This document shows positions 1-64,000 of a stretch of DNA of 64,000 nucleotides, in pieces; position 1 is the stretch's first letter, and each line of letters begins with the position of its first letter. The notes below the pieces were generated by a model. That model saw only the letters and a list, made by a program, of their open reading frames with translations. It did no database searches and was not told where the DNA came from. Location: NCBI GenBank assembly GCA_945898275.1, contig CAMDHZ010000001.1, positions 124,001 to 188,000 on the forward strand, read 5' to 3'. The position numbers and the translations under genes are program-made. The stretch is from Chitinophaga pinensis (lineage in GTDB: Bacteria; Bacteroidota; Bacteroidia; UKL13-3).

Positions 1-242
1 TAAAGCCCGATTTTGTATTTTATTTATCGGGTGTTGACATTTTATTTACAGATAAATTTGGCAAATTAAACATTTCAAAAGAAGCTTGCATAGGCAGAGA
101 TGCACTAGTTTTTGAATATAGCAAAAAGCGCCAAGTGCCTGTTGCTGTGGCGATGGGCGGCGGTTATTCGCCAAATATTAAAGACATTGTGGAGGCGCAT
201 TGCAATACTTTTAAAATGGCCACTTCAATTTTTTTTAACTAA
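1..242 (+). CDS. Histone-deacetylase-family (AcuC-like) hydrolase, C-terminal fragment
   Basis: The 5' end lies outside the window. The readable frame begins at base 3 and encodes 79 residues before TAA. It matches the C-terminal part of the class II/AcuC-like histone deacetylase family, which are zinc amidohydrolases that remove acetyl or related groups from amines. Visible landmarks are LSGVDIL, where the Asp is a zinc ligand in this family, a KLNIS segment, and the MGGGYS motif that carries the catalytic-site tyrosine. The real substrate cannot be told from this fragment. In bacteria these enzymes act on small acetylated molecules or proteins in the cytoplasm. Confidence 0.75.
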   Translation, partial: KPDFVFYLSGVDILFTDKFGKLNISKEACIGRDALVFEYSKKRQVPVAVAMGGGYSPNIKDIVEAHCNTFKMATSIFFN

Positions 243-311
243 TTGAAACTTTCTGTTGATTTTTTAAAACTTGTGAATTTATTTCACGAGCTCAATTGTT
301 AGTAAAAGCAA

Positions 312-344
312 TTGAAAATTTCGATTTTTAAACACATAAATTTG
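312..344 (+). promoter_or_regulatory. Bacteroidota-type promoter for the acidic protein gene
   Basis: A TAAATTTG box (337-344) fits the Bacteroidota -7 consensus TAnnTTTG, and a TTG triplet at 312-314 lies 22 bases upstream, a usual spacing for the -33 element. The start codon follows 20 bases later. This is assigned from sequence alone. Confidence 0.55.
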
Positions 345-364
345 TAAGAACAATTACTACGAAC

Positions 365-628
365 ATGACCAGGCCTAAAAAGTCAACAGAGCAAAATGTA
401 ACACCTAAGAAAGTAGCTTCTAAGGGTAAAAATCCAACTTCTCAAAAGAAGAGTTACATGGTAGATGATGAAGAAGATGAGGATGACGATGAAGAAACCA
501 AAAAATCTCGTTCAATTGAAGAAGATGATGATGACGATGATGATTTGGACACAGACTTGGACGATTCTAAAATCGTAATTAAGAACTTTGATCCATTTGA
601 TGATGATGACGACGACGATGATTTTTAA
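365..628 (+). CDS. Small highly acidic low-complexity protein
   Basis: This 87-residue protein has a Lys/Ser/Thr-rich first third and then long Asp/Glu runs, with a short hydrophobic stretch (KIVIKNF, about residues 69-75) before a final Asp-rich tail ending in Phe. It has no signal peptide and no recognisable domain. The charge layout, basic then acidic, recalls acidic tails of nucleic-acid-binding or RNA-polymerase-associated proteins, but that is only an analogy. It is monocistronic with its own promoter and faces a convergent lipoprotein gene 18 bases away. The codons GAT and GAC are mixed within the Asp runs, so this is not a simple trinucleotide expansion. Function unknown. Confidence 0.7.
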   Translation: MTRPKKSTEQNVTPKKVASKGKNPTSQKKSYMVDDEEDEDDDEETKKSRSIEEDDDDDDDLDTDLDDSKIVIKNFDPFDDDDDDDDF

Positions 629-646
629 TCATCGCTCCTCTTAATA

Positions 647-1195
647 CTATCTGTTCCAAATTAAAGGAATGGTAATGGCGGTATTGCTTTTATTCAAAGC
701 TCTATCATATATGTAAAACTGATACATTACTGTATCTGAAGGATTTGGAAAAGGTGAAGAACTAATCTTAATTTCAATATCCCCTCTTATGGCTTTGTGC
801 CTACCTTCTGGAGTAATGTTTTCAAACCTAAATGAATATCTCAATGTATCAGAAGAAAAAGGCAAGGTTACATGTTGAAATGTCCCATTTATTTTCTCTA
901 AATAATCAACTTTTAAGTTGTAGTAATAAGGATTCAAATTTTTGCCATTGGCATCTAAAACCGCATTAAAGGGAGCAAGTGTATCTTTTCCATCAAGGCC
1001 CAAATCTCCGTCGCCATCTTTAAAACTAAACACCAAAACCATTGCAGTATCAACGCCTTCAGCATTTTGATAAAAATATGCTGCCTTATATTCAATGGAA
1101 GGAATGGGAGGATAGACCTCCTTTTTTTTGCAGGCAAACATTCCAAGCACTAGGGCAAGGAACAGCAGAAATGTATATTTGCGTACTTGATGCAT
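647..1195 (-). CDS. Putative outer-membrane or periplasmic lipoprotein, 182 aa
   Basis: I chose the ATG at 1195 rather than the longer frame, because it begins directly with a signal peptide (MHQVRKYTFLLFLALVLG) and a lipobox ending in FAC, followed by KKKE. The mature part contains FKDGDGDLG and DTLAPFNA, a pattern common in Bacteroidota lipoproteins of unknown function that sit next to other envelope genes. The predicted fold is probably beta-rich; no catalytic motif is visible. The start codon is immediately back to back with the start of the divergent LuxE-like gene (ATGCAT palindrome at 1190-1195), so the two genes share no leader. Confidence 0.7.
   Translation of the reverse strand: MHQVRKYTFLLFLALVLGMFACKKKEVYPPIPSIEYKAAYFYQNAEGVDTAMVLVFSFKDGDGDLGLDGKDTLAPFNAVLDANGKNLNPYYYNLKVDYLEKINGTFQHVTLPFSSDTLRYSFRFENITPEGRHKAIRGDIEIKISSSPFPNPSDTVMYQFYIYDRALNKSNTAITIPLIWNR
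1174..1181 (+). promoter_or_regulatory. TAnnTTTG -7 box inside the divergent lipoprotein gene
   Basis: TATATTTG lies 8 bases before the ATG at 1190, within the coding sequence of the opposite-strand lipoprotein. If used, the transcript for the LuxE-like gene would have almost no 5' leader. No clear -33 TTG is seen. Confidence 0.4.
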
Positions 1196-2170
1196 GTTAA
1201 ACCAAATATCTTTGAAACGAAAGTAGAGAATTTTGAGCAAAACTCATTAGCAGCTTTTCAGTATCAATTTCAAAAAAACGCGGTTTACCAAAGCTATTGC
1301 AAGCATATTGGTTTGCTTGACCCAAATAGTGTGACGAGCCTTTTACAAATTCCCTTCCTCCCTATCTCATTTTTTAAAACGCATGCGGTAAAATCCTTTC
1401 CAGAAAAACCAAGCTTATCTTTCCAAAGTTCAGCAACCGGAAATATGGGACGCAGTCAGCACCACATTTCAGATATATCCTTTTACGAGAAAAGCTTCAT
1501 CCATACATTTGAGCACCAGTTTGGTTCAATCCAAAACACTTGTATACTAGGATTGCTGCCTTCTTACTTAGACAGAGAAGGCTCTTCGCTCATTTACATG
1601 GTTCAACACCTCATGAAAATTTCTGCTCATCCACTCAATGGTTTTTTTCTGTTTGAACACAAACAATTGCTGGAGCGTATTGCGTTATTGGAAAGGAAAC
1701 AAACGCCCTACTTTATATTTGGCGTTAGTTTTGCCTTGCTAGATTTTGCAAAAAAACAACAGTTGCAACTTCAATATGGCAAAGTAATTGAAACCGGTGG
1801 CATGAAAGGACGTAAAAAAGAAATTACAAGGGATGAATTAATGGCTGTGCTCGAATCAGGGTTTGGTTCAAACCGAATTTTTAGTGAATATGGTATGACA
1901 GAGCTCTTGAGCCAAGCTTATGCTGCAAGAGATGGAAAATACATTCCGGCACCTTGGATGAAAGTGCTAATTACCGACCTCAATGACCCCTTTTGCATTT
2001 TGCCTGAACAAAAAGCAGGTATCATCAATGTGATTGACCTTGCCAATATTGAAAGCTGCTGCTTTATTCAAACTTCTGATTTAGGCAAAAACCATGCAGA
2101 TGGAAGCTTTGAAATACTTGGAAGAGCTGACCATTCTGATACCCGTGGCTGTTCTTTAATGGTGGTCTAA
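1190..2170 (+). CDS. LuxE-family acyl-protein synthetase/acyltransferase-like protein
   Basis: The 326-residue product matches the LuxE acyl-protein synthetase family, which adenylates a fatty acid and transfers it to an enzyme cysteine or a partner. It has the family N-terminus (short helix, then FQFQ-type segment NAVYQSYC), a phosphate-binding loop SSATGNMGRS near residues 80-89, and SEYGMTELL near residue 232, which resembles the YGxTE motif of adenylating enzymes. No luciferase or LuxC gene is present, so bioluminescence is not suggested; Bacteroidota carry stand-alone members. The ATG at 1190 is preferred over the TTG three bases earlier. Confidence 0.72.
   Translation: MHVKPNIFETKVENFEQNSLAAFQYQFQKNAVYQSYCKHIGLLDPNSVTSLLQIPFLPISFFKTHAVKSFPEKPSLSFQSSATGNMGRSQHHISDISFYEKSFIHTFEHQFGSIQNTCILGLLPSYLDREGSSLIYMVQHLMKISAHPLNGFFLFEHKQLLERIALLERKQTPYFIFGVSFALLDFAKKQQLQLQYGKVIETGGMKGRKKEITRDELMAVLESGFGSNRIFSEYGMTELLSQAYAARDGKYIPAPWMKVLITDLNDPFCILPEQKAGIINVIDLANIESCCFIQTSDLGKNHADGSFEILGRADHSDTRGCSLMVV
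1865..1874 (+). repeat. Dispersed motif core GGTTCAAACC
   Basis: Core copy in the LuxE-like gene followed by GAAT, one base away from the full 14-mer. Confidence 0.6.
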
Positions 2171-2263
2171 TCAAAACTTTCAGGCACCATTCATTTTAAA
2201 TTATTGCAAAGGTTTGTTTTCTAGAAAAAAATAATCCTAATATTGAGTTCAATTTTTAGCTGC

Positions 2264-3670
2264 ATGACCACAAGAAGAGAACATGATTTTTTGGGAGAAT
2301 TAGATATCCCTGACGAATTATATTACGGCATTCAAACCTACAGAGCCAAAGAAAACTTTAACATTACAGGAATTCCAATTTCTAAAGAAATTAGATTTAT
2401 AAAAGCACTAGGCTATGTGAAAAAAGCAGCTGCTTTAGCCAATAGAGATTGCGGCGTTTTAGATGCTAAAATCACTGAAGCCATCTGTTACGGCTGCGAC
2501 CAGCTGATTGCAGGCAATTACCAAGACCAATTTGTGAGCGACCTCATTCAAGGCGGAGCCGGCACTTCTTGCAACATGAACGCCAATGAAGTAATTGCTA
2601 ACCTAGGATTAGAATACTTAGGCTATAAGAAGGGCGATTACGATCATGTACATCCAAACAACCATGTAAACTGTTCTCAATCCACCAACGACGCCTACCC
2701 TACTGCCTTTAGGATTGCATTGTACCTAAAAATGACAGATTACTTAAAGATTCTAGAAAATTTGGTAATTGCATTAAGAGCAAAAGGAACTGAATTTTCG
2801 CATGTCTTAAAAATGGGAAGAACGCAGTTACAAGATGCTGTGCCAATGACCTTAGGACAAGAATTTAATGCCTTTGCAACGACAATTGGAGAAGACATTG
2901 CACGCTTAAGAGAAGCACAGCAGTTGATTCTGGAAGTAAACATGGGCGCAACAGCAATTGGAACAAGAGTTAATGCACCTGATGGCTATGCAGAATTATG
3001 TGTTGAATATTTAGCCAAAGAAAGCGGCATTCCTGTTTGCTTGGCGCCAGATTTAATAGAAGCCACTGGAGACACTGGGGCTTATGTTCAAATTATGGGA
3101 ACACTAAAAAGAAATGCCATAAAAATTTCTAAAATCTGCAACGACTTAAGGCTGCTAAGTTCTGGACCTAGAACAGGCTTTAACGAGATAAATTTACCCG
3201 CAAGACAGCCTGGTAGTTCTATCATGCCAGGTAAAGTTAACCCTGTTATCCCAGAAGTTGTGAACCAAAGCTGCTTTTATGTAATTGGCCAAGATTTGAC
3301 AGTAACCATGGCAGCAGAAGCAGGCCAATTGCAGTTAAATGTGATGGAACCTATTATTGCCTTTAGCATGTTTACCTCCTTAGAATATTTAGGAAATGCC
3401 ATAATTTCTTTGGTAGATAAATGCATTGTTGGCATAACAGCCAACGAAGAACATTGCAAAGACATGGTGATGAACAGCATAGGAATTGTAACACAACTTA
3501 ACCCAATCTTGGGTTATGAAACAAGTGCTAGCATTGCTGGAGAAGCTTTAACAACAGGTAAGAGCGTTCATGAAATAGTAGTATTAGAAAGAAATTTAAT
3601 TACCCAAGAGAAATGGGATGAAATTTACAGCATCGAAAACTTAATAAATCCTAAATTCATAAATAAATAA
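2264..3670 (+). CDS. aspA: Aspartate ammonia-lyase (aspartase)
   Basis: The enzyme converts L-aspartate to fumarate and ammonia in the cytoplasm. From the ATG at 2264 it is 468 residues, the normal length for aspartase. The fumarase/aspartase superfamily signature GSSIMPGKVNP occurs near residue 316. Aspartase-type features such as SxxTNDAYPTA (NCSQSTNDAYPTA) are also present. A longer frame starting with TTG at 2243 was not chosen because family members start close to TRREHDFLGE. Fumarase (class II) is the main alternative, but the N-terminal REHDFLGELDIPDELYYG block favours aspartase. The gene converges with the beta-helix gene, only 15 bases apart, and no terminator hairpin is visible between them. 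Confidence 0.92.
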   Translation: MTTRREHDFLGELDIPDELYYGIQTYRAKENFNITGIPISKEIRFIKALGYVKKAAALANRDCGVLDAKITEAICYGCDQLIAGNYQDQFVSDLIQGGAGTSCNMNANEVIANLGLEYLGYKKGDYDHVHPNNHVNCSQSTNDAYPTAFRIALYLKMTDYLKILENLVIALRAKGTEFSHVLKMGRTQLQDAVPMTLGQEFNAFATTIGEDIARLREAQQLILEVNMGATAIGTRVNAPDGYAELCVEYLAKESGIPVCLAPDLIEATGDTGAYVQIMGTLKRNAIKISKICNDLRLLSSGPRTGFNEINLPARQPGSSIMPGKVNPVIPEVVNQSCFYVIGQDLTVTMAAEAGQLQLNVMEPIIAFSMFTSLEYLGNAIISLVDKCIVGITANEEHCKDMVMNSIGIVTQLNPILGYETSASIAGEALTTGKSVHEIVVLERNLITQEKWDEIYSIENLINPKFINK

Positions 3671-3685
3671 GGCAAACTTGTAATT

Positions 3686-5158
3686 CTATGGGTGGATATT
3701 TAATGTAGTTATATCGCTATTATCGAAATAATTTCCAATTTGATTTACCTCACTTGCAGCAATAAAGAATTTATGTTGAATATGAATATTTGGTCTTATT
3801 GAATATAATTGATTCCCAATCAAATTCACCTTCTTCACAACAGGGACATCATTTGCAATAACTGAAGGATTTGTATTAATTAATACACCAAATAAATTTA
3901 AATTTAGCGTATCATTACCTCTGTTAATGAAATTATTTGTAAGGTTTAAAATTACATTATTTGAAGCATTATATAAAATATGATAACCATAATTTCTTTC
4001 AAACCAACAACCACTAATATGATATTGATTTATATCTTTTACATGTGTTTCATACCCAATTAATCTTATTGCTCCAGTAGGTTGAATAGGGTTCCCGGAT
4101 ATTTCAAATAGTTTACCATTATCTTCGAATTGGCAATTTGTTATGTTCAATAAATTACCATCAGCGAATGAAATTCCCCATATTTTACATGCTGTAAATT
4201 TACATTGAAAAATATTTATAGCATTGCACGCAAGAGTTGCATTTCCAACAACAGGTGAAAGATTTGAAAAATAAATTCCATAATTACATGCGAAATATTT
4301 CCTATCATTTCCAATATCTGAGTCCTCAGCACCAACTGGAACGCCAAAAAAACAATTATTCACATTGTGCAGTAAACTATTTTTTATTTCTAAACCAATT
4401 TCTAAGCATCTGAATGAAACGTTTTCAATTTCGCAATGAGCGTTATCGACACATCTAATCCCTGTATTAAAATAATGATCTTCAAAAAAAGTTGTATATG
4501 GTCCATCATCAATTTTATAATGTCCTTCATCTATAAATTGACCAATTAAAGCTAAATCCTTAAATTCTGTGTAAAAATTAAATACTTCAAATAATGGAAA
4601 GTCAACATTTATAACGATTGAATTTTGGTCAGGTGCAGTTATTGTAAATTTTTCTGGCACTCTTCCAATTATAAAGGTTGATTTTGACCCAGCTCCAATA
4701 ATATTTACTTTCCCTAGATCTTCTATATAAATTGATGTTGATTTGATTTTAATTGTTTTGTCAATGAGATAGAATCCTGCTGGAAAAAACAATCCTCCTT
4801 TTGTTTCCGAAATAGTTTGATTTTGAGAATTTGGTTGACCATTTACTATTGGTGTAAGCATTGTATTTATTGCCAATTGTATAGCATCAGAATCATTATT
4901 ACAATTATTAATATTATCTGGCCATGCATTACCTACTGCTCCGAACCATTTTACATTTACATATCCATCAAAAATTCTTTTAAATCTGTATTGGCCTTGA
5001 CCGACTAATGTAATTCCAGTATTGTCAACGGATAATAAATCGTTTGCATCATAACGCCAATTACCCTCTTTTCCTAAATCAGTTACATAATAAGTGTCAT
5101 TCACATTTGGGACAATTGTATTCCGCAAATCGTCGATGGTAGTTTGAATTATTGACAT
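3686..5158 (-). CDS. Pectate-lyase-like right-handed beta-helix protein, tailspike-like
   Basis: The 490-residue protein has an N-terminal module rich in polar residues, then VNVKWFGAVGNAWPDN and DSDAIQLAINTM (about 70-105). This matches the start of the pectate-lyase superfamily/glycosyl hydrolase 28-like beta-helix domain common in phage tailspikes (the usual form is KWFGAxGDGxxDDTxAIQxAI). The rest consists of Asn-rich rungs typical of a parallel beta-helix. There is no signal peptide and no T9SS sorting domain, unlike the other large beta-rich proteins here. It is notably AT-rich. A role as adhesin, polysaccharide-degrading enzyme or phage-derived fibre is possible; no catalytic site can be assigned. 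Confidence 0.65.
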   Translation of the reverse strand: MSIIQTTIDDLRNTIVPNVNDTYYVTDLGKEGNWRYDANDLLSVDNTGITLVGQGQYRFKRIFDGYVNVKWFGAVGNAWPDNINNCNNDSDAIQLAINTMLTPIVNGQPNSQNQTISETKGGLFFPAGFYLIDKTIKIKSTSIYIEDLGKVNIIGAGSKSTFIIGRVPEKFTITAPDQNSIVINVDFPLFEVFNFYTEFKDLALIGQFIDEGHYKIDDGPYTTFFEDHYFNTGIRCVDNAHCEIENVSFRCLEIGLEIKNSLLHNVNNCFFGVPVGAEDSDIGNDRKYFACNYGIYFSNLSPVVGNATLACNAINIFQCKFTACKIWGISFADGNLLNITNCQFEDNGKLFEISGNPIQPTGAIRLIGYETHVKDINQYHISGCWFERNYGYHILYNASNNVILNLTNNFINRGNDTLNLNLFGVLINTNPSVIANDVPVVKKVNLIGNQLYSIRPNIHIQHKFFIAASEVNQIGNYFDNSDITTLNIHP

Positions 5159-5232
5159 GGCTATTTTTTTTATTAAACAAATTTATTTAAAATTCTAATG
5201 AAGTGTATTATCTTAAAAAGTATAACAATTTT

Positions 5233-5240
5233 TAAATTTG
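5233..5240 (+). promoter_or_regulatory. TAnnTTTG -7 box upstream of the Omp28-like gene
   Basis: TAAATTTG lies about 105 bases before the start codon at 5346, in an AT-rich divergent intergenic region. If it is the true promoter the mRNA has a leader of roughly 100 bases. No good -33 TTG is evident. Confidence 0.35.
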
Positions 5241-5345
5241 TATATTTTCTTTTAAAAAATTAAATTCTAAAGAACACTACAACTTATTTGTAAATTTCAT
5301 TTTTAGTTATTAAGTTGCACATTTAAAAAAAAAAATCACTACATA

Positions 5346-7382
5346 ATGAAAAAACAATTACTTGCTATCGCAGCTATGTTTGTAGGACTAAGCGCATTTG
5401 CGCAAGACTACTATTACAGAAAACTTATTGGCACAACCTCTGAGTACGTTATGAACCAAACTGGCGCAACCACTCTAGTAAATGGTCCAGCAACTAGTAC
5501 CCTTAGTTCAGAATCCACACTTCCATTTGCTTGGAATTTTTATGGACAACCTGTTACAAAATTTAAAGCCAGTACAGCAGGATATATTACATTTGATGTA
5601 ACTCAAACAAATAGTGTACAAACCAACACCTCTTTGAGCAATTCCACAGCTCCTAACAATTCAATTTTTGCATTTTGGGATGACACTAAGTTAGCACCTA
5701 TCACTCAAGGAACAACAACTTTCCCTTCAGATATCTGCACTTGGACTTATGGAACTGCACCAAACCGTGTTTATGTAATCCAATGGAGATTAGTTCAAAC
5801 TGCAGCCAGCGCTTCACCAACTGATATTACTTATTATGCAATAAGACTTTACGAAAATAGCAACTTTGACATAGTTCATAATTATGGATTTGGCACATTT
5901 ACTGCAAGTGCTGGAACTAAAAATGCAGATGGAACTTCTTCCAAAGAAATTAAGGGTACACCGAACATGAACTTTGGTGGAAAAGACGGTCAATATGACG
6001 CAGCTTTGAGTGCTGTTTACAAATTCTTTTATGGTATCCAACCAAATAATGATCCAGAGTTGGCTAGCATAGAGTTGCCTAAATATACTCCAAAAAACAC
6101 CAATATGGCAATAAAAGGTGTAGTTGCAAACTATGGCAAACAAAGCTTAAGTTCTTTCAAATTAAAGTACACAGTGGATGGTGGAGCTGAAGTAATCATG
6201 CAATTAAGTGGTTTAAACATTGATGCAGACGGAGGAACTTATGCATTTACACACAATGTACCTTACTCAAGCCCAACCATTGGAGCTAAGAACATTGTTG
6301 TTAGTATTTCTGATCCTAACGCTGGTGTTGACGGTGATTTAACTAACAATAGCAAAAGTGGTTCATTTACAATCGTAAATTCAACTGTACCTCGTAAAGT
6401 ATTACATGAAATATTTACTTCATCTACTTGTCCTCCTTGTAAGCCAGGTAATGAAAACTTAAAAGCAGTTTTAGATTTTAAAGTAGGCGAATGGACAACC
6501 ATTAAATATCAAACTAACTTCCCTGGAACAGGAGACCCTTATTATACCTCTGAAGTTGGAACACGTTTTAGTTATTATGGTGCAAACTTTGCTCCTTGGT
6601 TAACCATTGATGGTGCAAACAGTTGGGGTGCTACTTCTGCAAATGCAAATTCTTACACAGAAGCTATGTTTGATGCTAAAAAAGCTGTGCCTTCATTAGC
6701 TGCAATTACTGCAAAATACACTATCGTCGGCAAAACTGTAACTGTTAGTGGTAATGTAACGCCGGTTCAAAGTTTCGCTAATTCAAGCATGAGACTTCGT
6801 ATTGCTGTGGTAGAAAAAGTAACAAGCAAAAATGTTAAAAACAATGGAGAATCTGAATTCTATGCAGTAATGAAGAAGATGCTTCCAAATGCAACTGGTA
6901 CTACTGTTAGTTTAGCTGCTGGTACTGCAGTTCCTTACACACAATCTTTCACTTTCCCTGGAGAGTATCGTTTGCCAACCAATGGTCAAACAGCTAATAT
7001 TATCAACTTAGCAACTGAACACTCAGTTGAATCTTTTGATAACTTATATGCTATCGTTTTCTTACAAGATGATGCAGACAAAACTGTTTGGCAAAGTGAA
7101 ACCACTACTCCATTAGGACCAGTAAGTGTAACTGAAATCAATGAGTTAGGTCTTAACATTTATCCTAATCCAAGCAAAGGAAACATCAATGTTACTTTTG
7201 GTGGAAATAGCAGCAATGGATCAGTTCGTATCGTTGATATGAATGGAAAAGAAGTTCTTGCTCAAACTATCAACAGCTTAAATGGCGAAATCAATTGCGA
7301 AAACTTAAGCAATGGCCTTTACTTTGTTGAATTAACTGTTGCTGGCAAAACTGCTACTAAGAAGTTAAACATTATTCGTTAA
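5346..7382 (+). CDS. Secreted Omp28-like protein with CPPC motif and T9SS sorting domain
   Basis: The 678-residue product starts with a clear signal peptide ending in LSAFAQ. The first 230 residues form a beta-rich domain with YAIRLYE and FWDDTK elements. The middle resembles the Omp28 family and carries EIFTSSTCPPCKPGNE near residue 361, a thioredoxin-like CxxC. The C-terminus has a type IX secretion sorting domain beginning at IYPNPSKGNINV near residue 604 and ending KKLNIIR. The protein is probably exported through T9SS and held on or released from the cell surface. The CxxC suggests redox or disulfide chemistry, but that activity is inferred. A strong terminator follows. Confidence 0.85.
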   Translation: MKKQLLAIAAMFVGLSAFAQDYYYRKLIGTTSEYVMNQTGATTLVNGPATSTLSSESTLPFAWNFYGQPVTKFKASTAGYITFDVTQTNSVQTNTSLSNSTAPNNSIFAFWDDTKLAPITQGTTTFPSDICTWTYGTAPNRVYVIQWRLVQTAASASPTDITYYAIRLYENSNFDIVHNYGFGTFTASAGTKNADGTSSKEIKGTPNMNFGGKDGQYDAALSAVYKFFYGIQPNNDPELASIELPKYTPKNTNMAIKGVVANYGKQSLSSFKLKYTVDGGAEVIMQLSGLNIDADGGTYAFTHNVPYSSPTIGAKNIVVSISDPNAGVDGDLTNNSKSGSFTIVNSTVPRKVLHEIFTSSTCPPCKPGNENLKAVLDFKVGEWTTIKYQTNFPGTGDPYYTSEVGTRFSYYGANFAPWLTIDGANSWGATSANANSYTEAMFDAKKAVPSLAAITAKYTIVGKTVTVSGNVTPVQSFANSSMRLRIAVVEKVTSKNVKNNGESEFYAVMKKMLPNATGTTVSLAAGTAVPYTQSFTFPGEYRLPTNGQTANIINLATEHSVESFDNLYAIVFLQDDADKTVWQSETTTPLGPVSVTEINELGLNIYPNPSKGNINVTFGGNSSNGSVRIVDMNGKEVLAQTINSLNGEINCENLSNGLYFVELTVAGKTATKKLNIIR

Positions 7383-7402
7383 TCGAATTTAATCTTATAA
7401 AG

Positions 7403-7434
7403 AAGCCCTTCAGAAATTCTGAAGGGCTTTTTTT
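7403..7434 (+). terminator. Rho-independent terminator after the first Omp28-like gene
   Basis: A perfect inverted repeat (AAGCCCTTCAG to CTGAAGGGCTT, stem of at least 11 bp) is followed by a run of seven or more T. It separates the two tandem paralogues, so they are probably transcribed separately. Confidence 0.92.
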
Positions 7435-7458
7435 ATGCCTATTTATTATCTTTAAACC

Positions 7459-9522
7459 ATGAAAATATTAAAGCTAGTAGTTTGTTTCCTATTTGTTCTC
7501 GCAAGCCATCTTGCCACAGCACAGTATTACTTAGTAACTAGCAAAGGAATTGCCGAACCTATCAACTTGGCGCAAAGCAATGAAAAAACTATCCTAAACG
7601 ATAAAAGTCAAAATGCTTACAGTGAATTCATCCCACTAAGTTTTCCTTTTACCTTTTACGGCCAAAGCATTAACGGCTTTAGAGCTTACTCAGATGGAAG
7701 ACTAGCATTGGATACTTTTCCTTTAACCCCTTCAGATACCAATTATTCCTTATCAAATTCACTTGCACCCAGTAATTGTGTTTACGCTTTTTGGGATCAA
7801 ACCGAATTAAAAAACTTCAGCTTAGGAGGCAAAACTTATGCTTCTGACATTCAAACTTGGCAAGAAAACCTTCATGGAAAAAAGGTTCAAACCATCTTAT
7901 GGCGATTGATTAGACCTAAACCCAGTAGCAGCTTAAACGCCTATGTTTACTACGCGGTTCGACTTTATGAAACAAACGAAATTGAGATCATACATTTATA
8001 TGGTACCGGAAACTTCACCGCCACGGTTGGAATAAAAGGAAAGGAAAACCAATCATATTTAGAAGTAAATGGCTCGCCAATACGCAATTATGGCGGAACT
8101 AACCTTGCCTATAACCCTGATTCTGTCCTAGAATTTAAATTTATTCCAGGCACCCAAAAACAAAATAACCTTGCCTTAACTTCCCTTGAAATTGCACCCT
8201 ACTTAGAAAATGGCAAACTAGTTACCCTAAAAGGCCAATTGATAAATTTAGGAAGTGATTCGCTTAAACAATTTAAGGCACAACTGAAAATTGGTCCTAC
8301 TCAAACTGAAATGCTACCAAACACTTTGGTTAATCTAGCTGTTGGCGAAAAGTATAATTTTGAATTTGCCCTTAGTGAATGGAGCTCAGATTCGGGTTAT
8401 CAGCTTTTTCAATTGGTTCTGTTTGAACCAAACCAGCAAGTAGATGAAGACAGTAGCAACAATTCTTTAGGTGTGGAAGTATTGGTTTATACCTCAAATT
8501 ATCCTCAAATGGTTTTGCATGAAGTGTTTTCATCTTCTTCAACAGGCCAAGGAAAAATAGCTAAGGAAGCACTTGCTCAAACGCTCAACAACTTTCTGGG
8601 GCAATGGATTGTGCTTACCCACCCCATGAATTTCCCAAATTTTGGGGATCCTTATTTCATGCAATTTAGTGCCGACCTCTTTCTCAAATACCAATTAAAT
8701 ATGTCTCCAGCCTTGGTGGTAAATGGAAACAAAAACTGGGGAGAAGAAATTCCTAATCTTAGTCTTTACAAACCAAGTTATTTCCAAACGTTTGCTGGCA
8801 AAAAGGCTTTGGTTCAAATAGATTGCAAACTTACCAGAAACGTACAATCGTTTGCAGTTAACACCCAAATTACCCCAACCAATGGTTTAAAAAGCAAGCA
8901 ACTTTACTTGCATGTGGCCTTGGTAGAGAAGGTCACTTATAAAAACACAAGAAACAATGGCGAAACCGAATTTTACCACATTGTGAAGGCCTTATTGCCA
9001 AACTCAACGGGAACTGCAGTTCAATTGCAGGAAGGAAAAAGTGTGCAGATGTTAGACAGCTTTACCTTTAAAGGAAACTATCGCCTGCCTGCGAGTGGCG
9101 ACCCAAATTTGATCATCAATCCACTGATTGAACACTCAGTAGAAAACTTTGAAAACATATACGCAGTTGCTTATTTGCAGGAGGAGGATAGCAAATTGGT
9201 TTTACAAAGCAGTAGTTCGGAGGTCTTGTTACCTTTAAGTCAAGCCGAACTTATATCATCTGAAATTCTGGTTTATCCAAACCCAGCCAATGAAAATATT
9301 CAAATCAGTTTACCAGAGGGAATACAGCAAGCACAAATTAGCATTAGAGACGCTAAAGGGGCATTGGTTCAACCCGAAACCTTATACAAACCCAAAACCA
9401 AATTGAGGTTACCTCCAATGGCTGAGGGCATATTTATCGTGGAGATAAAGACAGAAAAAGGTATTTATTGGAAAAAGCTTGCCTCGACTCCGCTCGGCAA
9501 CCAGTTGGCTCCGCTAAATTAA
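7459..9522 (+). CDS. Tandem paralogue of the Omp28-like protein, CxxC lost
   Basis: The 687-residue product has the same layout as its upstream neighbour: signal peptide (to LATAQ), N-terminal beta domain with AVRLYE and FWDQTE, Omp28-like middle, and a T9SS-type C-terminal domain with VYPNPANENIQI. Shared blocks include VALVEKVTYKNTRNNGETEFY and FKGNYRLP. At the place of TCPPC it reads SSSSTGQGK, so both cysteines are gone. The sorting domain does not end at the usual basic KKL strand but runs on into a GC-rich extension of about 13 residues (ASTPLGNQLAPLN), which looks like an intruding repeat. The copy may be a binding rather than a redox protein. Confidence 0.82.
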   Translation: MKILKLVVCFLFVLASHLATAQYYLVTSKGIAEPINLAQSNEKTILNDKSQNAYSEFIPLSFPFTFYGQSINGFRAYSDGRLALDTFPLTPSDTNYSLSNSLAPSNCVYAFWDQTELKNFSLGGKTYASDIQTWQENLHGKKVQTILWRLIRPKPSSSLNAYVYYAVRLYETNEIEIIHLYGTGNFTATVGIKGKENQSYLEVNGSPIRNYGGTNLAYNPDSVLEFKFIPGTQKQNNLALTSLEIAPYLENGKLVTLKGQLINLGSDSLKQFKAQLKIGPTQTEMLPNTLVNLAVGEKYNFEFALSEWSSDSGYQLFQLVLFEPNQQVDEDSSNNSLGVEVLVYTSNYPQMVLHEVFSSSSTGQGKIAKEALAQTLNNFLGQWIVLTHPMNFPNFGDPYFMQFSADLFLKYQLNMSPALVVNGNKNWGEEIPNLSLYKPSYFQTFAGKKALVQIDCKLTRNVQSFAVNTQITPTNGLKSKQLYLHVALVEKVTYKNTRNNGETEFYHIVKALLPNSTGTAVQLQEGKSVQMLDSFTFKGNYRLPASGDPNLIINPLIEHSVENFENIYAVAYLQEEDSKLVLQSSSSEVLLPLSQAELISSEILVYPNPANENIQISLPEGIQQAQISIRDAKGALVQPETLYKPKTKLRLPPMAEGIFIVEIKTEKGIYWKKLASTPLGNQLAPLN
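7884..7893 (+). repeat. Dispersed motif core GGTTCAAACC
   Basis: Core copy in the second Omp28-like gene, without the GAAA extension. Confidence 0.5.
9366..9379 (+). repeat. Dispersed motif, variant GGTTCAACCCGAAA
   Basis: Inside the CxxC-less Omp28 paralogue, encoding V-Q-P-E-T; it is followed by CC. Confidence 0.8.
9481..9516 (+). repeat. GC-rich short repeat forming the extreme C-terminus of the preceding gene
   Basis: The stretch containing CCTCGACTCCGCTCGG is much more GC-rich than its surroundings. It resembles the short CTTCGACTCCGCTCAG-like dispersed repeats found between genes in many Bacteroidota. I see only this one copy in the window, so the assignment rests on resemblance to known repeats. 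Confidence 0.35.
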
Positions 9523-9891
9523 AGAAAACATGACTTTAATGGCATAAGCTATTGGCGCTGCTTGAATAAGCTACTCCTTATTAGAAAAATTTAATTTATG
9601 TTTTTAAGAAACCTGTTACCCCTGTTAGAAGATATTATTTGTCCATGCTTTAATAACAATTTGTAGAATAAGCTCTACTATTCTATATCGAAAAATAAAT
9701 TCGGATATAGAATTAATTCTAAGAAAGGAAATTCTGCTTGTAATAATTTGCTTTATAGGTTTTTATCTATTAACATTGTATTGCCTAATTTAAAAATTCT
9801 ACTCAATTTAATTACCCCAAATTACGATCATTTAAAAGCATCAAGCAAATCATTCATTTGCATTTTAAACCAATAAAAAACTAATTCTTAT
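9523..9891. other. AT-rich intergenic region without a recognised gene
   Basis: This 369-base stretch has stop codons in all frames at short intervals and no tRNA-like fold or strong terminator. No exact TAnnTTTG box was found in the last 100 bases, so the promoter of the following cargo gene is not located. Confidence 0.6.
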
Positions 9892-10728
9892 ATGAAAAAA
9901 CATCTGCTCAATTGTTTGTTTTTAAAAGGTTTGCTCTTAAGCCAAATACTAGCAGCCCAAACGCCTATTAAACTTAAACTTATTGGAGCATTTTGGGATA
10001 GCACAGGTTATAGTTTCGATACCTTATACTTTGGATTTCATAAAGATGGCGGACTAGGTGTACAGGCAGGATTAGATGTGCTAGACACTAATTCAAAACT
10101 TAATTGGGGAACTTATGATACTAGTACACCTAACTTAAGGTATAAAACCAATATCAGAGAATTTGAACCATATACCTACACATCCTTTCAAATCTATGCT
10201 CGTAATAATTTAGTTTATATAAAATGGGATACAACAGAGTATCAGCCATCATTTTATAATTATGATTTTGTTAGATTAAGTGTGACATTAGAATGCAAGA
10301 ATGCTTTTTTTGAGTTTCCAGAATTTTACGGTCACGCTATTTCAGGTAGAACAGAATCATGGAAAGAAACCAATGGAGTTAATCCTGTAGATTCTGTGAG
10401 GATATTTATTATTGGATTTTCTCCACAATTATGGGTTAACTTGGGGGTAAGAGATTCTATACCTACTAGTATAAATAACACACAGCTTCAACAAAAATTA
10501 GAAATACTCCATTCTAATGATGCTAATCTTTTGCATGTGAAAAACCCTCTTGAGTTACCTTTAAAAATAGATTTAATTAATCACCTAGGGCAGAGTCTGG
10601 CAAAATTGCCTATTACTACTAGCCTAAGCCACATAACTATACCCTTAGAAGGCCTTTGCAGTGGGATTTATTATTTAAGCATTACAAACGATAATAATTA
10701 TACCTTAAAAAAAATAATCATACCTTAA
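9892..10728 (+). CDS. Secreted protein with T9SS-like C-terminal domain, function unknown
   Basis: The 278-residue product starts with a signal peptide (MKKHLLNCLFLKGLLLSQILAAQ). The body is beta-rich with no recognised enzymatic motif; it has several WDTTEYQ/YDTSTPNLR-like segments. The last 80 residues have the shape of a T9SS sorting domain (KIDLINHLGQSLAKL ... GIYYLSITNDNNYTLKKIIIP), although the usual YPNP opening is replaced by VKNPLELP. It precedes the metalloprotease by 22 bases and is probably co-transcribed, which suggests a shared secretion programme. Confidence 0.7.
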   Translation: MKKHLLNCLFLKGLLLSQILAAQTPIKLKLIGAFWDSTGYSFDTLYFGFHKDGGLGVQAGLDVLDTNSKLNWGTYDTSTPNLRYKTNIREFEPYTYTSFQIYARNNLVYIKWDTTEYQPSFYNYDFVRLSVTLECKNAFFEFPEFYGHAISGRTESWKETNGVNPVDSVRIFIIGFSPQLWVNLGVRDSIPTSINNTQLQQKLEILHSNDANLLHVKNPLELPLKIDLINHLGQSLAKLPITTSLSHITIPLEGLCSGIYYLSITNDNNYTLKKIIIP

Positions 10729-10750
10729 TATTATCTAAAATTAAATTTCT

Positions 10751-12460
10751 ATGAAACAATTAACACTTTTTTCAGTACAGCTTCTTTCATCTTTATTGTT
10801 GTTTTCACAATCTAATTTTCATTGCGATTACGATCCTATGCAACAACAAACAGAGAATTTTTTTACACAAAACAAAGGAAATAATCTTTGCATGGCTAAT
10901 GGAAATGCTCACACCCCAAAAGGTGTATTAAACACCATGATGGTATTTGTTACATTCACAGAAGACCAAAACAATACAAACGCAGAAAACAATATATACT
11001 TTTGGCCTAAAAATAGCGTTCCAAATTATGCCACTAATGTTTTAAATCTTGGACCTAATCCTGGTTCTGTTTCGAGTAAGTCTAATAATTTAACAGGATA
11101 CTATGAAACTATGTCTGGATACAATGGTACTAATGGTTTTTCTGTTACTGGAAAAGTTTTTCATGTTACAATATCAAAACAATTTAACTATGACAATAAT
11201 AAATCTAAACTAGAAAATTTGGAAAATTTCGAAAACACACTTTGCCAAAGATCAATAAATGCCTTGCAAACACAATATCCTAATGAGGATTGGTCTCAAT
11301 ATGACAAAAGAGATAACATTAATAGGTCTGGAAACAGGGGTACTAGAACTTTCGAAACTGATAACAGCGCTTTATACAGTGATGGAGTAATAGATTACTT
11401 TAGTATTCACTTTAGGTTACTACCATCTGATTTAAATATTTATAGAACAGGACAAGGTGCTATTAGGCGAAATGGACGCTCTTACTTCGCGTATATGAAA
11501 TCAATCTTAGGGTTACCAGACCTAACGAAAAACAACCAGAATTTTTGGATTGATTGTGGACATACACTTTTTGACCCTTTTGATTTTCCAAAATTTTTTC
11601 CATACTTTACTCATGAGTTTGGGCATGGTGTTTTTGGTTTAGCACACCACATGGGAGCTAATGATGTTACTGGATTTTACTTTAATTCATACTATGGTTG
11701 GGGTATGATGGCAGATGTTTCTAAATTTTTCAACACAAGCAATGCTTGGGAAAATTGGACTTATGGATGGTCGAACCCACAGATTGCAACACCCAATATT
11801 CAAACTTATAGTATAAAAGATTTTGTTACCACTAAGGATGCCATTAAAATTCCAATTCCCAATACAAGTCAGGCCCTTTGGATTGAAAACCATCAATTAA
11901 TAAATTTTTTTGATAATAAAAATACTACGAATATTGGTAACATGACCCCTGGATTATACATGTATATTTCTGACTATGAAAGTCCAGAAAACTGCGTTTT
12001 GGTGCCTTCCTCCGCAAGATATTATGAGGATATTCCATATTCTAGAATGCTTTTTTGGGCCAATCGACTAAAGGTACTCAGTAAAGAAGGAAATAAAGAT
12101 TACATATATACAGCAACAGGAACAAATACATTTAACTTTACAACCATAGCTGATAATCCAATTTCTGGCGCTCATTCTGCGCAAAGTTTAAGAATTGATA
12201 TGAATAAAGATGCTGTTATAGACTATAAATCAGCAACTGCAAATGATGGTAGCAACGAACACACCAGAGTTTATAATTTAAACAATTCAAATGTGGCAAA
12301 TTGGTCTGGCAATTCAAGTTCAGCATTTGGTGTTGGCGATGAACTATCCATTAGTGGCCTTTTACCAATTCTAAATTATCCGTTCATTGATAATGAGCAG
12401 GATAGATTAACTGTTATAGAAAACAACAACACTCCCAATAATCCAATTCAAACCATTTGA
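10751..12460 (+). CDS. M6-like secreted metalloprotease, N-terminal part of an apparently frameshifted gene
   Basis: The 569-residue product has a signal peptide (to LLLFSQ) and a zinc-protease site HEFGHGVFGLAHH beginning at His288. A probable Met-turn, YGWGMMAD, follows. Downstream blocks WTYGW, SIKDFVTT and ALWIENHQ match the M6 (immune inhibitor A-like) peptidases of Bacteroidota. The zinc motif is HExxHxxxGxxH, one residue longer than the metzincin HExxHxxGxxH. The protein lacks the T9SS sorting domain expected for such a protease and stops at TGA just where the next frame, shifted by +1, continues with a plausible domain. I therefore regard it as the front part of a roughly 1,470-residue protein. 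A genuine short form remains possible. Confidence 0.75.
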   Translation: MKQLTLFSVQLLSSLLLFSQSNFHCDYDPMQQQTENFFTQNKGNNLCMANGNAHTPKGVLNTMMVFVTFTEDQNNTNAENNIYFWPKNSVPNYATNVLNLGPNPGSVSSKSNNLTGYYETMSGYNGTNGFSVTGKVFHVTISKQFNYDNNKSKLENLENFENTLCQRSINALQTQYPNEDWSQYDKRDNINRSGNRGTRTFETDNSALYSDGVIDYFSIHFRLLPSDLNIYRTGQGAIRRNGRSYFAYMKSILGLPDLTKNNQNFWIDCGHTLFDPFDFPKFFPYFTHEFGHGVFGLAHHMGANDVTGFYFNSYYGWGMMADVSKFFNTSNAWENWTYGWSNPQIATPNIQTYSIKDFVTTKDAIKIPIPNTSQALWIENHQLINFFDNKNTTNIGNMTPGLYMYISDYESPENCVLVPSSARYYEDIPYSRMLFWANRLKVLSKEGNKDYIYTATGTNTFNFTTIADNPISGAHSAQSLRIDMNKDAVIDYKSATANDGSNEHTRVYNLNNSNVANWSGNSSSAFGVGDELSISGLLPILNYPFIDNEQDRLTVIENNNTPNNPIQTI

Positions 12461-12470
12461 ATTAAATGGC

Positions 12471-15161
12471 TTGGTTATAAATATTTTACATTTTAATAGT
12501 ACCACCAAAGAATATACGATTTTTGTTAGCTACACCGATAATACTCTTTCTAATAGCAAAGAATGGGCTGGAAACATAGAAATACCTAATATATTTTCAC
12601 AAGTTAATGTGCCAGATTTATCTATAAAATCTGGAAAAACACTTACCATAAAAAGAAGTGGAACTGCCAATACTCAAAGAAATTCTCAAGCTTTGAACAT
12701 AACAAATTTCACATGGCCAAGTAAGTTAATTTGCAAGAATGGCGCTTACTTAAGTTTGGAAAGTGGTTCAAATGTTATTATAAAAGATACTTCAACCTTT
12801 GAGCTTGAGTCAAATGCCACTTTAGAAATTCAAAACGGCAGCACATTCAATGTAAAAGATTACAGTTCATTTAAGATACATCCAAATGCGAAAATCATTG
12901 TAAAAGAAAATGGGAAGTTGTTAATAGAAGAATCAAGTACACTTACCTACCTTAATAGTGGTCAGATAATTTTGGAAGGACCAAATTCAATTTTGGAATT
13001 TAAAAGTGGAGGTAAAATTTTAATAGGAGAAAATGCTACATTTAATTATTCTGGTAATGGGTTTATTAAAATAAATACTGATAATTCAATATATCCAATT
13101 TTCCGAGCTATTGGCCAAAATGCTAGGGTGAAAATTGTTACAAGTGGATTTAACTTCAATTCAAAGAAAATTTTAGAAATAACTGGAGGATCATATGTTT
13201 GTGACTACAATAAAGAAAATTCAAATGGTCTTTCAAATTTTGAGTTAAATGAGTTAAGTTTTCAAAATGGGCTTATTCAGCTTGACAGAAATACTGGAAT
13301 TGCGATATCTGGTAAGAACACAAAAACAGATTTAAGAAATTTGTTTATTAAGGCGAGAATTGAAAATACTGCAAATGAAAGACACTTCGGAATAGTTTTG
13401 AATGGTCAAAAAGGAAATTCAATTTACAAAGTTTCTATTAGAGATGGGGTAAATGGTATTACATCAAATAATTACTATGGTGGAAATAATTTAGACTTGT
13501 TGCAATACAATGCTTTTTCATGCGAAATAGGCATTCAAATTAATGGGGCAGGAGCAAGGATTCAAGATTGTAAAATAAATGACTGTAAAACTGCAATATT
13601 ATTGCAGGGGATGTATGGAAGCACAAGATTGTATCGAGGAGAAATTTTTAATTGTAGCGTTGGCGTTTTAGCAGTAAATTGTGGTTCTACAGTAATTGAA
13701 CTGTATCAACCAAATATTCACAATAATTTTAATGGAGTTTACGCATCAAATTCTTTGATAACTGGCAATTGCGGTAAAGTATTTAACAATGCGGCGGCTA
13801 ACATGGTAAACGGGAAATATGAAGGGGCAAACTTTCATTTAAATAATTTATCCAACCTTACCTTAGATCCAACCTTTAGGCCTGGGATTGGCAATGTAGA
13901 TTTGAGTAATGTGAGAGGTGTATCTGTAAGACTAGAAAAATCTGGAACAGGGCCATTAATTTCAAATTCTCAATCCAACTTAGAAACTGGATTAGATTAT
14001 TCGATTGTTGGTAATATAAACAGAAATTTAACTTCGATTCCACTAAATATTTTTAGTAAAATGAATTTTTGGAGATCGTCTTCAGGGACTTCTTTTTCTC
14101 CAGTGCATCTAATTGATTATAAGGTAATAAATTCAATCGCACCATTTAGCACAAATTTTGTTTATTACCAAGACCCAAATCCAATATCAAATTTTCAAAT
14201 TTGTGGAACAGGCTCTATAGGTTCTACAGGAGGCGATGATAGATTCAAAGGATTCTTATCTGCACCTATTAGCATTTTAGAAGGTGTATCAGATTTTCAA
14301 TTAAGTGACGGAAACAATGCTAAAAATTCTGTATTTGAAGGCTTTCAATTTGGATTTGACCTTTTTCCTAATTATGAATTAGCAATTAATTCTTTAATGA
14401 AAATTCTAAACCATCAGTTTACACAGGAACAATTTCAAAATTGGAAGGAACCTATTGTCGAAATCAATACCCAAATGATTGAATTTTTAAAAAATGGAAT
14501 TGAAGATAAGCGCCTTGAAAAAGACGCAAATTTCGAATTAATTAATAACATTATTACGCTTCAGAATAAGTTAATGACAGACTTTAGAGATGACAGCAGC
14601 CAATTTTCAGGATTTCAAATAAAAAAGGTGGAAGTTTTTAGGCTAATTGAAAACTATCAAGAGGCTATTCAAACTTTATCAGATATTGATTTGCAATTTT
14701 CTCCTAACTATGAGGGGCTAAAATCATCACTAACCTGTATGATAAACAATGAGGTTGCCTCAAAATCTAATTTTTCGGCTTTAATAGAAACAGGATATGG
14801 TCTGCATTGTTTTTCGGAAATTGACTATAATAATATGGTTCCTTTTGAAGATACTACTAATTATCAAGGTGTATTAAAAGATAGCTTAATTATCTTCACA
14901 GAATCTACCAATGATATAAATGTTTACCCAATTCCAACTAGTAGTTATATTACAATAGGTAGTCTTTCTCTAAAAGAATTCAATTGCGAAATTGAAATAT
15001 ATGATAATCAAGGTAAGTTAGTGAGGAAACAAAATGTTAATGTTGGCAAGAATTTAAGCAATCAAGTATTTTTAGGCGCTTTAGAATCAGGAATTTACCA
15101 AATTATAATTAAATATTCAACTAAACAGGAATTACATAAAATAGTAATAATCAAAGATTAG
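12471..15161 (+). CDS. Beta-helix repeat and T9SS sorting domain, C-terminal part of the split protease gene
   Basis: The frame opens at 12420 after an in-frame TAG; the first usable start is TTG at 12471. The 896-residue reading has no signal peptide. It begins LNGLVINILHFNSTTKEYTI, a beta-strand pattern that follows the catalytic domain in related M6 proteases. It then has rungs such as SNATLEIQNGSTFNV and GSNVIIKDTSTFEL (about 85-200), right-handed beta-helix regions to about 480, and a T9SS sorting domain opening at VYPIPTSSYITI and ending HKIVIIKD. A secreted protein with a sorting domain but no signal peptide is not expected to be exported alone, which supports joining it to the upstream frame. 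Confidence 0.72.
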   Translation: MVINILHFNSTTKEYTIFVSYTDNTLSNSKEWAGNIEIPNIFSQVNVPDLSIKSGKTLTIKRSGTANTQRNSQALNITNFTWPSKLICKNGAYLSLESGSNVIIKDTSTFELESNATLEIQNGSTFNVKDYSSFKIHPNAKIIVKENGKLLIEESSTLTYLNSGQIILEGPNSILEFKSGGKILIGENATFNYSGNGFIKINTDNSIYPIFRAIGQNARVKIVTSGFNFNSKKILEITGGSYVCDYNKENSNGLSNFELNELSFQNGLIQLDRNTGIAISGKNTKTDLRNLFIKARIENTANERHFGIVLNGQKGNSIYKVSIRDGVNGITSNNYYGGNNLDLLQYNAFSCEIGIQINGAGARIQDCKINDCKTAILLQGMYGSTRLYRGEIFNCSVGVLAVNCGSTVIELYQPNIHNNFNGVYASNSLITGNCGKVFNNAAANMVNGKYEGANFHLNNLSNLTLDPTFRPGIGNVDLSNVRGVSVRLEKSGTGPLISNSQSNLETGLDYSIVGNINRNLTSIPLNIFSKMNFWRSSSGTSFSPVHLIDYKVINSIAPFSTNFVYYQDPNPISNFQICGTGSIGSTGGDDRFKGFLSAPISILEGVSDFQLSDGNNAKNSVFEGFQFGFDLFPNYELAINSLMKILNHQFTQEQFQNWKEPIVEINTQMIEFLKNGIEDKRLEKDANFELINNIITLQNKLMTDFRDDSSQFSGFQIKKVEVFRLIENYQEAIQTLSDIDLQFSPNYEGLKSSLTCMINNEVASKSNFSALIETGYGLHCFSEIDYNNMVPFEDTTNYQGVLKDSLIIFTESTNDINVYPIPTSSYITIGSLSLKEFNCEIEIYDNQGKLVRKQNVNVGKNLSNQVFLGALESGIYQIIIKYSTKQELHKIVIIKD

Positions 15162-15494
15162 GTTAACTAATTATATAAAAGAGGAGTGCATGATGATTTG
15201 ATATAAATAATCTATTATGCATTCCTCTTTTTGATTTAGGTTTATTTCAACAATGAGTAAAATTCTTAATATTAAAGTAAGGTTCTTAATACAAAAATTA
15301 AGTTTCTCAATCTATAAATAATTGATTTTAGGCTACCAAGGTCAAATAATTAACATTTCTTGAGGAATAATTGGATATATTTTGAATCATCCCCTTAAAT
15401 TCAATATTTATAGATTTGTATTTACACCTTACAATTAAAAAACTGAAAACATAAGAAAACTCAAAATCTTATTATTGTAGTGAAGCCGAGTAGA
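15162..15494. other. Intergenic region between convergent genes, holding one terminator
   Basis: Apart from the hairpin at 15180-15232, the 333 bases contain no open frame, RNA-like fold or repeat that I can support. The region separates the secreted-protease block from the lpd gene. Confidence 0.6.
15180..15232 (+). terminator. Long-stem terminator, probably bidirectional
   Basis: AGAGGAGTGCAT (15180-15191) pairs with ATGCATTCCTCT (15217-15228) with one G-T pair, followed by T residues. On the opposite strand the hairpin is followed by TTTTAT, so it may also stop transcripts from the convergent side. Confidence 0.75.
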
Positions 15495-16889
15495 CTAAAT
15501 ATGCAAAGCCCTATTTGCCGTAGCAGCCAATGCTGCTTCCTTCACAGCTTCGGCGTAGGTGGGATGCGCATGACTCATTCTGGCGATGTCTTCTGCACTG
15601 GCTCTAAATTCCATGGCGGTAACAGCTTCAGCAATTAAATCGGCCACACGCGGCCCAATCATGTGCACGCCCAATACCTCGTCTGTTTCGGCATCGGCAA
15701 GTATTTTCACCAAACCGTCTATGTCCATGCTGGCTCTGGCGCGCCCTAGGGCGCGCATAGGAAATGACCCAACCTTGTACTTTTTACCATCCTTTTTCAG
15801 TTCTTCTTCTGTAGCGCCTACCCCTGCGACTTCTGGCCAAGTATACACCACACCCGGAATTAAATTATAGTTGATATGTGGCTTTTGTCCAGCCATGGTT
15901 TCTGCCACAAAAACGCCTTCTTCCTCTGCTTTGTGGGCTAACATGGCTCCTTTTACCACGTCGCCAATGGCGTAAATTCCTTTTACATTGGTTTCTAAGT
16001 GAGCATCTGTTTCTACCCTACCTCTTTCGTCTACTTTTATACCAACAGCTTCTAGGTTCAAACCAGCTGTATAGGCTTTTCTACCCACGCTAACTAGACA
16101 ATAATCGCCAGAGAAACTTACTTCTTCCCCCTTTTCGTTGTCTGCAATTACAGCAACTTCATTGCCATTTACCTTGGCCGATTTTACTTTATGGTTAAAG
16201 AAAAATTCAAAGCCAAGCTTTCTCAAACTGCGTTGCAATTCTTTGCCTAAGGTGGCATCCATGGTTGGAATAATGGCATTGGTATATTCAATCACAGAAA
16301 CCTTTGCACCTAAACGTGCATACACAGAACCTAATTCCAAACCAATTACGCCACCACCAATAATGATTAGATGCTTTGGGATTTCGGTCATATTTAAAGC
16401 CTCGGTAGAAGTAATGATTCTTTTCTTGTCCAATTCGATACCAGGCAACAAAGCCGGCTTAGAACCAGTGGCAATGATTACCTTGTCAGTTTCGATGGTT
16501 TGCTCGGTTTCTCCGCTTACTTTGATGGTATTTTTAGTTATAAAAGAACCAACACCTTTTAACACGTCAATTTTATTTTTCTTCATCAAATAATCGATGC
16601 CTTCGCAGGTTTGCTTAACCACGCCGTTTTTGCGCTCAATCATTTGGGTCAAGTTAATCTTCAAATCAGCCACATCAATACCATGCGTTTTAAAGTTATG
16701 GGCTGCATTATGGTAGTGTTCAGAACTATCTAACAAGGCTTTAGATGGAATACAACCCACGTTTAAGCAAGTACCACCAAGGGTATTATACTTCTCAATT
16801 AGAGCAGTTTTAAAACCTAACTGTGCGCAACGAATGGCTGCAACATAGCCACCAGGACCAGAACCAATAATGGTTACATCGTATTTCAT
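15495..16889 (-). CDS. lpdA: Dihydrolipoyl dehydrogenase (E3)
   Basis: This flavoprotein reoxidises dihydrolipoamide in the pyruvate, 2-oxoglutarate and glycine-cleavage complexes, producing NADH. The ATG at 16889 starts the FAD-binding fold directly (MKYDVTIIGSGPGGYVAA) and is preferred to the frame extended by ten residues. The redox disulfide is in GGTCLNVGCIPSK, an NAD-binding GGGVIGLELG follows, and GIYAIGDV and the His-Glu pair in HAHPTYAEAVKEA are all present. Length 464 residues is normal. The sucB gene lies 2 kb away on the same strand, separated by two glycosyltransferase genes, so they are not in one operon. Confidence 0.96.
   Translation of the reverse strand: MKYDVTIIGSGPGGYVAAIRCAQLGFKTALIEKYNTLGGTCLNVGCIPSKALLDSSEHYHNAAHNFKTHGIDVADLKINLTQMIERKNGVVKQTCEGIDYLMKKNKIDVLKGVGSFITKNTIKVSGETEQTIETDKVIIATGSKPALLPGIELDKKRIITSTEALNMTEIPKHLIIIGGGVIGLELGSVYARLGAKVSVIEYTNAIIPTMDATLGKELQRSLRKLGFEFFFNHKVKSAKVNGNEVAVIADNEKGEEVSFSGDYCLVSVGRKAYTAGLNLEAVGIKVDERGRVETDAHLETNVKGIYAIGDVVKGAMLAHKAEEEGVFVAETMAGQKPHINYNLIPGVVYTWPEVAGVGATEEELKKDGKKYKVGSFPMRALGRARASMDIDGLVKILADAETDEVLGVHMIGPRVADLIAEAVTAMEFRASAEDIARMSHAHPTYAEAVKEAALAATANRALHI
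16055..16064 (+). repeat. Dispersed motif core GGTTCAAACC
   Basis: Core copy antisense to lpdA, without the GAAA extension. Confidence 0.5.
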
Positions 16890-16916
16890 GTGAATTGAGT
16901 TTATAAAGTAATTGGG

Positions 16917-16924
16917 CAAAGGTA
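16917..16924 (-). promoter_or_regulatory. TAnnTTTG -7 box for lpdA
   Basis: On the minus strand this reads TACCTTTG, 27 bases before the chosen ATG of lpdA. It supports the shorter start, since the upstream in-frame start would overlap the box. Confidence 0.5.
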
Positions 16925-16981
16925 GTTTTCCTAAACATTAATGAAAAGTAATTTCATTCACATTAGACCGTTTAGCTTATG

Positions 16982-16989
16982 TATATTTG
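16982..16989 (+). promoter_or_regulatory. TAnnTTTG -7 box for the glycosyltransferase pair
   Basis: TATATTTG lies 24 bases before the ATG at 17014 in the divergent intergenic region shared with lpdA. Confidence 0.5.
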
Positions 16990-17013
16990 TACTTTGTTTA
17001 GATTATTTGACAC

Positions 17014-17916
17014 ATGACGCCTTTCCCAAAACCTGATATTATTTCTTTTCCCTTATCACAACCTAATGCTGCTAACAAATTCAGCATTGTAATTCCCAGT
17101 TGGAATAACCTAGAAATGCTGCAACTCTGCATAAAATCTATTCTTCAAAATTCTAGGTTCAAACACCAAATAATTGTTCACATTAATGAAGGCACAGACG
17201 GCTCTTTGGAATGGGTAAAGTCGCAAAACCTAGACCATACCTACTCTGCTCAGAATGCCGGAATTTGCTACGCAGTAAACGCTATGGCAAATTTGGCCCT
17301 TACCGAATATATCTTATTCCTAAACGACGACATGTATGTTTGCCCCGATTGGGACCTGCATTTAATGAATGAAGTAACCACTACCACTAATCCGCTTTGG
17401 TACTTCAGCGGCACTATGATAGAACCTCATCCTTCTTCCAACAAATGCAATTTAGCTCCTTTTGATTTTGGAACCGACGTTAAAAACTTTAAAGAACAAG
17501 AATTGCTTGAATTTTGCAAAACTACCCACCGCAAAGATTGGAATGGTGGCAGTTGGCCTCCTAGTCTTGTTACAAAAGAACTCTTCTTTAAAGTAGGTGG
17601 CTACAGCGTAGAATTTAGCCCAGGTATGTACAGCGACCCCGACTTCTCAATGAAACTTTGGAAGGCTGGTGTTCGCAATTTTAAAGGAATTGCAGCAAGC
17701 ATGGTTTATCATTTTCAAAGCAAATCTACTGTTAGGGTAGAAAAAAATGATGGTCGCAAACAATTTGCAATAAAATGGGGGATTCCAGCCTCTTTTTTTT
17801 ACAAACACATGCTTGAAATGGGCAAGGACCATATGTTAAACCGTCCATTGAGTTTCGACAAAAACATCTCTTACCTTATGGCCAAAATGCGCGCCGCAAA
17901 AATTGCTAGGGAGTAA
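17014..17916 (+). CDS. Family 2 glycosyltransferase
   Basis: The 300-residue product has a GT-A fold: nucleotide-sugar binding start FSIVIPSWNNLEMLQLCIKSIL, an NAGICYAVN segment, and the metal-binding motif LNDD near residue 107. A C-terminal WNGGSWPPSLVTKELFFKVGGY block matches the usual acceptor side of GT2 enzymes. No membrane segment is visible. It likely adds a sugar to a cell-surface glycan, but donor and acceptor are unknown. The next glycosyltransferase starts 6 bases after its stop, so the two form an operon. Confidence 0.85.
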   Translation: MTPFPKPDIISFPLSQPNAANKFSIVIPSWNNLEMLQLCIKSILQNSRFKHQIIVHINEGTDGSLEWVKSQNLDHTYSAQNAGICYAVNAMANLALTEYILFLNDDMYVCPDWDLHLMNEVTTTTNPLWYFSGTMIEPHPSSNKCNLAPFDFGTDVKNFKEQELLEFCKTTHRKDWNGGSWPPSLVTKELFFKVGGYSVEFSPGMYSDPDFSMKLWKAGVRNFKGIAASMVYHFQSKSTVRVEKNDGRKQFAIKWGIPASFFYKHMLEMGKDHMLNRPLSFDKNISYLMAKMRAAKIARE

Positions 17917-17922
17917 TTTGTC

Positions 17923-18681
17923 ATGCAAATTAGTGTTACCATTATCACTTTTAATGAGGCCAATAACATTCACAGGTGCTTGCAATCTGTTGCCTCTGTA
18001 GCAGATGAAATTATTGTGCTTGACTCCTACTCAACCGACCAAACTGCAGAAATTGCCAAGCAATGTGGGGCAACTGTAATTTCTCAAAAATTCTTAGGGC
18101 ATATCGAGCAAAAAAACCTTGCTATCTCCTATGCAAATCATGATTATATCCTTTCTATAGATGCCGACGAAGCCTTAGACAGCCATCTTGCTTCGGAGAT
18201 TTTAGCTATTAAAAAATCAGATTCCCCAGCCCAAGCTTATTGGATCAATCGTTTCAACAACTACTGCGGCCAATGGATTAGGTATGGCGCGTGGCGAAGC
18301 GATAAAAAAATTAGGTTATTCCATAAACATTTTGGAAAATGGGGTGGCATAAATCCCCATGATAGAATTGAGTTATCGGCGTCGGTTCAACCCGAAACCC
18401 TTAAAGGAAACCTTTTGCACTGGAGCTATAACAGCATAACCGAGCACCAAAACAAAGTCTATAAATACGCAGAAATTGCAGCCTTAGCCTACCAAAAAAC
18501 GGGCAAAAAATCTTCCTACTTTAAAATTATCCTGAGTCCAATTTTTAGGTTTGTAAGAGATTATATTTTCAAACTTGGCCTATTAGACGGCAAATACGGC
18601 CTTATCATAGCCTCACTTACCGCCAAAGAAGTTTATTTAAAATACAAACGTTTAAAAAGTTTCGGTTTGAACCAAAACTGA
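17923..18681 (+). CDS. WaaE/KdtX-like family 2 glycosyltransferase
   Basis: The 252-residue product starts ISVTIITFNEANNIHRCLQSV, has SYSTDQT and the metal-binding SIDADE (about residue 87), and RSDKKIRLFHK, which together match the WaaE/KdtX subgroup that adds a glucose-like sugar to the lipopolysaccharide core. The C-terminal hydrophobic stretch SPIFRFVRDYIFKLGLLDGKYG is typical of that subgroup and may bind the membrane surface. The stop abuts that of sucB on the other strand. The last codons overlap a copy of the GGTTCAAACCGAAA motif, in reverse orientation. Confidence 0.85.
   Translation: MQISVTIITFNEANNIHRCLQSVASVADEIIVLDSYSTDQTAEIAKQCGATVISQKFLGHIEQKNLAISYANHDYILSIDADEALDSHLASEILAIKKSDSPAQAYWINRFNNYCGQWIRYGAWRSDKKIRLFHKHFGKWGGINPHDRIELSASVQPETLKGNLLHWSYNSITEHQNKVYKYAEIAALAYQKTGKKSSYFKIILSPIFRFVRDYIFKLGLLDGKYGLIIASLTAKEVYLKYKRLKSFGLNQN
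18384..18397 (+). repeat. Dispersed motif, variant GGTTCAACCCGAAA
   Basis: A copy inside the WaaE-like gene, encoding V-Q-P-E-T. It is followed by CC, as are the copies at 9366 and 42378. Confidence 0.8.
18660..18673 (-). repeat. Dispersed motif, exact GGTTCAAACCGAAA on the minus strand
   Basis: It spans the last codons (F-G-L-N-Q) of the WaaE-like gene. Confidence 0.85.
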
Positions 18682-19899
18682 TTATAAACCTAACAATAAT
18701 TTCTGAGGATCGTTGCCTGAAGTAAGTAACAAGGTTGGATTTTCTAAACATTGCTTTACCTTTACCAAGAAACCAACTGATTCGCGGCCATCAATGATTC
18801 TATGGTCGTAACTTAAGGCCACATACATAATTGGTCTAATTACAATTTGACCATCTTTAACCACTGCTCTTTCAACGATATTGTGCATACCAAGTATTGC
18901 ACTTTGCGGCGGATTAATAATTGGGGTACTTAGCATAGAACCAAACACACCGCCATTGGTGATGGTGAAGGTTCCGCCAGTCATTTCCTCCAAACTCAAT
19001 TTGTTATCGCGGGCTTTGCCAGCTAAGGTCATTACTTCTTTTTCAATTTCTGCCAAGCTCATGCTTTCTGCATTTCTAATTACTGGCACCACTAAGCCTT
19101 TAGGAGCGCTTACAGCAATAGAAACATCGCAGTAATCATGAAAGATAATTTCCTCTCCATCAATGTAGGCATTTACTGCAGGGAATTGTTTTAAGGCAAC
19201 TGTAACCGCTTTGGTAAAGAAACTCATGAAACCTAGGTTCACACCGAATGCTTCTTTAAATTGATTTTTATATTGGTTGCGCAAATCCATGATAGGCTTC
19301 ATGTCTACTTCATTGAAAGTAGTTAACATGGCGGTTTCATTTTTTGCAGCAACCAACCTTCTTGCAACCGTTTTGCGCAAGTTGGTCATTTTTTCTCTGC
19401 GATCGTTGCGAGATTTTGCTTCGTTAAAAGTCACTTTCAATTCAGCACCCATGGCATCAGCCTTGGTAATTCTGCCATCTTTGCCAGTACCATTAACATC
19501 TTTAGGATTTATGCCTTTCTCGCTAAGTATTTTTTGCGCAGCTGGAGAAGGTGTTCCGCTGGCATAAGTAGTTTGTTCTGATGATTTAGCTTCTGCTTTT
19601 GGTGGTTCTACTTTTGTTTCAACTTTAGCGGCCACAACGGGTGCAGCTGCGCCTTCTGGGCGTTTAGCATCTGTATCAATTTCTGCAATCAAGTCGCCCA
19701 CCTTAATGGTATCGCCTTCATTGCCTTTGGTGCTAAGCACACCTGCTGCTTCTGCGTTAAGTTCAAATGTTGCTTTGTCACTTTCCAACTCGCAAAGCAA
19801 CTCGTCCATTTCTACATAATCACCAGTTTTTTTGTTCCAGCGAGCAATGGTTACTTCGCTAATTGATTCGCCAACGGTAGGTACTTTAATTTGAAGCAT
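18682..19899 (-). CDS. sucB: 2-oxoglutarate dehydrogenase E2, dihydrolipoyllysine succinyltransferase
   Basis: The 405-residue protein transfers the succinyl group to CoA in the 2-oxoglutarate dehydrogenase complex. The N-terminal lipoyl domain carries its lysine in [11 protein letters not shown] (about residue 43). An Ala/Pro/Glu-rich linker follows, then an E3-binding segment ([19 protein letters not shown], about 116-134), then the catalytic acyltransferase domain with [11 protein letters not shown], whose His and Asp are catalytic. A single lipoyl domain and the sequence of the catalytic core favour the succinyl rather than the acetyl enzyme. The E1 gene (sucA) is not in the window. Confidence 0.93.
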
Positions 19900-19992
19900 G
19901 TCTTCTAATTTGAAGCTGCAAAATAAAGGAAAGCCTTAGCATTTCACAACTGAAAAAACCAAGGAAATAAAATCCTTCAAACTACCTGTATA

Positions 19993-21195
19993 TTAGGCCT
20001 TTTGAGCTTTTTCTTTTGGTTCAAGCCTAATCTTTAGGTCGCTTAAGGCATTCATATAATAGATATAAGCATCGTAGGGAGAGTCATACGGACTGAAATA
20101 TTTGTGCACATCACCATCTGCCCAGAACTTTGTAGTCATATAATAAAAATGGTCTGAGGTGAGCATTTTCTTCCAATCGTCAATCAGTTTTTCGTCCATA
20201 CTGGCATATACAGCATTTTCTAATTGATATATATTGTCTATGGCTTCATCTTGCATTGGGTTCCCAATCCATGCGCTAAGGTCGCGTTCTGTATCTGCCC
20301 AACTGGTAAGCTCGTGACAATCATAAGTATCTCTAACTGGGTAAGCGTCGATGGTTTCGGAAACAGTTTTAAATCCGAAGTCTGTATGCTTTAACACTTG
20401 TTCTGGCAAGTGGCGCATAAACTCAAAAATACCGCTGTGTTCCCATTGGTGTTCGCCAAACGTTTCATAGTCCATAAATAGATTAACTGTTTCGCCATGG
20501 CCAGCAATGCCGTGTACCCATGAGGCAAATCTATCAGCCGTTAAGGGCCATTCGTTCCATTCTTGATTGCTAAACCTAAAGGCAATATCATCACTTAATT
20601 TATAGTTTTTAAGCAAAGATTTAATGTGGTTGGCATTGGGAGCTTTGTATAAAAAGTTAGGCGTTCTATCACCCAAATGCCTGTCAACCCCTTCGCAGAT
20701 AATGCCTTCATACCCTAAGTTTTCTATGTAAGCTGCCAACTCATTGTTGTATTGCAACTCTGTGTTTCTAAACACCCGTGGCTTTTGGTTGAAGTATTTT
20801 TGAATGAGTTTTCCATGCGCTTCCACTTGCTTGTTAAACTCTTCTTTAGAAAAGATATAGGCCAAAGAATGGTAATAGGTTTCCGCAATAAATTCTACGC
20901 AGCCCGTATTAGCAAGGTCTATAAAAGATTGTAGCACATCTGGCCTCCAAGTGGCAAATTGCTCAAGCGCAACACCACTTACGGAGTAGCTTATTCTAAA
21001 ATTACCTTCATGCTTTTTGATGAGTTCGAGCATCAATTGGTTGGTAGGTAAATAGCATCGTTCTGCCACTTTATCCAATACCTCCTTATTTTTTACATCA
21101 TCATAATAATTATGGTTTGAACCTATGTCGAAGAAGCTATAATTTCTTAGGCGATAAGGTTGATGCACTTGAAAGTAAAAACAGATTGAAGGCAT
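19993..21195 (-). CDS. Glycoside hydrolase family 57 alpha-amylase-like enzyme
   Basis: GH57 enzymes cleave or rearrange alpha-1,4-glucans. The product starts SICFYFQVHQPYRLR, the family's first conserved region, and has the catalytic nucleophile in RNTELQYNN (Glu146) and the acid region in FMDYETFGEHQW. It has no signal peptide, so it is probably cytoplasmic and acts on stored glycogen or malto-oligosaccharides. Members of this length (400 aa) are often found with glycogen-synthase-like glycosyltransferases in Bacteroidota; such a gene occurs at 36625, about 15 kb away. Exact activity, amylase or 4-alpha-glucanotransferase, cannot be settled from the sequence. Confidence 0.88.
   Translation of the reverse strand: MPSICFYFQVHQPYRLRNYSFFDIGSNHNYYDDVKNKEVLDKVAERCYLPTNQLMLELIKKHEGNFRISYSVSGVALEQFATWRPDVLQSFIDLANTGCVEFIAETYYHSLAYIFSKEEFNKQVEAHGKLIQKYFNQKPRVFRNTELQYNNELAAYIENLGYEGIICEGVDRHLGDRTPNFLYKAPNANHIKSLLKNYKLSDDIAFRFSNQEWNEWPLTADRFASWVHGIAGHGETVNLFMDYETFGEHQWEHSGIFEFMRHLPEQVLKHTDFGFKTVSETIDAYPVRDTYDCHELTSWADTERDLSAWIGNPMQDEAIDNIYQLENAVYASMDEKLIDDWKKMLTSDHFYYMTTKFWADGDVHKYFSPYDSPYDAYIYYMNALSDLKIRLEPKEKAQKA
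21114..21123 (-). repeat. Dispersed motif core GGTTCAAACC on the minus strand
   Basis: Core copy within the GH57 gene. Confidence 0.5.
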
Positions 21196-21342
21196 AATGG
21201 GTATGATTTAGAAATGGTAAATTTGAAATATAGAAGTTCTGCGGTACTAATTTATGAAATTCTATCTAAATCCAACTACATTTCCAAGTTGAGCAACAAA
21301 AAGTTAATTTGGGTTGAACCAATTTTATAAAGAATAAAAAAC

Positions 21343-22326
21343 TTAAGGCTTTAAATTAAGAATTTCTTGAGAAAAAGATTGTATTTCTCTTTGCACGCCA
21401 GCTATATCCTTTGACCTAATAGGATTTCCCAAAATATGATCTCCGCCCTCAGTCAAGTTAACCAAACGCTTTGTGACAGCTGAGCTAGCAAGTTGATTAT
21501 GCATCCATTCTATTTTCTCTGTGTTCACCATTTGATCGCAATGTTCTTTGTCTTTAAAGTAATATAAAGTTAAAGTGGGTTTATGGATGTTAGCAAAAGT
21601 CTGTTCAGTCATATTTTTTTCTACCAATTCTTGCAACTGGGCGGTAGCTTCAAGTCGATAAGAATTATACCAATACTTCCCAAACTCAGGTTCGTTATTA
21701 AAGCTTAGAGAATCTGAGCCCACCACTAACCTTGCAATGTTTAATCCCCAAGGATTATTGAGCAAAAATGCAGCAGGATCTTTGATTCTAATATTTGGTG
21801 AAAGAAGGATAAGACCTTTAATTTCGGGATATCGTGCAGCAAGCATCAGAGCAAGTGTGCAGCCGGTTGAGGTTCCCATGATAATTACAGAATCGCCAAG
21901 TGCTTTTGCAACCACATACGCTTCTTTTGCAGATTCCCAAAGCTCATTTGCAGTTAAGTTGAGCATGGCATTAGCCCCAATTAAACCGTGGTGCGCCAAG
22001 CGAGGAACATACAAGTTTAGGTTATACTGTTTTGCAAACCATTTATGAACAGGATCTCCTTCGAATGGAGATGCCGCGAAACCATGCAAGTATAAAACAA
22101 CAACAGGCCTTTTTTGAGGAATAGAATCTGCAAATACAAAAAAAGATTGATTACCACTTTTAACAAGCGCTTGGCTATCCCTAGCATACACAAATTCTAC
22201 TTCTTCTGCAAAATTTGCTTTGGCCGCAGGCAATTTATCATCTGCATCAAACTTGGCAGTTTTTGGCCCGATGAAATAAATTAATATCAGCAAACCAAGA
22301 ATGAAAAGCGGAATATATTTCTTCAT
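21343..22326 (-). CDS. Membrane-anchored alpha/beta hydrolase
   Basis: The 327-residue product has an N-terminal membrane segment (YIPLFILGLLILIYFIGP) and then an alpha/beta-hydrolase domain. VLYLHGFAASPFEG supplies the oxyanion region, GTSTGCTLAL (about residues 150-159) the nucleophile elbow GxSxG, and GGDHILGN near 300 the likely catalytic His. The acid residue is probably the Asp in YYFKDKEHCD. It is likely an esterase or lipase facing the periplasm; substrate unknown. It has no operon partner: it is divergent from the PhnB-like gene. Confidence 0.8.
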   Translation of the reverse strand: MKKYIPLFILGLLILIYFIGPKTAKFDADDKLPAAKANFAEEVEFVYARDSQALVKSGNQSFFVFADSIPQKRPVVVLYLHGFAASPFEGDPVHKWFAKQYNLNLYVPRLAHHGLIGANAMLNLTANELWESAKEAYVVAKALGDSVIIMGTSTGCTLALMLAARYPEIKGLILLSPNIRIKDPAAFLLNNPWGLNIARLVVGSDSLSFNNEPEFGKYWYNSYRLEATAQLQELVEKNMTEQTFANIHKPTLTLYYFKDKEHCDQMVNTEKIEWMHNQLASSAVTKRLVNLTEGGDHILGNPIRSKDIAGVQREIQSFSQEILNLKP

Positions 22327-22409
22327 GATTTCAAATAAAGCAATTTTAGTATAAAAGTATAATATTTGTTTTTAGAATTTAATCTATTAAAAAATTTACA
22401 CACTCAAGT

Positions 22410-22832
22410 ATGACTCACAACCTTTTTCCTTGCTTATGGTTTAATGGACAAGCCAAAGCAGCAGCAGATTTTTATTGTTCAGTTTTTAAACACTCAAAAA
22501 TAATTTCTGAAAATCCTATGGCAGTAATTTTTGAATTGAACCAAACAAAATTTATGGCCCTAAATGGAGGACCAGAATATAAATTTTCACCTGCAAACTC
22601 ATATGTAATTACCTGTTATACACAAGAAGAAATTGACCACTATTGGGAGGAATTGGGAGCTGGAGGAACATATGGTAAATGCGGTTGGCTAGACGATAAG
22701 TTTGGAGTTTCGTGGCAGATTGTTCCATCTATTTTAGGGAAATTAATGAACGACCCAGAAAAAGCCCCAAAAGCAATGTATGCTTTTATGCAAATGACTA
22801 AATTCGATATTGAAAAATTAAGCAATATTTAA
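22410..22832 (+). CDS. PhnB/3-demethylubiquinone methyltransferase-like VOC protein
   Basis: The 140-residue product has the vicinal-oxygen-chelate fold of the PhnB-like family: FPCLWFNGQAKAAADFYCSVF, a FELNQTKFMALNGGP strand, and GWLDDKFGVSWQIVPSIL near the end. Members of this family are widespread and their reaction is usually unknown; older names as methyltransferases are not reliable. No partner gene is nearby. Confidence 0.85.
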   Translation: MTHNLFPCLWFNGQAKAAADFYCSVFKHSKIISENPMAVIFELNQTKFMALNGGPEYKFSPANSYVITCYTQEEIDHYWEELGAGGTYGKCGWLDDKFGVSWQIVPSILGKLMNDPEKAPKAMYAFMQMTKFDIEKLSNI

Positions 22833-23063
22833 AAATTGCTCAACTGACTTTCTTAAGATTTAATACGACGCACACAATTTAGGGTTGCTAATCCTAAAGA
22901 AATTGAATGCGCGTAAGGTTGATGAAAGTTCTATAAGTAGGCCACTATCAATAACTTTGTAAATTTTCATCTTTTGAGGCTTTGCCTTTACACAATTTTG
23001 CTAAAGCCATCTTGGTTTTTTAATTACCCAACAAGATTGTAAATTGAATCAAAATAGGCTTGC

Positions 23064-23507
23064 TTAGATGGTGGTGCTTCGTAACACATTTAAACCTTCT
23101 TTATTCATGAGTTCTTGTAAAAGTAAATCTGCCGTGATAAATAAGTCTACTTTTTCACGTGTTGAAATACTGGAAGCCAATTGTATGCTGTCTAATGTTC
23201 TTAAGCCTAGTGCCCCATAGGTTGAGATAAGATTTCTAGCATATTCAATAACCAAACTATTTAATGCAATAAAAGTAAATTTTGAGTAGTCTGATTCAAA
23301 AAGTTGAATGGTTTTTACACCTGCCTCAGAAGTTAGTTCTTTGGTTCTAACTTTCTTCCAAATGGTTGAGGCAAATTCAATTTTAGTTAATTCAGAAAGA
23401 ATTATCTCATTGATTGTATTTGTATCAAAAATCACTTCTAATTCCTTTGTTCCTGTTTCTTTATGATAAAGTTTAAATAGAGAGGATGTATCCAAAAATA
23501 TTATCAT
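23064..23507 (-). CDS. PIN-domain ribonuclease toxin (VapC-like)
   Basis: The 147-residue protein starts MIIFLDTSSLFKLY with the first acidic residue Asp6. A second acidic residue is in LTKIEFAS, and the third and fourth in LRTLDSIQLAS and FITAD. These are the metal-binding residues expected of a PIN-domain RNase that cleaves RNA, often tRNA, when free of its antitoxin. It overlaps the antitoxin gene by 4 bases (ATGA), as is usual for type II toxin-antitoxin operons. Confidence 0.88.
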   Translation of the reverse strand: MIIFLDTSSLFKLYHKETGTKELEVIFDTNTINEIILSELTKIEFASTIWKKVRTKELTSEAGVKTIQLFESDYSKFTFIALNSLVIEYARNLISTYGALGLRTLDSIQLASSISTREKVDLFITADLLLQELMNKEGLNVLRSTTI

Positions 23508-23734
23508 TTTTCAGATTGCCTTTCTTCGATAACGGCATCGCTGAGCGAGCTTTTTAGTGCTGAAAGGTTTTTTTGACTTTGGGAGAAAGAAAAATCTGAC
23601 AATTTGAATCCTTCTTTTGAAATACTCTGAACTTCATCTAAAAATGTAATAAGCACTTTAACAGGATTTTTAGAGGAGAAATCCTTATCTAGCTTTACAA
23701 GTCCATTTTCAAAAGTTCCTAAAACAGTTATCAT
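23504..23734 (-). CDS. Antitoxin partner of the PIN-domain toxin
   Basis: The 76-residue protein begins MITVLGTFENGLVKLDKDF and KVLITFLDE, a small beta-strand DNA-binding or dimerisation module of the DUF104/AF2212-like antitoxin kind. The C-terminal half is a charged tail (QKNLSALKSSLSDAVIEER) likely to wrap the toxin. It is the promoter-proximal gene of the pair, consistent with autoregulation. A -7 box lies 20 bases upstream. Confidence 0.75.
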   Translation of the reverse strand: MITVLGTFENGLVKLDKDFSSKNPVKVLITFLDEVQSISKEGFKLSDFSFSQSQKNLSALKSSLSDAVIEERQSEK

Positions 23735-23753
23735 AATGTTTTTATTATAATTT

Positions 23754-23761
23754 CAAATTTA
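23754..23761 (-). promoter_or_regulatory. TAnnTTTG -7 box of the toxin-antitoxin operon
   Basis: On the minus strand this reads TAAATTTG, 19-20 bases before the antitoxin ATG. A site for autorepression is likely nearby but no operator is clear. Confidence 0.5.
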
Positions 23762-23805
23762 TAAAAAATCGTTGAAATAACTTGGATGATTGAGGATTGT
23801 TTAAA

Positions 23806-24204
23806 TTACAACTCTACACTCATTTTCCCTTCCTTCAAATCTATATGGCAACAATCTGTAGTTACTATATAATTGCCTTGATAAATTAAAGAATCAGCAT
23901 TATAAACTTTAAATATAATTGTATTGCTGCTATTGTATCCAAAAACTTTCAAATGCGAATCAGTAGCCAATTCAAAATATTGGCCCTGAAACGCATTTTT
24001 TGAACTGTCTCGCGCTAAAACCACATTGTTTTTTAGCAAAATACTTTCTGTTCTTATCTCGCTTAAATTAGGATTGCTATTGGAGCTTAACTTCACCAGC
24101 AACATGGCATATTGCTCAGTACAAATAGCATTACTGCAATTCTTTTTGCTACAACTTTGGATCAAACCAAACCCTAATGCCAACAAGACAAAAAGCTTTT
24201 TCAT
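23806..24204 (-). CDS. Small cysteine-containing lipoprotein, paralogue of the one at 40293
   Basis: The 132-residue protein has a signal peptide with lipobox (GLIQSC), followed by KKNCSNAICTEQ, a central beta-rich part, and IIFKVYNADSLIYQGNY ... TTDCCHIDL near the end. The same plan (CxxxxC close to the lipid anchor, FKVY block, then a CC pair) occurs in the lipoprotein at 40293. The gene begins 2 bases after the stop of the subtilase, so both are probably one transcript. Function unknown; the four conserved cysteines suggest two disulfides. Confidence 0.75.
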   Translation of the reverse strand: MKKLFVLLALGFGLIQSCSKKNCSNAICTEQYAMLLVKLSSNSNPNLSEIRTESILLKNNVVLARDSSKNAFQGQYFELATDSHLKVFGYNSSNTIIFKVYNADSLIYQGNYIVTTDCCHIDLKEGKMSVEL

Positions 24205-24206
24205 AT

Positions 24207-25778
24207 TTATGGTAGCTTAACCTCTCCTTTACTTACTTTCTCTGCTAATAACAAAGCAGCATAAAGATTTGCGATACCACCCGTTCTGCTAATTTTTGCT
24301 AATTTGGTTTTCTTCTTTGTGCCAGGTATCAATACCTTTTCTGTACAAGGAATAGCACTCATTAAAATGATTTGTTTAGTTTGGGCAGCAGTTAAGTTTG
24401 GATAATTTTGGCGAACAACAGCCGCAACACCACAAACCATTGGCGCTGCCATGCTGGTACCATTCTGACTTTTATACTCACTTCCAGGAACACAAGAGTA
24501 AATATCTACGCCTGGCGCAAATACATCTACATGGGTTTTTCCATAATTAGAAAATGAAGCAACCCTTCCCTTTCCTTCTTTTGCGCTCATCGCACCCACT
24601 TCTATCCAATGGCTAAAGTTAAATGCCGTTGCTGCTAAATAACCTTGTGGGTAAAACACCTCACTCTCCAAATTAGCCGCATCATTTCCTGCCGCATGTA
24701 TCAATAATACATCTTTGCTTTGTGCATATAAAATGGCTTCTTGAACGATAGCTGTGTAAGGAGAAATTTTCTTTCCAAAACTCATATTCACAACCTTGGC
24801 GCCATTGTCTGCTGCATACCTAATGGCATTAGCAACGTCCTTGTCACGCTCATCACCATCTGGCACACATCTTACGGTCATAATTTCTGCCATTTGGCAA
24901 ATTCCCATCATGCCTTTATTGTTCGTTCTATCTGCTGCAATTATCCCTGCCACATGCGTGCCATGGTCGGCTTTAGGACCGTTAACACGGTTGTTGCCAT
25001 AGCCAATTTCCTTGTTGTCGTTGTAATTGTCGCCAACCAAATTGCGTGGATCAAACTTTTTGTTGAGGTTATAATCCAACATGTTTTGAATTTGCTCCTG
25101 TCCTTCTTTCAAAGACTTCATGATAGGCGAATTTAACATGCCACCTGTTTGAACCACATATTGCAAAATTTGCTTGCCAAGTTTTTCCTCTTTGCTTTTA
25201 GCTTCAATGGCCTTCACTTCATCAAGACTAGGATTTGGTTTGCCAGTTTTCTTAAGTGCATTCTGAATGGCATCTAAAATATCTTTTAATTGTTTTGCTT
25301 GTTCTTCTGTTTCTTTCAAAGAAGCACTATATAGCTTCAATGCATTTTGATACAAAGCTTCTTCATCGGCAGTGCGATTGCTTTTGTTTTCTAACATTGC
25401 AACCAATCGGGTAGATTCATAAGTATCTTCCCCTACATTTTTTTCTTTTCCACCAATAAAATTCCAACCATTAACATCGTCAATGTATCCATTTTTATCG
25501 TCGTCAATGTTGTTGTCTGCAATTTCGTTTTTGTTGACCCAAAGCATAGATTTTAAATCTTCGTGGTCAATGTCTGTTCCAGCGTCTATCACTGCTACAA
25601 CAATTTTAGGTTTTCCATTCTCCTCTAGCTTAAATTCTTGGTAGGCTTTCTCTGTGCTTAGCCCCCAAATGCCATCGCTTTGTGGGTCTTGGTTGAACCA
25701 ATTTTTGTTAGATTTGTTTTGTGCAAAAAGCGAAATGCTGAGCATTAGACTCACTGCTAATAAGGCAACTCTTCTCAT
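24207..25778 (-). CDS. Secreted subtilisin-like serine protease (S8 family)
   Basis: The 523-residue protease has a signal peptide (to SLFAQ) and the catalytic triad in VAVIDAGTDIDHED (Asp about 64), DHGTHVAGI (His about 271) and NGTSMAAPM (Ser about 441). Between the Asp and His blocks is a long insertion (about residues 100-250) rich in Lys, Glu and Gln, including NRTADEEALYQNALKLY and KQLKDILDAIQNALKK, that looks helical and is typical of a Bacteroidota subgroup of S8 enzymes. No T9SS sorting domain is present, so it is probably periplasmic. It heads an operon with the cysteine lipoprotein. Confidence 0.92.
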   Translation of the reverse strand: MRRVALLAVSLMLSISLFAQNKSNKNWFNQDPQSDGIWGLSTEKAYQEFKLEENGKPKIVVAVIDAGTDIDHEDLKSMLWVNKNEIADNNIDDDKNGYIDDVNGWNFIGGKEKNVGEDTYESTRLVAMLENKSNRTADEEALYQNALKLYSASLKETEEQAKQLKDILDAIQNALKKTGKPNPSLDEVKAIEAKSKEEKLGKQILQYVVQTGGMLNSPIMKSLKEGQEQIQNMLDYNLNKKFDPRNLVGDNYNDNKEIGYGNNRVNGPKADHGTHVAGIIAADRTNNKGMMGICQMAEIMTVRCVPDGDERDKDVANAIRYAADNGAKVVNMSFGKKISPYTAIVQEAILYAQSKDVLLIHAAGNDAANLESEVFYPQGYLAATAFNFSHWIEVGAMSAKEGKGRVASFSNYGKTHVDVFAPGVDIYSCVPGSEYKSQNGTSMAAPMVCGVAAVVRQNYPNLTAAQTKQIILMSAIPCTEKVLIPGTKKKTKLAKISRTGGIANLYAALLLAEKVSKGEVKLP

Positions 25779-25805
25779 TTGTTAGGTTTGTTAATTAAGG
25801 GCAAT

Positions 25806-25813
25806 TATATTTG
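25806..25813 (+). promoter_or_regulatory. TAnnTTTG -7 box of the symporter operon
   Basis: TATATTTG lies 33 bases before the GTG of the small membrane protein, and supports the view that this small gene begins the transcript. TTG triplets occur upstream at 25779 and 25788. Confidence 0.45.
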
Positions 25814-25845
25814 ATGTCTCACAATATAAATAAAAAAACTTTTAA

Positions 25846-25974
25846 GTGGCAATTTTAGACCCCTCTTCGGAAATTCGTTCAGACAAGCAACTCAAGCGTT
25901 GGTATGTGTTGGTTATTTCTTTTTTGGTTGTTGAAATAATATTGGCATATCTCTTAACCATATCTTTTTCATGA
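25846..25974 (+). CDS. 42-residue single-span membrane protein preceding the symporter
   Basis: An in-frame TAA is followed immediately by a GTG-started frame of 42 codons. The product begins VAILDPSSEIRSDKQLKRW, a charged cytoplasmic stretch, and then a hydrophobic segment YVLVISFLVVEIILAYLL (about residues 20-37). Its stop TGA overlaps the ATG of the symporter by 4 bases (ATGA), which suggests translational coupling. It may act as a small subunit of the transporter, much as DUF4212-type small proteins precede other sodium:solute symporters, but no direct similarity is claimed. The GTG start and coding status need experimental or comparative support. Confidence 0.55.
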   Translation: MAILDPSSEIRSDKQLKRWYVLVISFLVVEIILAYLLTISFS

Positions 25975-27683
25975 GTTGGTTAGATTGGTTAGTGCTTATT
26001 AGCTCCTTAGTTTTTATTTCTGGCTATGGCATCTGGAAAAGTCGTGGCCAAAAGAATATCGAATCTTATCTTAAAGGAGACAACAGCATTCCTTGGTACA
26101 TGGTTGGACTTTCAATTATGGCTACTCAAGCCAGTGCCATCACTTTTCTTTCTGCGCCTGGACAAGCCTATACAGACGGAATGCGCTTTGTCCAATACTA
26201 TTTTGGCCTTCCCATTGCTATGGTGGTTTTAAGCATTTTCTTCTTGCCTATTTACCATCGGCTCAATATTTATACGGCTTATGAGTTTCTGGAGCAACGT
26301 TTCGACCAAAAAACAAGGGTATTCACTTCCATCTTATTTCTTACCCAACGCGGCTTGGCATCTGGCTTAACACTTTATGCTCCAGCACTTATTCTTTCTG
26401 CTTTATTAGGCTGGAATATTTATTATACCAATTTATTCATTGGTGCTTTTGTAATTTTATACACAGTGCTTGGCGGTTCAAAAGCGGTAAGCTATACGCA
26501 TTTGCAACAAATGACCATTATTTTTATTGGTATGTTCATCGCTGGCTACATGATTGTTCACTTGCTACCAGAAGAAGTTGGTTTTACCGATGCTATCAAA
26601 ATGGGAGGCAAACTTGGGAAAATGAATGTGATAGACCTCAACTTTGACCTTAACAATAAATACAATATTTGGAGTGGACTTATAGGTGGTTTTTTTCTGG
26701 CTTTGTCTTATTTTGGAACCGACCAATCCCAAGTTTCTAGGTATATCAGCGCCAAAGATTTAAAACAAAGTAGGATGGGTCTTTTGATGAATGGCCTCAT
26801 TAAAGTTCCCATGCAATTTTTTATATTATTGATAGGTGTATTGCTTTTTGTCTTTTATCAATTTAAACCAGCACCGCTGTTTTTTAATTCAAATGAAATT
26901 ACCAAATTAGAAAGCAGTCCGTATGCAAAAGATTGGCAACAAATTAACCAATCGCATACTGCCTTGTTCGAGCAAAAAAAACAAGCAGCTTTCGGTTTGA
27001 ACCAAGCCATTGAGGCAGGCAAGGATTCTGAAATCGAAACACAAAAGGCGGTGTTGGTTCAAACCGAAAAAGAAATGAAAGGCTTAAGAAAGCAGGCCAC
27101 CGATTTGATGAAATTAAATGACCCTAAAGCTGAAACCGACGACACCAATTACATCTTTTTAAGGTATGTAGTGGATTACTTGCCTCACGGTTTAATTGGC
27201 TTATTAATAGCTGTAATTTTTGCCGCTTCTATGCAAAGTAAATCTGCCGAGTTAAACGCTTTAGCCTCTTGCACCATGGTAGATATTTATAAGCGAAGCT
27301 TTGTTAAAAATGCCAGCGATGCACATTACTTAAAAGCCTCTAAATGGGCAACTGGTTTATGGGGCGTTTATGCCATTGGCGTAGCGATGTTTGCCAATAA
27401 ATTAGGAAGTTTAATTGAAGCCGTAAATGTATTAGGCTCCTTGTTTTATGGCACCATTCTAGGAATATTTCTGGTTGCCTTTATGTTTAAAAAGATTAAA
27501 GGTGGCAGTGCGTTTTATGCTGCCGTGCTTGCAGAAGCAATTGTATTATACTTATATTTTTTCACCAACATTAGCTTCCTTTGGTTCAACCTTTTTGGTA
27601 GTGCTTTGGTGATTATTTTTAGCTTTATCTTTTACTTTTTGCAAACCAAGTACTCACCATCCATCTCTGGCACAACAGAGTAA
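25971..27683 (+). CDS. Sodium:solute symporter (SSS family)
   Basis: The 570-residue protein has the many-helix SSS fold beginning with WLVLISSLVFISGYGIWKSR and the family segments SIMATQASAITFLSAPGQAY, SYFGTDQSQVSRYI and AASMQSKSAELNALASCTMVDIYKR. A soluble, helical, Lys/Gln/Glu-rich insertion occupies about residues 305-395 between two helices, a feature of a Bacteroidota branch of the family. The substrate is not predictable; sugars, amino acids or organic acids are possible. Two copies of the GGTTCAAACCGAAA motif in inverted orientation lie in the DNA for this insertion. The 3' end overlaps comB on the opposite strand by 52 bases. Confidence 0.88.
   Translation: MSWLDWLVLISSLVFISGYGIWKSRGQKNIESYLKGDNSIPWYMVGLSIMATQASAITFLSAPGQAYTDGMRFVQYYFGLPIAMVVLSIFFLPIYHRLNIYTAYEFLEQRFDQKTRVFTSILFLTQRGLASGLTLYAPALILSALLGWNIYYTNLFIGAFVILYTVLGGSKAVSYTHLQQMTIIFIGMFIAGYMIVHLLPEEVGFTDAIKMGGKLGKMNVIDLNFDLNNKYNIWSGLIGGFFLALSYFGTDQSQVSRYISAKDLKQSRMGLLMNGLIKVPMQFFILLIGVLLFVFYQFKPAPLFFNSNEITKLESSPYAKDWQQINQSHTALFEQKKQAAFGLNQAIEAGKDSEIETQKAVLVQTEKEMKGLRKQATDLMKLNDPKAETDDTNYIFLRYVVDYLPHGLIGLLIAVIFAASMQSKSAELNALASCTMVDIYKRSFVKNASDAHYLKASKWATGLWGVYAIGVAMFANKLGSLIEAVNVLGSLFYGTILGIFLVAFMFKKIKGGSAFYAAVLAEAIVLYLYFFTNISFLWFNLFGSALVIIFSFIFYFLQTKYSPSISGTTE
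26990..27003 (-). repeat. Dispersed motif, exact GGTTCAAACCGAAA on the minus strand
   Basis: Left arm of an inverted pair within the symporter gene; it encodes F-G-L-N. Confidence 0.85.
27056..27069 (+). repeat. Dispersed motif, exact GGTTCAAACCGAAA
   Basis: Right arm of the inverted pair; it encodes V-Q-T-E. The two copies are 52 bases apart. Confidence 0.85.
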
Positions 27684-28345
27684 ATGTTTTGTTGCAAGCA
27701 AAAACTTACATCATCGGTTTGAAGATGTAATAACTTAAACCGGTTGGCATGAGAACTTTTTCTAACCAAGGCTTCTAAATCGTTTTGATGCTGCTCAAAT
27801 AATAATAGCGCAGAAAGTGCTGCATCATCGGGCATTTCACAAGAATCCTTTAATCTATCCAAAACAGCGCCAGCAAAAAGCGTATCTTCCAAGTTGTATT
27901 TGTCTTTCCATCCCGAGCAGAGAAGCACAAGGTCTTTGCCACTTACTTGAATCTTTTGGCAAAGAGCATCTAAATTTAAGAAAGCCCCAATCAGAATACT
28001 ATGTGGATTCATTGCCTTAGCCAATTTAATTGCTTTGGTGCCATTTGTGGTGGTAAAAGCAATGTTTTTACCATTTAAAAAAGGGTTTTCATACTCAAAT
28101 GGCGAGTTGCCCATGTCAAAGCCAGGCACCTTCACAGCATTGCGTTCGGCAGCAATGATAAAATCAAATTCTTTAAACATAAGGCATTCTTCCGGTTGTG
28201 AAACCGGAAGAATTTTATTTACACCTGTATTAAATGCTACGCACATGGTGGTGGTAGCTCTCAAAATATCTATTACTACAACCACTTTATCCTTTAGGTC
28301 GTAAAGCGGCAGTAAAGCAGGTGTATGAACAACCTCTGCTTTCAT
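27632..28345 (-). CDS. comB: 2-phosphosulfolactate phosphatase-like protein (ComB family)
   Basis: ComB-type enzymes dephosphorylate 2-phosphosulfolactate in coenzyme M or sulfolactate metabolism; many bacterial homologues have no known pathway. The 237-residue protein contains VVVIDILRATTTMCVAF, ITTTNGTKA-like FTTTNGTKAIKLA and LVLLCSGWKDKYNLEDTLFAGAVLDRL, which are characteristic blocks. It shares one base with the stop of gcvT (TAATG), so translation is probably coupled. Coenzyme M is not expected in this group, so a sulfonate-related function is an inference at best. Confidence 0.85.
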   Translation of the reverse strand: MKAEVVHTPALLPLYDLKDKVVVVIDILRATTTMCVAFNTGVNKILPVSQPEECLMFKEFDFIIAAERNAVKVPGFDMGNSPFEYENPFLNGKNIAFTTTNGTKAIKLAKAMNPHSILIGAFLNLDALCQKIQVSGKDLVLLCSGWKDKYNLEDTLFAGAVLDRLKDSCEMPDDAALSALLLFEQHQNDLEALVRKSSHANRFKLLHLQTDDVSFCLQQNIYSVVPEMDGEYLVCKK

Positions 28346-29421
28346 TATAAGAAAGGAATTTTTACCACCTTAGCTTTAATCACCTTATCCCTGATTTCTA
28401 TAAAGATTTCGGAATCTACTTTGCTAAAAGCAGCACTTACATATCCCATTCCAATAGCCTTATTAAGCGAAGGCGATTGCGTTCCAGAAGTAACCTCTCC
28501 TATTATATTACCTTCTGAATCTTTAATAATATAATGTTGACGTGGGATACCACGTTCTACCATTTCAAATCCTACTAATTTTTTTGCAGCGCCATTTTCT
28601 TTGATGGCCTTATGGTATTCATGGTTAATAAATGGCTTGGTAAACTTGGTAATCCAACCTAAACCAGCTTCTATTGGAGAAGTCTCATCATTGATATCAT
28701 TGCCATATAAACAGAAACCTTTTTCCAAACGCAAGGTATCGCGTGCACCCAAGCCGCAAGGGGCAATCCCAAATTCTGCTCCAGCTTCAAAGAGGGCGTC
28801 CCAAAGTTTGCGCGCATCTTTGTTCCAAACATATAACTCAAAACCGCCTGCACCAGTATAACCTGTGTTTGAGATAATCACATCTTCGCAACCTGCAACT
28901 GTGCCGCTGGTGAAAGTGTAATATTCCATTGGGGCAAGGTTTACATCTGTAAGTTTCTGAATTACTTTTATGGCATTCGGACCTTGAACTGCGAGCAAAC
29001 TCAAATCATCACTCATGTTTATCATTTCAACACCAAACGTATTGTGTTTACTAATCCAGTTCCAATCTTTCTCAATATTGCTTGCATTCACTACTAAATA
29101 GTATTCTGTAGCACTGTAGCGGTAAACCAACAAATCATCTACTATACCACCATTTTCATTAGGAAGACAGCTATATTGAACCTTTCCATCCGTAAGTTTT
29201 GAAGCATCATTTGAAGTAACCAACTGAATTAAATCAAGGGCCTTCTCCCCTTTTAACATAAATTCGCCCATGTGGCTTACATCAAATACGCCAACACTGT
29301 TGCGCACTGCTTGATGCTCTTGAATTAAATTGTTGTAAAGCACAGGCATATTATATCCTGCAAATTCAATCATCTTGGCTCCAAGAGAAGCATGGAGGTC
29401 GTTGAGTGCTACGTATTTCAT
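28345..29421 (-). CDS. gcvT: Aminomethyltransferase (glycine cleavage T protein)
   Basis: The T protein releases ammonia from the aminomethyl group on the H protein and transfers the one-carbon unit to tetrahydrofolate. The 358-residue product starts [25 protein letters not shown], and has [35 protein letters not shown] and [20 protein letters not shown], all typical. It is followed without gap by comB. The P and H genes are not in the window; E3 of the complex is encoded by lpdA at 15495. Confidence 0.96.
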
Positions 29422-29469
29422 TTGTTGTGTATTTTACGGGTTCAAATTAACATAAATCTGTAGAATATT

Positions 29470-32220
29470 TTAAATCCTTCTATTGTCGAACCAATCTTTG
29501 CGTTTAGGTACTTTTAAATCTTGTAAAGTTGGCGATTTCACTTGAATGTTAAATATAAAGTATTGGGTACCAAATGCTGAAAGCGGCGCCCAGCCAAAGG
29601 TAAACTGCCAGCAATGTAAATCGCGACGAAGATCAATTCCTAGGTGAGAAATTTTATTAGTGGTAAAATCGTATCCCGAATTAAAATCAATGAACCAGTT
29701 TTTGGTTGGATTGAGTTTACCATTAAAGGAAAGCGTTTGAACAAAAGGCTTTTCATTTTCTAATAATCTAGAACTATGATTGTAATTAATGGTATAATTA
29801 AAGTTAACAGACCAATCGATTGCTGGCTCAGTAAAATTTAGTTTGGTCATTTCTTTTTTCCGGGCTTCTGCCCGTTCTTGACTTTTGCCTTTGAACATTT
29901 GTGGCGTTATTCCAGCGTTAATACCCATGTTTCCATTGGTAATTCTACCCAAAGTACCTTGCTCAGAAACATAAAACCTATTTACTCTTTGGTAAAACTT
30001 ACTACCACTTTCAGTTGTAATTACCTCGTTTACGTATGGATCAAGAGAAGCACCGCCAACTAAACTGATAGTTTTAAACAAGGTAGTACGCCAAGAAATT
30101 GGAATTACACTAAGCTTGAGCGAATCTGCAAAAATATTGTAAGCGCCACTCAACCTAATGCTTTCAAAAATCTTAATCTTTTCAATCTTCTCAGAAGTAT
30201 CCTTGCCTTTTTTCCACTTCATTTCAAGGTTATTGTCGATGCCAAAATTAATATTTCCTTGCCTACCTCTGCCTGGACTACCGTATAAAGAACCATCAAA
30301 GCGTGTATATTCTTGGGTATTTCCAGCCGTGTCTATTTGTACCCTTTGAATATAACCATAGCGTTCATTGGCAAAATCTGGGGTATAGCTAATGCTAACA
30401 TCAGGATTTATCACATGCCTGATGGCCATTAATTTACCCTTTTTAAATTGAACCATACCAAAAAAACGAGTATTTATTCCAGTTCTAAAAGAATACTGGT
30501 TGAACCTATCAAAACCACTGTTATTTTCGGTTATTACTGTTCTATTTGTGGAGTCATAGGTTTTATTGATAGTTTTTAAAACCCAAACTTCACTGTAATT
30601 TGCGCTTACAGAAAGTGTATAGTGCTTTAGTAAGTTAAAAGAGTTTTGTATGCTTGCGTTATGGTTAAACCCATTGCGCATGATGCTGTCAAAATAACTT
30701 TTGCTTGACTCCGAATCTCTTTGTTTAAAAAGTAAAGTGTCTTTGGTATTGATGATATTTTGAAACTGACCTGTATAATTTATACTCGTTTTTTCGTACC
30801 ATTTATCTGCAGTTGGTTTCCATTTGGGCTTAAACGGTTGAAATGAAGGAACCGTAAAGGTGAGATCTGGCATAGTAATACTGATATCCCGGGTGGCCAT
30901 ATTTTGGGAAGCCCTAGCCGAAGAATTCAAATTATATTTTCCTCTTCCAAAAGACTGACTATAGTTCACAGAGGAGTTTATATTGTTTTGAAAAGCTGTA
31001 TTGTTATTGTTGTTATAGGTATTAAAAGCCAAGTATTGATTACCCGCAAGATTTACATCGGCCCTAAAAGACATTCCTGGCTTTGCTCTCGAATCCAAGC
31101 CATGTGTCCAACGGATATTAAAAGTTTTAAACTTCTGAAAGTTCTTGTCCTCTGGTAATCCATTTTTATTAAAAGCATAGTTAGCAGTAAAATTTCCATT
31201 GAATTTATACCTTACAATATAATTGGTTCGAACCCCTAACTGCCAACTACCATTGGTAAATATATCTCCCATAAGGGCAAGGTCCATTTTTGAACCCAAT
31301 CCAAAATAATAACCACCTTGTCTTAAAAAGTAGCCTCTTCCCAATGCATTTCCGTATGCTGGAATGATAATTCCACTTTGTTGACCGCGCTTCAGTGGAA
31401 ATAATCCAAAAGGCAAAACCAATGGTGTCGGCATTCCACCAATAGTTAAGTTAGCAGGACCAGTAATTACCTTCTCTCCAGGAATTACTTTTAATCTCTT
31501 TGCTTTTATGCTAAAATGTGGATGGTCTAAATCGCAAGTTGTATAATAACTATCGCGGATATAAAAATTATTAAACTCATCACGCTTTACCCGCTCCCCC
31601 TTTATGAAACCATCCCCTTCTTGGGTTCTAAAGGCGCGCATCAACCCTCTTTTGGATTCATAATTAAACGTAACTTCTTCAATTTTGTATTCGTCTGCAC
31701 CTTGCTTAAAGACGGGTGTATTAGTAAGTTTTCCTGTAGAATCCTTTTCTCCTGTAGCATTAATTAGTTTCTTATCAAGATTGATAATAATCCTAGCCGA
31801 TTTCATATCATAATCTTCATAAGTAATTTGTGCGTCACTAAAAAGTGCCGCAGTTTTCACCTCAGAATCATACACAATGGAATCTTTGGCGTTGTATTTG
31901 ATTTTAGTTTTAATAGCAGATTTAGTCCTTGGAAGGTAATTGCTATCTAATGCTAATGAATCTGGAATGGAAGTATTGGCAACAATGTTTGTATCTGGAA
32001 TTGGGTAGCTGTTTGATTTATAGGACTCCCCTGCCAAACTGTTTGGATGTTTTGTGGATATAGCTGATAGATTGATTAAATTTGCCTTTGAATTGAAGGT
32101 AGACGCAAAAGTTGAAAAAACACCACCAAACATTAGCACAGCAATGAAACAAAGCCTGATGCGATTATTAAATGGAAAAGTTAACTGATATGAAAAGATT
32201 GTATTCAATATGGTGGGCAA
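29470..32220 (-). CDS. lptD: LptD/OstA-like outer-membrane LPS assembly protein
   Basis: The 916-residue product has an N-terminal hydrophobic signal (LCFIAVLMFGGVFSTFAS), then an OstA-like domain (about 115-240) with TYEDYDMKSARIIINLDKK, DEYKIEEVTFNYESKRGLM and YTTCDLDHPHFSIKAKRLKVIP, and then a beta-barrel with alternating strands starting at PLVLPFGLFPLKRGQQSGIIIPAYG. This matches the Bacteroidota LptD-like family that inserts lipopolysaccharide into the outer leaflet. The best start is uncertain: TTG at 32220 or TTG at 32208, since no ATG occurs before codon 30. Either way it overlaps the start of the divergent amidase gene. Confidence 0.82.
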   Translation of the reverse strand: MPTILNTIFSYQLTFPFNNRIRLCFIAVLMFGGVFSTFASTFNSKANLINLSAISTKHPNSLAGESYKSNSYPIPDTNIVANTSIPDSLALDSNYLPRTKSAIKTKIKYNAKDSIVYDSEVKTAALFSDAQITYEDYDMKSARIIINLDKKLINATGEKDSTGKLTNTPVFKQGADEYKIEEVTFNYESKRGLMRAFRTQEGDGFIKGERVKRDEFNNFYIRDSYYTTCDLDHPHFSIKAKRLKVIPGEKVITGPANLTIGGMPTPLVLPFGLFPLKRGQQSGIIIPAYGNALGRGYFLRQGGYYFGLGSKMDLALMGDIFTNGSWQLGVRTNYIVRYKFNGNFTANYAFNKNGLPEDKNFQKFKTFNIRWTHGLDSRAKPGMSFRADVNLAGNQYLAFNTYNNNNNTAFQNNINSSVNYSQSFGRGKYNLNSSARASQNMATRDISITMPDLTFTVPSFQPFKPKWKPTADKWYEKTSINYTGQFQNIINTKDTLLFKQRDSESSKSYFDSIMRNGFNHNASIQNSFNLLKHYTLSVSANYSEVWVLKTINKTYDSTNRTVITENNSGFDRFNQYSFRTGINTRFFGMVQFKKGKLMAIRHVINPDVSISYTPDFANERYGYIQRVQIDTAGNTQEYTRFDGSLYGSPGRGRQGNINFGIDNNLEMKWKKGKDTSEKIEKIKIFESIRLSGAYNIFADSLKLSVIPISWRTTLFKTISLVGGASLDPYVNEVITTESGSKFYQRVNRFYVSEQGTLGRITNGNMGINAGITPQMFKGKSQERAEARKKEMTKLNFTEPAIDWSVNFNYTINYNHSSRLLENEKPFVQTLSFNGKLNPTKNWFIDFNSGYDFTTNKISHLGIDLRRDLHCWQFTFGWAPLSAFGTQYFIFNIQVKSPTLQDLKVPKRKDWFDNRRI
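31225..31234. repeat. Palindromic variant GGTTCGAACC
   Basis: A perfect palindrome of the core within the lptD barrel region; it shows the symmetric form to which the other copies approximate. Confidence 0.45.
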
Positions 32221-33041
32221 AGCTAATTAAAGGAAGGCAATTTCTGAACTACGAAAAAATTGTGCCGTTTTTTCTTTTTTTTATATTGGTTTCTGCTATT
32301 CCATTAAAGCGACCAAGTGGGTTCAAAAAAACCATTTCTACAATTGTAATTGATGCCGGACACGGAGGAAATGACCCAGGTTCAATGAGCAATGGTGTCA
32401 AAGAAAAAGACATTACTCTTGCGCTTGCCCTTGCGTTCGGAAAAAAACTACAAGAACAGATACCAGATGTTAAAGTTATTTATACGCGCTCAACTGATAA
32501 ATTTATTCCGCTTTGGGAGCGTGCTACGGTGGCAAATAAAAATGCTGCAGATTTGTTTATCTCTATTCATTGCAACTCTCATTCGAATACCGCAATTACT
32601 GGCTCGGAAACTTTTGCCATGGGATTGCACAAAGCCGAAAGTAATCTTGAAGTGGCTAAAAGAGAAAACGATGTACTCCTTTTAGAAAATGATTACCAAG
32701 AGCGCTACGAAGGATTCGACCCAAATTCTCCTGAGTCTCATATCTATTTTTCTTTGTATCAGAATGCGTATATGGAGCAAAGCATTAAACTGGCTGCAAA
32801 AGTAGAGCATCAGATTTCTAAAGGAATAAATAGACCTAGCAGAGGGGTTAAGCAAGCTGGATTTGTAGTTTTGTGGAAGACAGGAATGCCAAGTATTTTG
32901 GTAGAATCTGGCTTTATTTCTAACCTAAAAGATCGTGAATACCTTAGGAGTACTGCCGGTGTTGAAGAAATGGCAGGCGCAATGGCAACAGCTGTATTGG
33001 AGTATAAAAAGTCATTCGAAACTCCCGCAACGCCCAAGTAA
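32172..33041 (+). CDS. N-acetylmuramoyl-L-alanine amidase (amidase_3)
   Basis: The enzyme cleaves the lactyl-amide bond of peptidoglycan in the periplasm. After an N-terminal membrane segment (IVPFFLFFILVSAIP, about residues 30-44) the catalytic domain starts TIVIDAGHGGNDPGS with the first zinc His. The second ligand, Glu, is in VKEKDITLAL, the third, His, in SIHCNSH, and the catalytic Glu in LVESGFISN. The start at 32172 or the ATG at 32190 are both possible; both overlap the divergent lptD. It is followed by an MCE gene, as often in this phylum. Confidence 0.9.
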   Translation: MEKLTDMKRLYSIWWAKLIKGRQFLNYEKIVPFFLFFILVSAIPLKRPSGFKKTISTIVIDAGHGGNDPGSMSNGVKEKDITLALALAFGKKLQEQIPDVKVIYTRSTDKFIPLWERATVANKNAADLFISIHCNSHSNTAITGSETFAMGLHKAESNLEVAKRENDVLLLENDYQERYEGFDPNSPESHIYFSLYQNAYMEQSIKLAAKVEHQISKGINRPSRGVKQAGFVVLWKTGMPSILVESGFISNLKDREYLRSTAGVEEMAGAMATAVLEYKKSFETPATPK

Positions 33042-33064
33042 TTAGCAAAGGTGTGTAAATTTCT

Positions 33065-33072
33065 TATTTTTG
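33065..33072 (+). promoter_or_regulatory. TAnnTTTG -7 box for the MCE gene
   Basis: TATTTTTG lies 16 bases before the TTG start codon at 33089, so the MCE gene may be transcribed independently of the amidase. Confidence 0.35.
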
Positions 33073-33088
33073 TTAAAAATTAACAGTT

Positions 33089-34054
33089 TTGAAAATCACA
33101 AGAGAAGCAAAAATTGGTTTGTTTGCAGCATTTTCACTTGCCGCATTGTACTTTGGTTATAATTTCTTGAGAGGCAAGAAATTATTTTCGCCATTGGTTA
33201 CTTATTATGTTGTTTATAATAAAATTGATGGGGTAGTAAAATCAACTCCCATCTATTTCAAAGGACTTAAAGTTGGCCAGGTTGAAAAACTTGAACTATT
33301 TAGAACAGACAGCGCCAACCAAATATTAGTTACTTTAAATATTGACAAGAAAATTCAATTAAGCAGAAGTTCAGAAGCAAGAATAGTTAGCATGGACTTG
33401 TTAGGTGGTAAAGCCATTTCTTTAATAATTCCAAGTTTGGTTGACCCAATTAAATCCAAAGACACCTTGATTGGCAGTATTGAATCCACTTTATCTGCAT
33501 CTATTTCAGAAATGATCACCCCTGTTAAAGACAAAACTGAAAGTGTATTACTTTCTTTAAATCATGTTTTAGGAGAGTTTGAAAAGGTGTTGGATCAAGG
33601 CGGAACCCAAAACCTAACCGCTTCTACAAAAGACCTTGCAATTATCATGAAAAACCTGAGTGAAATGTCTGCTACTTTAAATAGGGTTTTGAGCGCCCAA
33701 GAAGGGAATGCCGGCAAGCTTGCAGAAAATTTGGAATCTATTACTGGCAACCTAAAAAAGAGTAATCATGATATTGCAAGTTCACTCAAAAACATGAACC
33801 AGATGAGTGATTCCTTAGCAAAAGCACCTTTAAAATCTACTATTGAGCAGCTTAATCATACTGCAGAAGAATTAGCTGCTATTTCCAAAAAGCTAAACGA
33901 TGGACAAGGCACAGCTGGAAAGCTACTCAATGACGAAGAGCTTTATAACAACCTCAATAAAACTACTTTAGAACTAAACGCTTTGTTAAAAGATTTAAGA
34001 GAAAATCCAAAACGTTATATTAATGTAAGTGTTTTTGGAGGAAAGAGTAAATAA
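33089..34054 (+). CDS. MCE-family (MlaD-like) lipid-transfer protein
   Basis: The 321-residue protein starts KITREAKIGLFAAFSLAALYFGYNFLRG, an inner-membrane anchor that is standard at this family's N-terminus, which supports the TTG start at 33089. The MCE domain covers about residues 38-115, with YYVVYNKIDGVVKSTPIYFKGLKVGQVEKLEL and VSMDLLGGKAISL. A long helical region with repeated coiled-coil-like segments follows. Such proteins bind phospholipid and pass it between inner and outer membrane with an ABC transporter (MlaE and MlaF), whose genes are not visible here. Confidence 0.9.
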   Translation: MKITREAKIGLFAAFSLAALYFGYNFLRGKKLFSPLVTYYVVYNKIDGVVKSTPIYFKGLKVGQVEKLELFRTDSANQILVTLNIDKKIQLSRSSEARIVSMDLLGGKAISLIIPSLVDPIKSKDTLIGSIESTLSASISEMITPVKDKTESVLLSLNHVLGEFEKVLDQGGTQNLTASTKDLAIIMKNLSEMSATLNRVLSAQEGNAGKLAENLESITGNLKKSNHDIASSLKNMNQMSDSLAKAPLKSTIEQLNHTAEELAAISKKLNDGQGTAGKLLNDEELYNNLNKTTLELNALLKDLRENPKRYINVSVFGGKSK

Positions 34055-34067
34055 TAAACCTTGAGAA

Positions 34068-36473
34068 TTAACGAAGAATTACCCTTTGGAAATTCTTGTC
34101 AACCTTAAATTTTATCATCCCTACAGCAAAGTGTTTCTCATTTAATTTGATGCTTTTTCCATCTACAATGGCTTCTGTGCAACTAAAAGGAACACCATGG
34201 AAAACAATTTTAAAATTCTTACAAGGCGAATCGTAATTTCCTTCTTCAAGAATATGATTGAGAATTAAGTTCTTATCATTTCCAGTTACATAAAAACGGT
34301 TGTGGTTAAAAATTCCAGCCTTGTATCCATAATTATCTCCGGCATCTTCATACAAAACACTCAGTACATCTTTTCCTTTAGTATAATAAACATTTAGTGT
34401 AATTTCTGTTACTTCAAACTCCCCTACATACTGCATTTTAGGATAGTAAGGAATAACGGCTCCTGCCCTTACAAAAACTGGGATTCTATCAATAGGGCAA
34501 GTAACTTTGTACTCCTTTCCTCCTTTGTATTCTGTGTCATTCCAGAGGTGGTACCATGAGCCTCTTGGAATATAAACCACTCTTTCATTGGTATTTGGAT
34601 GCAATACTGGACAAATTAATAAATGGTCGCCAAAGCAATATTCATCCATTCTATCTCTGGTTTCTGGGTCGGTTTGATCCAAAAAAGATAAAGGCCTTAT
34701 AACTGGCGTACCATAAGTTGTATGCTGCCAAAAAGAGGTATAGAAGTAAGGCAAAAGCTGATACCTTAGGTGAATGAACTTCTTTACAATGAATTCATAC
34801 TTGCTACCAAAACTCCAAGGCTCTTGGTTAAATTTGGTTTCATTCCCAGCACTGTGAGTTCTAAAAAATGTATGAAAAGTAGCCAATTGAATCCAACGTG
34901 TATAAAGCTCTCCATCTGGTTCACCAATAAATCCACCCACATCACTGCCAGCGAAAGAAACTCCTGAAATTGAAAGTCGCTGACATTGGATGTTTGCCAA
35001 CCATAAATGCTCCCAACTCGCAGTGTTATCGCCAGTCCAAACACTTGAATAGCGCTGTAATCCGCTGTAGCCAGAACGAGTAATCACAAAAGGACGATTG
35101 GGCATTAAGAACTTTTTCAAACCATTATAAGTGGCTCTGGCCATTTGCATTCCATAAACATTATGCCCTTTTCTATGGCTGCAAGGGTTACCATCAAAAT
35201 CATGACGCACATCTTCTGGGAAAGTACCAATTTCAAAAACAGCAGGTTCATTCATATCATTCCACACCCCTTTAACACCAACTTCAACAAGTTCATTAAA
35301 CAGGGTGCTCCACCACTCTCTCACCTGAGGATTGGTAAAATCAGGGAAATGACATTTACCTGGCCAAACATCTCCTTCCATTAAAGTACCATCTGCTCTT
35401 TTACAAAAAAAGTCGTTTTGAATGCCTTGCTTCCAAACCTCATAATCTTTGTCAATTTTTATCCCTGGGTCAATAATGACAACCGTTTTAAACCCTTGCT
35501 CACTTAAATCACTCAACAATCCTTTTGGGTCAGGAAAATATTCTTTACTCCAAGTAAAACACCTAAAGCCTTCCATGTAATCAATGTCAAGATAGATTAC
35601 ATCGCATGGTATTTTGCGCTTTCTAAACTCTTCTGTTACCTCTCTTACTTTACTTTCTGGATAATAACTCCATTTACATTGATGGTAACCAAGCGCCCAC
35701 AAAGGCGGCAACTCGTGCGTTCCAGTAAGAGAAGCATACTGTTCTACAACATTTGTAAGCTGTGGACCATAAATAAAATAATAGTTCATTTCGCCTCCAC
35801 GTGCCCAAAAACTACAAACATCATGTTGCTCTTTGCCAAAATCAAAAATTGTTCTAAAAGTATTGTCAAAGAAAACACCATAACCATGTTTACCTTCTCC
35901 ATGCAAGCCCATGTAAAATGGAATGTTTTTGTATAAAGGGTCTGTATCTTTTACATATCCATAAACATCAGAGCCAAAATTCTCAAAGTACTTGCCACGC
36001 ATGTTTAATTCGGTAGGCTTATCTCCCATGCCGTAAAAAGATTCATCTGGTTGAATCTTCTTGCTACAATAATTTATTTTTCCCCCTTTTAGAAGGTAAT
36101 GTTGCCAATGAAATCCAAGCTCATCTTCTAAGATGATTTCTCGGTTCTTATTCATCATTGTAACATTGATATTGGCCTTTGAAATACGACAAATCACCTT
36201 TGCAGTTTCTATTTCATAATATTCATCATGTTCTTCAAATTGCAAAGAAGTTAACTTAATGCGAAAATATTTACTAACTGCATAAGAAAAGTCCTTTTGA
36301 AAAAAACCATCTGGTGCGTATCTAAATCGAATAATGCTATCTGTATTTACTTTGACTTCTAAAATAGTATCTTCATTGTAGAAATAGAAAAAATTACCTT
36401 CTTTCTTGTAACTGTGAATGCGGCCTGGGTAGTACTTTATGGAGTATTTTGACTTAGATTCTGTGATTTGCAT
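34068..36473 (-). CDS. Glycoside hydrolase family 31 alpha-glucosidase
   Basis: The 801-residue enzyme removes alpha-linked glucose (or xylose) from non-reducing ends. The GH31 catalytic domain begins about residue 240 with PPLWALGYHQCKWSYYPE. The nucleophile Asp is in KGVWNDMNEP (about 406) and the acid in TGDNTASWEHL (about 480). Further markers are SDVGGFIGEPDGELYTRW and RTHSAGNE. An N-terminal beta-sandwich precedes and a C-terminal beta domain follows. No signal peptide is present, so it is likely intracellular. With GH57 and the glycogen-synthase-like enzyme it points to alpha-glucan metabolism. It is divergent from the latter. Confidence 0.93.
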   Translation of the reverse strand: MQITESKSKYSIKYYPGRIHSYKKEGNFFYFYNEDTILEVKVNTDSIIRFRYAPDGFFQKDFSYAVSKYFRIKLTSLQFEEHDEYYEIETAKVICRISKANINVTMMNKNREIILEDELGFHWQHYLLKGGKINYCSKKIQPDESFYGMGDKPTELNMRGKYFENFGSDVYGYVKDTDPLYKNIPFYMGLHGEGKHGYGVFFDNTFRTIFDFGKEQHDVCSFWARGGEMNYYFIYGPQLTNVVEQYASLTGTHELPPLWALGYHQCKWSYYPESKVREVTEEFRKRKIPCDVIYLDIDYMEGFRCFTWSKEYFPDPKGLLSDLSEQGFKTVVIIDPGIKIDKDYEVWKQGIQNDFFCKRADGTLMEGDVWPGKCHFPDFTNPQVREWWSTLFNELVEVGVKGVWNDMNEPAVFEIGTFPEDVRHDFDGNPCSHRKGHNVYGMQMARATYNGLKKFLMPNRPFVITRSGYSGLQRYSSVWTGDNTASWEHLWLANIQCQRLSISGVSFAGSDVGGFIGEPDGELYTRWIQLATFHTFFRTHSAGNETKFNQEPWSFGSKYEFIVKKFIHLRYQLLPYFYTSFWQHTTYGTPVIRPLSFLDQTDPETRDRMDEYCFGDHLLICPVLHPNTNERVVYIPRGSWYHLWNDTEYKGGKEYKVTCPIDRIPVFVRAGAVIPYYPKMQYVGEFEVTEITLNVYYTKGKDVLSVLYEDAGDNYGYKAGIFNHNRFYVTGNDKNLILNHILEEGNYDSPCKNFKIVFHGVPFSCTEAIVDGKSIKLNEKHFAVGMIKFKVDKNFQRVILR

Positions 36474-36624
36474 TTCGAGTGATTATTTTTATGTTGAAAA
36501 CAAGGCTTGCATAGTTATGCAATCTAAAGAATTCGTTTTTCAAATTAATAAAATAAATTTAGATTTTAGTTGCAAAGTCTTAATATTTATAATTTAATTT
36601 TACAAAAATAAGGCACGCTTAACA

Positions 36625-37902
36625 ATGAGTACAAATAGGAAGAAAATTTTGATGTTTGGCTGGGAATTTCCTCCTGTGATTTCTGGTGGCTTGGGGGTAG
36701 CAACGCTTGGACTTTGTAAGGCTTTGGCTCCCATGGCTGATGTTAAAATGATTATCCCAAAAAGTGTTTCAGAATTTTCTATTCCTAACATAACTTTAAT
36801 TGGGCTCAATAGCTTTACTCAGCAAGAATTAGATGCGCTGTTTACAGGCGAACAATCCAATTTTAGTGAATATTTTCAAGCTCAAAGTGATTGGAGTTTT
36901 AATCCTTATGAAAAAATCCCTCAAGGAGAATATTTCCAAAGTAGGTTTTCTACTGTTTTCCAAGAATCGGTTCAACCCTTTGAAATACAAGATTTATATG
37001 CTGGCGATGTCATTAAAAAAGTAATTGAGTTTGCCAGAATAGCTGTTCGTTTTGGTTTGACCCAAACGTTTGATATAATTCATGCCCACGATTGGATGAC
37101 TTTCTTACCTGCTATGGAACTAAAGCGGAGAACAGGAAAACCTATGGTACTGCATGTTCATTCAACTGAATATGACAGAGCAGGTGCGAACAGCAAAAAC
37201 TGGGTATATGAGCTCGAGCGTGAAGCTATGCAATACGCAGATTGTATTATACCTGTAAGCAGATATACTGGAAAGATATGTGAAAATCATTATGGCATTT
37301 CTCCACATAAAATTAGTCCAATCCATAATGGAATAGAGCCTATTCAGCCTATGGTTCGGTACAAACCGTTTAAAGAAAAGCTAGTTATATTTTTTGGAAG
37401 GGTTACCATGCAAAAAGGTCCTACTGTTTTTGTGGAAGCGGCTAAAATTGTCTTAGCACATTGCCCAAATGTTAGATTTGTAATGGCTGGAAGTGGAGAC
37501 CAATTGAACCCAATCATTGAAAAAATCTCTGCTTATGGCTTGGGAGATAAATTCTCCTTTACTGGCTTTTTAAACAAACAAAAATTAAATGAGTTATTAG
37601 CCATTGCAGATGTCTATTGCATGCCAAGTGTGAGCGAACCTTTTGGCTTAAGCGCAGTGGAAGCCGTTCAATACCAAATTCCAACCATCATATCAACAAG
37701 CTCTGGTGTTGCAGAAGTGCTAAATGGCGCTTTGCAATTTGAAGTTTGGGATACGCATAAATTTGCGCAATACATTATCGCGGCACTTGATTATAATGGC
37801 CTTCAAAATAGCGTTATAGAAAGCAATGCAAAAAGCTTGAAAGCCATTACATGGGAGCATTGTGCGGAAGAAGTAATGCAAGTTTACCAAAAGCTTTGTT
37901 AA
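36625..37902 (+). CDS. Glycogen/starch-synthase-like glycosyltransferase (GT5/GT4)
   Basis: The 425-residue product has a GT-B fold. The N-terminal domain begins KILMFGWEFPPVISGGLGVATLGLCKAL with a GGLG loop like the KxGGL of GT5 enzymes. The middle has DIIHAHDWMTFLPAMELKR and HVHSTEYDR. The C-terminal domain has FFGRVTMQKGP and the nucleotide-sugar motif SVSEPFGLSAVEAV (about residue 337). This type is common in Bacteroidota near GH57 enzymes and is probably involved in glycogen or related alpha-glucan synthesis. A specific role cannot be given. A shared terminator follows. Confidence 0.85.
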   Translation: MSTNRKKILMFGWEFPPVISGGLGVATLGLCKALAPMADVKMIIPKSVSEFSIPNITLIGLNSFTQQELDALFTGEQSNFSEYFQAQSDWSFNPYEKIPQGEYFQSRFSTVFQESVQPFEIQDLYAGDVIKKVIEFARIAVRFGLTQTFDIIHAHDWMTFLPAMELKRRTGKPMVLHVHSTEYDRAGANSKNWVYELEREAMQYADCIIPVSRYTGKICENHYGISPHKISPIHNGIEPIQPMVRYKPFKEKLVIFFGRVTMQKGPTVFVEAAKIVLAHCPNVRFVMAGSGDQLNPIIEKISAYGLGDKFSFTGFLNKQKLNELLAIADVYCMPSVSEPFGLSAVEAVQYQIPTIISTSSGVAEVLNGALQFEVWDTHKFAQYIIAALDYNGLQNSVIESNAKSLKAITWEHCAEEVMQVYQKLC

Positions 37903-37925
37903 GTGTTTGGCAAATCGTTTTCAAT

Positions 37926-37960
37926 AAAAAAGGCCACCTAAAAATTAAGTGACCTTTTTT
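37926..37960. terminator. Bidirectional terminator between the glycosyltransferase and icd
   Basis: AAAAAAGGCCAC pairs with GTGACCTTTTTT (one C-A mismatch) around an AT-rich loop. Runs of A and T at the two sides make it act in both directions for the convergent genes. Confidence 0.85.
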
Positions 37961-37978
37961 AAATAAAATTTACAATTT

Positions 37979-39208
37979 TTACATGCTTAATTTCGCTCTT
38001 AAACCTTGGTCTAATGCATCTAAAAACTCCTCTGTATAAAGATAATGCGCACCATGGCTAACCTTATTGCCATGAATACAAACCGCTAAATCTTTGGTCA
38101 TTTTTCCGCTTTCTACCGTTTCAATACAAACTTCTTCTAATGCGGTACAGAAATTTATCAATGCCTCATTGCCATCTAATTTTCCTCTGAACGCCAAACC
38201 TCTTGTCCAAGCAAAAATACTTGCAATTGGGTTGGTAGAAGTTGGCTTACCATTTTGATGGTCGCGGAAGTGACGAGTAACCGTGCCATGAGCTGCTTCT
38301 GCTTCCATTGTTTTTCCATCTGGTGTTACCAATACAGAAGTCATTAAGCCTAATGAGCCAAATCCTTGTGCAACGGTATCACTTTGTACATCGCCATCAT
38401 AATTTTTACAAGCCCATACAAAGTTGCCATTCCACTTTAAGGCAGAAGCCACCATGTCATCAATCAAACGGTGTTCGTAGGTAATGCCAGCCGCTTCAAA
38501 TTGTGCTTTATAATTGTATACGTAAATCTCTTCAAAAATATCTTTGAACCTACCATCATATTTCTTTAAAATGGTATTTTTAGTGGAAAGGTATAATGGC
38601 CATTTTTTACTTAAAGCCATGTTGAAACAAGAATGTGCAAAACCCATGATGCTTTCGTCTGTGTTATACATGGTTAACGCCACACCATCTCCTTTGTAGT
38701 TATAAACTTCATACTCTTGTATAGTGCCATCTTCCCCTTCAAACTTCACGGTAAGCTTACCTTTTCCTTTGGTCACAAAATCCGTTGCACGGTATTGGTC
38801 GCCAAAAGCGTGGCGGCCAATCATGATTGGCGCTGTCCAATTAGGAACCAACCTTGGAACGTTGCTACAAACTATCGGTTCACGAAAAACAGTTCCATCT
38901 AAAATATTACGGATGGTACCATTAGGGCTCTTCCACATTTGCTTTAGGCTAAACTCTTTTACACGTTGCTCGTCTGGCGTAATGGTAGCGCACTTTATCC
39001 CAACACTGTATTTTTTGATAGCTTCTGCTGAATCAATGGTTACTTGGTCGTTGGTTTCATCTCGGTATTCCATACCAAGATCGTAATACTTTATATCCAA
39101 ATCTAAATAAGGAAGAATCAATTTGTCTTTGATAAACTTCCAAATAATACGAGTCATCTCGTCTCCATCCAGCTCCACAACTGGATTTTCCACTTTAATT
39201 TTTGCCAT
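37979..39208 (-). CDS. icd: NADP-dependent isocitrate dehydrogenase
   Basis: The 409-residue enzyme converts isocitrate to 2-oxoglutarate with NADP. It belongs to the type II homodimeric group seen in eukaryotes and several Bacteroidota: [26 protein letters not shown] at the start, substrate segments [26 protein letters not shown]-like segments, and a nucleotide site in [26 protein letters not shown]. Length is normal. The gene is single, converging with the glycosyltransferase gene. It supplies 2-oxoglutarate for the sucB-containing complex. Confidence 0.96.
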
Positions 39209-39275
39209 TGCTATCTATAAATAAGAGTAATTTTCAGGCTCAATATTAGCCAAAATCTTGTATATAGAAAATGAT

Positions 39276-40262
39276 TTAATCCTTACCTACAAATTCAACC
39301 ACAGCTGGATTAATCCCTAATCCCAAATTCTCTTGATACTTAGTTACAGACTTTGGGTTTCGTGGGTTTAAGCTTTCAAAATAAGGATTACCAACAGCAT
39401 CTTTTAGTGTGATTTCTATATTATTTCTTCCCTTAGGCCATAGCATTTCGCCAGTGTTCAGGTTCAAAACGTTAAACTTCCCCTTTTTATAAACATATAC
39501 ACTATAGGAATAAGCTGGTTCTTTTATAACCGTTCTTCCATTTTCTTGTTCTTTAACGGCAGCTACTTTTATGATAGAGTCGGCCAAAACACCACCCTCA
39601 TTTACTAACAAGTAGTTACCAAAATAAAAAAGTTCTAAGGCATCAACTTTTCTTTTTAAACCAGCGAAGTAAGTTGGAAATTGTTGGGGTTTAATGATTG
39701 TTATATCAAATGCATCACTTAAATACATTTCCTTTCCTTTGGTCAACAACAATAAAGGCAAACGCTCTTCTGTAATACCTTCCCACTTAAACCGGTTAAG
39801 GTCTAGCATTTCATCATATTCAAATGGCTTTAAAACAATACCTTCCTCATTGAGTAAACCCCATTTACCATTAAGTTTGGCCATAATTGGTTTTTTAGGG
39901 AGGTACACTTTTTTATCTACCACTTCCATTTGAACCACCACTTTGGTGGGATCATTTGGATCAATTGGTACTTCAATGTATTCTGTGTCAGACCAAAACC
40001 TGCACGATAAGTAACCTTGACCTAAATGCACTCCTCCAATGCTCATTTTAACCATCATGGCTAGATCTTCGTATTTGGGTTCAATAATCTTAAATACTTT
40101 ATCCTCATTATCTATGAATTGAATGCCAAAAAACTTTCCATCCTTAAATGCTTTTACGGTTTGACCCGAAGCTGAAATAACAGAAAATAATATAACAAAT
40201 AGCAGTGAGCCTCTTGTTAACTGTTGGGACTTAAATATTAATCTGCTAAAGAAATAATTCAT
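39276..40262 (-). CDS. Secreted protein with WG-type repeat
   Basis: The 328-residue product has a cleavable signal peptide (LLFVILFSVISASGQ). Residues about 130-150 read KLNGKWGLLNEEGIVLKPFEYDEM, a typical WG repeat unit (KWGLxxxxGxxxxPxxYDxx), and weaker units can be seen around FKDGKFFGIQ and KKGKFNVLNLNTGE. WG-repeat proteins often bind peptides or proteins, but no function can be given. It starts 30 bases from the start of the divergent lipoprotein gene. Confidence 0.7.
   Translation of the reverse strand: MNYFFSRLIFKSQQLTRGSLLFVILFSVISASGQTVKAFKDGKFFGIQFIDNEDKVFKIIEPKYEDLAMMVKMSIGGVHLGQGYLSCRFWSDTEYIEVPIDPNDPTKVVVQMEVVDKKVYLPKKPIMAKLNGKWGLLNEEGIVLKPFEYDEMLDLNRFKWEGITEERLPLLLLTKGKEMYLSDAFDITIIKPQQFPTYFAGLKRKVDALELFYFGNYLLVNEGGVLADSIIKVAAVKEQENGRTVIKEPAYSYSVYVYKKGKFNVLNLNTGEMLWPKGRNNIEITLKDAVGNPYFESLNPRNPKSVTKYQENLGLGINPAVVEFVGKD
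40158..40167 (-). repeat. Dispersed motif core variant (GGGTCAAACC on the minus strand)
   Basis: A GGTTTGACCC core on the plus strand, followed by GAAG, in the WG-repeat gene near its signal-peptide region. Confidence 0.5.
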
Positions 40263-40292
40263 ATTGCTAAATATTTGAATAGGTAAATATAA

Positions 40293-40703
40293 ATGAAACT
40301 TCGATTAAAAAAATCAATACAACTTATATTGTTGTTAATTTCAGTAATTGCTTGTAATCAAAATCCTTGCAAGAAAGCAAATTGTAAAAGTACCAAAAAA
40401 AATCATAATATAAACGTGGTTTACATGCCATCAGACACCATTTCTAGCGTTATAATCACTGAAACAATTTTGTTTAAAAATAACCAAGTTCTTCATATGG
40501 ACACTTTAAAAATGAGTACAGTAGGTACAAGATTTCTTTCAGACAATAATTTATCCGAACTAGGAAACAATGCTATCAATAAGGTAACTTTTAAGGTTTA
40601 TAAAAATGGAGTAATTCTTAGGAGTTTTGATTATCAAGTTAAAACTAATTGTTGTGAAATAATAGACCTTGGAGGACCTGATCATTTAGAAATTTTTGAC
40701 TAA
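40293..40703 (+). CDS. Small cysteine-containing lipoprotein, paralogue of the one at 23806
   Basis: The 136-residue protein has a signal peptide and lipobox (SVIAC), then NQNPCKKANCKS. Its C-terminal part reads VTFKVYKNGVILRSFDYQVKTNCCEIIDL. The spacing of CxxxxC, FKVY and the CC pair matches the lipoprotein at 23806, with little identity elsewhere. It lies between a WG-repeat gene and the ParB-like/HAD pair, and there is no shared neighbour with the other copy. Function unknown. Confidence 0.72.
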   Translation: MKLRLKKSIQLILLLISVIACNQNPCKKANCKSTKKNHNINVVYMPSDTISSVIITETILFKNNQVLHMDTLKMSTVGTRFLSDNNLSELGNNAINKVTFKVYKNGVILRSFDYQVKTNCCEIIDLGGPDHLEIFD

Positions 40704-40990
40704 GGCATTAAAAATAATACAATGGTTGAAGTAGCATTTAGATATGGTCTAAAAACACATGTTCATGCTAAAAGTTCCCTTTCCTACCCTATCTATTAAT
40801 AACAAAGTAAAGGTTAATGGGGTTTTATAGTATTGTTGAAAGAAATCACACTTTTAGGAAATTTTAAATCATTTAAATTTAACCCATTAGCTTAAAATCT
40901 GCAATTGAATTGTGCTTTAAAACAAAGAGTGATTTCAATATCTTAGAATTCACAATTAGTTTCGATTATTCCTATTAAACATGGAAGCAC

Positions 40991-41365
40991 ATGCTAAGAA
41001 TTGAAATAGAAAAACTCCTCAAAACCAATGAATTTAAAATATATCCTTCACAACAAAAAATATGCTTACCTATCCTACAAAGGATAATCTCAAAAATGGA
41101 AGTTAACTTACACTTTATGCCAATTAAAATTTATAACAATTTAATTATTGATGGACATCATAGATTTATAGCTTCAAAATTTACAGGTCAAAAAATTGAA
41201 ATGATTAAATACTCCAAACCAACCTTTATTAAAAAGGAAAATTGGGGAAATCTTTATATTGATGAAAGTGATTGGGAAGGTCAAAAAGAAATCATTCAAT
41301 GGAACATCAGGGATGCTGATTATAATCAAATTAGTTTATCTGAATTAATGCAAAAAATAAAATAA
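40991..41365 (+). CDS. ParB/sulfiredoxin-like domain protein
   Basis: The 124-residue product contains PIKIYNNLIIDGHHRFIASKFTG (about 47-69), the DGHHR motif of the ParB N-terminal/sulfiredoxin fold, in which the motif binds nucleotide or a phosphate. It lacks the helix-turn-helix of true ParB partition proteins. The second half, with KENWGNLYIDESDWEGQKEIIQW, is not recognised. It is 16 bases upstream of the HAD-like gene and probably co-transcribed. A possible role is a small kinase or ATPase in nucleic-acid repair or stress, which I infer only from the fold family. Confidence 0.65.
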   Translation: MLRIEIEKLLKTNEFKIYPSQQKICLPILQRIISKMEVNLHFMPIKIYNNLIIDGHHRFIASKFTGQKIEMIKYSKPTFIKKENWGNLYIDESDWEGQKEIIQWNIRDADYNQISLSELMQKIK

Positions 41366-41381
41366 ATGCTAAATTTGTTTT

Positions 41382-41819
41382 ATGATTTTGCTGTTAGATA
41401 TAGATGGTGTAATGGTGCCTCAAAAAAGCTGGAAACAACCAGAAATACTTGAGGACGGTTTTCCAGCATTTAGCCATTTTGCAGTGGAGGCATTAAATGG
41501 CCTGATTGATTCTGACACTAAAATTTTTATCACAAGTTCGCATAAATCTAGCTATAGACCGCATGAATGGCAGGCAATCTTTAAAACAAGAGGTATAAAG
41601 CATTGCTCAATTTACAGGTTACCAGAGAATACAAATAATACATCTCGTAAAGAAGAAATTTTGAATTGGTTCGAATTCCAAAACATCATAGAGTCTTATC
41701 TTATTTTAGATGATGATACATCTTTGCAAGGTTTACCTAAAAACTTAAAAGATAATTTAATTCAAACCAGCCCAATGATAGGGCTCAGAAACAGTGACCT
41801 TCCCCAAATCCTATTTTAG
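41382..41819 (+). CDS. HAD-superfamily phosphatase (Swiss-Army-Knife RNA-repair type)
   Basis: The 145-residue product opens LLLDIDGVMVP (HAD motif I, nucleophile Asp6 followed by Asp8), has FITSSHKSS (motif II, about 50-58), and YLILDDDTSLQGL (motif IV, about 106-118), then NLIQTSPMIGL. This is the HAD domain class found in Swiss Army Knife RNA-repair proteins, which remove phosphates from RNA ends; small stand-alone versions are common and not well studied. Together with the ParB-like gene it makes a small accessory operon. Confidence 0.72.
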   Translation: MILLLDIDGVMVPQKSWKQPEILEDGFPAFSHFAVEALNGLIDSDTKIFITSSHKSSYRPHEWQAIFKTRGIKHCSIYRLPENTNNTSRKEEILNWFEFQNIIESYLILDDDTSLQGLPKNLKDNLIQTSPMIGLRNSDLPQILF

Positions 41820-41835
41820 AATGCACTTTGCATTC
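41819..41835 (+). terminator. Small hairpin after the HAD gene
   Basis: GAATGCA and TGCATTC form a 7-bp stem with a 3-base loop starting right at the stop codon. It lacks a T run, so it may be a weak terminator or a mere stability element. Confidence 0.3.
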
Positions 41836-41934
41836 CAAAAATTAAAGTTGGGAGCTTAAAAATGCAAATTGGCATTATAGAAATTGCTGCCAATAACCAG
41901 ATCCATTATTCTTGTTCCATAATTTTAGAAAACA

Positions 41935-42399
41935 ATGAAAAAAATACTAAGCACCTTATTCCTTCTTGGAAGTTTAATTGGATTAAAAGCACAAACTACT
42001 GACACTTCTGCCACTCAAAAAATTGGCGGTTATCGCCTAGAGAAAGACGAAGTTGTTTTTGTCTTCAACCCCAATGAACATAGAGATTTTACTACCTCTT
42101 ATGGCATGTGGCGCAGTAAAGAGAACGTAAAGGTTAAGAAAGTTACCTTATGCGGAGAATTTAACAGTTGGATGACAACGGCAAAAAACTATCAAATGAC
42201 AAAAGTTGGAGAGGTTTATGAATACCGCATGAAACTTTCTGATTTTAAAGGCAAATCAAAAGTTGAGTTTAAGTTTGTGGTAAACGAAAAGTATTGGGCT
42301 GAACCAAAACAGGACTTCACGAATACAACGCAAAGTATGCCCGAATTCACCATACCCAAAAACTTTATTTTAAACTTGGTTCAACCCGAAACCAACTAA
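41935..42399 (+). CDS. Secreted CBM48/AMPK-type glycogen-binding protein
   Basis: The 154-residue product starts with a signal peptide (to LKAQ). Residues about 68-140 form a glycogen-binding domain: [42 protein letters not shown] followed by [14 protein letters not shown], with Trp and Phe positions as in CBM48/AMPK-beta modules. There is no catalytic domain. It could bind alpha-glucan in the periplasm or on the surface. The final codons are part of a dispersed-motif copy (VQPETN), and the stop overlaps the thiolase stop by 4 bases. Confidence 0.8.
42378..42391 (+). repeat. Dispersed motif, variant GGTTCAACCCGAAA
   Basis: Encodes V-Q-P-E-T at the extreme C-terminus of the CBM48 protein. Confidence 0.8.
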
Positions 42400-43592
42400 C
42401 AAAGCTCATACACAATGGCGGCACCTTGGCCAACGCCAATACACATGGTAGCTAAGCCATATTTTACATTGCGTCTTTTCATTTCGTGCAAGAGGGTTGT
42501 AGAAATTCTAGAACCACTTGCACCCAATGGATGTCCTAGTGCAATTGCCCCACCATTCACATTTACGATAGCTGGGTTGAGCCCAAGGTCGCGCATGCAG
42601 GCCAAACCTTGAGAAGCAAAAGCTTCATTTAATTCCACCAAACCCAAATCATTTACACCAATTCCTGCTCTTTTTAAAGCCTTTTGAGTAGCTGGAACTG
42701 GACCAATCCCCATCACAGAAGGATCAACACCTGCAATGCCTCTACCCGCAACCCTAGCAATTGGGTTTAGGTTAAATTGTTTTACAGCATCCTCACTTGC
42801 TAAAAACAAAGCTGCCGCGCCGTCATTGATACCACTGGCATTGCCTGCAGTAACAGAACCGTCTTTGCGAAAAGCTGGTTTTAACTTGGCCAATTCCTCA
42901 ATGGAACTCAACCTTGGGTGTTCGTCTTTATCAAATAGTTTAGGATCACCTTTTTTTTGCGGAATGGCAACTGGAATTATTTCATCCGCAAACTTACCTG
43001 CCTCATGGGCAGCTTGATATTTGAGTTGTGATTGATACGCAAATGCATCTTGGTCTTCTCTGCTTACCTTCCATTGCTCTGCTACATTCTCCGCCGTTTC
43101 GCCCATGCTAAATGGATGATACATTGCAGCCAAAGCTTTATTGGTGAAGCGCCAGCCTATGGTAGTATCATAGATTTCTGGGGTTCTGCTAAAGGCGGCA
43201 TCTGCCTTTGCCATTACAAATGGAGCACGTGTCATACTTTCTACGCCACCAGCAATATAAATTTCGCCGTCACCAACCTCCAAGGCCCGAGAGGCATCCA
43301 TGATACTTTGCAAACCACTGGCACAAAGTCTATTTACAGTATTACCACCAATACTTGTTGGCAATCCTGCTAACAATAAAGCCATTCGGGCAACATCTCT
43401 ATTATCTTCACCTGCCTGATTAGCAGCACCAAAAATTACATCTTCGATTTGATTCACGTCTATGCCTGCATTTCTTTCTACTAAGGCTTTTATTACCAAA
43501 GCCGCCAAATCGTCTGGGCGAATTGTACTTAAAGAACCACCAAATTTTCCAATGGGCGTGCGCACAGCATCTACAATGTAAACAGATTTCAT
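42396..43592 (-). CDS. Acetyl-CoA acetyltransferase / 3-ketoacyl-CoA thiolase
   Basis: Thiolases condense or cleave acetyl and acyl-CoA units. The ATG at 43592 starts the family N-terminus [19 protein letters not shown] and gives 398 residues; the frame extends 25 codons further upstream but that part is not thiolase-like. Active-site Cys90 is in [10 protein letters not shown], the His (near 354) in GHPLGASG and the second Cys (384) in MCIGVGQG. The beta-ketoadipyl/degradative branch (FadA/PcaF-like) is favoured by the PFVMAKAD segment. It may supply acetoacetyl-CoA for the CoA-transferase at 61999. Confidence 0.93.
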
Positions 43593-43811
43593 ATGAGGAT
43601 ATTTAAAGGCAATATTACTACTTAATCCAATTGGTTTAATAATATTATCCATTTCACAAGGCAACAAATATGTTTGAAGCGTATGGTAAAAACCTTGTAA
43701 AACCTTGAAAATACTGAAAAGTCAAAATAATGTCACAAACCAAAAACATGATAAAAGTTAGGTGTTCATATGAAAGGAAGGATATTTCTTTGCACACACA
43801 AAAAATTAAAA

Positions 43812-45047
43812 ATGAAAAAACTAATACTTCTTCTTTCATTAGCCTTTTCTACCCAAATAAATTTTGCTCAAACCATTGTAAGTGATTCTGCTACCATGGG
43901 CCCTGGTTATGGTAAAGACATTTTTTACAGTTTAAAAAATGGCAAAGTAGCTGAAGCCCCAAACAACAATTGGCATTTGGCTTTTAGAAGCGGATTTATA
44001 AGCGATGGTATTTTTATCAATTCAACCAATGCAACCAGAGGTTTTTTAACCAATAAAGACACAAGTGCATGGAAAACCTTAGACAGCAGCAGCGCAACTA
44101 CCGAAGTATTTAACACAGACACCAGCTGGGATATTGGCGCATTTAATAGAACTTTTGACAGCCCTTATTGCAGCTGGGGAAGCTACAATACCATTACCCA
44201 TAAAGTTACAGGAGATTCCTTATTTTTTATTAAGCAAGGCAATAATTGGATTAAACTTTGGGTGATTGAAAAAGATTATGGTAATTGGAAAATCAGAATT
44301 GGAACCCCAACTTTAGACACAACACTTACCATTCTGCATACCAATATTCGCTCAAATAATTTTGGATACGTTAACTTGCTTACTGGCACTGTAGAATACA
44401 GAGAACCAGTAGATTCAACTTGGGACTTCGTATTTACAAGATACAATTCTTTACAAGCTACTCAACAAGTATATTATCCTTCAACAGGTGTTTTAAACAA
44501 CAGAGGTGTTGTGGCAAGCAAGGTTTCAGGTGTTGACAAAGAAAATTATACCAGTTATAATTCGCACCCATTTGCAAGAAGTATCTCTACCCTTGGTGCA
44601 GATTGGAAATCTTTTGACAATGGCACCTTTCAATGGAAAATTGCAGATTCTACAATTTATTTTGTAAAGGCCAAAAATGGTGACATTTGGAAAGTATGGT
44701 TTACTGGCTTTAGTGGCTCAGGTTCTGGAAAATCATATTTCAACAAGCAAAAATTATTTACTGTAGGCTTGTTGGATCAAACTCAAAAAACCATAGCTAA
44801 ATTAGCTGTTTATCCTAACCCAACAAGCGATTTCCTGCAAGTTATTTTAGATAACCAAGAATTAAACTCTGCCACTTTACGTGTTTTAGATTTAAACGGC
44901 CGATTGGTAGCTGAACAAAACTTTAATGTTGTGAAAGGCATGCAAGAATTACAATTATCTGTTCAAAATCTTAATGAAGGAGTTTACATTGTAAATCTTG
45001 AAAGTGCTGGATACAGCGCTGTAAGCAGAATTGTAATTGCTCGTTAA
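43812..45047 (+). CDS. Secreted HmuY-like protein with T9SS sorting domain
   Basis: The start at 43812 gives a signal peptide (MKKLILLLSLAFSTQINFAQ). The main part resembles the HmuY family of haem-binding proteins: DIFYSLKNGKVAEAPNNNWHLAFRSG and STWDFVFTRYNSL, with IYFVKAKNGDIWKVWFTGF near the end. A T9SS sorting domain (VYPNPTSDFLQV ... VSRIVIAR) completes it. HmuY proteins capture haem from host or environment and give it to a TonB receptor, which is the next gene, 10 bases downstream. A family member carrying a T9SS domain would be exported by T9SS rather than lipid-anchored, unlike the lipoprotein copy at 47333. Confidence 0.8.
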   Translation: MKKLILLLSLAFSTQINFAQTIVSDSATMGPGYGKDIFYSLKNGKVAEAPNNNWHLAFRSGFISDGIFINSTNATRGFLTNKDTSAWKTLDSSSATTEVFNTDTSWDIGAFNRTFDSPYCSWGSYNTITHKVTGDSLFFIKQGNNWIKLWVIEKDYGNWKIRIGTPTLDTTLTILHTNIRSNNFGYVNLLTGTVEYREPVDSTWDFVFTRYNSLQATQQVYYPSTGVLNNRGVVASKVSGVDKENYTSYNSHPFARSISTLGADWKSFDNGTFQWKIADSTIYFVKAKNGDIWKVWFTGFSGSGSGKSYFNKQKLFTVGLLDQTQKTIAKLAVYPNPTSDFLQVILDNQELNSATLRVLDLNGRLVAEQNFNVVKGMQELQLSVQNLNEGVYIVNLESAGYSAVSRIVIAR

Positions 45048-45057
45048 GCGTTAAGAA

Positions 45058-47328
45058 TTGAAGATATTTCGAATCATTATGTTTTTATCACTTTGTGCCT
45101 TTACGCAAATAAGGGCACAAAGTGTTTTATTGGTTTTACAGAAATCTGGAAAGCCTCTTGAAGGGGCCATGGTTTATGTAAAATGCATTGAAGGCCCTTG
45201 CAAAAATAGGACAGAAATAATGTACACCGATTTGGCTGGAAAGGCACAAATACCAGCTGGCGGAACTTATGAAGTTACCGTAAAAAAAATCGGATTTGAA
45301 CTCAAAAAAATATCTTTAGCTCCAGGTTCAAATCAAACTTTGGCATTAAATGAGATGCCAAATGATTTGGAAGAGTTTGTTATCACTGGGGAATATGAGA
45401 AAACTAGCACTCAACAATCGCTTCAAAAAGTTAGAATTATCGATCAAAAAAGAATTCAAGCCCAAGGTGCCGTTAATTTAAAAGACTTGCTCGCGAATGA
45501 ACTTAATGTTCGGATTTCACAGGATAATATTCTGGGCTCTGGTTTATCCCTTCAAGGCATCTCGGGTCAAAATATAAAAATTCTTATTGATGGAGTACCA
45601 GTGGTAGGCAGAGTAAATGGCAACATAGATCTGAGCCAAATTAATCTTAACAATATCGAACGCGTTGAGATTATTGAAGGCCCAATGAGCGTTGTTTATG
45701 GAACAGATGCATTAGGAGGTGTCATAAACCTAATTAGCAAGAAACAAGGAAAAGCAAATTTCACCAGCAGTTTGCAATCCTATTATGAAAGTGTTGGACA
45801 ATACAACCTAAATACTAGTTTGGGTATGCGCAAAAATGCACATGCCATTAAACTTGGACTTGGAAGAAATTATTTTGACGGCTATACTAGCACACAATAT
45901 TACGATCAAAATATTGCCACTCCAGCAGTTGTAAAAGGTTATGAAAGATTTTATGAACGCAAACAACAATGGCTTCCTAAGGAGCAATATTTTGCTGATT
46001 TAAACTATACTTATACTTTTAAAAACGGTAATATCACCTATCAATCTGCCTATTTTGATGAAAAAGTAACTAACAAAGGCCTTCCAACTATAACAAGCTA
46101 CGATGCCTACGCCTTTGATGATTATTATGCTACCAAAAGAATTAACAACTATGTTTTTTTGAACCTAAAATTCAAAAGCAAAGCTAATCTTAATCTTATT
46201 AATGCCTATTCTTGGTTTGATAGAACTAAATCTTTATACAGAAAAGACCTAGTTACCCTTAATGAAAAACTCATTCCAGTAGAAGATGACCAAAGCAAAA
46301 TAAGTTTTAGCAATTTTAACTTTAGAGGAACCTACAGCACCAAGCAACATCAAAAGCTAAATTACCAATTAGGTTATGATATTGTTTATGAAATTGGCAG
46401 TGGCGACCGCATGTCTGGAAATCCTTCTGTAGTGGACGCTGCCACTTTTTTAAGCATGGAATTGAAACCAATTGCAAGACTAAAAATTATGCCTGCAGCA
46501 AGGCTTGCTTATAACAGCAGATTTAATGCACCACTGGTGCCTTCCTTAAATATTAAATACGACCTCTCGCCCATTTGGACACTAAGAGCATCTTATGGAA
46601 ATGGATTTAGGGCACCTTCACTAAAAGAATTAAACTTATTCTTCTTTGATTTTAACCATAGTATCCAAGGCAATCAGAACTTAAAAGCAGAAAATTCTCA
46701 TAACTTCAATATGGTTTTAAGCGGACGAAAAGCCTATACAAAACATATTATTGGCATTGAATCTTCAATTTTCTTTAATCATATTTATAACATGATTAGC
46801 TTGGCAGTGATTGATGTTAATGCTACCCCACCTTTATACACTTATGTTAATATAGATACCTATAAAACTTATGGTTTAAATGTTCAAGGAGAATTTAAAT
46901 ACAATACACTTAGCCTTGTTGGAGGATTTACTTATAGCGCCAGGTATAACATTTTAAGCAACACAATTCCAAATTTAGATGCCTATTCTTATTCGCCAGA
47001 ATTAAGATTAAACATTGGTTACTTGATTCCAAAAATAACAACACAAATAAATATTTTTGGAAAGTACAATGGCGCACTTCCTAGCTATTTCTTGAACCAA
47101 AATAATGAAGTTGAACAAGGTATAATTGACCCTTTTAGTTTATTAGATGCCAGTGCAAGTAAATCTTTTTACAAAAATAAGATAGCTTTAACGGCAGGTG
47201 CTAAAAACATATTGAACGTTACAAATCTTAATAATGCAGCTGGCGGCGGCGCTGTGCATGGCGGCGGGAATATGATGCCAGTTAGCTGGGGTATTAGTTA
47301 TTTTATTCAAATGACCTTAACATTGTAA
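45058..47328 (+). CDS. TonB-dependent outer-membrane receptor, haem type
   Basis: The 756-residue receptor starts at TTG 45058 with a signal peptide (to TQIRAQ). A carboxypeptidase-regulatory-like domain covers about residues 22-105, then the plug domain (KVRIIDQKRIQAQGAVNLKDLL, INLNNIERVEIIEGPMSVVYGTDALGGVINLI) and a 22-strand barrel. The barrel contains GFRAPSLKEL and, 20 residues later, GNQNLKAE, the FRAP and NPNL-like motifs of haem receptors. With flanking HmuY-like genes this suggests haem uptake. The C-terminus ends in alternating hydrophobic residues (GISYFIQMTLTL), typical of outer-membrane barrels. Confidence 0.88.
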   Translation: MKIFRIIMFLSLCAFTQIRAQSVLLVLQKSGKPLEGAMVYVKCIEGPCKNRTEIMYTDLAGKAQIPAGGTYEVTVKKIGFELKKISLAPGSNQTLALNEMPNDLEEFVITGEYEKTSTQQSLQKVRIIDQKRIQAQGAVNLKDLLANELNVRISQDNILGSGLSLQGISGQNIKILIDGVPVVGRVNGNIDLSQINLNNIERVEIIEGPMSVVYGTDALGGVINLISKKQGKANFTSSLQSYYESVGQYNLNTSLGMRKNAHAIKLGLGRNYFDGYTSTQYYDQNIATPAVVKGYERFYERKQQWLPKEQYFADLNYTYTFKNGNITYQSAYFDEKVTNKGLPTITSYDAYAFDDYYATKRINNYVFLNLKFKSKANLNLINAYSWFDRTKSLYRKDLVTLNEKLIPVEDDQSKISFSNFNFRGTYSTKQHQKLNYQLGYDIVYEIGSGDRMSGNPSVVDAATFLSMELKPIARLKIMPAARLAYNSRFNAPLVPSLNIKYDLSPIWTLRASYGNGFRAPSLKELNLFFFDFNHSIQGNQNLKAENSHNFNMVLSGRKAYTKHIIGIESSIFFNHIYNMISLAVIDVNATPPLYTYVNIDTYKTYGLNVQGEFKYNTLSLVGGFTYSARYNILSNTIPNLDAYSYSPELRLNIGYLIPKITTQINIFGKYNGALPSYFLNQNNEVEQGIIDPFSLLDASASKSFYKNKIALTAGAKNILNVTNLNNAAGGGAVHGGGNMMPVSWGISYFIQMTLTL

Positions 47329-47332
47329 ATAC

Positions 47333-48328
47333 TTGAAAAACTTTAAATTCAATACGAGCTTTATAGCTATTAACTTAGTAATTTTACTTAGTGCTTGTGA
47401 GAAAAAAGAAGAAGCTCTTATTCTGCCAACCTCCAAAGGTGATGTAAAAAATTATACAGTTAGACTTGGCAGAGATTATACAACGCAGTTATTTTTCACC
47501 CTAAGAGATGGCTCCATAAAAGCAAATGATTTTATGGCCTGGGACTTGGGATTTGATTGCAACCCAAATGGATATTTAGTAAAAATAAATGGCGGCAAAG
47601 AGGTTCAAGTTGCCAATACAGGCACAAAAGACTTTAGCGAAATCCCATCTCTAGCTGGCGTTGAATGGGAATATGACAACCCCGCAGGAGAATGGAAAGG
47701 CACAGCTTTCGGTGACTGGTACGATTCATTAAGTCGCAAATGCCATGGTTATGTTTATTTGATAGACCGGGGACAAACAGCAAATCCAAGATATAAAAAA
47801 CTGAAATTCTTAACAGTAAATCCTTCAGGTTATACTTTTCTATTTGCTAATTTAGACGGAAGTGATGCACATGAATATGCAGTACCTAAAATTGCAAACC
47901 GTAACTACAGCTATATTAATTTTGATGACCCCAACAAAATAATAGACTTAGAACCAGACAGAGAAAATTGGGATATTCTTTTTACAAGGTATAGACATGT
48001 GTATTACAATATGACGCCTATAACTCCATATAATGTCACCGGAGTGATGCTAAACCCAAACAAAGTTATATGTGCAAAAGACAGTACCATTGGCTTTGAA
48101 AATATTACGGCTGAAACACTTAAAGAATTTGAATTTACCAACAGAAAAGATGTTATTGGATTTGATTGGAAAAGATATGATTTCGATTTGAACCGTTATG
48201 ATGTTGTTAGAAAATATACTTATATTATTAAAGACACTAAAGGCTTTTATTACAAACTTAGGTTCATTGATTTTTATGATGAACAAGGCGTGAAAGGCGC
48301 TCCAAAATTTGAGACTCAAAGATTATAA
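47333..48328 (+). CDS. HmuY-like haem-binding lipoprotein
   Basis: The 331-residue product begins at TTG 47333 with a lipoprotein signal (NLVILLSAC), 4 bases after the receptor stop. The HmuY domain covers the whole mature part: VRLGRDYTTQLFFTLRDGSIKANDFMAWDLGFDC, WDILFTRYRHVYY and YTYIIKDTKGFYYKLRFIDFYD. HmuY proteins bind haem with His or Met ligands; which residues act here cannot be told. It is translated from the same transcript as the receptor. Confidence 0.82.
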   Translation: MKNFKFNTSFIAINLVILLSACEKKEEALILPTSKGDVKNYTVRLGRDYTTQLFFTLRDGSIKANDFMAWDLGFDCNPNGYLVKINGGKEVQVANTGTKDFSEIPSLAGVEWEYDNPAGEWKGTAFGDWYDSLSRKCHGYVYLIDRGQTANPRYKKLKFLTVNPSGYTFLFANLDGSDAHEYAVPKIANRNYSYINFDDPNKIIDLEPDRENWDILFTRYRHVYYNMTPITPYNVTGVMLNPNKVICAKDSTIGFENITAETLKEFEFTNRKDVIGFDWKRYDFDLNRYDVVRKYTYIIKDTKGFYYKLRFIDFYDEQGVKGAPKFETQRL

Positions 48329-48333
48329 CTCGT

Positions 48334-49380
48334 ATGAAAAAACTTACTCTATTAACTACAGCTTTATTTTTATTTTTCGGTTTGACCCAAGCTCAAAATG
48401 AAGAAAAACATTTAGGAAACATTAAACAAATCACCTTTGGAGGAGACAACGCAGAAGCGTATTTTAGTCCGAATGGAGATAAAATCAGCTTCCAAAGTAA
48501 CAATAAAAAATGGGGCTTAAAATGTGATCAAATTTTTTATATGAATTTGGCTGAACCAATACTAGATTCTAATGGAAAGGCTCAGATGATTAGCACAGGA
48601 AAAGGCAGAACTACTTGTAGCTACTACATGCCAAACAACAATGATATTATTTATGCTTCTACCCACATGAAGCATCAAACTTGCCCACCAGACCCAATGA
48701 GCACAGGTAGATACTTATGGGCAATTTACCCTGAGTTCGATATTTTTGTTGCAGATGAAAAAGGCAATATCAAAAAGCAAATTACCAATACCTCAGGTTA
48801 TGATGCAGAAGCAACTATAAGTCCGGATGGTAAAATGATTGTTTTTACCAGCACCCGTAATGGTGATTTGGATTTATACATTTCTGACATTGAAGGGAAC
48901 CATGTAAAACAGATTACGACAGGTTTAGGGTATGATGGTGGTGCTTTTTTTTCACCAGACAGCAAACGATTGGTATTTAGGGCAAGCCGACCAAAAACAG
49001 AGGCAGAAATCAAGGATTATAAAGACCTTTTAAAACAAGGCTTAGTTGCTCCAACCAACATGGAACTTTATACATGTAACATTGATGGAAGTGAGTTAAA
49101 ACAAATTACAAACTTAGGAAAAGCCAATTGGGCTCCATTCTTTCATCCTTCTGGCAATAAAATTATTTTTAGCAGCAACCATCATAGTGTAAAAGGATAT
49201 GATTTTCAATTATACATTATAAATGTTGACGGTACAGGTTTAGAGCGAATTACTAATAATAGTTTATTTAATGCATTTCCGATGTTTTCGCCAGACGGCT
49301 CTAAACTAATCTTCAGCAGTAACCGCAACAATGGCGGCACAAGAGATACCAATCTCTTCATTTGCGACTGGATAGATTAG
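48334..49380 (+). CDS. Secreted TolB-like beta-propeller protein
   Basis: The 348-residue product has a signal peptide (to LTQAQ) and repeated PD40-type strands: AYFSPNGDKISFQS, ATISPDGKMIVFTSTRNGDLDLYI, AFFSPDSKRLVFRAS, FFHPSGNKIIFSSNHH and PMFSPDGSKLIFSSNRN. This makes a five- or six-bladed propeller like the C-terminal domain of TolB. There is no N-terminal TolB domain. Being the fourth gene of the haem operon it may aid uptake or regulation at the envelope, which is inferred only from position. Confidence 0.85.
   Translation: MKKLTLLTTALFLFFGLTQAQNEEKHLGNIKQITFGGDNAEAYFSPNGDKISFQSNNKKWGLKCDQIFYMNLAEPILDSNGKAQMISTGKGRTTCSYYMPNNNDIIYASTHMKHQTCPPDPMSTGRYLWAIYPEFDIFVADEKGNIKKQITNTSGYDAEATISPDGKMIVFTSTRNGDLDLYISDIEGNHVKQITTGLGYDGGAFFSPDSKRLVFRASRPKTEAEIKDYKDLLKQGLVAPTNMELYTCNIDGSELKQITNLGKANWAPFFHPSGNKIIFSSNHHSVKGYDFQLYIINVDGTGLERITNNSLFNAFPMFSPDGSKLIFSSNRNNGGTRDTNLFICDWID
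48375..48388 (-). repeat. Dispersed motif variant GGGTCAAACCGAAA on the minus strand
   Basis: It lies in the signal-peptide codons (F-G-L-T-Q) of the propeller protein. Confidence 0.7.
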
Positions 49381-49387
49381 TAAAAAA

Positions 49388-49837
49388 ATGATTGACAAAA
49401 ACGAGATTTGGCATTTTGCTAAGTCCTTTCAAGAACAAAAGATGAAAGAACTTACAGATGCCATTAAAAAGGTGCAAGAAAGCGGTAATTCTGAACAAAA
49501 GAGCAGCATGGGTGATAAATATGAAACCGCTCGTGCCATGAGTCAAAATGAAATCTACATGCTTTCTAAGCAGCTTGAAGTTTTAAAAACGGAATACCAT
49601 AAATTAATAAAAGTTAATCCAGGCAAAACCTCCAATATTGGAGAATTAGGCGCTTTGGTTCAAACCGAAACCACCTTATGCTATATTGCAGCGGCTATTG
49701 GAAATTTAAGTGTAAATAACCATAAGGTTGCTATAATTTCTGATGTCTCACCTTTGGCAAAGGCCATTTTTGGAAAATCTAAAGGTGATTATATTGCTAT
49801 AGCCAACAAACAAGTAAAGATTTGCGAATTGAACTAA
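49388..49837 (+). CDS. GreA/GreB-like C-terminal domain protein
   Basis: The 149-residue protein has an N-terminal helical part with EQKSSMGDKYETARAMSQNE and a C-terminal part, NHKVAIISDVSPLAKAIFGKSKGDYI, which resembles the globular GreA/GreB domain that binds RNA polymerase near its secondary channel. Such proteins are often misnamed in Bacteroidota databases as 3-oxoacyl-ACP synthases. It follows the propeller gene by 7 bases but its role is probably unrelated to haem. Its stop overlaps the CorC-type gene by 4 bases. Confidence 0.72.
   Translation: MIDKNEIWHFAKSFQEQKMKELTDAIKKVQESGNSEQKSSMGDKYETARAMSQNEIYMLSKQLEVLKTEYHKLIKVNPGKTSNIGELGALVQTETTLCYIAAAIGNLSVNNHKVAIISDVSPLAKAIFGKSKGDYIAIANKQVKICELN
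49657..49670 (+). repeat. Dispersed motif, exact GGTTCAAACCGAAA
   Basis: Encodes V-Q-T-E in the GreA-like gene and is followed by CC. Confidence 0.85.
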
Positions 49838-51114
49838 TTGTTCTCCTCAGCATCATGGATAATTCTTAGGTGAATTGTTCCAATTTTTGCTTGGTTTATA
49901 GACTCAATTGTAATCTCGAATTTGTCTAAAATTAGCTTTTCGCCAGCAGTAGGAATGCTTTCATGGGATGAAATAATATATCCTCCAAGGGTATGATATT
50001 CGCCTTCTGGTATACCCAATTCATATTCATTGTTTAGGTAATCAATTTCTTGACGTGCAGAAAATCTGAATTCTTTCTCTCCTATGGTTTGTTCAATCAA
50101 TTCTTCCACATCATGTTCATCTTCTATTTCTCCAAAAACCTCTTCCATAATATCTTCAATAGTAATGATACCGGCTGTTCCACCTAATTCATCTACCACC
50201 AAAGCAATACTTTTTCTAGTGCGCGTAAAGCGATTCAATAAATCCATGATAGACATGGTTTCGGTTGCAATTTCAATAGAAATCAAAATGCTACGAATGT
50301 TTTCTGGCCGCTTAAACATTTCCTTTTGATGCACATATCCAATCACCTGATCTGGATTATCTTTATAAATAAGTATCTTAGATAACCCAGTTTCTACAAA
50401 CAATTGATGCAATTGGTCGATACTAGCATCAATGCTCATGCTTACTAACTCTGTTCTTGGCGTAAGACATTCACGTACCTTTATGTTACCAAAATCAAGC
50501 GCATTTCTAAATATTTCGGTGTCAACCTCAATATCTTCAGGAAGGTCTTGTTCATTAATTTGATCAATGTATTGGTCTAAATCTAATCTACTAAAAGCAG
50601 GTGTATTTTCTGTAAACTCTCCTCCTCCTAGTTTAGACAAAATTAACTTTGAAAGCCACGTGAAAAAGTGAACCACAGGCCAAAAAAGATAATAGAAAAA
50701 CATAAAAGGCACAACCAAAATTTTAAGGATACTATCTGGGTTGATGCGAAATAAAACCTTTGGCAAAAACTCTGCTGTTACTAATACAATTAAGGTTGAA
50801 ACAAGGGTCTGGATAAACAGGAGCAGAAAATGGTACTGAGTTAAGGAGGGCAAAAGGTTTAAGAAAACACCATCCAAAACTTTGGCCATGTAAATACCAT
50901 ATACCACTAAACCAATATTATTACCAATGAGGGTGGTACTTATGAATTTTGAAGGGTTGGCAATGAAAGGAGAGAGAATTCTTGCATAATAACTACCCTG
51001 TTTATTTTTAAGTTCAATGAGTAGTTTATTGGCAGAAATAAACGCGATTTCTATACCTGCGAAAAAGGCAGAAAACAAAATACTGCCTATGATAATGACG
51101 GAAGGATTGTCCAT
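49834..51114 (-). CDS. CorC/HlyC-type membrane protein with CBS domains (GldE-like possible)
   Basis: The 426-residue protein has a DUF21 (CNNM) membrane domain of three to four spans (VIIIGSILFSAFFAGIEIAFISANK; FISTTLIGNNIGLVVYGIYM), a CBS pair (VRECLTPRTELVSMSID ... SKILIYKDNPDQVIGYVHQKEMF) and a C-terminal CorC_HlyC domain with LGGTAGIITIEDIMEEVFGEIEDEHD. Family members are linked to Mg or Co efflux; the gliding protein GldE is a close relative. Because gldA, gldF and gldG lie just upstream on the same strand this may be GldE, but GldE is normally beside gldD. Confidence 0.82.
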   Translation of the reverse strand: MDNPSVIIIGSILFSAFFAGIEIAFISANKLLIELKNKQGSYYARILSPFIANPSKFISTTLIGNNIGLVVYGIYMAKVLDGVFLNLLPSLTQYHFLLLFIQTLVSTLIVLVTAEFLPKVLFRINPDSILKILVVPFMFFYYLFWPVVHFFTWLSKLILSKLGGGEFTENTPAFSRLDLDQYIDQINEQDLPEDIEVDTEIFRNALDFGNIKVRECLTPRTELVSMSIDASIDQLHQLFVETGLSKILIYKDNPDQVIGYVHQKEMFKRPENIRSILISIEIATETMSIMDLLNRFTRTRKSIALVVDELGGTAGIITIEDIMEEVFGEIEDEHDVEELIEQTIGEKEFRFSARQEIDYLNNEYELGIPEGEYHTLGGYIISSHESIPTAGEKLILDKFEITIESINQAKIGTIHLRIIHDAEENN

Positions 51115-51166
51115 TTAGGCTCGCAATTTAATCAATATTTAGGGTAAAATCCAAAGAAACCTGAGT

Positions 51167-52186
51167 CTAACGTAATTGTAAATCAGACTTTTTGACCAAA
51201 ATTCTTCTAAAGGCATATTCCTGCACAGAGGCTGCTAAATTTTGATTCCCCACTTTTGCAAAGAACTTTTCGGGGTCAATCGTCCTTTCTTTATTGTCAT
51301 CATCAAAACGATCCTTAGTTTTGTCTCCCACCAACTTTTCATATAAACTCAAATGTTGGATGTCTCCATTTATTAATTTTAAATCTATACTAACATAGGG
51401 GTTAAGGCCAAATACAGAATCTCTTTCAGCCTTTGTAAAAGCGGTTTCATCATAAAAACCTTCAGCATATAATTGTTCAAAAGCATTTAATAATAAGTTG
51501 GTTTTTAAGGTGTCGGTTTGAACCAAATTGCCTTTGCTATCTTGAATGACTCCCTTTTGTTGGGCAGTATTTGCGTTCAAAACAAAGGATTCACTTGCAT
51601 TAGATGGGTAGCGAATGGTTATTTCTTGAATGTCCTTTTTCGCCACATTAAAAATCAGCTTACTGCGCCATTTTATCTCATCAGTACTAAACCTAGGTGT
51701 TAAGAAGCCAATAAAACCAGGCTGTTGAATGATATAAGGTTGGTCTTCGCCTTCCAAAATCATGAATGTACCTTCTTTTTCAGGAGTTTCAGTGCCAATG
51801 TAAATCACTTTTAGGAGTCTTTCTCCCTCGTAAATCTCGCACTTAATACCTTTACTCCCAAGAATTCCCATTGCTGTATTATGCATAGAGGCGCTAACAG
51901 GAATTTTTACTTGCAAATCATGCAGGGTTGTTAGTAATAAGTTTATCTTGGTATGATCAACCAAAACATTTTTATTGGCAATCCAAGTGTTATCTGCGTT
52001 TCTCTCTAGTGTTAACGTTTTTCCTGCCTTATCGGCTAAAAACACGCGGGTTACTTTTGCTGTATCTTTGACAGCAAAAGCAGATGCTTCATGCTGGGAA
52101 TTAGACCAAGGTTTGCGCATTAGTAGAAAAGTGCTTATGCCAAGTAACAAAACAACAAGGAGTAAAATAAGTGTGCTTTTTTTCAT
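51167..52186 (-). CDS. DUF4340-domain protein of the gliding operon
   Basis: The 339-residue protein has an N-terminal membrane anchor ([20 protein letters not shown]) and a periplasmic domain typical of DUF4340: RVFLADKAGKTLTLERNADNTWIANKNVLVD and FLTPRFSTDEIKWRSKLIFN. It overlaps gldG by 4 bases and is the last gene of the gldA-gldF-gldG unit. Its function is unknown; fusion-like linkage to GldG in several species suggests it works with the ABC complex. Confidence 0.85.
   Translation of the reverse strand: MKKSTLILLLVVLLLGISTFLLMRKPWSNSQHEASAFAVKDTAKVTRVFLADKAGKTLTLERNADNTWIANKNVLVDHTKINLLLTTLHDLQVKIPVSASMHNTAMGILGSKGIKCEIYEGERLLKVIYIGTETPEKEGTFMILEGEDQPYIIQQPGFIGFLTPRFSTDEIKWRSKLIFNVAKKDIQEITIRYPSNASESFVLNANTAQQKGVIQDSKGNLVQTDTLKTNLLLNAFEQLYAEGFYDETAFTKAERDSVFGLNPYVSIDLKLINGDIQHLSLYEKLVGDKTKDRFDDDNKERTIDPEKFFAKVGNQNLAASVQEYAFRRILVKKSDLQLR
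51516..51525 (-). repeat. Dispersed motif core GGTTCAAACC on the minus strand
   Basis: Core copy followed by GACA, in the DUF4340 gene. Confidence 0.5.
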
Positions 52187-53907
52187 CGAGTATATTTTCT
52201 TCTACGAATAAAATTATTAAGGAAACCAAATAGTAATATAAGAATAACAGGACCACCTATGTTTAAGGCAATCCAATAATTTCTTTGCTTTTTTATTTTA
52301 CCCTTATCAAGCAAGCGCAGTTTTATTTCTTTACTTCTAATTTCAATAATGCCTGAATCGTCGCACAGATAATCTATGCAATTCAAAATAAGCTTTTCAT
52401 TACCAAACTGCTGATTGGTAAATCTATCATAACCCAAAGGATAAACTTCTCCAGTGCTTTTCTTAAATTGATTTCGGATTACATCTCCATCAGAAATAAC
52501 TATCATTTTGTTATTATCCACATGGTCTTTAAAAGGTAAGTCGGGCGTTCTACTTTGGTCGAACCGATAGGCAAAATTGCTAGTAAATTTACCCTCTAAC
52601 AATACCCCCATAATAAACTCCCCTTTGCTTTTACGTTGGAACATTTCTGGTTGTAAATCTAAACGAGAAACGTTTAAGTCTATGCGCACCGGAGCTGTCA
52701 ATAACCTTGAATAAAGACTACTTTTATATAAAATCGTTTTTCTTATATCTGGGTTGGCTAAAGTATCAATGGAGGCAGCAAATTGAAACCAAATTGGTTC
52801 AACCCCTCTAATAATTGGGTGATTTCCAAATCCAGAAGCAACAGGGTAATAAGGCCAATTCAAGAGTTTCTGTTGCGGCGTGCCATCTCTCATACCAGAA
52901 AGAACTGGAATGGCATGGCATTGTAAATCCTGAACCATATTTGCATTTACACGCACACCATATTTAAAAAGCATATCCTCTAAACCCGTTTCATAGGTTG
53001 GTGTTACAAATAAATTTTCCCTTCGTAAACTATCCATGTCTGCTTGTTGGGTTTCTACCAGCCACAAAACTTTGCCCCCATGCATAATAAACTGGTCTAT
53101 TTTGAATTTATCAAATTCAGAAATTTCCTTAGTTGGTTTTGCGATGATAATGCCAACATATTCAAAAAGTTTTTGCGGCACTTGGATAGACAATGGCAAG
53201 TGTTCTACTTTATAAAACTGATTTAGCATAGCTTCCGCTTCTGCAATATCCCACTTGCCTAATTCGCCATGGTCGTCGATGATAGCGATTTTCTTCTTTG
53301 TACTTTGAAGGGCGTTGCGCAAAGTATTTGCAATTTCGTATTCCAGCAATTCAACAGAACTATTAATAACCTCCTCTGGATTTTGTCCAAACTGACTTCT
53401 TAACAAATTAATTGGGTATTCTTTCCCTTTATAGTTGAGTATGGCTCCAGGAATTAGAATTTTCTGGGCAAATTCATCTTCTTTCTTAATCTGAACATTA
53501 GTTGGCTGTAAGCCTTTGCTTCCTAGTTCTTGAATAATCTCAGAGGTTCTTTTAGAATCAGCTCCTTTAAATGGGTCTATGAATTCATATTGAATGTTTC
53601 CATTACTATACAATGCAAACTCATCCAACATTTCTCTTGTTGCCCGGCTCAATCTTTTGAAACCTGCAGGAAATTCTCCTTCCAAATAAACTTTCACATA
53701 AGCAACTTCCTTTACGTTAGCAGCCATATTTTTACTGGCCTCCGACAAAGAAAAACGCTTTTCTTTAGTCAAATCTATCCTAAAGAAAAAATTCGTAAAA
53801 AGTATATTTACTAATACAACTAGTGCAATTACTAAAAGTAATTTTATAAGGCTTTGGGAGCGTTCTGATTTTCTCTTATTCATTTTTTCCATCTCTTTGC
53901 CTACCAT
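52183..53907 (-). CDS. gldG: Gliding-motility ABC transporter substrate-binding-like protein GldG
   Basis: The 574-residue protein has an N-terminal span (SLIKLLLVIALVVLVNILFTNFFF) followed by RIDLTKEKRFSLSEASKNMA, a hallmark of the GldG/ABC_transp_aux family, and a C-terminal span (NYWIALNIGGPVILILLFGFLNNFI). It has LVETQQADMDSL and WLVETQ-type segments of this family. GldA, GldF and GldG are required for gliding in flavobacteria; what they transport is unknown. The start overlaps gldF by 7 bases. Confidence 0.92.
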   Translation of the reverse strand: MVGKEMEKMNKRKSERSQSLIKLLLVIALVVLVNILFTNFFFRIDLTKEKRFSLSEASKNMAANVKEVAYVKVYLEGEFPAGFKRLSRATREMLDEFALYSNGNIQYEFIDPFKGADSKRTSEIIQELGSKGLQPTNVQIKKEDEFAQKILIPGAILNYKGKEYPINLLRSQFGQNPEEVINSSVELLEYEIANTLRNALQSTKKKIAIIDDHGELGKWDIAEAEAMLNQFYKVEHLPLSIQVPQKLFEYVGIIIAKPTKEISEFDKFKIDQFIMHGGKVLWLVETQQADMDSLRRENLFVTPTYETGLEDMLFKYGVRVNANMVQDLQCHAIPVLSGMRDGTPQQKLLNWPYYPVASGFGNHPIIRGVEPIWFQFAASIDTLANPDIRKTILYKSSLYSRLLTAPVRIDLNVSRLDLQPEMFQRKSKGEFIMGVLLEGKFTSNFAYRFDQSRTPDLPFKDHVDNNKMIVISDGDVIRNQFKKSTGEVYPLGYDRFTNQQFGNEKLILNCIDYLCDDSGIIEIRSKEIKLRLLDKGKIKKQRNYWIALNIGGPVILILLFGFLNNFIRRRKYTR

Positions 53908-54629
53908 TTTCTGCTTTCAAACATTGTTTTACTCGCCCAAATAAAAATTAGGTCGAAACCAATAAAATAAATTAAATCTCTAGAATCAACCACTCCCCTG
54001 CTTATGCTTTCATAGTGGGCATTGATTCCTAAACCAGCAACTACCGAATCCCAACTACCTAATAATTTAAAATCTGCTATTAAATCAAACAAATTATAAA
54101 AAAGAAAACAAAGGAAAAGGGAAAAAATAAAGGAAACGATTTGATTGTCGCTTATAGCCGAACTAAACATACCAATGGCAACAAAACAGCTTGCTAAAAA
54201 GAACAATCCAAGGTATGAACCCATTATTGCCCCTGTATCTAAATTCCCCTTGGGTGCACCTAATTGAAAGATGGTTACGAAATATATTAGGGTTGGCAAA
54301 ATGGTAAACAAAACAAGAGTGATGCCAGCAAAATACTTACCCAAGATAATTTGCATATCAGTAATTGGTCTTGTGGTAATTATCTCAATTGTTCCCGTTT
54401 TTTTCTCCTCGCTAAGGCTTTTCATTGTAATAGCAGAAATAAGAAACATAAACAACCAAGGCGCCATGCTAAACAAGGTATCTAAGTTTGCATAGCCATA
54501 ATCAAAAATATTATAATCTGGCAATACCCAAGTGAATAAACCTGTTGCCAATAAAAACACAAGCATTACAACATAAGCGATTAATGAACTTAAAAAGCTT
54601 CTGATTTCTTTTATATAGATTGAACCCAT
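53901..54629 (-). CDS. gldF: Gliding-motility ABC transporter permease GldF
   Basis: The 242-residue permease has six predicted spans, starting SSLIAYVVMLVFLLATGLFTW. The conserved block MKSLSEEKKTGTIEIITTRPITDMQIILGKYFAG is typical of ABC-2 permeases of the NosY/GldF type. It starts 3 bases after gldA stops and overlaps gldG. A motif-like GATTGAACCC lies at its start codon. Confidence 0.92.
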   Translation of the reverse strand: MGSIYIKEIRSFLSSLIAYVVMLVFLLATGLFTWVLPDYNIFDYGYANLDTLFSMAPWLFMFLISAITMKSLSEEKKTGTIEIITTRPITDMQIILGKYFAGITLVLFTILPTLIYFVTIFQLGAPKGNLDTGAIMGSYLGLFFLASCFVAIGMFSSAISDNQIVSFIFSLFLCFLFYNLFDLIADFKLLGSWDSVVAGLGINAHYESISRGVVDSRDLIYFIGFDLIFIWASKTMFESRKW

Positions 54630-54632
54630 AGC

Positions 54633-55535
54633 TTACTTTGTTAAGGTTTGAAATACATCTTCCAACGACTGCTCTTCTAATTGCATAGAGAGTATTATCC
54701 ATTGTTTGGATTGAGACATAATTGCCAATGCCTCTCTCACATCTTGGCTCGACTTAATGGTCCAAAAAGCACCATCTGCTTTTGCACTGATGACACCTGA
54801 AATACCTAATAAATCTGCGTTTGTGCAATCACCTTTTATTTCTAATTGCAATACAAATTGCTTGCGCATCATTTGCTGTAGGCCTGCAATATCATTATCT
54901 GCCACAATTTTGCCCTTGTTAATAATTACCACTCTATTGCAGAGCGCTTCTACCTCCTGCATGATATGGGTAGAAAAAATCACTGTTTTGTTTTTCCCAA
55001 TTTCTTTGATAAGGTTTCTAATTTCAACAACTTGATTTGGGTCTAAACCAGTGGTAGGTTCATCCAAAATTAAAACATCTGGATCATGCAAAAGCGCTGC
55101 AGCAAGTCCCACTCTTTGTTTATATCCTTTTGAAAGTTGTGCTATCTTCTTTTTGCGCTCAGGACTAATACCTGTTTTAAGAATCATTTGTTCTACGGCG
55201 GTATTAGCTTGAGCTCCTTTTATCCCCATCATACCTGCAGTAAACAATAGGTATTCTTTGATATACATATCTGCATAGAGCGGATTAAGTTCTGGAAGGT
55301 AACCAATATGCTTTCTCACTTCGAGGCTGTTGGCATTAACATCATGCCCACAGACTTTGGCTATGCCAGAGGTTTGAGGTAGGTATCCGGTAAGAATTTT
55401 CATGGTAGTAGATTTTCCAGCGCCATTAGGCCCCAAAAATCCTAATATTTCTCCGGGTTGAACCGAAAAGCTGACATTATCTAGCGCTTTTTGGGACCCA
55501 TATAATTTGTTTAAACCAATAACTTCTATAGACAT
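54633..55535 (-). CDS. gldA: Gliding-motility ABC transporter ATP-binding protein GldA
   Basis: The 300-residue ATPase drives the GldAFG complex. Walker A is GPNGAGKST (residues 35-43), the signature is QLSKGYKQRVGLA and Walker B is DVLILDEPTTG, followed by the H-loop FSTHIMQEVE. A C-terminal DUF4162-like extension follows, ending LEEQSLEDVFQTLTK. The gene starts the operon gldA-gldF-gldG-DUF4340. No clear -7 box was found upstream; transcription may begin beyond the mdh terminator. Confidence 0.94.
   Translation of the reverse strand: MSIEVIGLNKLYGSQKALDNVSFSVQPGEILGFLGPNGAGKSTTMKILTGYLPQTSGIAKVCGHDVNANSLEVRKHIGYLPELNPLYADMYIKEYLLFTAGMMGIKGAQANTAVEQMILKTGISPERKKKIAQLSKGYKQRVGLAAALLHDPDVLILDEPTTGLDPNQVVEIRNLIKEIGKNKTVIFSTHIMQEVEALCNRVVIINKGKIVADNDIAGLQQMMRKQFVLQLEIKGDCTNADLLGISGVISAKADGAFWTIKSSQDVREALAIMSQSKQWIILSMQLEEQSLEDVFQTLTK
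55456..55468 (+). repeat. Dispersed motif, shortened GGTTGAACCGAAA
   Basis: A copy with a shorter centre, inside gldA on the plus strand, preceded by an extra G. Confidence 0.5.
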
Positions 55536-55615
55536 GTTTAAAATACAACCTAATTTTTTAAGCAGTTACTTAGGTAAGTCAGCGAAAATACAGAAATGGT
55601 TGAAGAAATTTGCAA

Positions 55616-55647
55616 CAAAAAAGGGGGCGGCCTTCGGCCGCCCCCTT
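55616..55647 (-). terminator. Very GC-rich rho-independent terminator of mdh
   Basis: AAGGGGGCGGCC pairs perfectly with GGCCGCCCCCTT around a 3-base loop. On the minus strand it is followed by TTTTTT, so it ends the mdh transcript. In this AT-rich genome such a G+C stem is exceptional. Confidence 0.92.
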
Positions 55648-55667
55648 CCCACTCCCGAAGGTGTAAT

Positions 55668-56609
55668 TTATAATACGCCAATTTCGCTCAAAACAGCGTT
55701 CATCGCGCGCACTGCATCTGCACTTTTATTAAATGCTGATTGCTCTTCCTCATTTAAGTTATAATCCACAATAGCTTCCCATCCATTTCTACCTACAACT
55801 ACTGGAACGCCTAAACAAATATCTTTTTGACCGTACTCGCCATCTAAATACACACAATTTGGTAAAATACGTTTTTGGTCGCGCACAATACTTTCTACTA
55901 ACATTGCAGAAGCAGCACCTGGCGCGTACCAAGCAGAAGTTCCCAACAATTTTGTAAGTGTAGCTCCACCAACCATAGTAGCATCACTAATTTCTTTTAA
56001 CTTATCTGCACTTAGCAAATTAGAAAACGGAACGCCGTTCAAAGTTGCTAAACGTGTTAATGGTATCATCGTAGTGTCGCCATGACCCCCAATAACTGTT
56101 CCATGAATATCTGTTGTTAAGGCATTTGTCGCTAATCCCAAGTAGCCTTTGAAACGAGCGCTATCCAAAATGCCGCCCATACCAATAATTCTATTTTTAG
56201 GCAAACCTGTTGATTTCAAGGCAAGGTAAGTCATGGTGTCCATTGGATTTGAAACCACAACGATTATTGCATTTGGAGAATGTTTCAGTACATTTTCTGC
56301 AACACTTTTAACAATATTAGCATTGGTTCCAATTAACTCCTCACGCGTCATTCCTGGCTTACGCGGAATTCCAGAAGTAATTACAACTACATCAGATCCA
56401 GCAGTTTTACTGTAATCATTGGTTGTACCTGAAATACGTGTTCTAATGCCTCTCAAGGAAGTAGTTTGGTAAATGTCTAAAGCTTTTCCTTCTGCAAAAC
56501 CTTCTTTAACATCAAGTAAAACAACTTCATCTGCCAATTCTCTGCTGGCAATAACGTCTGCAGTAGTTGCACCTACTGCGCCTGCTCCAATAACGGAAAC
56601 TTTTGTCAT
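55668..56609 (-). CDS. mdh: Malate dehydrogenase
   Basis: The 313-residue enzyme oxidises malate to oxaloacetate with NAD. The start at 56609 is chosen because it begins the NAD-binding fold MTKVSVIGAGAVGATTAD; an upstream TTG-type start adds 16 unlikely residues. Substrate-binding arginines are in SGIPRKPGMTREELIGTN and the catalytic Asp-His relay in ARFKGYLGLATN and IGGHGDTTMIPL. The GIPRKPGM loop indicates malate rather than lactate. Single gene with its own terminator. Confidence 0.95.
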   Translation of the reverse strand: MTKVSVIGAGAVGATTADVIASRELADEVVLLDVKEGFAEGKALDIYQTTSLRGIRTRISGTTNDYSKTAGSDVVVITSGIPRKPGMTREELIGTNANIVKSVAENVLKHSPNAIIVVVSNPMDTMTYLALKSTGLPKNRIIGMGGILDSARFKGYLGLATNALTTDIHGTVIGGHGDTTMIPLTRLATLNGVPFSNLLSADKLKEISDATMVGGATLTKLLGTSAWYAPGAASAMLVESIVRDQKRILPNCVYLDGEYGQKDICLGVPVVVGRNGWEAIVDYNLNEEEQSAFNKSADAVRAMNAVLSEIGVL

Positions 56610-56698
56610 GGTATAAAAATTAATAATTTTATAAAAATCGTGCAGCGAAATTAACAAACTTTAAGAAAGGAAAAAGGTGATTTTAAGCATTTAGGGTT

Positions 56699-56712
56699 GG
56701 TTCAAACCGAAA
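56699..56712 (+). repeat. Dispersed motif, exact GGTTCAAACCGAAA
   Basis: Intergenic copy between mdh and the end of the histidine kinase gene, 9 bases from the kinase stop. Confidence 0.85.
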
Positions 56713-56720
56713 AACGCAAA

Positions 56721-58889
56721 TTATACTAAATCAGGAAACACCAAGGTAAAGGTAGAACCTTCATTTACTTTGGATTGAACCAATATTTTTCCGTCATTCT
56801 TACTAACAAATTCTTTTGTCAAAATTAGGCCAATTCCTGCTCCTCGCTCCCCATTTGTTCCATAAATTCCAGGTTGCTTATTATATGAAAAAAGTGATTC
56901 CAACTCAAACTCATCCATACCTTTCCCATTATCGGAAATTGAGATAAACACTTCGCCTTCTTTTTTTTCTATTTTGATTTCTATAGTTCCATTCTGGAAA
57001 GAAAATTTAATTGCATTAAACAAAATATTTCTAACAGCCAAATCCAAATGATTTGGGTCAACCCAAACCATAAAATCATCAGGCACCATATTGTTAAGGA
57101 CAAGCTGCTTTTGTTGCGCAAACTCTTCAAATAAAGTAATATTTTGATTCACTAAAAGGGAAAGATTTGTTTCCTTTTTATTAGGTAGCAACTCTCCTTC
57201 TAACTGATTCTTACTCCAATTTAAAACATTGTCTAGCAGGATATTGATAGATTTCAATTGACCATGAAGCCTATCCTTTAAGTGGTTTAAATCATTAATT
57301 GTCAATACGTCCTCATTGATTAACTCAACAATTTGATTTAAAGAGAAAATAGGATTACGTATATCATGGGAAAGGATGGAAAAAATTTTATTTTTATAGA
57401 TATTAAGCTCTTCTAAATCTTTGGCTTGCCTTTCAATTGCCTGCTTTTGTTGGGTAACCAAATCTTTAGCCTGTATTTCATTCGCCCTTGATCTTTGTAT
57501 TATATAAACAGAAATGGCTAAAAACACAATCAAAACAAGTAATCCTATGGTTATAGAATACTGAAATCTGCTTTTGGCAATTTGAATTGAATTATCCTTT
57601 TCTAGTAGCGTAATTTCATTCTGTTTTTTCTCTAAAAGATAATTAAACTCCAATTCATGAGTTCTTCGAGCATTGTCTTCAATTTGCAAACTATCTTTAT
57701 ATAAAATAGAAATATTTAAATACTGATTAGCTTGCTTGTGCCTATTCAATTTTTGTAAAATTATGGCATATTGCTTCGCAGCATCATAAATTTGTCTTTT
57801 ATTATTGCTCTGTAAGGCAAGATCATAGCCTCTCTCAGAATAATTGACACCCCTCAAATAATCTCCTTTTAAATAGTACGATTTTGCTAATCCAATTTCA
57901 TATTCTACCCTTCCAAATTTATCTCCATATTCCAAAATTTTGGGTAAAGCAATTTCAAAATAATAGATGGCACTATCTGGTTTACCTATTTCATTATAAA
58001 CTTCTCCAAAATCAAGTAAACAAATAACCTCATCTTCCATATCACCTATCTCTATTGAAGTTACGTAAGCTTGATTGAAATAATAGATGGCAGTATCAAA
58101 GTGCTTTTTTTGCATAAATATTCCACCAAGTTCAACACAAGTTTGAATATACCCAACCCGTGTACCTAAAGTTTGCTGAATAAGTAATGCGAGTTTCGCA
58201 TTTTTTTCAGCATCTTCATATTTCCCTAGAAGAAAATAAATACCTGCAATGCTAGAATAACTATTTGCTATTCCTATAGAATCTCCAAGCTTCTCCCTCA
58301 TTTGTAAAGCTTCAAAATAATAGTCTACTGTTTCTTTGTAGTTCCCTTTATCAGAATAAATATTACCTATATTATTATAGCTGTCACCAATTCCTTTAAT
58401 GTCGTTACTCTCTTTTCTGAGAATTAAACTATTCTGGTAATATTTCAAGGCAGAATCAAGTATCCCCTCTTTATGAAAAACCATACCAATATTATTGAGA
58501 ACTGCAGCTTCACCCTTTTTATCATTAACTTCTTTAAACAATTTGACAGAAAGCAAGTTATATTTCTTTGCCTTTTCTATATTTGATTTATAAAAATAAC
58601 CAATTGCTAATTGTTTAAAAGCATTTGCTTGCCCAATTTTATATCCTAAATCGCTAGAAATGCTTAATGCTTTGGTCGCGTAATATAAGGTACTATCAGG
58701 ACTGGAGTTCCTGAATTCAAAGGCTAAATCATTTAATAAGTTAACAGTTAAGGTGTCAATTAAATTTCCATTAAGCTTAGCTTTAATTTCAAGTATTTTT
58801 TTACTTTGAGAAAAGACAGAGTTTACAAACCCCAACAAAATTATGATAAGAAGGGCTTTTCGATTAAAATAAAAAAAAGGGGTGTTCAT
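56721..58889 (-). CDS. TPR-containing hybrid-type sensor histidine kinase
   Basis: The 722-residue kinase has a signal peptide (FVNSVFSQ), about eight tetratricopeptide repeats (about 70-400) such as AVLNNIGMVFHKEGILDSALKYYQNSL and SYNNIGNIYSDKGNYKETVDYYFEAL, a membrane span (YSITIGLLVLIVFLAISVYII, about 443-465), a coiled coil, the phosphoacceptor H-box SHDIRNP (His about 508) and an ATPase domain with NILFNAIKFS and SDNGKGMDE. There is no receiver domain; the response regulator gene lies 61 bases upstream and is its probable partner. The periplasmic TPR sensor is of a type common in Bacteroidota; the ligand is unknown. Confidence 0.9.
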   Translation of the reverse strand: MNTPFFYFNRKALLIIILLGFVNSVFSQSKKILEIKAKLNGNLIDTLTVNLLNDLAFEFRNSSPDSTLYYATKALSISSDLGYKIGQANAFKQLAIGYFYKSNIEKAKKYNLLSVKLFKEVNDKKGEAAVLNNIGMVFHKEGILDSALKYYQNSLILRKESNDIKGIGDSYNNIGNIYSDKGNYKETVDYYFEALQMREKLGDSIGIANSYSSIAGIYFLLGKYEDAEKNAKLALLIQQTLGTRVGYIQTCVELGGIFMQKKHFDTAIYYFNQAYVTSIEIGDMEDEVICLLDFGEVYNEIGKPDSAIYYFEIALPKILEYGDKFGRVEYEIGLAKSYYLKGDYLRGVNYSERGYDLALQSNNKRQIYDAAKQYAIILQKLNRHKQANQYLNISILYKDSLQIEDNARRTHELEFNYLLEKKQNEITLLEKDNSIQIAKSRFQYSITIGLLVLIVFLAISVYIIQRSRANEIQAKDLVTQQKQAIERQAKDLEELNIYKNKIFSILSHDIRNPIFSLNQIVELINEDVLTINDLNHLKDRLHGQLKSINILLDNVLNWSKNQLEGELLPNKKETNLSLLVNQNITLFEEFAQQKQLVLNNMVPDDFMVWVDPNHLDLAVRNILFNAIKFSFQNGTIEIKIEKKEGEVFISISDNGKGMDEFELESLFSYNKQPGIYGTNGERGAGIGLILTKEFVSKNDGKILVQSKVNEGSTFTLVFPDLV

Positions 58890-58950
58890 CTGCTATTTTA
58901 GCATCTTTATATAAATGCAAAAGTAGCAAAAAAAAACTAATTCCTATATT

Positions 58951-59319
58951 TCAATTTAATGCATTCTCTAATGCCTCTCTAACCTGCTGTAAGGTATATG
59001 GTTTAGAAATAAAACCGTAACTCCCTGCTTTTGCAATTCGCTTAAAGGTTTCACCATCTTTATGGTGTGCAGAGGTGAAAATAACCCTAGACTTACCTTC
59101 CATTAAAGTACTGGTATCAATGCCATCTAATTTGCCTTCCAAGCCTATGTCCATTAATACAATATCAAAGGTCTTAGTCTTTACCTCACTTAATGCATCC
59201 ATGCCTGTTTTTACATGAACCATATTTTGATAGCCTAGGTTATCTAAGATTTTCTTTAAAGATTCAAAACTCATTTGATCATCTTCTACGATTAGGAGGG
59301 TTCTATTATTCATATACAT
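58951..59319 (-). CDS. Stand-alone response regulator receiver
   Basis: A single CheY-like receiver without an output domain. From ATG 59319 it has 122 residues; ATG 59313 is equally possible, and the upstream TTG is not likely. The acidic pocket is at residues 12-14 (EDD), the phospho-acceptor is Asp57 in IVLMDIGLEG, and the conserved Lys is in FISKPYT near 108. It precedes the histidine kinase in the same operon and may act as its phospho-carrier or bind another protein. Confidence 0.88.
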   Translation of the reverse strand: MYMNNRTLLIVEDDQMSFESLKKILDNLGYQNMVHVKTGMDALSEVKTKTFDIVLMDIGLEGKLDGIDTSTLMEGKSRVIFTSAHHKDGETFKRIAKAGSYGFISKPYTLQQVREALENALN

Positions 59320-59414
59320 TGGCTTAGTTAACTCCTTCAATATTGAAGATTTTTTTCGGAATTAAATGTATGTTAATTATAAAATATTCATTAAATTTAA
59401 ACTATCAAATGCTT

Positions 59415-59422
59415 TAGCTTTG
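59415..59422 (+). promoter_or_regulatory. TAnnTTTG -7 box of the large T9SS cargo gene
   Basis: TAGCTTTG lies 10 bases before the ATG at 59433, implying a very short leader. Confidence 0.4.
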
Positions 59423-59432
59423 AATATCAGCA

Positions 59433-61931
59433 ATGAGAAACCTAAAACATTTTATTATTTGTGCTTTGCTTTGCAGTTTTGCCATTCAAAACTTAAAGGC
59501 ACAATACTTGAAAGGAATGAGCAAAGATTGGGTGTTAGATTTTGGGCTCCGGCCAGATACTTGTGAGATTTTCTTTTACTTCGGAAATGCAAAATTCACT
59601 AAAAATGATTTTGCTACCATCACATTATATGATAGCAGTTATAAAACAATTAAAGGTTATGAACTTAAAATCGTTAATGATTCTACCCTAAGGCTAAAGT
59701 TTCCAGCCATTTTTTCAGAACCAAAAGCAAATTGGCTCTTTGGAAAATTTTACGTAAAAGATGAAAAAGATAATTCCAGAGAAATTGGCAACTATCAAAT
59801 TCAGATTTTACGAAAAGATAACTCCATTAGTGCCCGTATCAATAATCCTATCAATAGCATAAACACCGACACCTTAATTGATTTTGTTATGCTTGAAGTT
59901 ATTGGTGTAAATACCCATTTTCTTGAACCGAATACTACTTTTCACTATGCCATTGAAAATCAATTTGGATCTAATAAATTTGATTCTGTGGCAGTTATAT
60001 CTAACGAATTAGCCTATTTATATTTACCGATAAAATCAACTCATTTAATTGGTACTTATAAAATTTATTATACCAACAAACGCGATTTAACTGTTAATCC
60101 TATAGCTATTAGGCTTGAAACTGAAGCCTATAAAGTTGGTAAAATGAGAATAGTGGCAAATCCCCCAGTTTCAAAATACTATAATCAAGGTGCTGCCAAC
60201 GCATCTTTATATCTTGAACTCCCGCAAACTGAAGCCTTCAATCCCGACACTATTTTACTTCATTTAAAAGGGCAAATTCAACTTGCACATTCGCAGGGAG
60301 CCTCCCTCCCAATATTCTTTGAATCCGATTCTGTATTGCTGGATACTGGATACTGGCCTTGGATACCACCGACTTTAAAACTATACTATAATTTTAAACT
60401 CCCTTACCAATTGCCTTCTGGCAATTACGACCTTATTTTCACTCATCCTCAATTACCCCAAGCAAGATTGCTACAACCCATAAATATTCATAGACCAAAC
60501 ATCCATCCATATTTTGTTATATTTCCAGGATGGCCATTTAAATTAAACTTTAGTTTAAAGCCAAAACCCTCAGAATTAGCAGCTATTCAGTTTGTTTTTG
60601 AGGCCAACGCCGGCTTGTATGTTGACTCGATAAAGTTCCATTTATTAGGTAAGGACACCACAGGAATTGTAGTTTTTGGTCATTCAGATTCAAGCACCCA
60701 AGATGGCCAATATGACCTTCATATTCTTCAACCCAATAATTACCCCATTTACTTAAATGATGCCATAAGGGTTGTATCCTCCTTACCACAGAATATTAAA
60801 TTAATTTCAAACCATCTTTTAAATATTGGAAGAATAGATTCAAGTAAAAGAATTCTTACCCCCAATTTACCTTCATTAATAAATATAAATAAAATGTATT
60901 TAGCCCCTATAAGATTTTTAAGAAATGGGGCCATAGACACAAGCATAAGCATTAAGGCCCCTCCAAACTTTAGATCTGACGGAACAGTAGTGTTTAATGT
61001 GGATAGCCTTGCCACAGCAGGCCATTATGATGCAGAAATATTTGACACCCTGAACCAAAAATGGCATTTACAAAAAGAAGCCATTTATGTGATGAATAAT
61101 GTCTCTAGAGCCGCAGAGATATCTCCCAAAACAGTAGCCTATGTTGGCGGTGGAAATACTCGCTTGTATACTTGTTGGTTTAAAAACACCCATTTTTCTC
61201 TGGCAAATGAAATTAGGCTTGGAAGCTATTACCATAGCCCAGTTGTTGTAAATGACACCTGCATACAATTTAGAGGAGGCAATGGTAATCCTGTTTTTTA
61301 TAATGATATTGATGGTTTTATTGGCAATGATTTTTTAATGAATGTGGTCTATTCACCTTCCATTACGCTATTTTCTCCAAACTGGATAGCCAAAGGCTCT
61401 AGAACCAAATTCACCTTACAGTCAGATGCCTCAAACTGGACCTACTTCAAAGAAATTCAATTTAACTTCAGAAAAGATTTTGTTTATGAAAACAACTTAA
61501 AAACTATTTCTTACAAGGAGTTAAATGACACCATACTTGAATTTGAAGTGGAAGCCGGAGATAGCTTAACTGGCACATATGACTTGAGAATTGATCAATA
61601 TCCTCCAAATGCATTTAGTGGAGAAACCATCGAATTAAAAGAGGCCCTTAAGGTTGTTCCTGTTGGGATAGGCGAAAACAAGAAGGGTTCAAATTCGATT
61701 CCAATGCTTGTTCCAAACCCTAACAAAGGCGAGTTTGAAATTGTATCTAACAACAACTCCTTTCAATCTTATGAAGTAACAGATATCCTTGGGAAATCAA
61801 TCACAGCAGGTTCTTTGGATCAAACCAAAACCCAATTTGACCTCTCTCAAGAGCTTAAACAATCAGGAATTTATTTCATTAAATTAAGTGGAGAAAAAAC
61901 AATTACACTTAAATTCATTTTCAATCCATAA
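59433..61931 (+). CDS. Large secreted T9SS cargo protein, function unknown
   Basis: The 832-residue product starts with a signal peptide (HFIICALLCSFAIQNLKAQ). The body is rich in beta strands, with repeated Ig-like units of about 90-100 residues (for example ATITLYDSSYKTIKGYELKIVNDSTLRLKFP, PASLYLELP-type strands and TKFTLQSDASNWTYFKEIQFNFRK). No enzymatic site is seen. A T9SS sorting domain ends it: LVPNPNKGEFEI ... GIYFIKLSGEKTITLKFIFNP. It is likely a surface or extracellular protein, perhaps an adhesin; this is inferred from its domain build alone. Confidence 0.75.
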   Translation: MRNLKHFIICALLCSFAIQNLKAQYLKGMSKDWVLDFGLRPDTCEIFFYFGNAKFTKNDFATITLYDSSYKTIKGYELKIVNDSTLRLKFPAIFSEPKANWLFGKFYVKDEKDNSREIGNYQIQILRKDNSISARINNPINSINTDTLIDFVMLEVIGVNTHFLEPNTTFHYAIENQFGSNKFDSVAVISNELAYLYLPIKSTHLIGTYKIYYTNKRDLTVNPIAIRLETEAYKVGKMRIVANPPVSKYYNQGAANASLYLELPQTEAFNPDTILLHLKGQIQLAHSQGASLPIFFESDSVLLDTGYWPWIPPTLKLYYNFKLPYQLPSGNYDLIFTHPQLPQARLLQPINIHRPNIHPYFVIFPGWPFKLNFSLKPKPSELAAIQFVFEANAGLYVDSIKFHLLGKDTTGIVVFGHSDSSTQDGQYDLHILQPNNYPIYLNDAIRVVSSLPQNIKLISNHLLNIGRIDSSKRILTPNLPSLININKMYLAPIRFLRNGAIDTSISIKAPPNFRSDGTVVFNVDSLATAGHYDAEIFDTLNQKWHLQKEAIYVMNNVSRAAEISPKTVAYVGGGNTRLYTCWFKNTHFSLANEIRLGSYYHSPVVVNDTCIQFRGGNGNPVFYNDIDGFIGNDFLMNVVYSPSITLFSPNWIAKGSRTKFTLQSDASNWTYFKEIQFNFRKDFVYENNLKTISYKELNDTILEFEVEAGDSLTGTYDLRIDQYPPNAFSGETIELKEALKVVPVGIGENKKGSNSIPMLVPNPNKGEFEIVSNNNSFQSYEVTDILGKSITAGSLDQTKTQFDLSQELKQSGIYFIKLSGEKTITLKFIFNP

Positions 61932-61968
61932 TTCCTAGTTACTTTTTGCATTCTTATCCTTTGCTGCA

Positions 61969-61976
61969 TACATTTG
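61969..61976 (+). promoter_or_regulatory. TAnnTTTG -7 box for the CoA-transferase gene
   Basis: TACATTTG lies 22 bases before the ATG at 61999, with a TTG 20 bases upstream (61946-61948). An exact dispersed motif copy fills most of the space to the start codon. Confidence 0.55.
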
Positions 61977-61980
61977 CCTA

Positions 61981-61994
61981 GGTTCAAACCGAAA
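61981..61994 (+). repeat. Dispersed motif, exact GGTTCAAACCGAAA, in a 5' untranslated region
   Basis: It ends 4 bases before the ATG of scoB, in the usual place of a ribosome-binding site, and lies just after the promoter box. Confidence 0.85.
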
Positions 61995-61998
61995 CACT

Positions 61999-62655
61999 AT
62001 GTTAGATAAATTTGGAATTGCAAAGCGCATTGCGCAAGAACTTAAAGATGGATATTATGTTAATCTTGGCATTGGTATTCCAACCTTAGTTGCCAACTAT
62101 GTTCCTAAAGGGATAGAAGTAATTTTGCAATCAGAAAATGGGCTCCTTGGAATTGGGCCTTTTCCATATGAAGAAGAGGTTGATGCCGATTTAATCAATG
62201 CAGGAAAACAAACTGTTACCACAACTGCTGGCTCAAGCTTTTTCGATTCTGCGATGAGCTTTGGCATGATTAGAAGTGGCCGGGTTGACCTAACTGTTCT
62301 TGGCGCAATGGAAGTAGCAGATAACGGAGACATTGCCAACTGGAAAATCCCAGGAAAAATGGTTAAAGGAATGGGAGGAGCTATGGATTTGGTGGCTTCC
62401 GCTAAAAATATCATTGTAGCCATGCAACATGTAAATAAAGCAGGAGAATCTAAGCTTCTTAAACAATGTAGTCTGCCCATTACAGGTTTGGGTTGTGTAA
62501 AAAAAGTAGTTACCGAACTTGGGGTATTTGATATTACTCAAGATGGTTTTGTTCTACTTGAAAGGGCTCCTGGCGTGAGTGTAGATTATATTATAAGCAA
62601 AACAGAAGGAAGGCTTGTGGCAAATACCAATACTCCAGAAATGCAGTTGAATTAA
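61999..62655 (+). CDS. scoB: 3-oxoacid CoA-transferase subunit B
   Basis: The enzyme moves CoA from succinyl-CoA to acetoacetate (or a similar 3-oxoacid). The 218-residue subunit has GYYVNLGIGIPTLVANYVPKG, the catalytic Glu in LQSENGLLGIGPFP (Glu46), and DADLINAGKQTVTTTAGSSFFDS. The subunit A gene normally lies directly upstream; here the upstream gene is the T9SS cargo protein, and no subunit A is seen in the window. It is convergent with the AlkB-type gene, overlapping by 4 bases. Confidence 0.92.
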   Translation: MLDKFGIAKRIAQELKDGYYVNLGIGIPTLVANYVPKGIEVILQSENGLLGIGPFPYEEEVDADLINAGKQTVTTTAGSSFFDSAMSFGMIRSGRVDLTVLGAMEVADNGDIANWKIPGKMVKGMGGAMDLVASAKNIIVAMQHVNKAGESKLLKQCSLPITGLGCVKKVVTELGVFDITQDGFVLLERAPGVSVDYIISKTEGRLVANTNTPEMQLN

Positions 62656-63665
62656 GCGCTTGGAATTCGCTTGTCCATCATTGCAAACCATAAAGGTGGT
62701 ATGGCCGCAATAAAAAACAGGCCAGCATAACCACTAGGCATTTTAGGGCTTTTATCGTAGTTTATTAATGTGTGGTAGGGTTTTGAGGCATAGTAGTGAT
62801 GATCTGCATGTCTGCTTAAATCTACCAATAAAAACCTACTCACGAAGCAATCAGAATCCCAACTGTGCAGTTCGGTAACGCGCGTATTTTCTTGCCGAGT
62901 TAAACCATAGTGTTGCACATAATTGACATATTCAAGCAAAAAGTTTGCAATCACACAATGAAACACCCAAATACTTAATAGGTAAAAGCCCCCATAAAAC
63001 ACCAGCATTGTGTCGAAAATTGCATGCAAAATGAATTGCCTAAAAACATAATGATTAAATAAATAATTGGATTTACCTTCTTTTTTCAACCTTTCAGTTT
63101 CTAATTGAATTGCACCTTTCCATTGACCAAAAACAGACTTAATAAAGAAGTAGTATAAGTTTTCACCCTTTTTGGCAGAGGCATGGTCTTTATCGGTTCC
63201 AACCCATTTGTGATGTACCCTCAAATGATCCACAAAAAAATACATATTTCCTGCTGTAAAAAGCAACCAACGACCTAAAAACTGTTTAAACTTATTTTTC
63301 TGATGAATTAATTCATGGGAAACTACAATCGCAGAGGAACCCGAATTTATTCCAGTGCTCAAGGCAGCTGACCAAACCCATTGCGATTGAATTATCTCTG
63401 ACCCTATTCCATAAATTAAAGATGCAATACTTAATAATTGGAAAGGTATATGTAAATACAAGATACCTTTAGGAATAAAATCATCTTTTGCAGTTGCTTC
63501 ATTTGCTGTTATTGGTTTTGTAAGCCATTCGATTAATGCAAGTACAACTAAAGAATAAAAAAAGTTAGCCAATGTGTAAACACCTCCCAGTAAATTTCCA
63601 AAAACACAAAAAAGAGAAGGTGTTAAGCTAAACAAGTATAAAAGATTTCTGTGCTTGGCTTTCAT
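62652..63665 (-). CDS. AlkB-type alkane/fatty-acid non-haem di-iron monooxygenase
   Basis: The 337-residue membrane protein has six likely spans and the histidine boxes HELIHQKN, HLRVHHKW, NYVQHYGL and LSRHADHHYY, which ligate the di-iron centre of alkane 1-monooxygenase and xylene monooxygenase relatives. In alkane hydroxylases the second box is usually EHNRGHH, while here it is HLRVHH, so the substrate may be a fatty acid or lipid instead. No rubredoxin gene is nearby. Its stop overlaps that of scoB. Confidence 0.82.
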   Translation of the reverse strand: MKAKHRNLLYLFSLTPSLFCVFGNLLGGVYTLANFFYSLVVLALIEWLTKPITANEATAKDDFIPKGILYLHIPFQLLSIASLIYGIGSEIIQSQWVWSAALSTGINSGSSAIVVSHELIHQKNKFKQFLGRWLLFTAGNMYFFVDHLRVHHKWVGTDKDHASAKKGENLYYFFIKSVFGQWKGAIQLETERLKKEGKSNYLFNHYVFRQFILHAIFDTMLVFYGGFYLLSIWVFHCVIANFLLEYVNYVQHYGLTRQENTRVTELHSWDSDCFVSRFLLVDLSRHADHHYYASKPYHTLINYDKSPKMPSGYAGLFFIAAIPPLWFAMMDKRIPSA

Positions 63666-63688
63666 TAAAGAAATTTAAATGGTATTTT

Positions 63689-63698
63689 GGTTTGAACC
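63689..63698 (-). repeat. Dispersed motif core GGTTCAAACC on the minus strand
   Basis: Intergenic core copy without the GAAA extension, between the partial membrane-protein gene and the AlkB-type gene. Confidence 0.6.
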
Positions 63699-63710
63699 TA
63701 ATATTTTATC

Positions 63711-64000
63711 CTAGCCACTTTTTCTGCGGCTCAATTTCTCTTGAACCGATTGATATAAAAGACCACCATAAATTCCTAGTAACCCATCAACTAACAATAG
63801 TCCTATTAACATTCCTCCAAAATATGGCGTGAAGGTCTCAATGAAATTGATTAAAGCAAAACCCCAAGCCGCATTTAAAATTGCTATTAAATAAAAATAA
63901 TTTTGTTTTTTCTTCGCGTTTAAAGAAAAAACTATTGAAAACAAAGCAGTTAATATAGCTAAAGTAGCAATTAAGTTAAGAAAGAACTCGAAATCTGGCT
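63711..64000 (-). CDS. Small membrane protein, 5' end beyond the window
   Basis: The frame remains open through the window edge; upstream of the TTG at 63944 it continues as FEFFLNLIATLAILTALLFSIVFSLNAKKK, so the apparent start is internal. The visible part has about three hydrophobic segments (FFLNLIATLAILTALLFSIV; NYFYLIAILNAAWGFALINF; YFGGMLIGLLLVDGLLGIYGGLLY) and a basic tail. No family is recognised. It is followed by the AlkB-type gene on the same strand with 45 bases between, including a motif copy (63689-63698). Confidence 0.6.
   Translation of the reverse strand, partial: PDFEFFLNLIATLAILTALFSIVFSLNAKKKQNYFYLIAILNAAWGFALINFIETFTPYFGGMLIGLLLVDGLLGIYGGLLYQSVQEKLSRRKSG

Follow-up and report, generated by a model that had tools for sequence, protein, structure and literature searches.

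A probably non-functional, frameshifted gene for a secreted M6-like protease in an uncultured Bacteroidota bacterium

The genome of an uncultured Bacteroidota bacterium (a draft of 106 contigs) carries a gene for a secreted M6-like protease that is split by a frameshift and is probably non-functional. It lies in a stretch of 64,000 nucleotides, hereafter the window. We consider it likely that this is a recent pseudogene, i.e., that a loss-of-function frameshift occurred in a dispensable gene of this type. This reading is favored because an intact homologue exists in another family (genome G092), a copy from the same genus (genome G017) reads through the position of the break, the segment just past the break is conserved, the genome has a T9SS, and other copies of the gene are also broken. 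An earlier note on this DNA had proposed one protease gene split by a frameshift, which the G092 and G017 copies bear out, and had listed a pseudogene among its possible causes. That option is now the best supported one, given the five-base lesion relative to G017 and the intact G092 gene.

The ancestral gene would have been a single one of about 1,470 codons, encoding a signal peptide, a catalytic module, a long solenoid repeat, and a T9SS sorting tag. Five bases near 12443-12452 would then have been lost, with replication slippage between short repeats as the most likely cause. The second half would thereby have moved out of frame, so that the predicted product now ends at residue 569. This truncated product is expected to reach the periplasm by its signal peptide and to stay there without the outer-membrane sorting tag. 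The 3' half, which has no signal peptide, is probably not usefully expressed.

Two reading frames and the break between them

As judged from sequence comparisons, the two frames of the locus are halves of one gene (Table 1). The first begins with an ATG, and its N-terminus is signal-peptide-like by a heuristic hydrophobicity rule; all signal-peptide calls given here were made with this simple rule and not with a trained predictor. A Pfam search found no sorting domain in this frame. The second is offset by +1 relative to the first, and its open run is far beyond chance, as the longest one in 500 first-order simulations had 160 codons. Seven codons among its first 200 could serve as starts, and none of them opens a signal-peptide-like sequence. 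Judging by its sequence, the repeat region may fold as a beta-helix. A genome scan for T9SS tags recovered the sorting domain at the same position. When tested as a T9SS type A cargo, the locus thus has the sorting domain, but its signal peptide sits in the other frame. This is the arrangement that the earlier note had read from the letters, with a signal peptide and a zinc site but no sorting domain in the first frame, and the reverse pair of signals in a second frame open from 12420.

Table 1. Features of the protease locus in the window, and isolated T9SS tails found elsewhere in the same genome (G000)
Feature	Position	Strand	Evidence
Small protein of 278 aa with a T9SS tag, next upstream of the protease	9892..10728	+	Por_Secre_tail, E 1.6e-6
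5' half with signal peptide and HEFGH-bearing M6-like catalytic domain; premature TGA end	10751..12460	+	ORF, 569 aa
3' half, +1 frame: last catalytic-module strands, long repeat region, T9SS sorting domain	12420..15161	+	913 open codons
Break: five bases missing relative to the continuous G017 frame	12443..12452	+	DNA alignment with L029 (G017)
Type A T9SS C-terminal sorting domain	14922..15155	+	PF18962 (Por_Secre_tail), 40.9 bits, E 2.5e-10, full profile
Bare T9SS tails (loci L085, L090, L138)	G000 C43:3224-3448; C19 near 16143-16490; C8:62791-63000		

The break had been expected between about 12420 and 12460, and the alignment with G017 places it inside this range, the exact spot of the gap being ambiguous within the ten positions of Table 1. 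The gap also takes out residues that G017 has. Relative to G017 and to the intact G092 gene, it is a frame-disrupting lesion. No tandem repeat tract was found at the junction, the only repeats detected being two short ones of low score at 11213 and 14187. The codon before the TGA stop of the first frame is ATT, which allows no good +1 re-pairing. A second, intact allele was not found in the same genome.

Homologues with long and short layouts

The earlier note had suggested a search for an intact homologue of about 1,470 residues, and G092 provides one of 1,448 residues in one continuous frame (L050:1617-5960, minus strand). Its parts follow each other as a signal peptide, recognized by sequence, a catalytic module, a long repeat region, and a T9SS tag (E 5.5e-12). 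Residues 24-517 align with the 5' half of the window gene and residues 534-1176 with the 3' half, the latter at about 25% identity over 693 aligned positions. The order of the parts, the length of about 1,450 residues, and a small T9SS-tagged gene directly upstream (of weak homology) are thus common to both, whereas the G092 gene is a single unbroken frame and identity is only about 25-31%. The copy in G017 (VEQB01000010.1) is 76% identical over the 5' half and 48% identical to residues 1-522 of the 3' half, and it passes the position of the break in a single frame. Together, the intact G092 frame and the read-through in G017 argue for one gene and not two. Two naturally separate genes were considered and rejected, as a secretion signal is absent from the 3' frame and none of the homologues was found in this arrangement.

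Short homologues of 652-711 residues without a sorting domain occur in G037, G359, G379, G178, G264, and G146, which belong to one family, and in G075. In that family the untagged short form is the rule. The loci L003 and L051-L055 of one Bacteroidota family have a uniform short form of 685-711 residues that ends in a short solenoid without a recognized sorting domain. The short forms all run past the break of the window gene, through a segment LNG..I.I...W.G.I..P and a short solenoid. This segment lies just past the break and is present in all homologues, long and short; only the copy in G007 lacks its last part. The earlier note was therefore right that LNGLVINI... is what usually comes after the catalytic domain. 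As the segment is found even in the short forms, none of the natural forms seen is as short as the 569-residue product. This predicted product would be missing the catalytic module's end, the whole repeat region, and the tag.

The zinc site HEFGH occupies residues 288-292 of the 569-residue frame, and its H, E, and H are invariant across the aligned homologues, which also conserve a motif NAWE..GW that we take to be M6-like. The window protein itself has no direct match in Pfam or NCBIfam. Four homologues match the M6 domain of NCBIfam (TIGR03296) with 46-58 bits (E 1e-11 to 1e-15) against a curated cut-off of 110.8; hence, neither they nor the window protein exceed it, and the M6 label of the protease is indirectly supported. 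No solved structure matched the protease by sequence, and a structure prediction of the 5' half made from two sequences had a mean pLDDT of 30, too low to inform on the fold. Our literature search on M6 proteases with T9SS found nothing.

Gene decay in the genus and the T9SS context

The protease is present in only 3 of the 19 genomes of the genus, and the gene appears to be decaying elsewhere in the genus too. In G017, the 3' half has an in-frame TGA and TAA, followed by frame loss and missing sequence before a remnant of the tag, and the neighboring genes on the contig are open; the coverage given in the contig name is about 3.5x, and these stops could partly be errors. The G007 copy is split over two contig ends and ends early, without repeat region or tag. 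The genome G001 keeps the gene that precedes the protease (57% identical), with no protease after it. Since the lesions differ among the copies of the genus, they have independent origins. In G017, G007 and, with weak similarity, G092, the protease is immediately preceded by a homologue of the 278-residue T9SS-tagged protein, which makes this protein a conserved partner of the protease gene.

Some results count against a pseudogene, namely the open halves, the intact catalytic residues, and the low pN/pS. Apart from the single break, neither half is interrupted and the catalytic residues are intact, hence decay would have hardly begun. The pN/pS relative to G017 is 0.18 for the catalytic half and 0.47 for the 3' half, with synonymous sites saturated. 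We read this as purifying selection in the past, which acted on the two halves alike but more strongly on the catalytic half.

The T9SS tag is required for the secretion of tagged substrates (PMC10202324). The genome encodes SprA, and about 105 of its proteins have a tag that scores over the cut-off. We surveyed about 80 other T9SS-tagged gene regions of this genome for splits, a set made up mostly of frames of up to about 1,000 codons. Most of these regions start with a clear or slightly weaker signal peptide in the same frame as the tag; several begin at a contig edge and hence could not be judged for a signal peptide. None has a split into two frames like that of the protease, which is unique in this set. 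On this survey, genome-wide frame damage is rejected. Away from contig edges, three regions have no signal-peptide start, and each of them is a bare tail (70-105 residues) that no front half adjoins (Table 1). These tails are probably remnants of lost cargo genes.

Other tagged or repeat-bearing genes were observed along the way. Two adjacent T9SS-tagged proteins at 5346-9522 of the window are alike in size and layout, both being weakly CARDB-like and one Omp28-like, and are possibly duplicates. The long repeat with a T9SS tag also occurs as a C-terminal module on varied fronts, one of them an alpha/beta hydrolase-like protein (L012). Further repeat regions are found in L011, L013, and L014, and the repeat frame of L013 comes right after a reprolysin-like HExxH frame. 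Within the same bacterial family, repeat-plus-tag modules related to that of the protease are found on other enzymes, e.g., on an alpha/beta hydrolase-like protein in G028.

Alternative explanations and comparison with known systems

The split might be an error of the consensus or assembly, in which case the gene would be continuous in the genome itself and would have lost its five bases only during assembly, e.g., from mixed strains. The draft state of the genome speaks for this, as does the fact that no other lesion interrupts the two halves, but a loss of five bases is atypical when compared with single-base homopolymer errors, no second allele was found in the genome, and elsewhere in the genus the gene is broken as well. 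The absence of comparable splits in the 80 other T9SS gene regions further indicates that the draft is not generally frame-damaged, and we regard such an error as unlikely. Secreted and surface proteins are the usual targets of phase switching, and a short repeat at the break might in principle gain or lose a unit, so that slipped-strand changes would toggle the protease or its export. Yet there is no tandem repeat tract at the break, the shift is absent from G017 and G092, and no other examined T9SS gene is split over two frames, which makes phase variation very improbable. The release factor 2 gene has a +1 shift with a first frame ending in TGA. The direction and the stop codon are the same here, and programmed frameshifting would give a small full-length tagged fraction and an untagged majority. 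However, the site is not conserved, as a single frame runs across the junction in both G017 and G092, the ATT before the stop offers no good re-pairing, and the shift equals a five-base loss that removes residues of G017; we give this explanation hardly any credence. The programmed and phase-variable shifts that the earlier note had left open have thus lost their ground, with no homologue having the shift.

The 569-residue product could also be a working untagged enzyme like its relatives of 652-711 residues. Untagged short forms are indeed the rule in one family and occur in G075, but all of them extend beyond the break, and the open state of the 3' half of the window gene suggests that it broke recently; a natural short protease is therefore highly doubtful. 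It is somewhat less improbable, while still far from likely, that the 3' half is lost again and again in this lineage under selection for a protease that is untagged and periplasm-retained or otherwise released, the different breaks in this genome, G017, and G007 then being adaptive truncations and not decay. The recent pseudogene remains our preferred reading: an unsplit, intact copy and separate breakages in related genomes mark the window gene as an ordinary decaying one. Automatic pipelines will annotate the locus as two genes, a protease that has no tag and a tagged protein that has no signal peptide, neither of which is a normal T9SS cargo. The importance of this case beyond annotation is small, and what it records is that a single secreted protease was lost repeatedly in the same genus.

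With the M6 family (TIGR03296; PF05547, immune inhibitor A type), the window protein shares the HExxH site, NAWE..GW, and secretion, but it has no direct match to the family, and the long form adds a repeat region and a T9SS tag. The G092 homologue resembles T9SS type A cargo (PF18962 / TIGR04183) in having a signal peptide at one end and the tag at the other, whereas in the window gene the two signals are in different frames and no single product has both. The short homologues (e.g., in G037, G359, and G264) have the catalytic module of the window gene and the first part of the solenoid, but they have a natural end at 652-711 residues, beyond its break. The same M6-like catalytic module thus occurs either in a short layout that has no sorting tag or in a long layout, in which a solenoid and a T9SS tag follow.

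Follow-up and report, generated by a model that had tools for sequence, protein, structure and literature searches.

A patchily distributed gene pair of Bacteroidota encoding a predicted ParB/Srx-fold protein and a HAD phosphatase: a candidate toxin-antitoxin-like module

DarTG- and HipBA-like systems exemplify toxin-antitoxin pairs in which the antidote is an enzyme or the toxin a kinase, and in some toxin-first pairs the second gene has its own promoter. A phosphatase is also combined with a partner enzyme in the small mobile modules KKP (kinase-kinase-phosphatase; PMC11341870) and DS-9 (PMC13092281). The gene pair analyzed here resembles both modules in this composition, whereas KKP uses Ser/Thr kinases and DS-9 uses a metallophosphatase, and the portions of the two papers available to us describe no ParB/Srx-fold partner (PMC11341870; PMC13092281). 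The enzymes sulfiredoxin, SerK, and SbnI use the ParB/Srx fold to bind ATP, and in ParB the fold works as a CTP switch; binding of CTP, ATP, or GTP has lately been demonstrated for several orphan proteins of this fold, whose role is unknown (PMC12704722).

The pair was found in assembly G000 (3.5 Mb), which has uncultured Bacteroidota as its relatives in the named collection. The window, that is, the whole stretch of 64,000 nucleotides that was analyzed, contains two co-directional genes separated by a spacer of 16 nt. An earlier note on this DNA had described them as two ORFs 16 bases apart, the first carrying a DGHHR motif in a ParB/sulfiredoxin fold and the second encoding a stand-alone HAD phosphatase of the SAK type, and each of these descriptions is borne out below. 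The features of the locus are as follows.

40991-41365, + strand: ORF1, a single-domain protein of 124 aa with a predicted ParB/Srx fold (AlphaFold2, Foldseek, 53-sequence alignment)
41150-41164, + strand: DGHHR codons, residues 54-58 of ORF1, a predicted NTP-phosphate-binding loop (alignment; role inferred from the superfamily)
41370-41377, + strand: TAAATTTG, a match to the -7 element TAHHTTTG, 4 nt before the ATG of the HAD gene (consensus and spacing from PMC6847099)
41382-41819, + strand: HAD_SAK_2 phosphatase of 145 aa (PF18143, 56-sequence alignment, AlphaFold2)
40317-41820: segment missing in the sister species G008, comprising most of the ORF that starts at 40293 and the pair (flanks 93-94% identical)

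No family match was found for ORF1 in Pfam, NCBIfam, or PADLOC, and nothing significant was found by sequence among solved structures; a PHROG match to a 'ParB-like partition nuclease' was weak (E 0.066). The AlphaFold2 model, built from an input with 53 homologues, has a pLDDT of 96.1. Its best matches in the PDB are ParB-N domains, ParB with CDP, Atu1540, SbnI, and Noc, and all of the top 15 matches, which individually are weak (Foldseek E-values from 0.018 to 1.4), are proteins that we take to belong to the ParB/Srx superfamily. Many of the matches among viral structures are ParB/sulfiredoxin proteins as well. It is the agreement among these matches that supports a ParB/Srx fold for ORF1. 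Residues G55, H56, H57, and R58 are invariant across the 53 aligned homologues and, by analogy with the superfamily, this loop is predicted to bind the phosphates of a nucleotide.

A role of ORF1 as a ParABS partition protein was considered and rejected: no match to PF02195 (ParB_N) was found, a protein of 124 aa is too short to hold an HTH domain, and parA is not a recurrent neighbour in the 58 loci described below. Alignment of ORF1 with the ParB proteins of the same genomes by hhalign also gave a null result. The sole sequence hint is to DUF1015 (PF06245), for which weak Pfam matches were obtained with 4 of 14 ORF1 members (best E 0.014, below the cut-off); in hhalign the P-value was 1.3e-4 but the probability was 27%. 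Thus, ORF1 has a predicted ParB/Srx fold and is placed outside both PF02195 and PF06245. By model comparison it has the same fold as sulfiredoxin, SerK, SbnI, and DUF1015; the DGHHR loop is common to ORF1 and DUF1015 (hhalign), and the use of the fold as a single domain is shared with sulfiredoxin (PMC12704722). Unlike these proteins, ORF1 has no significant family match, has C-terminal helices of its own, and is found with an obligate HAD partner and without serine-biosynthesis neighbours. DUF1015, itself a DGHHR protein, was found in all 21 relatives searched (L168-L182), and in the genus of the window its genes adjoin serA (3-phosphoglycerate dehydrogenase), hinting at a serine-kinase-like role for DUF1015.

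The second protein matches PF18143 (HAD_SAK_2) over residues 2-139 with 86.5 bits, the curated cut-off being 27.5 (E 2.9e-24), and it also matches phrog_1818 of PHROG. Residues D6, D8, T51, S53, R89, and D110-D112 are invariant across 56 HAD sequences. By sequence, the protein is thus a member of PF18143 with intact HAD catalytic motifs. Structure matches of its AlphaFold2 model (pLDDT 93.2) are HAD folds, the closest being YrbI/KDO-8-P phosphatase and HisB-N and, equally, the 3'-phosphatase of T4 Pnkp. With other stand-alone HAD_SAK_2 proteins, including phrog_1818, it shares a full-length match above the cut-off and all the HAD motifs; the clade of the pair differs from them by the ORF1 partner, by a predicted promoter at the gene start, and by the absence of an RNA-repair partner. 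Two related subclades have other surroundings. In a divergent one, which has neither ORF1 nor the -7 element, the HAD gene lies directly downstream of argH in three genomes of Sphingobacteriales type (L156, L158, L159), and a separate role for the HAD family there is possible. In the other, a different upstream partner of 140 or 318 aa overlaps the HAD start by 4 nt (L151:1082-1504 and L153:548-1504, in HAD-oriented coordinates). Three HAD copies are held by L049:10179-18622; around one of them (18085-18558), the end of the upstream gene is repeated directly over 57 nt (91%), and a HipB-like XRE gene follows this copy.

Homologues of ORF1 were gathered in three ways: from the relatives, from 395 genomes of the class, and from one genome per species for 84,980 species. 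In the last set 58 ORF1 loci were found, all belonging to Bacteroidota. The HAD gene is adjacent to ORF1 in 57 of them, and the exception (L095) stops at a contig edge; it is also adjacent in all 15 new ORF1 loci of the class sample. Rare adjacency in other genomes, which the earlier note had named as the sign against its pair, was therefore not observed. ORF1 usually precedes HAD, with 10-28 nt between them, and in L089 the order is reversed. No third partner is comparable, since the next family, a large and paralogous one, occurs within 20 kb in only 15 of the 58 loci, and the nearest neighbours of the pair are mostly unrelated housekeeping genes. Because HAD adjacency is near-constant and no other family is comparably linked, the unit consists of two genes, with a pairing that is near-obligate and far above chance. 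Three candidates were discarded. The 402-aa ORF of L057 reflects a reading frame that is open further upstream and not a fusion, the apparent Rosetta-stone fusion in L147 is the product of a deletion instead, and the one match in viral_contigs (L097) failed the ORF1 profile.

The distribution of the pair is patchy: ORF1 was found in 16 of the 395 class genomes, about 4% of Bacteroidia. Homologues of ORF1 from the same genus are 31-36% identical, whereas for ParB and DUF1015 of these genomes the identity is 75-84%, so the copies in the genus are not simple vertical orthologues. In the sister species G008 the 1.5-kb segment bearing the pair is missing between flanks that are 93-94% identical, which would be explained either by gain in the window or by loss in G008, and in G005 another gene occupies the site. 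Within the window, GC content reaches its minimum, 0.294, at 40-42 kb. These observations on GC, the sister species, and identity within the genus agree with the suggestion in the earlier note that the region was acquired. For pairs from different flavobacterial genera, dS is sometimes only 0.5-0.8, and for either gene dN is much smaller than dS. These values suggest that transfer was recent and that both genes are under purifying selection. The distances of ORF1 and HAD are correlated (Mantel r 0.66, 0/999), as expected if the two genes move together. Judged from these comparisons, the pair is horizontally moved as well as patchy, and its site is polymorphic. Many toxin-antitoxin pairs are carried by plasmids or phages, whereas no phage or plasmid match was found for this pair in the collections searched, which are poor in Bacteroidota.

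Additional features were observed around the insertion site. The ORF at 40293-40703 encodes a lipoprotein-like product of 136 aa with no significant family match and lies mostly within the segment absent from G008; since its first 24 nt survive in G008, it may represent older cargo of the site. A 55-nt remnant at 40753-40807 matches, with 80% identity, the 3' end of the different gene found at the same site in G005, which shows repeated turnover of cargo. In contig 33 of G032 (L017, the same region as L041), at 6700-13700, the pair is located between attC-like repeats in an integron-cassette-like array of short genes, inside 184-nt direct repeats that are 88% identical and spaced 1448 nt apart. 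Seven genomes searched for an integron integrase gave no match above the cut-off.

In Flavobacterium johnsoniae, the -7 element has its G at position -5, with the start site 4-5 nt downstream, and leaders exceed 10 nt in 87% of the transcripts for which a promoter is probable (PMC6847099). In the analyzed loci, TAnnTTTG, the -7 element of Bacteroidota, occurs within 30 nt upstream of the HAD gene in 48 of 58 cases, in comparison with 1.4% of random 30-mers. The stricter TAHHTTTG precedes the ATG of HAD by 3-5 nt in 43 of the 58 loci, and by exactly 4 nt in 34 of them. Among other genes of the same loci, 18 of 627 (2.9%) carry the element even under a more generous criterion; the resulting P-value of 7e-41 overstates independence because the loci are related, and the contrast with ORF1 starts and with neighbour genes nevertheless holds. 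No enrichment was found before ORF1 starts, and TAHHTTTG within 100 nt of ORF1, as a candidate for its own promoter, occurs in 13 of 59 cases, which is background. The element is also kept before HAD in the reversed locus L089 and is lacking in the divergent HAD subclade. With a spacing of 4 nt, transcription is predicted to begin with the A of the HAD start codon, so the message would be leaderless. A separate, leaderless promoter for the HAD gene is thus predicted within the module.

Loss of genes from the pair runs in one direction. HAD-directed searches revealed intact HAD genes of the main clade without ORF1 in seven loci (L099, L107, L135, L145, L148, L149, and L150). An extra intact copy without ORF1 is carried by L049. 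An intact HAD gene was also found beside a frameshifted ORF1 (L142), a split or frameshifted ORF1 (L096), a 30-aa ORF1 remnant (L165), and an ORF1 from which an internal deletion has taken out the DGHHR part (L147). The reverse case, in which ORF1 is intact and HAD is missing or disrupted, was found 0 times against about 12 cases of HAD survival, a ratio that is indicative, as the genome sets searched for ORF1 and HAD were identical in only two of the searches. Copies of ORF1 with a short C-terminus and a wider gap (e.g., L085, L086, and L092) were taken as a short subfamily and left out of the count of broken genes. One-way loss would also be expected if HAD were useful by itself, which is conceivable in view of the related HAD subclades without ORF1 and promoter, such as the one beside argH.

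The explanation that we favor, tentatively and as something short of probable, is a mobile two-gene module organized like a toxin-antitoxin pair, in which an NTP-using ParB/Srx-fold protein acts and the HAD phosphatase reverses the effect. ORF1 would be the actor, binding an NTP through the DGHHR loop and most likely transferring phosphate to a small molecule or a protein, as SerK, SbnI, and sulfiredoxin do. HAD would be a dedicated antidote that removes this phosphate or detoxifies the product, and the internal leaderless promoter would keep HAD expressed where ORF1 is not transcribed or has disappeared. An actor and its antidote are the simplest reading of a putative phosphotransfer enzyme that is joined to a phosphatase never lost first and having a promoter of its own. 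Among the features by which toxin-antitoxin pairs are recognized, adjacency, near-obligate pairing, and mobility were all found here, and HAD outlives ORF1 and not vice versa. DarTG- and HipBA-like systems are similar in consisting of two small adjacent mobile genes, in keeping the antidote after loss of the partner, and in the promoter predicted for the second gene; unlike in those systems, neither protein of the pair can be assigned to a toxin or antitoxin family already known, and the likeness is one of architecture. Neither protein was matched by PADLOC models at E <= 1, and no description of the pair was found in the open-licence literature. That the pair is a new type of toxin-antitoxin or defence system, with a ParB/Srx phosphotransferase toxin and a HAD antidote made from an internal leaderless promoter, spread across Bacteroidota, is a possibility that we regard as doubtful.

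A non-toxic role is somewhat unlikely, in which ORF1 would be a metabolite kinase like SerK, SbnI, or DUF1015 and HAD its phosphatase, the two forming a switch or consecutive steps of a niche pathway. Such a role is in line with the hint to DUF1015 and its serA neighbourhood, with the serine kinase SbnI among the fold matches of ORF1, and with the resemblance of the HAD model to small-molecule phosphatases; yet the recurrent pathway neighbours that it leads one to expect were not found in the analyzed loci, the extreme patchiness and mobility of the pair speak against it, and it predicts neither the leaderless promoter of HAD nor its survival alone. An NTP-dependent effector or sensor of anti-phage defence regulated by HAD, or an accessory to such defence, is unlikely. 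In one flavobacterial clade, defence-type modules lie directly upstream of the pair: a CBASS CD-NTase with E1/JAB and NucC (L039), an AGS_C cyclase-type module (L055), a KAP NTPase (L051), and XRE with ImmA/IrrE (L066). The loci L039 and L066 represent the same site, with a common downstream MFS gene and different upstream modules, suggesting a hotspot with swapped cargo. HAD phosphatases are, moreover, described in validated defence systems, e.g., DS-9 (PMC13092281). Across all loci, however, the neighbours are mostly housekeeping genes, no PADLOC model matches the pair, and only scattered single PADLOC matches were found among 108 nearest neighbours, a figure that comes without a control rate; membership in defence islands was consequently rejected as a rule.

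The earlier note had proposed a small nucleic-acid repair or stress module. The two-gene unit is real and appears to be acquired, and a stress module is conceivable; the link to repair is not supported. Healing of RNA or DNA ends by HAD, with ORF1 as a partner kinase or nuclease, is very improbable, although the fold matches of HAD include T4 Pnkp 3'-phosphatase and some ParB-like domains have been reported to be nucleases (PMC5512222). The name of PF18143, taken from RNA-repair proteins ('Swiss Army Knife RNA repair'), reflects homology to the HAD domain of multidomain proteins, and the link to repair rests on this name. The search near RtcB that the note had proposed yielded 1 of 58 loci: in L092 (5319-9849), a WYL regulator, TROVE/Ro60, and RtcB ligase are directly beside the pair, and this locus alone lends support to RNA repair from gene surroundings. 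With RtcB/TROVE at this locus only, and with no RNA ligase, kinase, or RtcB recurring among the neighbours, RNA repair was rejected as the general context. Repair also predicts neither a separate promoter of the second gene nor the persistence of HAD alone; the promoter and the pattern of loss fit a pair of an actor and a safeguard better than a two-step repair pathway.

At more than 70 loci, an orphan ParB/Srx-fold family is joined by a near-obligate and chemically suggestive partner, a phosphatase, and this provides a two-gene hypothesis that can be tested. Should ORF1 prove toxic and HAD reverse its effect, the pair would represent a type of toxin-antitoxin system working by reversal of phosphorylation and using neither the HipA nor the Fic fold. 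The leaderless promoter predicted where the second gene begins would be a well-conserved regulatory design.
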